From an uncultured Porphyromonadaceae bacterium (GTDB taxonomy: Bacteria; Bacteroidota; Bacteroidia; Bacteroidales; Muribaculaceae): a DNA stretch of 14,535 bases. Below the pieces are notes generated by a model. It did not search any database. It was not told the DNA's origin and saw nothing but the letters and a program-made list of their open reading frames with translations. The position numbers were made by a program, and so were the translations under genes. Location: assembly GCA_900555165.1 (NCBI GenBank), contig USKE01000016.1:1-14535 (forward strand), given 5' to 3'. How positions within the stretch are numbered: position 1 is the first letter of the stretch; every line of letters starts with the position of its first letter. Below are positions 1-14,535 of the stretch, piece by piece.

Positions 1-28
1 CGCCACTGCACCTTAAGTTAATAGCATT

Positions 29-114
29 GGGTCGCTACATGTAGCGACCGCCGCCGAATAAGTCAGTAAAATTCTGAACTGTGACCGGTTAGCGGTCGCT
101 ACATGTAGCGACCC
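29..114. repeat. Inverted pair of identical 20-bp palindromes (BIME/MITE-like element)
   Basis: A perfect 20-bp palindrome, GGTCGCTA-CATG-TAGCGACC, occurs at 30-49 and again at 94-113. With flanking bases the two copies form a perfect 23-bp inverted repeat (29-51 against 92-114) around a 40-bp centre. A further imperfect arm, CATTG at 25-29 and CAATG at 117-121, extends it. The centre can form a small hairpin of its own (TCAG 63-66 with CTGA 74-77). Each palindrome can fold as an 8-bp stem with a CATG tetraloop on either strand. No coding sequence overlaps it. It lies downstream of the seven-gene leftward operon, so it may stabilise or terminate the 3' end of that mRNA. The paired, inverted layout resembles BIME or MITE repeats. 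The structure is seen directly; the role is inference. Confidence 0.75.
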
Positions 115-138
115 TACAATGAATGATGATAATCATGC

Positions 139-186
139 GTCAATAAGGCTAAACAAAGCTTATTGACAATCTTCGGTTTTCCCGAA
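139..186 (-). terminator. Candidate 3'-end hairpins downstream of the TPR gene
   Basis: Two hairpins lie just past the stop codon of the TPR gene. The first is a perfect 9-bp inverted repeat, GTCAATAAG at 139-147 with CTTATTGAC at 159-167 and an 11-nt loop. The second is TTCGG at 172-176 with CCGAA at 182-186 and a 5-nt loop. Neither is followed on the leftward transcript by a clear U-tract, so they are not textbook intrinsic terminators. They are the nearest structures to the operon end and may act as 3' stabilisers or a weak terminator. The rest of 1-203 holds the palindrome pair at 29-114 and no supportable gene. Confidence 0.35.
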
Positions 187-203
187 TTGCGCGTTAGCTT
201 TTT

Positions 204-1814
204 TTATTCAAACAGGTAGCTGTATTTCGAGAGGAGGTCTGTCAGCGCGGTGCCTTTGCGCAGGGGGGCCACGTTGATGCGTCCGGCGTCATATTTCGTC
301 CACTGGTATAGGTCGGCATATCCGCGTTTCAGCGATACATCGGCGCATTCAAGGGCTTTGGCGTTCTCGCCGGCCTGTGCGTAGAGGCATGCGGCCAGGT
401 AGTGCGCCGAACCGTCTGTATCGGGTAGGGCGGTCAGGCGGTCTGCCCAAGCAAGAGCCTCATCCTTGCGCCCCGAGAAGAGCAGGGCGAATCCGCGGTA
501 TGAGGTGAGCGAGGGTGTTTTACCCTCCTGATCCTCGTCGGCTGTAGCGTCGACCAGACGCCTGTAGATCGGCAGAGCATTGGCCGGCTGGTTCATGCCG
601 TCGGCGATGACCCAAGCCTGCATGATGTAGGCGAGATAGTTCTGCGGGTTGTCCATGATCATTTCGCCGAAAATCGTCGATGCCTCGTCATATTTGCCGA
701 GTTGATAGAGGCAGAGAGCCTGCTGTGTGCGGGCCTCGATGTTAGCGGGGTCGGGTTCGAGGGCACGCTCGATGTTGATCATGGCGTTTGCCGGTTTCCC
801 CTCGGCCATCTGCACTTCGGCCACGGTGAGGTAGAAGTAACGGTTGTCGCCGGGCATGCCTATGGCGTGGCGGGCGTTGTCGGCGGCCTCATTATATTTG
901 CAGAGAGCCAGGTAACACTGTGCCAGGTCATTGTATATGCCGGGGTAGCTGTAAAGGTTGTCGTTGATGATTTTCTTGTAATCCGTGACCGCCGGCATGA
1001 AATGCTTGTGAGCCTGGGCTATCTGGGCGCGGATGTAATAGAACATTCCCTGCTCTGGAGCGTGGATCACGGCATTGGTAAGGCCTGACACCACCGAGGG
1101 GTAGTCGATGTTGGCAAGGTTCACCAGCTCCTGGAACGCCTTGGGATTGGAGTCGATGGAGATGGCCATCACCAGGTCGTCGACGGCGCCGGTGTTGTTG
1201 CCGAGCATGCGGCGCACCGACGAGCGGCGCACGTAAATATCGGAATCGGCCGGCATCATCGACACGGCATCGTCCATGTACTGCTGTGCCATGCCGAGGT
1301 TGTTCTCCTGCACGGCCACGCGGGCCAGACCGGTAAGTGCCTCGGCACTGCGGTTGTCCATTGCGCGCATGCGCGTGTAGTCTTTCTTGGCCTCGGCATA
1401 GTTGCCCAGTTCGTATTCGGCGTTGGCTTTCTGGTAGAGGGCCATGAACGATGTCGGGTCATATTCAAGCGCCTTGGCGAAATCGGCGCGAGCCTCGGCG
1501 TATTTGCCGAGTTCCTGGTAGATGTTGCCGCGCAGTTCGTATGCGCTGAAAAGCAGGTCGGTGTCGGCTGCCGGAATATTCCTGATGGCCGCCTCGATGT
1601 CGTTGAGGGCGCGGAGGTACTGGTTGAAACGGTAATATTCGTTGGCGCGACGGAACAGCACCTCGTAATTGTCGGGGTTGGCGGCAAGCTCGGTGTCGTA
1701 AACCTCCATCATGGCCTTGGTAACGGGATTGTCAAGGCCGTCCTGGGCCGGTGCGGCAAGCGATGCCGCCGTCATGGCCGAGGCGATAAATATATGTCTG
1801 AGTCTCATAATCAT
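204..1814 (-). CDS. Exported tetratricopeptide (TPR) repeat protein
   Basis: This is a 536-aa protein of unknown specific function built mostly of TPR repeats, which usually serve as scaffolds for protein-protein contacts. Residues 1-23 look like a cleavable signal peptide: basic MRLR, then an alanine-rich hydrophobic stretch ending APAQ, so it is probably periplasmic or envelope-associated. TPR-type helices recur at about 46-79, 88-121, 122-155, 156-189, 256-286, 290-320, 323-356, 357-390 and 436-500. Typical sequences are ALEYDPTSFMALYQKA and ALEPDPANIEARTQQA. No catalytic motif was seen. Two start codons are possible, at 1814 and at 1808 (MRLRHIF); both keep the signal peptide. It is the last gene of the leftward operon, 25 nt after kdsA. 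Its sequence alone does not show a link to LPS or to tRNA/rRNA modification. Confidence 0.85.
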   Translation of the reverse strand: MIMRLRHIFIASAMTAASLAAPAQDGLDNPVTKAMMEVYDTELAANPDNYEVLFRRANEYYRFNQYLRALNDIEAAIRNIPAADTDLLFSAYELRGNIYQELGKYAEARADFAKALEYDPTSFMALYQKANAEYELGNYAEAKKDYTRMRAMDNRSAEALTGLARVAVQENNLGMAQQYMDDAVSMMPADSDIYVRRSSVRRMLGNNTGAVDDLVMAISIDSNPKAFQELVNLANIDYPSVVSGLTNAVIHAPEQGMFYYIRAQIAQAHKHFMPAVTDYKKIINDNLYSYPGIYNDLAQCYLALCKYNEAADNARHAIGMPGDNRYFYLTVAEVQMAEGKPANAMINIERALEPDPANIEARTQQALCLYQLGKYDEASTIFGEMIMDNPQNYLAYIMQAWVIADGMNQPANALPIYRRLVDATADEDQEGKTPSLTSYRGFALLFSGRKDEALAWADRLTALPDTDGSAHYLAACLYAQAGENAKALECADVSLKRGYADLYQWTKYDAGRINVAPLRKGTALTDLLSKYSYLFE

Positions 1815-1839
1815 TTTGATGAAGTCAGATAAGGAAATG

Positions 1840-2667
1840 TTAAAATGACTTCGATAACTTGTTGACGGTCATGCGCAGCAGCGTAAGCTCTGAGAGCAGG
1901 GTGTCGAGCAGGTCGAGCCTGAGCATGTTCGCGCCGTCAGAAAGCGCTTTGGCGGGTTCGGGATGGGTCTCGATGAACAGGCCGTCGCAACCGGCGGCGA
2001 TGCCGGCGCGGGCCACGGTAGAAATCATGTCGGGACGGCCGCCGGTTACGCCTGTGGCCTGGTTGGGCTGCTGCAGGGAGTGAGTGATGTCGAGTATCAC
2101 CGGGCAGTTGTTGCGTTGCATCTCGGGGATGCCGCGGTAGTCGATGATAAGATCCAGGTAGCCGAACGTGGTGCCGCGCTCGGTTATGGCCACGCGGTCG
2201 TTGCCGGCCTGGCGCACCTTCTCCACGGCATGTTTCATGGCTCCGGGCGAAAGGAACTGCCCCTTCTTTATGTTGACCGTCTTGCCGGTGTGCGCAGCGG
2301 CGATTAGCAGGTCGGTCTGGCGGCAGAGGAATGCCGGAATCTGGAGCATGTCGACGTATTGCGCGGCCATGGCGGCCTCGGGAGCCGAATGGATGTCGGT
2401 CACCACCGGACAGCCGTATGTGTCGCGCACTTTCTTGAGTATCTCAAGGGCCTGCAGGTCACCGATGCCCGTGAACGAGTCGAGGCGCGAGCGGTTGGCC
2501 TTGCGGTACGATCCCTTGAAGACAAAGGGGATGTCGAGACGGTCGGTTGTCTCCTTGATTTTTCCGGCTATGTCAATCGCCATCTGCTCCCCCTCGATCA
2601 CACAAGGGCCTGCGAGCAGGAAGAAGTTGCCGGTTTTCGAGGAGAGGAGATATTCGGGAAATTCCAT
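1840..2667 (-). CDS. kdsA: 3-deoxy-8-phosphooctulonate synthase (KDO-8-phosphate synthase)
   Basis: This cytoplasmic enzyme condenses phosphoenolpyruvate with arabinose 5-phosphate to give KDO-8-phosphate, the precursor of the inner-core sugar KDO of LPS. The 275-aa length fits the family. Visible motifs are AGPCVIE (19-25), FKGSYRKANRSR (50-61; KANRS marks KDO8P rather than DAHP synthase), VTDIH (89-93), DITHS (193-197), FIETHPEP (231-238) and SDGANM (243-248). Cys22 in AGPC, His196, Glu233 and Asp244 match the metal-ligand set of the metal-dependent class; the E. coli-type enzyme has Asn at the Cys position. The start is placed at ATG 2667. An in-frame GTG at 2712 would add 15 residues that do not resemble the family N-terminus and would overlap rsmE. 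It lies 37 nt after rsmE and 25 nt before the TPR gene. Confidence 0.95.
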   Translation of the reverse strand: MEFPEYLLSSKTGNFFLLAGPCVIEGEQMAIDIAGKIKETTDRLDIPFVFKGSYRKANRSRLDSFTGIGDLQALEILKKVRDTYGCPVVTDIHSAPEAAMAAQYVDMLQIPAFLCRQTDLLIAAAHTGKTVNIKKGQFLSPGAMKHAVEKVRQAGNDRVAITERGTTFGYLDLIIDYRGIPEMQRNNCPVILDITHSLQQPNQATGVTGGRPDMISTVARAGIAAGCDGLFIETHPEPAKALSDGANMLRLDLLDTLLSELTLLRMTVNKLSKSF

Positions 2668-2704
2668 AAACAATTCTGTGTTGAACGTGAGTGTGCCCGG
2701 GAGG

Positions 2705-3439
2705 TCAGTCACCGGTGACTGACGGTGCCCCGGCGAGCTGATTCAGTGTATGACATGTCTGGCAGGCCACGAGCGCGGCGGTCTCGGTGCGCAGGCGTGC
2801 GTCGCCGAGCGATACCGGCTGCCATCCGGCATCAAGCGCCAGGGCGATTTCCTCGGGCGAGAAATCCCCCTCAGGTCCGATCAGTATGGCTGTCTCTACG
2901 CCCGGCCGGTAGGCCTGCGACAGCAGGCGCCGCGGGGCGTCTTTCTCGCAGTGGGCTATGAAACGCTGCGGCACCCCGGCTGTCTGGTCGATGAACCTGC
3001 GGAACGGGGTCATCGGCTCAATTGCCGGCACTGTGGCCTTGAGGCTCTGTTTCATGGCCGATACGGCGATTTTGTCGAGACGTTCTGTCTTTAGTTCCTT
3101 GCGTTCCGACCACCGGCACAACACCGGCACGAGGCGGTCGAACCCGATTTCGGTAAGTTTTTCGGTGAGCCATTCCATGCGGTCGAGGTGCTTTGTGGGC
3201 GCTACCGCTATGGTTATGGGCGCGGGCCAGAATACAGGTATCTCCTCAGTTGAGATTATCTCTACCGTGGTATGTTTCTGGTGTGCGCCGGTGATGCGGC
3301 AGGCGTAGCGGTGCCCCTTGCCGTCGGTGACGGTTATCTCGTCACCCTCGGCATGGCGCAGAACCTTCACGCAATGTTGCGACTCCCCCTCGGGGAGAAT
3401 CGGAGTGGCTGCTATGTCGGGCGCATAAAACTGTATCAT
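2705..3439 (-). CDS. rsmE: 16S rRNA (uracil-1498-N3)-methyltransferase RsmE
   Basis: This enzyme methylates N3 of U1498 in 16S rRNA within the small subunit, using S-adenosylmethionine. The 244-aa protein has the usual two parts. An N-terminal PUA-like RNA-binding domain covers about 1-70 (HCVKVLRHAEGDEITVTDG, 22-40). A C-terminal SPOUT knotted methyltransferase domain follows, with the SAM-binding loops IGPEGDFSPEE (187-197) and LGDARLRTETA (211-221). TKHLDRMEWLTEKLTEIG (82-99) is also typical of the family. ATG 3439 is chosen because it begins the family N-terminus MIQFYAP. It overlaps the stop of the upstream transporter as ATGA, which suggests translational coupling. An upstream extension in the same frame reads as antisense-like, Arg-rich sequence inside the transporter gene and is not used. 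Confidence 0.95.
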   Translation of the reverse strand: MIQFYAPDIAATPILPEGESQHCVKVLRHAEGDEITVTDGKGHRYACRITGAHQKHTTVEIISTEEIPVFWPAPITIAVAPTKHLDRMEWLTEKLTEIGFDRLVPVLCRWSERKELKTERLDKIAVSAMKQSLKATVPAIEPMTPFRRFIDQTAGVPQRFIAHCEKDAPRRLLSQAYRPGVETAILIGPEGDFSPEEIALALDAGWQPVSLGDARLRTETAALVACQTCHTLNQLAGAPSVTGD

Positions 3440-4818
3440 ATTCTGTCGGTGGTTACGAAACCGTCGGCGCCCGACTGGGTGTCTTCGGCTTCTTTGATGG
3501 CGGTGTTGGCGGGACGGTCGTTCCTGTCCTTGAAGATTATCCAGAAGAGGATGCCCACCACAAGGGCGTAGGCGGCGAAAATGAACCACGACTCACGCCA
3601 TCCGGCAATCTGCTCAATCGCTACCTGCGATTTCTGCGCGAGGTCGGCATCGGTCGGCATAGCGGGCACGAGTCTGTTCACCACGCATGTGCCGGCGATC
3701 CAGGTGCCGAGCGAGGCACCGATGCCGTTGGTCATGATCATGAAAAGACCCTGGGCCGATGAGCGCATAGACGGGTCGGTCTCCTTGTCGACGAACAGGC
3801 CGCCCGAGACGTTGAAGAAATCGAACGCCACGCCGTAGACGATGCACGACAGTATCAGGAACAGCAGCCCCGAGCCGGTATCGCCCACGCCGAAGAATCC
3901 GAATCGGAACACCCAGGCGAACATGGCCATGAGCATCACGCCCTTTATTCCGAATTTCTTGAGGCAGAACGGAATCAGCAGTATGCAAAGGGCCTCGCTG
4001 GCCTGTGAGATTGCGGTGAGGGCGGTGGCGTTACGGGCACCCCAGGTGTCGGCAAATGCGGCCACGTCACGGAAGGTGGAGATGAACGTGGTGCCGTAAG
4101 AGTTTGTGATCTGCAACGACACACCCAACAGCATGCTGAAGATGAAGAATATGGCCATCTTTTTCTGCTTGAAGAGCTTGAAGGCGTTGAGACCGAGTGA
4201 TTCATAGAGCGAGCCGCCACTGGCCGGATTGACCGGACATGCCGGCAGCGTGAGGGCGTAGGCCATGAGGATGAGCGAGATCACGCCCGAGGTGAAGAAC
4301 TGCATGTAGGTGTTCTGGAACCCGGTGAAGTTCACGAACAGCTCGGCGCAGATGAAACCCACGGTGCCGAGAACGCGGATCGGGGGGAAATCTTTGATGG
4401 TATCGAGTCCGGCCTTTGTGAGGGCGTTGAAGGCCACTGAGTTGCTGAGACCGATGGTGGGCATGAAGAAAGCCACCGACAGCGTGTAGAACAGGAACAG
4501 GGTGGTGAAATCGACATTCTGCCCGGCTGTCATGCAGTGGTATCCGGCCAGTATCATGAACAGGCCGGCCAGCAGATGGCACAGGCTGAGCATCTTCTGG
4601 GCGGGCACCCAGCGGTCGGCGATGATGCCCACCAGGGCCGGCATGACCAGGGAAACGAGTCCCTGCACGGTATAGAACCAGAAAATCTCGGTCATCAGGC
4701 CGACACTCGACAGGTATATGCCCATCGAGACCAGATACGAGCCCCAGACGGCGAACTCAAGGAAATTCATCACCGCCAGGCGTCCTTTCAGGCTGTTTTT
4801 TGATAAGGTGGCACTCAT
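3436..4818 (-). CDS. NupG-family nucleoside:H+ symporter (MFS)
   Basis: This is an inner-membrane transporter of 460 aa with about twelve hydrophobic segments, in two bundles separated by a polar loop near 192-220. It resembles the nucleoside:proton symporter (NHS/NupG-XapB) family of the major facilitator superfamily. Supporting motifs are the N-terminal NFLEFAVWGSYLVSMGIYL (18-36), the motif-A-like loop GIIADRWVPAQK (64-75), FPPIRVLGTVGF (144-155), and the family block FFNVSGGLFVDKE (334-346) followed by MRSSAQGLF (351-359). The likely substrate is purine or pyrimidine nucleosides, but substrate choice cannot be read from the sequence. The C-terminus after residue 430 is a polar cytosolic tail. 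It starts 41 nt after the nuclease gene and its stop overlaps the rsmE start (ATGA), so it is an internal operon gene. Confidence 0.85.
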   Translation of the reverse strand: MSATLSKNSLKGRLAVMNFLEFAVWGSYLVSMGIYLSSVGLMTEIFWFYTVQGLVSLVMPALVGIIADRWVPAQKMLSLCHLLAGLFMILAGYHCMTAGQNVDFTTLFLFYTLSVAFFMPTIGLSNSVAFNALTKAGLDTIKDFPPIRVLGTVGFICAELFVNFTGFQNTYMQFFTSGVISLILMAYALTLPACPVNPASGGSLYESLGLNAFKLFKQKKMAIFFIFSMLLGVSLQITNSYGTTFISTFRDVAAFADTWGARNATALTAISQASEALCILLIPFCLKKFGIKGVMLMAMFAWVFRFGFFGVGDTGSGLLFLILSCIVYGVAFDFFNVSGGLFVDKETDPSMRSSAQGLFMIMTNGIGASLGTWIAGTCVVNRLVPAMPTDADLAQKSQVAIEQIAGWRESWFIFAAYALVVGILFWIIFKDRNDRPANTAIKEAEDTQSGADGFVTTDRI

Positions 4819-4859
4819 GATTGAATGTTGAAAGTCTTTATGGTATTATGTCAGGTTTG

Positions 4860-5501
4860 TTATTTCCGGTTTTTCTTGCTGTTGATTATGGCCTGAACCT
4901 TGGCGGCCTCCTCATACTCCTCGTTTTCGATATGGCGGGCGAGCGTGCGCTCAAGCTCTTCGAGAGCCATGTTCTCGAGCCGGGGGCCCGGAGCGGCGAC
5001 GTCGGTGTCGTCATCGGCGGGTAGGTCGTCGGTAAGCGCGTCGCCGCTCTCCTTCACCTCCATGATGAAACCTGTCTCGGCGAGAATGCGGCGTGTGGTG
5101 AAAATCGGCGAGCCGGTGCGCATGGCTATCGCTATGGCGTCTGATGTGCGCGCGTCGAGAACAACTTCCTGGCCGGCAGGGTCGACGAACGTCAGCTCTG
5201 ACGAGAATATGCCATCCTCAAATTTGTGGATAAACACCTCTTTGAGCACTATGCCGAATGCCTGCGACATGGCGGCGAAAAGGTCGTGGGTCATCGGCCT
5301 GGGGGGCACCACACCCTCCATCTTGATGGCTATCGACTGTGCCTCGGCGGCGCCTACCACCACGGGTATGCGGTAGGGGCCGTCGGTCTGCGCCAGAATC
5401 AGGGCATAGGCGCCCGACTGTATCTGGCTGTATGATATACCGAGCACGCGCAGGCGCACCCGGCGGTTGTCGCTGTATAAGTTGTCGCTGTTGTTTTCCA
5501 T
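4860..5501 (-). CDS. Bifunctional nuclease family protein (DUF151) with C-terminal UVR motif
   Basis: The 213-aa protein has a DUF151/BFN domain at about 14-150. Characteristic stretches are YRIPVVVGAAEAQSIAIKMEG (in part, 43-63), RPMTHDLF (68-75) and LDARTSDAIAIAMRTGSPIF (115-134). A polar, acidic linker (about 151-175) leads to a UvrB/UvrC (UVR) motif at 178-211 (LEELERTL, then EYEEAAKVQAIINSKK). Some family members cut both DNA and RNA, and UVR motifs mediate contacts in Uvr-type and Clp-type proteins; the role here is not known. The start is ATG 5501. An in-frame TTG at 5540 would add 13 residues unlike the family. It follows mnmA by 44 nt and precedes the transporter by 41 nt. Confidence 0.88.
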   Translation of the reverse strand: MENNSDNLYSDNRRVRLRVLGISYSQIQSGAYALILAQTDGPYRIPVVVGAAEAQSIAIKMEGVVPPRPMTHDLFAAMSQAFGIVLKEVFIHKFEDGIFSSELTFVDPAGQEVVLDARTSDAIAIAMRTGSPIFTTRRILAETGFIMEVKESGDALTDDLPADDDTDVAAPGPRLENMALEELERTLARHIENEEYEEAAKVQAIINSKKNRK

Positions 5502-5545
5502 TGTGAAATCTTCTTTATAATTAACGTGGCAACCGGTCAATTATT

Positions 5546-6640
5546 TCACAACTGGAGGGGAGGCTGTTCGATGGGACGCCCGGTGATTATGCCCGAGCCG
5601 TAGCAGAGTTTCGAGTCGGGCGAATAGATTACGGCGAACTGCCCCGGAGCTATGCCCTGTATCGGGTCATCTGACTCTATCACATATTCGCCGGGGGCCA
5701 GACGTGTGAGCCGCGCGCCGGTGAACACCGGGGTGTGGCGGTTCTTGAAGGTCACGGGAACCGAGGTGCAGCTGTCGCCCCAGGGGTCGCCCGAGATGAA
5801 CTGTGTCTCGGCCAGGTGCAGTATGCGGCCATACTGCTTGTCGGTGTCGTAGCCGCGCGATACGTATATGGCGTTGTCGTGGATGTTCTTGCGCACCACA
5901 TACCAGGGACCACCGCTGAGACCCAGACCTTTGCGCTGGCCTATGGTGTGGAACCAGTAGCCCCGGTGCTCGCCGATCTTGCGGCCGGTCTCTATCTCGA
6001 TAATCGGGCCGGGGCGCTCGCCCAGATGACGGCGGATGAAGTCGTTGTAGTTTATCTTGCCCAGGAAACAGATTCCCTGGCTGTCTTTCCGGTAGGCGTT
6101 TGGCATGCGGGTCTCCACGGCAATCTCGCGTACGCGGCTCTTGGGCAGCTCGCCCAGGGGGAAGATGAGGTGGCTGAGCTGGTCATAGCTTATGCGGGCC
6201 AGGAAGTCGGTCTGGTCCTTTACGGGGTCGACCGCCGTGGCCAGATATACCTTTCCGTCGATGGTGCGCGTCGAGGCGTAATGCCCTGTCGCTGTCATGT
6301 CGAACTCGTGCCCCCAGCGCTGTTCGAAATATCCGAACTTGATCATCTTGTTGCACATGATGTCGGGGTTGGGGGTGAGGCCGGCACGCACGGTCGTGAG
6401 GGCATACTCCATGACGTTGTCCCAGTATTCCTGATGCAGTGACACCACATCGAGCGGCAGATTGTAACGGCGCGCGATGAGCCGGCACATCTCGATGTCC
6501 TCCTCGGCCGAGCAGTCGCCCTCGTCGGTGTCGAGCCCGATGCGTATGTAGAACAGATGCAGGTCATGCCCCTGCTCCACGAGTCTGTGGGCGGCCACAG
6601 CGCTGTCGACGCCGCCCGATATGAGCATTGCTATCTTCAT
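5546..6640 (-). CDS. mnmA: tRNA-specific 2-thiouridylase MnmA
   Basis: MnmA activates U34 of the tRNAs for Lys, Glu and Gln with ATP and inserts sulfur delivered by a persulfide relay, giving 2-thiouridine. The 364-aa length is normal. The N-terminal PP-loop is [10 protein letters not shown] (8-17). The catalytic pair is Cys96 in [19 protein letters not shown] (87-105) and Cys191 in [14 protein letters not shown] (185-198). The central region holds TATGHYA (116-122) and [14 protein letters not shown] (231-244); the C-terminal barrel ends with [10 protein letters not shown] (331-340). ATG 6640 starts at the PP-loop strand [10 protein letters not shown] and overlaps the upstream stop as ATGA. 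Bacteroidetes genomes often carry more than one MnmA paralogue, so this may not be the only copy. Confidence 0.95.
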
Positions 6641-7563
6641 TGCGCCGACTTTTTGAATTTCTCGGCCACGATGTAGAACGCGTTCAGCAGCCGGTCGATG
6701 TCGAAACTCTTCGACAGTATCTGATGCTTGCCGTTGAGATAATATATCGTCGGGGTCTGGCGCATGTCGTACAGCTCGTCGATGTCGGGGCAGGCGCCCA
6801 CAATCCACTTGTCGCTGTAATCTTTTGCCTGCTCCACCCATTCGGGATTTGAGAGGCCCGGGTAGATGCTGATGACCTTCATGTGGCCGTTGTCTATAAG
6901 CCAGTCGAGGCTGATGTCGGCCTGCAGACGTATGCGCGCCAGGTTACATTCATCACACGTGGGGTCGTTGACGAACAGCAGTATGTAGGGGCCTTCGGCG
7001 ATTTCCGAAAGGCACCCGGTCTGCCCGTCGGGGGTGGCATACGTGAAGTCGGGGGCAGTCATGCCTACCTGCGAGCCGCCGAGCGAACGGGCCTGATAGT
7101 CGAAACGGGCGCGTTCGGCTTTGGAAATCTTTTTATTAGCGGCCGCCGCACGGGCGAACGGCAGGTAGCAGTCGTCGCAACGTATCTGGGCGGTGTCGGC
7201 GTAGAACGCCCCCTCGGCCATCTCGGCCAGCGCCAGCAGGTTCTTCGGATTCTTCGAGACCTGCTTTATGAGACGGTCGATAGACTCGCGAGTATTCTCG
7301 GCTGTGGCGAAAGGCATGATTGCGGCATAGTCGTTGAATGCCGCCTGCATCTTCGATTTCGACGAGAATGCGGTCTTGAAGTCGCAGAAATCCCAGAAAT
7401 GTTCCATCAGGAAGTTGGAGCGCTCGGTAATGCCCTGCATGCTTTCGGGCACGATGGGGTAGGGGAAATATGTGTGACGTCCGTCGGCCGACTGTGCCCT
7501 GGCTGCGCCGGTGATGGCGAGCGCACAGGCAAGCGTGGCGATTATTCTGGCGGTTATTCTCAT
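6637..7563 (-). CDS. Exported DUF5106/thioredoxin-like protein
   Basis: This is a 308-aa secreted protein with a signal peptide at 1-23 (MRITARI, then a hydrophobic stretch ending ARAQ). Residues about 30-165 fit the DUF5106 N-terminal domain found in many Bacteroidales thioredoxin-like proteins. Residues 168-305 form a thioredoxin/TlpA-like domain: [15 protein letters not shown] (167-181), [13 protein letters not shown] (194-206) with a CxxC at Cys203/Cys206, and the cis-proline loop [10 protein letters not shown] (269-278). A second CxxC (Cys129/Cys132, RCDDCYLPF) lies in the DUF5106 part. It probably acts as a periplasmic or envelope redox protein; the partner is unknown. It is the first gene of the seven-gene operon, with a good -7 box upstream, and its stop overlaps the mnmA start. 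Confidence 0.88.
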
Positions 7564-7609
7564 CTTAAGGATGTGGATGTATATCGTTGTCGGTATATTC
7601 TTATTTGTG

Positions 7610-7617
7610 CAAAATTA
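7610..7617 (-). promoter_or_regulatory. Bacteroidetes-type -7 box for the seven-gene leftward operon
   Basis: On the minus strand this reads TAATTTTG, a full match to the Bacteroidetes sigma-70 (SigABfr) -7 consensus TAnnTTTG. The -33 element is weak (TTAA at about the right distance). Transcription would begin near 7603 and leave a leader of about 40 nt before ATG 7563. It is the only strong promoter-like sequence ahead of the operon. Confidence 0.6.
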
Positions 7618-7640
7618 GCAATAATCCGCGATAAACGTGT

Positions 7641-7648
7641 TAACTTTG
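7641..7648 (+). promoter_or_regulatory. Bacteroidetes-type -7 box for the ABC-F gene
   Basis: The sequence TAACTTTG fully matches the -7 consensus TAnnTTTG. A weak -33 candidate (TTAG, 7615-7618) sits 22 nt upstream. Transcription would start near 7653-7656, after the ATG at 7651. This favours ATG 7672 as the real start codon, with AAGG at 7666-7669 as a weak ribosome-binding sequence. Confidence 0.6.
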
Positions 7649-7671
7649 CCATGAATTTAGACTATAAGGTT

Positions 7672-9450
<1,779 letters not shown>

Positions 9451-10053
9451 TCAGTCGCGCCACACGGTGGCGCCGAGGGCTTTTATCCCCGGGTCGGCGA
9501 GCGTGGCCGCGGTGGGGTTTACAAGCACCGGCGTGTGCGCGGCCATGAGGAGGGGGAGATCGTCGGGGTGGTCACTGAGGGCCACGTCAATGCCTGCAAT
9601 ACCCGTAACAGCCTGTACACGACGCAGTTTTTCGGCGCCGCGCGTTTCGGTATAATCCTTGAAACGGCGCGACACTGGGCGCTCTGTGGCTATGACGTAG
9701 AGGCAGTCGAGCCGCCGTGCAAGCGGCATCACATATTCGGCGGAAGCCGCCGTGGCGAGTACCCACGGCTTTCCGGTCACATACCCCATGACACGCGGGT
9801 TCAGATACTGCATTATCTCGTCGGCGAGGGCGTCATAGTCTTCCGGCGTGAGCGTGCTGTCGGCTATTTTCATCAGTTCCCATTTCAGTCGCCGGTGGCT
9901 GACCATATTGAACCTCCGTGCCGCCCCCCAGAATCCATATCGCGCCAGGTCGGCGATACGGCGCCGTTTAAGTATGCGCCGACGCAGGAAACCGGCGAAA
10001 ATCCTGAATGTGTTGCGGGTTACTAGAGTCCCGTCGAGGTCGACGGCAATCAT
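9451..10053 (-). CDS. HAD-superfamily phosphatase (HAD-IB-like)
   Basis: This 200-aa cytoplasmic enzyme is a haloacid-dehalogenase-type phosphatase. Motif I is DLDGT with nucleophile Asp5 and acid/base Asp7; motif II is in LATAAS (99-104); motif III Lys is K142 in GAEKLRRV (139-146); motif IV is SDHPDDLPLL (160-169). A helical cap at about 15-90, rich in Arg, resembles the phosphoserine phosphatase (IB) subgroup. The substrate cannot be read directly. It overlaps the stop of the phosphoribosyltransferase gene as ATGA and is the third gene of the cassette, so a phosphoribosylated product is a reasonable substrate guess. Its stop codon directly abuts the ABC-F stop with no base between them. 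Confidence 0.88.
   Translation of the reverse strand: MIAVDLDGTLVTRNTFRIFAGFLRRRILKRRRIADLARYGFWGAARRFNMVSHRRLKWELMKIADSTLTPEDYDALADEIMQYLNPRVMGYVTGKPWVLATAASAEYVMPLARRLDCLYVIATERPVSRRFKDYTETRGAEKLRRVQAVTGIAGIDVALSDHPDDLPLLMAAHTPVLVNPTAATLADPGIKALGATVWRD
9457..9485 (+). terminator. Candidate terminator of the ABC-F gene, lying inside the HAD coding sequence
   Basis: Six bases after the ABC-F stop there is a perfect hairpin, GCGCCAC (9457-9463) and GTGGCGC (9467-9473), with a 3-nt ACG loop. After seven more bases comes TTTT at 9481-9484. The hairpin is encoded within the last codons of the convergent HAD gene. On the leftward transcript the same stem has no close U-tract. The U-tract is short and offset, so the call is tentative. 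Confidence 0.45.
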
Positions 10054-10643
10054 CTGTTCTTGTAGTCTTTTGACCAGGGGAATCTCACAAGTGTGCCGTT
10101 GTTGTAGGTATAATAGTCGGCCATGACAAGCGGCGAGTCTGTGGTGACTGTTATGGCCATGACCTTGACGCGTGCTTTGGGATTGGCACGTAGCACCGCG
10201 TCTATCACACCGCGGGCTGTGGTGCCGCTGTCGACGGCATCATCAATCAGCAATACCTCAGGCACGCCGTCGCGCAGGCGGTCGGCAATTTCTGTCTCCA
10301 GGTCGAGGTGCGGCACGCGGGGCTCGCGTAGGTGTTGCTTCATTTTCAGCAATGTGGCCTCGGTACGGCGCATGCTGTTCAGAATCCACAGCGGCACGTG
10401 CGGGAGCATCCTCACCAGTGCTCCCTTCTTGTATTTTGTCGAGGGGCGGTGCAGGTCTACCTCGCCGAAAAACTCAACCAATTCGGCCGGATATGATTTC
10501 AGGAAAGAGCGGGCCACGAAACTGCCCCCTTTTTTCACGGCAAGTATCACCCTGAACGGGGCGGGATGGTCATTGACTATCTGCTTGGCCAGAACGCCGG
10601 TCTGCCAGTCGAGGCCGGGTATGTTTAGGGTGACTATGTTCAT
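10050..10643 (-). CDS. PRPP-dependent phosphoribosyltransferase (type I PRTase fold)
   Basis: The 197-aa protein carries the PRPP-binding loop VLLIDDAVDSGTT (130-142), the hallmark of type I phosphoribosyltransferases. A pyrophosphate-binding loop AVKKGGSF (35-42) and a late FPWSKDY segment (188-194) also fit. Between the loops is an unusual stretch at about 58-118, rich in Lys/Arg/His (RPSTKYKKGALVRMLPH, then LLKMKQHLREPRVPHL), unlike the compact nucleobase salvage enzymes. The acceptor is therefore unknown and need not be a base. ATG 10643 overlaps the stop of the glycosyltransferase gene and its own stop overlaps the HAD start, both as ATGA. A 44-residue upstream extension is shadow reading of the glycosyltransferase gene. 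Coupling to a GT and a phosphatase suggests a role in glycan ribosylation (inference). Confidence 0.88.
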   Translation of the reverse strand: MNIVTLNIPGLDWQTGVLAKQIVNDHPAPFRVILAVKKGGSFVARSFLKSYPAELVEFFGEVDLHRPSTKYKKGALVRMLPHVPLWILNSMRRTEATLLKMKQHLREPRVPHLDLETEIADRLRDGVPEVLLIDDAVDSGTTARGVIDAVLRANPKARVKVMAITVTTDSPLVMADYYTYNNGTLVRFPWSKDYKNR

Positions 10644-11599
10644 TTGTAATGTCGTGCTAATAATTTGATAAATCGCGTGCCAAACAGCGATGCCGCGGCT
10701 CCGAGGCGGTTCTTGACCCGTACGCCCGGGGCAAAGAGTTCGGCGATGCGTTCCTGCCTGATTACGGCCAGGCACCGCGATTCCCTGGCGGCGTCGACAC
10801 AGTCGTTGGCGTACATCATCACAAGCATGTTGTAGTGTGCGCTGAAACGGCGGTCGCGTGCGGCACGTTCAAGGTCGGTGCCCCGGTAATGCGCGAGAAT
10901 CTCGTCGGTCACATCGAGCACGTCAAAGCGTCCCGGGCTTATCGTGTTTATGAAACTCTGGGGATTCCGGCGGTAAAAATACAGCTTTTCCGGCAGATAT
11001 GCAATTCTTGAGGCTCTTTCAAAAAGCCGGTAGAAGATATCGAGATCCTCATACCATCTCCCCTCGCGGTATCGCGGCCCGTCGGGGAAGAATATGTCAC
11101 GCCGGTATAGAGAGCCCCAGGCGGCATTTAGCCTGATTGACTGGTGGAGGCCGATTTTTATGGCATTGCGCGGCGCGATGATTTGCGGAAGAGCAGGCAT
11201 CGGTACGGGTGGTTTTGTCTCGGAATACTCGAAACCGCCCACCACAATGTCGGCGCCGGTGTCGCGGGCTGTCTCCAGATACCGGCGCAGGGCGTTGGGT
11301 TGCAGGGCGTCGTCAGCGTCGAGGCATGTGATCCATTCGCCGCGGGCATGTGCCAGTCCATGGTTGCGGGCCGACGACAGGCCGCCGTTGGGTTTGTCGA
11401 GCAGTATAAAACGGCTGTCGTCACCGACACGCAGACGGCAGATGCCGGCCGAGTCGTCGGTCGAGCCGTCGTTTACCAGCAATGCCTCGAAGTTGCCGTA
11501 TTCCTGGTCTTTCAGTGAGTCGAGCATGTCGGCAAGCCACGGTGCCGCATTGTATATGGGCACTATGACCGAAACCAGTGGATTTGTTTTCGCAGGCAT
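10640..11599 (-). CDS. Family 2 (GT-A) glycosyltransferase
   Basis: This 319-aa protein is an inverting GT2-type glycosyltransferase that uses a nucleotide-sugar donor. The GT-A core has VSVIVPIYNAAPWL (9-22), the nucleotide-binding VNDGSTDDS (42-50), KPNGGLSSARNHG (69-81) and the metal-binding CLDADD (92-97). The likely catalytic-base region is RWYEDLDIFYRLF (181-193). There are no clear membrane spans; the C-terminal end (about 285-319) is basic and amphipathic and may touch the membrane. The family makes O-antigen, capsule and other surface glycans; donor and acceptor are unknown. It is the first gene of the GT2-PRT-HAD cassette. An AT-rich upstream stretch (11600-11668) may hold its promoter, but no clear TAnnTTTG box was found. 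Confidence 0.9.
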   Translation of the reverse strand: MPAKTNPLVSVIVPIYNAAPWLADMLDSLKDQEYGNFEALLVNDGSTDDSAGICRLRVGDDSRFILLDKPNGGLSSARNHGLAHARGEWITCLDADDALQPNALRRYLETARDTGADIVVGGFEYSETKPPVPMPALPQIIAPRNAIKIGLHQSIRLNAAWGSLYRRDIFFPDGPRYREGRWYEDLDIFYRLFERASRIAYLPEKLYFYRRNPQSFINTISPGRFDVLDVTDEILAHYRGTDLERAARDRRFSAHYNMLVMMYANDCVDAARESRCLAVIRQERIAELFAPGVRVKNRLGAAASLFGTRFIKLLARHYK

Positions 11600-11613
11600 T
11601 ACAGATGTCGGTA

Positions 11614-11671
11614 TTTTACATATATAACGTCACCCGCGTTAAAATAGTATAAGTAGCGGGATGATGTAAAA
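11614..11671. promoter_or_regulatory. Nested inverted repeats in the upstream region of the glycosyltransferase gene
   Basis: An 8-bp perfect inverted repeat, TTTTACAT at 11614-11621 with ATGTAAAA at 11664-11671, encloses a second one, CCCGC at 11633-11637 with GCGGG at 11656-11660, around an AT-rich core. It lies 15-72 bp before the GT2 start. It could be an operator, a structured leader or part of the adjoining terminator, whose T-tract it overlaps. Function is not established. Confidence 0.35.
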
Positions 11672-11712
11672 CAGACAGTGCCGTGTCAGAGATTGACACA
11701 GCGCTGTCCGTC
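11667..11712 (-). terminator. Intrinsic terminator of the Omp28 operon
   Basis: A long inverted repeat has arms at 11674-11688 and 11694-11708 with a 5-nt loop. On the leftward transcript the 15-bp stem contains one C-A mismatch and one G-U pair. It can be extended outward by several pairs (G-U, C-G, A-U, G-U). It is followed by TGTTTTA, a short U-tract. It lies about 30 nt after the stop of the Omp28 gene, as expected for its terminator. Confidence 0.7.
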
Positions 11713-11741
11713 ATTATATTATCTTATTAAGAGGGGCGGGT

Positions 11742-13706
11742 TCAGTCGATGGCCACGACTTTGGCGGTCGAGCCCTGGCGGCGGATGTAGATGCCGGCGG
11801 CGGGTTCGCTGACACGTATGCCCTGCAGGTTGTAGTATTCAACCGGAGCGTCGGCATCGGCGTCGGCGTCGGTGAACACATTGTCGATGGCGGCCAGGTC
11901 ACCGGCCTTAACCATGCAGGCGTTCTCGACGATGCCGGTCTTTCTGTTGAGCAGGTAGACGATGGCATTCAGGTTGATCCAGTGCTCGATTTTGCTGTCG
12001 GCGGTGAACTTGAGCTCATAGGTGTACTCGTATTCCTGCCCGGCAACCACTGATTCGGGGATGGTGCCCAGCAGGCCGCGTGCGCTGTTGATCTGGCGGG
12101 CCACGTCGTTGTAGATGGTCTCTACCTTGGCGGGTTTGTCGCCCCAGCCGGGAAGGCTTGTGCCGGGGTAGTTGCTGTTCTGCTCGTAGGGGCCGACATT
12201 GTCTTCGGTAACGGCGAATGCCAGGATATAGTCTTCCGACGCCTTGTCGTTGTCATACGAGAATGCAGACTTGGTGTTGAAGATCACGCCGTTCTTCTTT
12301 TCGTTGAACATGGCGGTGGCGGTGACTGTGGCCGGTGCCGGATATGTCTTGAACAGCTCGATGTCATTCACGCAGTCGTCGGTAGGATAGATGTAAGCCA
12401 TTGTCGAGCGGTTCAGCACTGCCGAGGGGAATCCGCTGGAGTAGGCCTGTGTGACCGGGAAGTACGAATCCACGGCCATGGGATCCTGGTAATGGACTGC
12501 CACCGGAATCACGCTGCCGTCGGTGTATTTCTCACGCAGGGCCTCCATGGTCACGATACCCTGGGGGCAGAAGCCGCACCAGGTACCGGTGAACTCCTCG
12601 ATCACTACATTGCGCTGGTAGCCCTTGCCTGTAGGCAGTACCTGGATTGCACCGGCGATGGTCTTGTTCTCGTCTTTGTTGGGGTTTCCGTTCACTTTGG
12701 TGATGGTTACGGTAACAGGCACCCTCTGGACATCAGGGGTAGAGCAGGTGAGGTCTGAGAGTGTTGCTACGGCTGATTTGCTGTAGCTGAGCGGCTGGTC
12801 AAGATCCAGGTGTACTGTTTCGGCAGGGGCTGTGCCGACTGTCACCTCACAGTCGATGCTGTTGATGTCGTTGGCCGCGTTGTTGGTAAAGAGGAAATAG
12901 AAGTCAAACGGGTCGTTCTCATACACCGAAGGCTGCACGTCATATTCATCCAGTGAGACCTTATCGGTGGGGAGGTTGTCGCCGCTTATCACCGTGCCCA
13001 GGCATAAGAAACCGAGCCGATCGGCAAAGTTGTTGAACGACCAGCTTGGATTAGGTACATCATCGGTGGCAACCGGTCGGAAACCAATCCAGCCACCTGT
13101 CGCGTCATTGCCGTGATCTCTGCCGTCAATGATGACAGTGGCGTCCTGGGGAGATGAGAGATAATAATAAAAGCCGATATAAAGCGGTTTGTTTGCCACT
13201 ATCTCGTATGGGGTGTCGAACTGGAACGACACGAGCGTGCCCCCCGCCTCGGGCAGATCGACCGTCTGGGTATAGAAAGGCTCGAAGTTCTGCAGGTCGT
13301 ATGCAAGGAACATCGTCGCTTTCTTGATGGTATTGACACTTGAAGTCTCTGTCGAGGCATTCATGTTGATACCGGTATAGAAGAACATTCCAGTGAGCTT
13401 GTTTCCGGCGAATTCGTTCGTGAGTGTTCGAGTGAACTGGAACGCCTGAGCCATCTGCATACCTGTCTCCTGATCCTGGAATGCTATCGCCTGGTAAGGG
13501 TCATAGGCGGGGGAGTAGGTCATCGACATAGTCTGGCCGGCGGCGCGTTTTGCCATCGGGACTTTGGTATCGGCCGGTGTGAAGGGCACCGCGGTGCCGA
13601 AAGATGCACCCGGAGATGTGGTCAGCATCCGGGGGGCTTTCTGCAGTGCCGACGATGCGCCGAGAGCGACTATGCAGGCCAGCAGGGTGAGTAATATTTT
13701 TTTCAT
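11742..13706 (-). CDS. Omp28-related, thioredoxin-like secreted protein with T9SS-like C-terminus
   Basis: This is a 654-aa exported protein. Residues 1-20 form a signal peptide (MKKILLTLLA, then hydrophobic). Residues about 60-360 are beta-rich. An Omp28-like domain with a thioredoxin-like active site follows at about 365-605: VVIEEFTGTWCGFCPQG (367-383), with CxxC at Cys377/Cys380, and VAVHYQDPM (402-410). The Asp-Ala run TDADADADA (612-620) links to a C-terminal tail at 622-654 (VEYYNLQGIRVSEPAAGIYI, then KVVAID) that resembles the type IX secretion sorting domain. It is probably moved across the outer membrane or held at the cell surface. The redox role is suggested by WCGFC but not proven. 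The gene starts 26 nt after the upstream small secreted protein gene, so they form an operon, and a terminator follows. Confidence 0.85.
   Translation of the reverse strand: MKKILLTLLACIVALGASSALQKAPRMLTTSPGASFGTAVPFTPADTKVPMAKRAAGQTMSMTYSPAYDPYQAIAFQDQETGMQMAQAFQFTRTLTNEFAGNKLTGMFFYTGINMNASTETSSVNTIKKATMFLAYDLQNFEPFYTQTVDLPEAGGTLVSFQFDTPYEIVANKPLYIGFYYYLSSPQDATVIIDGRDHGNDATGGWIGFRPVATDDVPNPSWSFNNFADRLGFLCLGTVISGDNLPTDKVSLDEYDVQPSVYENDPFDFYFLFTNNAANDINSIDCEVTVGTAPAETVHLDLDQPLSYSKSAVATLSDLTCSTPDVQRVPVTVTITKVNGNPNKDENKTIAGAIQVLPTGKGYQRNVVIEEFTGTWCGFCPQGIVTMEALREKYTDGSVIPVAVHYQDPMAVDSYFPVTQAYSSGFPSAVLNRSTMAYIYPTDDCVNDIELFKTYPAPATVTATAMFNEKKNGVIFNTKSAFSYDNDKASEDYILAFAVTEDNVGPYEQNSNYPGTSLPGWGDKPAKVETIYNDVARQINSARGLLGTIPESVVAGQEYEYTYELKFTADSKIEHWINLNAIVYLLNRKTGIVENACMVKAGDLAAIDNVFTDADADADAPVEYYNLQGIRVSEPAAGIYIRRQGSTAKVVAID
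11848..11871. repeat. In-frame hexanucleotide repeat (four units)
   Basis: Four tandem units of 6 bp (GCGTCG, GCATCG, GCGTCG, GCGTCG) encode the Asp-Ala run in the linker before the C-terminal sorting tail of the Omp28-type protein. Changes in unit number would keep the frame and only change linker length. Confidence 0.7.
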
Positions 13707-13732
13707 ATCTGGTTGTATGGGTGGAGATGTTA

Positions 13733-14419
13733 TTATTTTATGATAATCTTGCCGGTGTTGGCGCCGAGGGTGTAGATGTAGATGCCCGGGGCGAGGGCCG
13801 ATGTGCTGACAGTGCCGTTGCCCTCGCAGAGAACAGAGAGAACGCGTGTGCCGGCGACTGAATAGAGGTCAAGCGTCGTGGCGTCTGCTACGGACCAGGC
13901 GATGCCGCCGGTTACGGGCTGTACTGATTCGGCAACTCCTCCGATTGTCTCGAGTGCCGAGGCTCCGGGGCCCATCACAAGGGTGAACTCGACGGGGTCG
14001 CCTCCGTCGTCGGTGGCGGTGAATCGGGTGATTACGTCAGGTACCTCGTCACCCTCGTATTCTGTTTCCATGAACTCGAAATCGAGGCTCAGTGGCTGCC
14101 CCTGGCGCAGGGTAAGATCCTCTTTTGTTACGGATTCACCCTTGGAACAATTGCTACCGCAGCACATCTGGATGCTCTGGCCCGAGGTGCAGGTAGCTGT
14201 CACGGTGACTGTGTTGGTGAAGAAGTCGCTGACGATACTCAGGTCGGGTTTCATCATGATGTCCCACACACCGCGCTCGAACTCCTCGGCGGAGTATTCG
14301 GTGAATTTTACGGTCGAGCCGGGAATGATTTCCTGGTCGCCGAGCATGAATTTCAGGTTCACGGCCTGGGCGCCCAGTGTCATGGCGGCGCAGGCCATCA
14401 AGAGGTAAAGTTTCTTCAT
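13733..14419 (-). CDS. Small secreted protein with Cys cluster and T9SS C-terminal sorting domain
   Basis: I do not recognise a named function for this 228-aa protein. Residues 1-19 are a signal peptide (MKKLYLLMACAAMTLGAQA). Residues about 20-150 are a beta-rich domain with a cysteine cluster at 77-91 (C-x8-CC-x3-C, within CTSGQSIQMCCGSNCSKG). A linker leads to a clear T9SS type A-like sorting domain at about 183-228 (LDLYSVAGTRVLSV, LAPGIYIYTL, KIIIK). It is therefore predicted to cross the outer membrane by type IX secretion and lose or anchor its tail. It is the first complete gene of the two-gene operon with the Omp28/thioredoxin-like protein. No strong promoter box was found in the 62 nt upstream, so it may also be cotranscribed with the gene at the right edge. 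Confidence 0.8.
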   Translation of the reverse strand: MKKLYLLMACAAMTLGAQAVNLKFMLGDQEIIPGSTVKFTEYSAEEFERGVWDIMMKPDLSIVSDFFTNTVTVTATCTSGQSIQMCCGSNCSKGESVTKEDLTLRQGQPLSLDFEFMETEYEGDEVPDVITRFTATDDGGDPVEFTLVMGPGASALETIGGVAESVQPVTGGIAWSVADATTLDLYSVAGTRVLSVLCEGNGTVSTSALAPGIYIYTLGANTGKIIIK

Positions 14420-14481
14420 GTTCTATCTGATTTGTTGTTGTAAGTTCAATTAGAATCTTGTTGCGGGAACCGGGCCGATGA

Positions 14482-14535
14482 TTATTCGGCGGTGGCCGGG
14501 GTCACATGCACGCGGGTGGGCTGGGCCACGCCGCC
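14482..14535 (-). CDS. C-terminal end of a further leftward gene (partial, cut by window edge)
   Basis: Reading leftward from the right edge, one frame stays open for 17 codons, ending with RVHVTPATAE and a TAA stop at 14484-14482. The GC-rich third positions match neighbouring genes. It would sit 62 nt upstream of the small secreted protein gene on the same strand. No function can be assigned from this fragment. One other minus frame also stays open for a similar length, so the call is tentative. Confidence 0.4.
   Translation of the reverse strand, partial: GGVAQPTRVHVTPATAE

Follow-up and report, generated by a model that had tools for sequence, protein, structure and literature searches.

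A cassette of three genes, found within a 14,535-nucleotide stretch of DNA from an uncultured Porphyromonadaceae bacterium (the whole of which is referred to here as the window), probably makes or extends a ribofuranose-containing glycan, by phosphoribosylation from PRPP and subsequent 5-dephosphorylation. The trio encodes a GT2 glycosyltransferase, a PRPP-type phosphoribosyltransferase (PRT) and a HAD-superfamily phosphatase. Gene linkage, gene fusions, intact PRPP and HAD motifs, altered purine-contact positions, and the glycan-locus context of several relatives were all observed, and as sequence features they support the suggestion, made in an initial sequence-only reading, that a glycan is phosphoribosylated in a PRPP-dependent manner and then dephosphorylated by the HAD protein. 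With somewhat less assurance, we favor the view that the PRT is a purine-salvage-type enzyme recruited as a glycan O-phosphoribosyltransferase. It would then belong to a second, independently evolved family of soluble, PRPP-dependent ribofuranosyltransferases, in which the contiguous DD is kept, the base-contact residues are changed, a helical acceptor module replaces the mobile loop of the base PRTs, and a dedicated HAD and GT2 are at hand.

To our knowledge, PRPP-based addition of ribofuranose is limited to one soluble family (gPRT/CriT with PRP) and the UbiA-type lipid phosphoribose synthases, and we know of no described ribose-containing glycan from gut Bacteroidales; a non-exhaustive search of the literature did not clearly find one. 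Likewise, the search found no publication evidently devoted to this PRT family, although the survey of Kelly et al. (2022) may list relatives. If correct, the proposal would add a third route to ribofuranose from PRPP, derived from a base-salvage fold and present in gut Bacteroidales, and would found a new glycosyltransferase family. Ribofuranose glycans would be predicted in about a quarter (46/198) of the genomes sampled from the family of the nearest relative, as well as in scattered Flavobacteriia, Campylobacterota, Alphaproteobacteria, and others. Candidate producers could be recognized by a signature consisting of R92, E95, DDAVDSG, and RFPW in the PRT with an adjoining TDHxDD-type HAD.

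Organization and surroundings of the cassette

All three genes lie on the reverse strand. The GT2 gene comes first (10640..11599, 319 aa, as given in the list of open reading frames; Glycos_transf_2, PF00535, E 2.3e-36), followed by the PRT gene (10050..10643, 197 aa when read from its ATG; Pribosyltran, E 7.3e-7, with 29.1 bits against a cut-off of 26.3) and the HAD gene (9451..10053, 200 aa; PF12710, E 2.3e-14), the domain assignments being those of a Pfam scan. The list of open reading frames gives the PRT in a longer form that starts at a GTG at 10775; the ATG form is used throughout this work. ATGA overlaps join the GT2 stop to the PRT start (10640..10643) and the PRT stop to the HAD start (10050..10053), each appearing as tcat on the forward strand. 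The trio with two such overlaps, as originally described, is thus confirmed by ORF positions, by the sequence itself, and by Pfam, and its gene arrangement is far beyond chance.

No recognizable polysaccharide locus surrounds the cassette, judging by the Pfam matches of ten other window ORFs. On its upstream side, a short intergenic region with a hairpin resembling a terminator (11680-11702) separates the trio from a gene with a weak Omp28 match (29.6 bits, under its cut-off). Downstream, a convergent ABC-F gene occupies the opposite strand. On its far side, about 4.6 kb from the trio, positions 3436-4818 encode a nucleoside H+ symporter (PF03825, E 6.9e-103), which corrects the earlier statement that no nucleotide salvage gene is nearby and is a point against a glycan role. 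An ORF search at E 1e-20 found the symporter near the PRT in 0 of 80 related loci (ORFs within 10 kb to either side were covered, many contigs being shorter), and in view of this absence it is probably irrelevant to the function of the trio. A gene elsewhere in the window belongs, at family level by Pfam, to the DAHP synthetases, and its product looks like KdsA. Further window genes encode a protein with an RNA methyltransferase domain, a protein with a bifunctional-nuclease domain, an MnmA-like tRNA enzyme, and a DUF5106 protein; these other genes, the symporter included, look like housekeeping genes. Neither an Rfam scan nor a tRNA scan gave a match in the window.

Linkage, fusions, and genomic context of the relatives

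Relatives of the PRT were sought in a collection with one genome per species (84,980 species), which yielded 325 pattern matches and 178 confirmed relatives. The best 80 of these 178, picked by the PRT alone, constitute the 80 loci compared here, in which the nearest relative of the window's PRT is that of a Muribaculaceae genome (L001; 62%). In a six-frame recount, a HAD gene lay directly downstream of the PRT gene in 77 of the 80 loci. (An earlier ORF-based tally, with a HAD match in 77 of 81 sources including the window, is superseded by this recount.) The three exceptions are L039, where the HAD is adjacent but convergent; L075, with the order PRT-GT2-HAD; and L002, where the contig breaks off just after the PRT. 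Apart from the convergent HAD of L039 and the one located a gene away in L075, the 80 loci hold no further HADs of this profile. The pair is conserved together in distantly related bacteria as represented by these loci.

A separate sample of 198 genomes was drawn from the family to which the L001 genome belongs. With a PRT threshold of E 1e-15, 46 of the 198 were carriers, each with one match, and a HAD profile, searched independently against the family, showed a HAD immediately downstream of the PRT in 43 of these carriers (one of the 43, in G569, being cut by a contig end). Two of the three misses occur where contigs break off: in G537 the PRT terminates at base 55 of its contig, and in G520 it lies 121 bases from the end of its contig. 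The remaining one, G409, is a real exception, its PRT being followed by another GT2 with no HAD nearby, and speaks against the glycan reading. Viewed from the HAD side, 42 of the 44 strong matches (E 2.7e-34 or better) adjoin a PRT and the other two (G520 and G519) sit at contig starts, while just one of 24 weaker matches, that of G569, adjoins a PRT and the other 23 do not. As a control, HGPRT genes of the same genomes were found within 1 kb of such a HAD in 0 of 44 cases. Taken as a whole, the PRT and HAD are nearly inseparable.

The GT2 partner is less constant. In 55 of the 80 loci, the gene immediately upstream of the PRT is a GT2 of the window's type; of the remaining 25, four are truncated there by the end of a contig, leaving 21 of 76 5'-intact loci without an adjacent upstream GT2, which also counts against the preferred reading. 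When the same-strand upstream neighbors were scanned with Pfam, 55 of 70 matched PF00535 (10 of the 80 loci gave no such neighbor). Among the 35 same-strand downstream neighbors, one of which is the displaced HAD of L075 itself, no family occurs more than three times, and the cassette therefore seems to end with the HAD. Over 53 loci, pairwise distances were correlated for PRT-HAD (0.31), PRT-GT2 (0.58), and HAD-GT2 (0.48); these values, which are uncorrected for species kinship, were reached by 0 of 500 permutations and constitute weak evidence.

Fusions provide a further link. The sequence-only reading had proposed a search for fused PRT-HAD homologues, and these do exist, in both domain orders. 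Three proteins have the order PRT-HAD (P0057, P0061, and P0056, the last being the query protein itself, from L057), and seven have the order HAD-PRT (P0065, P0068, P0079, P0080, P0086, P0090, and P0091); P0090 and P0091 were counted solely by a full-length match to the fusion profile and precomputed Pfam assignments, and the PRT match of P0068 is under the Pfam cut-off. In addition, two proteins (P0062 and P0064) are GT2-PRT fusions. Since both orders of PRT and HAD exist, the sequences point to more than one fusion event.

PRT-HAD pairs also occur in polysaccharide loci, as had been anticipated, although the loci scanned for glycan genes were chosen as distant or informative-looking and are a non-random sample. 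For example, the locus of Dysgonomonas, another member of the Bacteroidales (L062), contains a GT2, two GT4 genes, and an NAD epimerase gene, with a gene for a protein without a Pfam match between them. In Sulfurovum (L071), the pair is accompanied by an RgpF/GT4 protein and a GT2, and in Telmatospirillum (L073) a polysaccharide pyruvyltransferase follows the HAD. The plasmid locus L102, whose stretch came without annotation and whose ORFs were called within the present analysis, has, along with the PRT and HAD, an acyltransferase-GT4, a GT4, and a flippase-family protein (Polysacc_synt_3), as well as two proteins judged by eye, one multi-span-looking and the other resembling the L073 pyruvyltransferase. 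An Opitutae locus (L075) has a GT2 and a Wzy_C match just under cut-off, L033 has a GT2 on either side, and L060 has one GT2; the ORFs viewed in L045 and L053 form no polysaccharide locus. Since the cassette and many of its relatives lie outside recognizable polysaccharide loci, which is an observation against the glycan reading, a surface glycan is something that we infer for the window's copy.

Outside its core group, the PRT family looks rare. A phylum-wide draw of 395 genomes returned just the center genome at E 1e-20, with at most eight candidates scored per genome and misses accordingly possible. There was no match of the family in phages, one relative is on a plasmid (L102, of Hyphomicrobiales), another is on a contig from a viral collection (L104), and the DNA of the trio had no match in plasmids. 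A phage or plasmid origin was rejected on these results.

Sequence features, proposed function, and rival readings

By fold, the PRT is a 6-oxopurine-PRT-like protein with a largely helical stretch at approximately residues 63-124, and it possesses both the type I PRT fold and the PRPP motif of the 6-oxopurine PRTs. Among the matches listed, those ranking highest by fold and by profile are PRTs of the nucleobase and regulatory kinds, namely 6-oxopurine PRTs and PyrR, and the nearest solved relatives of the protein are the archaeal HGXPRT (4z1o/5bqp), a purine PRT (1vdm), and the XGHPRT of H. pylori (7kl6). That the nearest folds are of this kind is another observation against a glycan role. 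The PRPP-binding motif D134-D-A-V-D-S-G-T-T142 (10218..10244, reverse strand) has D134, D135, D138, and G140 in 160 of 160 homologues, and the C-terminal signature R187-F-P-W190 (10074..10085, reverse strand) has R187, P189, and W190 in all 160 and F188 in 150. Within the helical stretch, R92 is found in 160/160 and E95 in 157/160 aligned homologues. This stretch and the near-constant HAD partner distinguish the family from the 6-oxopurine PRTs, as do two substitutions: Thr or Ser (160/160) at position 167, where 1vdm, 4z1o, and 7kl6 have Lys, and Leu, Ile, or Met (160/160) at position 185, where the same three have Trp. We take this Lys to contact the purine O6 in 6-oxopurine PRTs and the aromatic residue to stack on the base. 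Position 168 is Lys in just one of 160, and at least 159 of the 160 sequences thus differ at the presumed purine-contact positions. The protein therefore looks, from its residues, like a purine PRT in fold but not in base-contact positions, and unlike a salvage enzyme.

The HAD has the phosphatase motifs of PF12710 (DxD, T/S, K, DD). D5 and D7 of motif I (D5-L-D7-G-T9; 10027..10041, reverse strand) and D161, H162, and D165 of motif IV (S160-D161-H162-P-D164-D165; 9559..9576, reverse strand) are invariant in the 57 HADs of the alignment, K142 is likewise invariant, and T101 and D164 are present in 90% or more; most relatives read TDHxDD at motif IV.

The trio would work in the cytoplasm, where the PRT would transfer ribose-5-phosphate from PRPP to a hydroxyl of a glycan acceptor and the HAD would take off the 5-phosphate to leave ribofuranose. 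A beta-linkage would be expected from inversion by the PRT, because the known PRPP-dependent ribofuranosyltransferases invert, as described in the available text of PMC11127046. The GT2 would act on the same chain, adding either the sugar that receives the ribose or the next residue onto the ribose. Partner transferases act on the ribose in Bcs3, Cj1432, and KrkA, as far as the accessible descriptions go, and this analogy suggests that the GT2 likewise extends from the ribose. This chemistry, together with the acceptor, the anomer, and the carrier glycan, is what we infer for the trio.

A role in nucleotide turnover, in which the PRT would be a nucleobase salvage or regulatory PRTase linked with the HAD as a nucleotidase, would fit the fold and profile matches just described, the name of hypoxanthine phosphoribosyltransferase that some databases give to relatives, and the nucleoside symporter gene in the window. 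It is nevertheless very improbable, given the replaced purine-contact positions, the absence of the symporter from the related loci, the GT2 fusions, and the glycan loci. Moreover, 44 of the 46 carriers have a separate HGPRT over the cut-off and the other two a split HGPRT. The changed contact residues and the carriers' own HGPRT bear out the initial impression that the PRT is not salvage-like; on the strength of the residue census, the separate HGPRT genes, and the GT2 fusions, salvage was rejected as the main reading. If the glycan proposal is correct, it suggests that the name hypoxanthine phosphoribosyltransferase has been given wrongly to some proteins. Rather less far-fetched, but still unlikely, is a role in which the PRT and HAD add ribose to a small soluble compound or a cofactor-like metabolite, which the GT2 would then decorate. 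Standalone cassettes outside polysaccharide loci, the small size of the PRT, its fold shared with enzymes of small acceptors, and the parallel of BtrL/BtrP, which ribosylate neamine, would agree with such a role; against it are the several relatives' loci with a flippase-family protein or several glycosyltransferases, the status of GT2 as the commonest upstream neighbor, and the lack of any typical natural-product family among the neighbor families listed (25 of 32 and 25 of 54).

It is also conceivable, if only remotely so, that the two enzymes supply periplasmic transfer with a lipid-linked donor, polyprenyl-phosphate-Ribf, in the manner of the UbiA-type systems, for which PMC11127046, in its available text, describes the same two steps, transfer from PRPP and removal of the 5-phosphate through a HAD domain. 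However, the PRT has a PRT fold and no UbiA match, GT2-PRT fusions exist, and the Pfam matches of the trio and ten other window ORFs include no UbiA, flippase, or GT-C family; this route was accordingly rejected. Finally, the patchy distribution of the family (46/198 genomes) could be taken to mean that the trio is a remnant, degenerate or moonlighting, with no glycan function, but the catalytic motifs are invariant and even distantly related bacteria have retained the two genes side by side, making such an explanation hardly credible.

Comparison with known ribosylating systems

In butirosin biosynthesis, an amino sugar (neamine) is O-ribosylated by BtrL and BtrP, a PRT and a phosphatase that are likewise individual proteins. 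They serve an antibiotic pathway, unlike the glycan role proposed for the trio. The UbiA-type polyprenyl phosphoribose synthase with a PRP domain (ORF15 of C. youngae) shares the PRPP donor and the 5-dephosphorylation by a HAD, according to the available text of PMC11127046. It is, however, an integral membrane enzyme of the UbiA family acting on polyprenyl phosphate, whereas the PRT has a PRT-family Pfam match, a PRT fold, and no match to UbiA.

The closest counterparts in overall design are the gPRT-PRP enzymes, comprising the Klebsiella O4/O7 enzymes, Bcs3 (CriT-CrpP) of H. influenzae b, Cj1432, and KrkA. In the accessible part of PMC11127046, such enzymes are described as transferring ribose-5-phosphate from PRPP to a glycan, after which a HAD domain removes the 5-phosphate; further precedents for this two-step chemistry appear in the available portions of PMC10299916, PMC12096443, PMC12887879, and PMC11231755. 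Common to both systems are a PRT-type, PRPP-using domain, a HAD phosphatase, and a further transferase, the glycan role being proposed in the present case. The window's PRT has a PRT-fold domain with a PRPP site, and its coupled HAD (77/80 loci) has intact catalytic motifs. Whereas the gPRT-PRP enzymes are dual-domain proteins, the window, like most loci, has one gene for the PRT and another for the HAD; ten relatives have the two fused. The split arrangement would be workable because Bcs3 is active with its domains separated in trans, as described in the available text of PMC10299916.

The same text describes how, in CriT, D680 and E818 from two loops replace the contiguous DD of PRTases. No such two-loop acidic pair is present in the PRT, where D134-D135 are contiguous in 160 of 160 homologues. 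The PRT is also much shorter, at approximately 190 aa versus approximately 340 to 445 residues for Cj1432C and CriT in the accessible descriptions. No structure of a known gPRT-PRP enzyme, CriT/CrpP included, was among the PDB matches listed, which is a further point against the glycan reading, and Bcs3 (8a0m) was not among the top 50 fold matches. The idea of the sequence-only reading that the trio represents the same two activities in split form holds as an analogy. Because the DD is contiguous and the nearest solved relatives are 6-oxopurine PRTs, the PRT, which is set apart from CriT by the latter's description, probably represents a parallel solution rather than a split gPRT. The family looks like an independent branch, and its PRT appears to have evolved independently.

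Neighbors of the cassette in the window

The glycosyltransferase-phosphoribosyltransferase (PRT)-HAD phosphatase cassette converges with a gene for an ABC-F-type ATPase (6883-9450, plus strand). Among the related loci searched, a close match to this ATPase also lies near the cassette in five (L016, L023, L025, L061, and L077), and the genomic slot beside the ABC-F gene may therefore be old.

The sequence-only reading held that no salvage gene was nearby, overlooking a nucleoside H+ symporter encoded at 3436-4818 on the minus strand (PF03825, E 6.9e-103). Approximately 7 kb from the cassette, a DAHP-synthetase-family protein (1840-2712, minus strand) looks like KdsA, an enzyme of Kdo synthesis. 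In the 80 related loci (the best 80 of 178 confirmed relatives, with up to 10 kb of flank per side and many contigs shorter), neither the symporter was found close to the PRT nor the KdsA-like gene close to the cassette (0/80 for each).

Names and labels of the relatives

In the databases, five relatives (P0036, P0045, P0046, P0047, and P0091) are called hypoxanthine phosphoribosyltransferase, “hypoxanthine phosphoribosyltransferase/phosphoserine phosphatase”, or the like; these names are probably misannotations. Metagenome-assembled genomes titled Staphylococcus, Pseudoflavonifractor, Clostridiales, or Lachnospiraceae (L026, L041, L057, and L078) possess Bacteroidales-like cassettes; these taxonomic labels may be unreliable.

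Unusual loci

A PRT relative with 33% identity (8001-8495) resides on L104, a viral-collection contig that may be bacterial and wrongly assigned. Finally, genome G409 is the sole carrier lacking a HAD gene near its PRT (locus L103, 7368-7949); here, the gene following the PRT encodes a GT2 glycosyltransferase that, judged by eye, is similar to polyprenol-phosphate mannosyltransferases.
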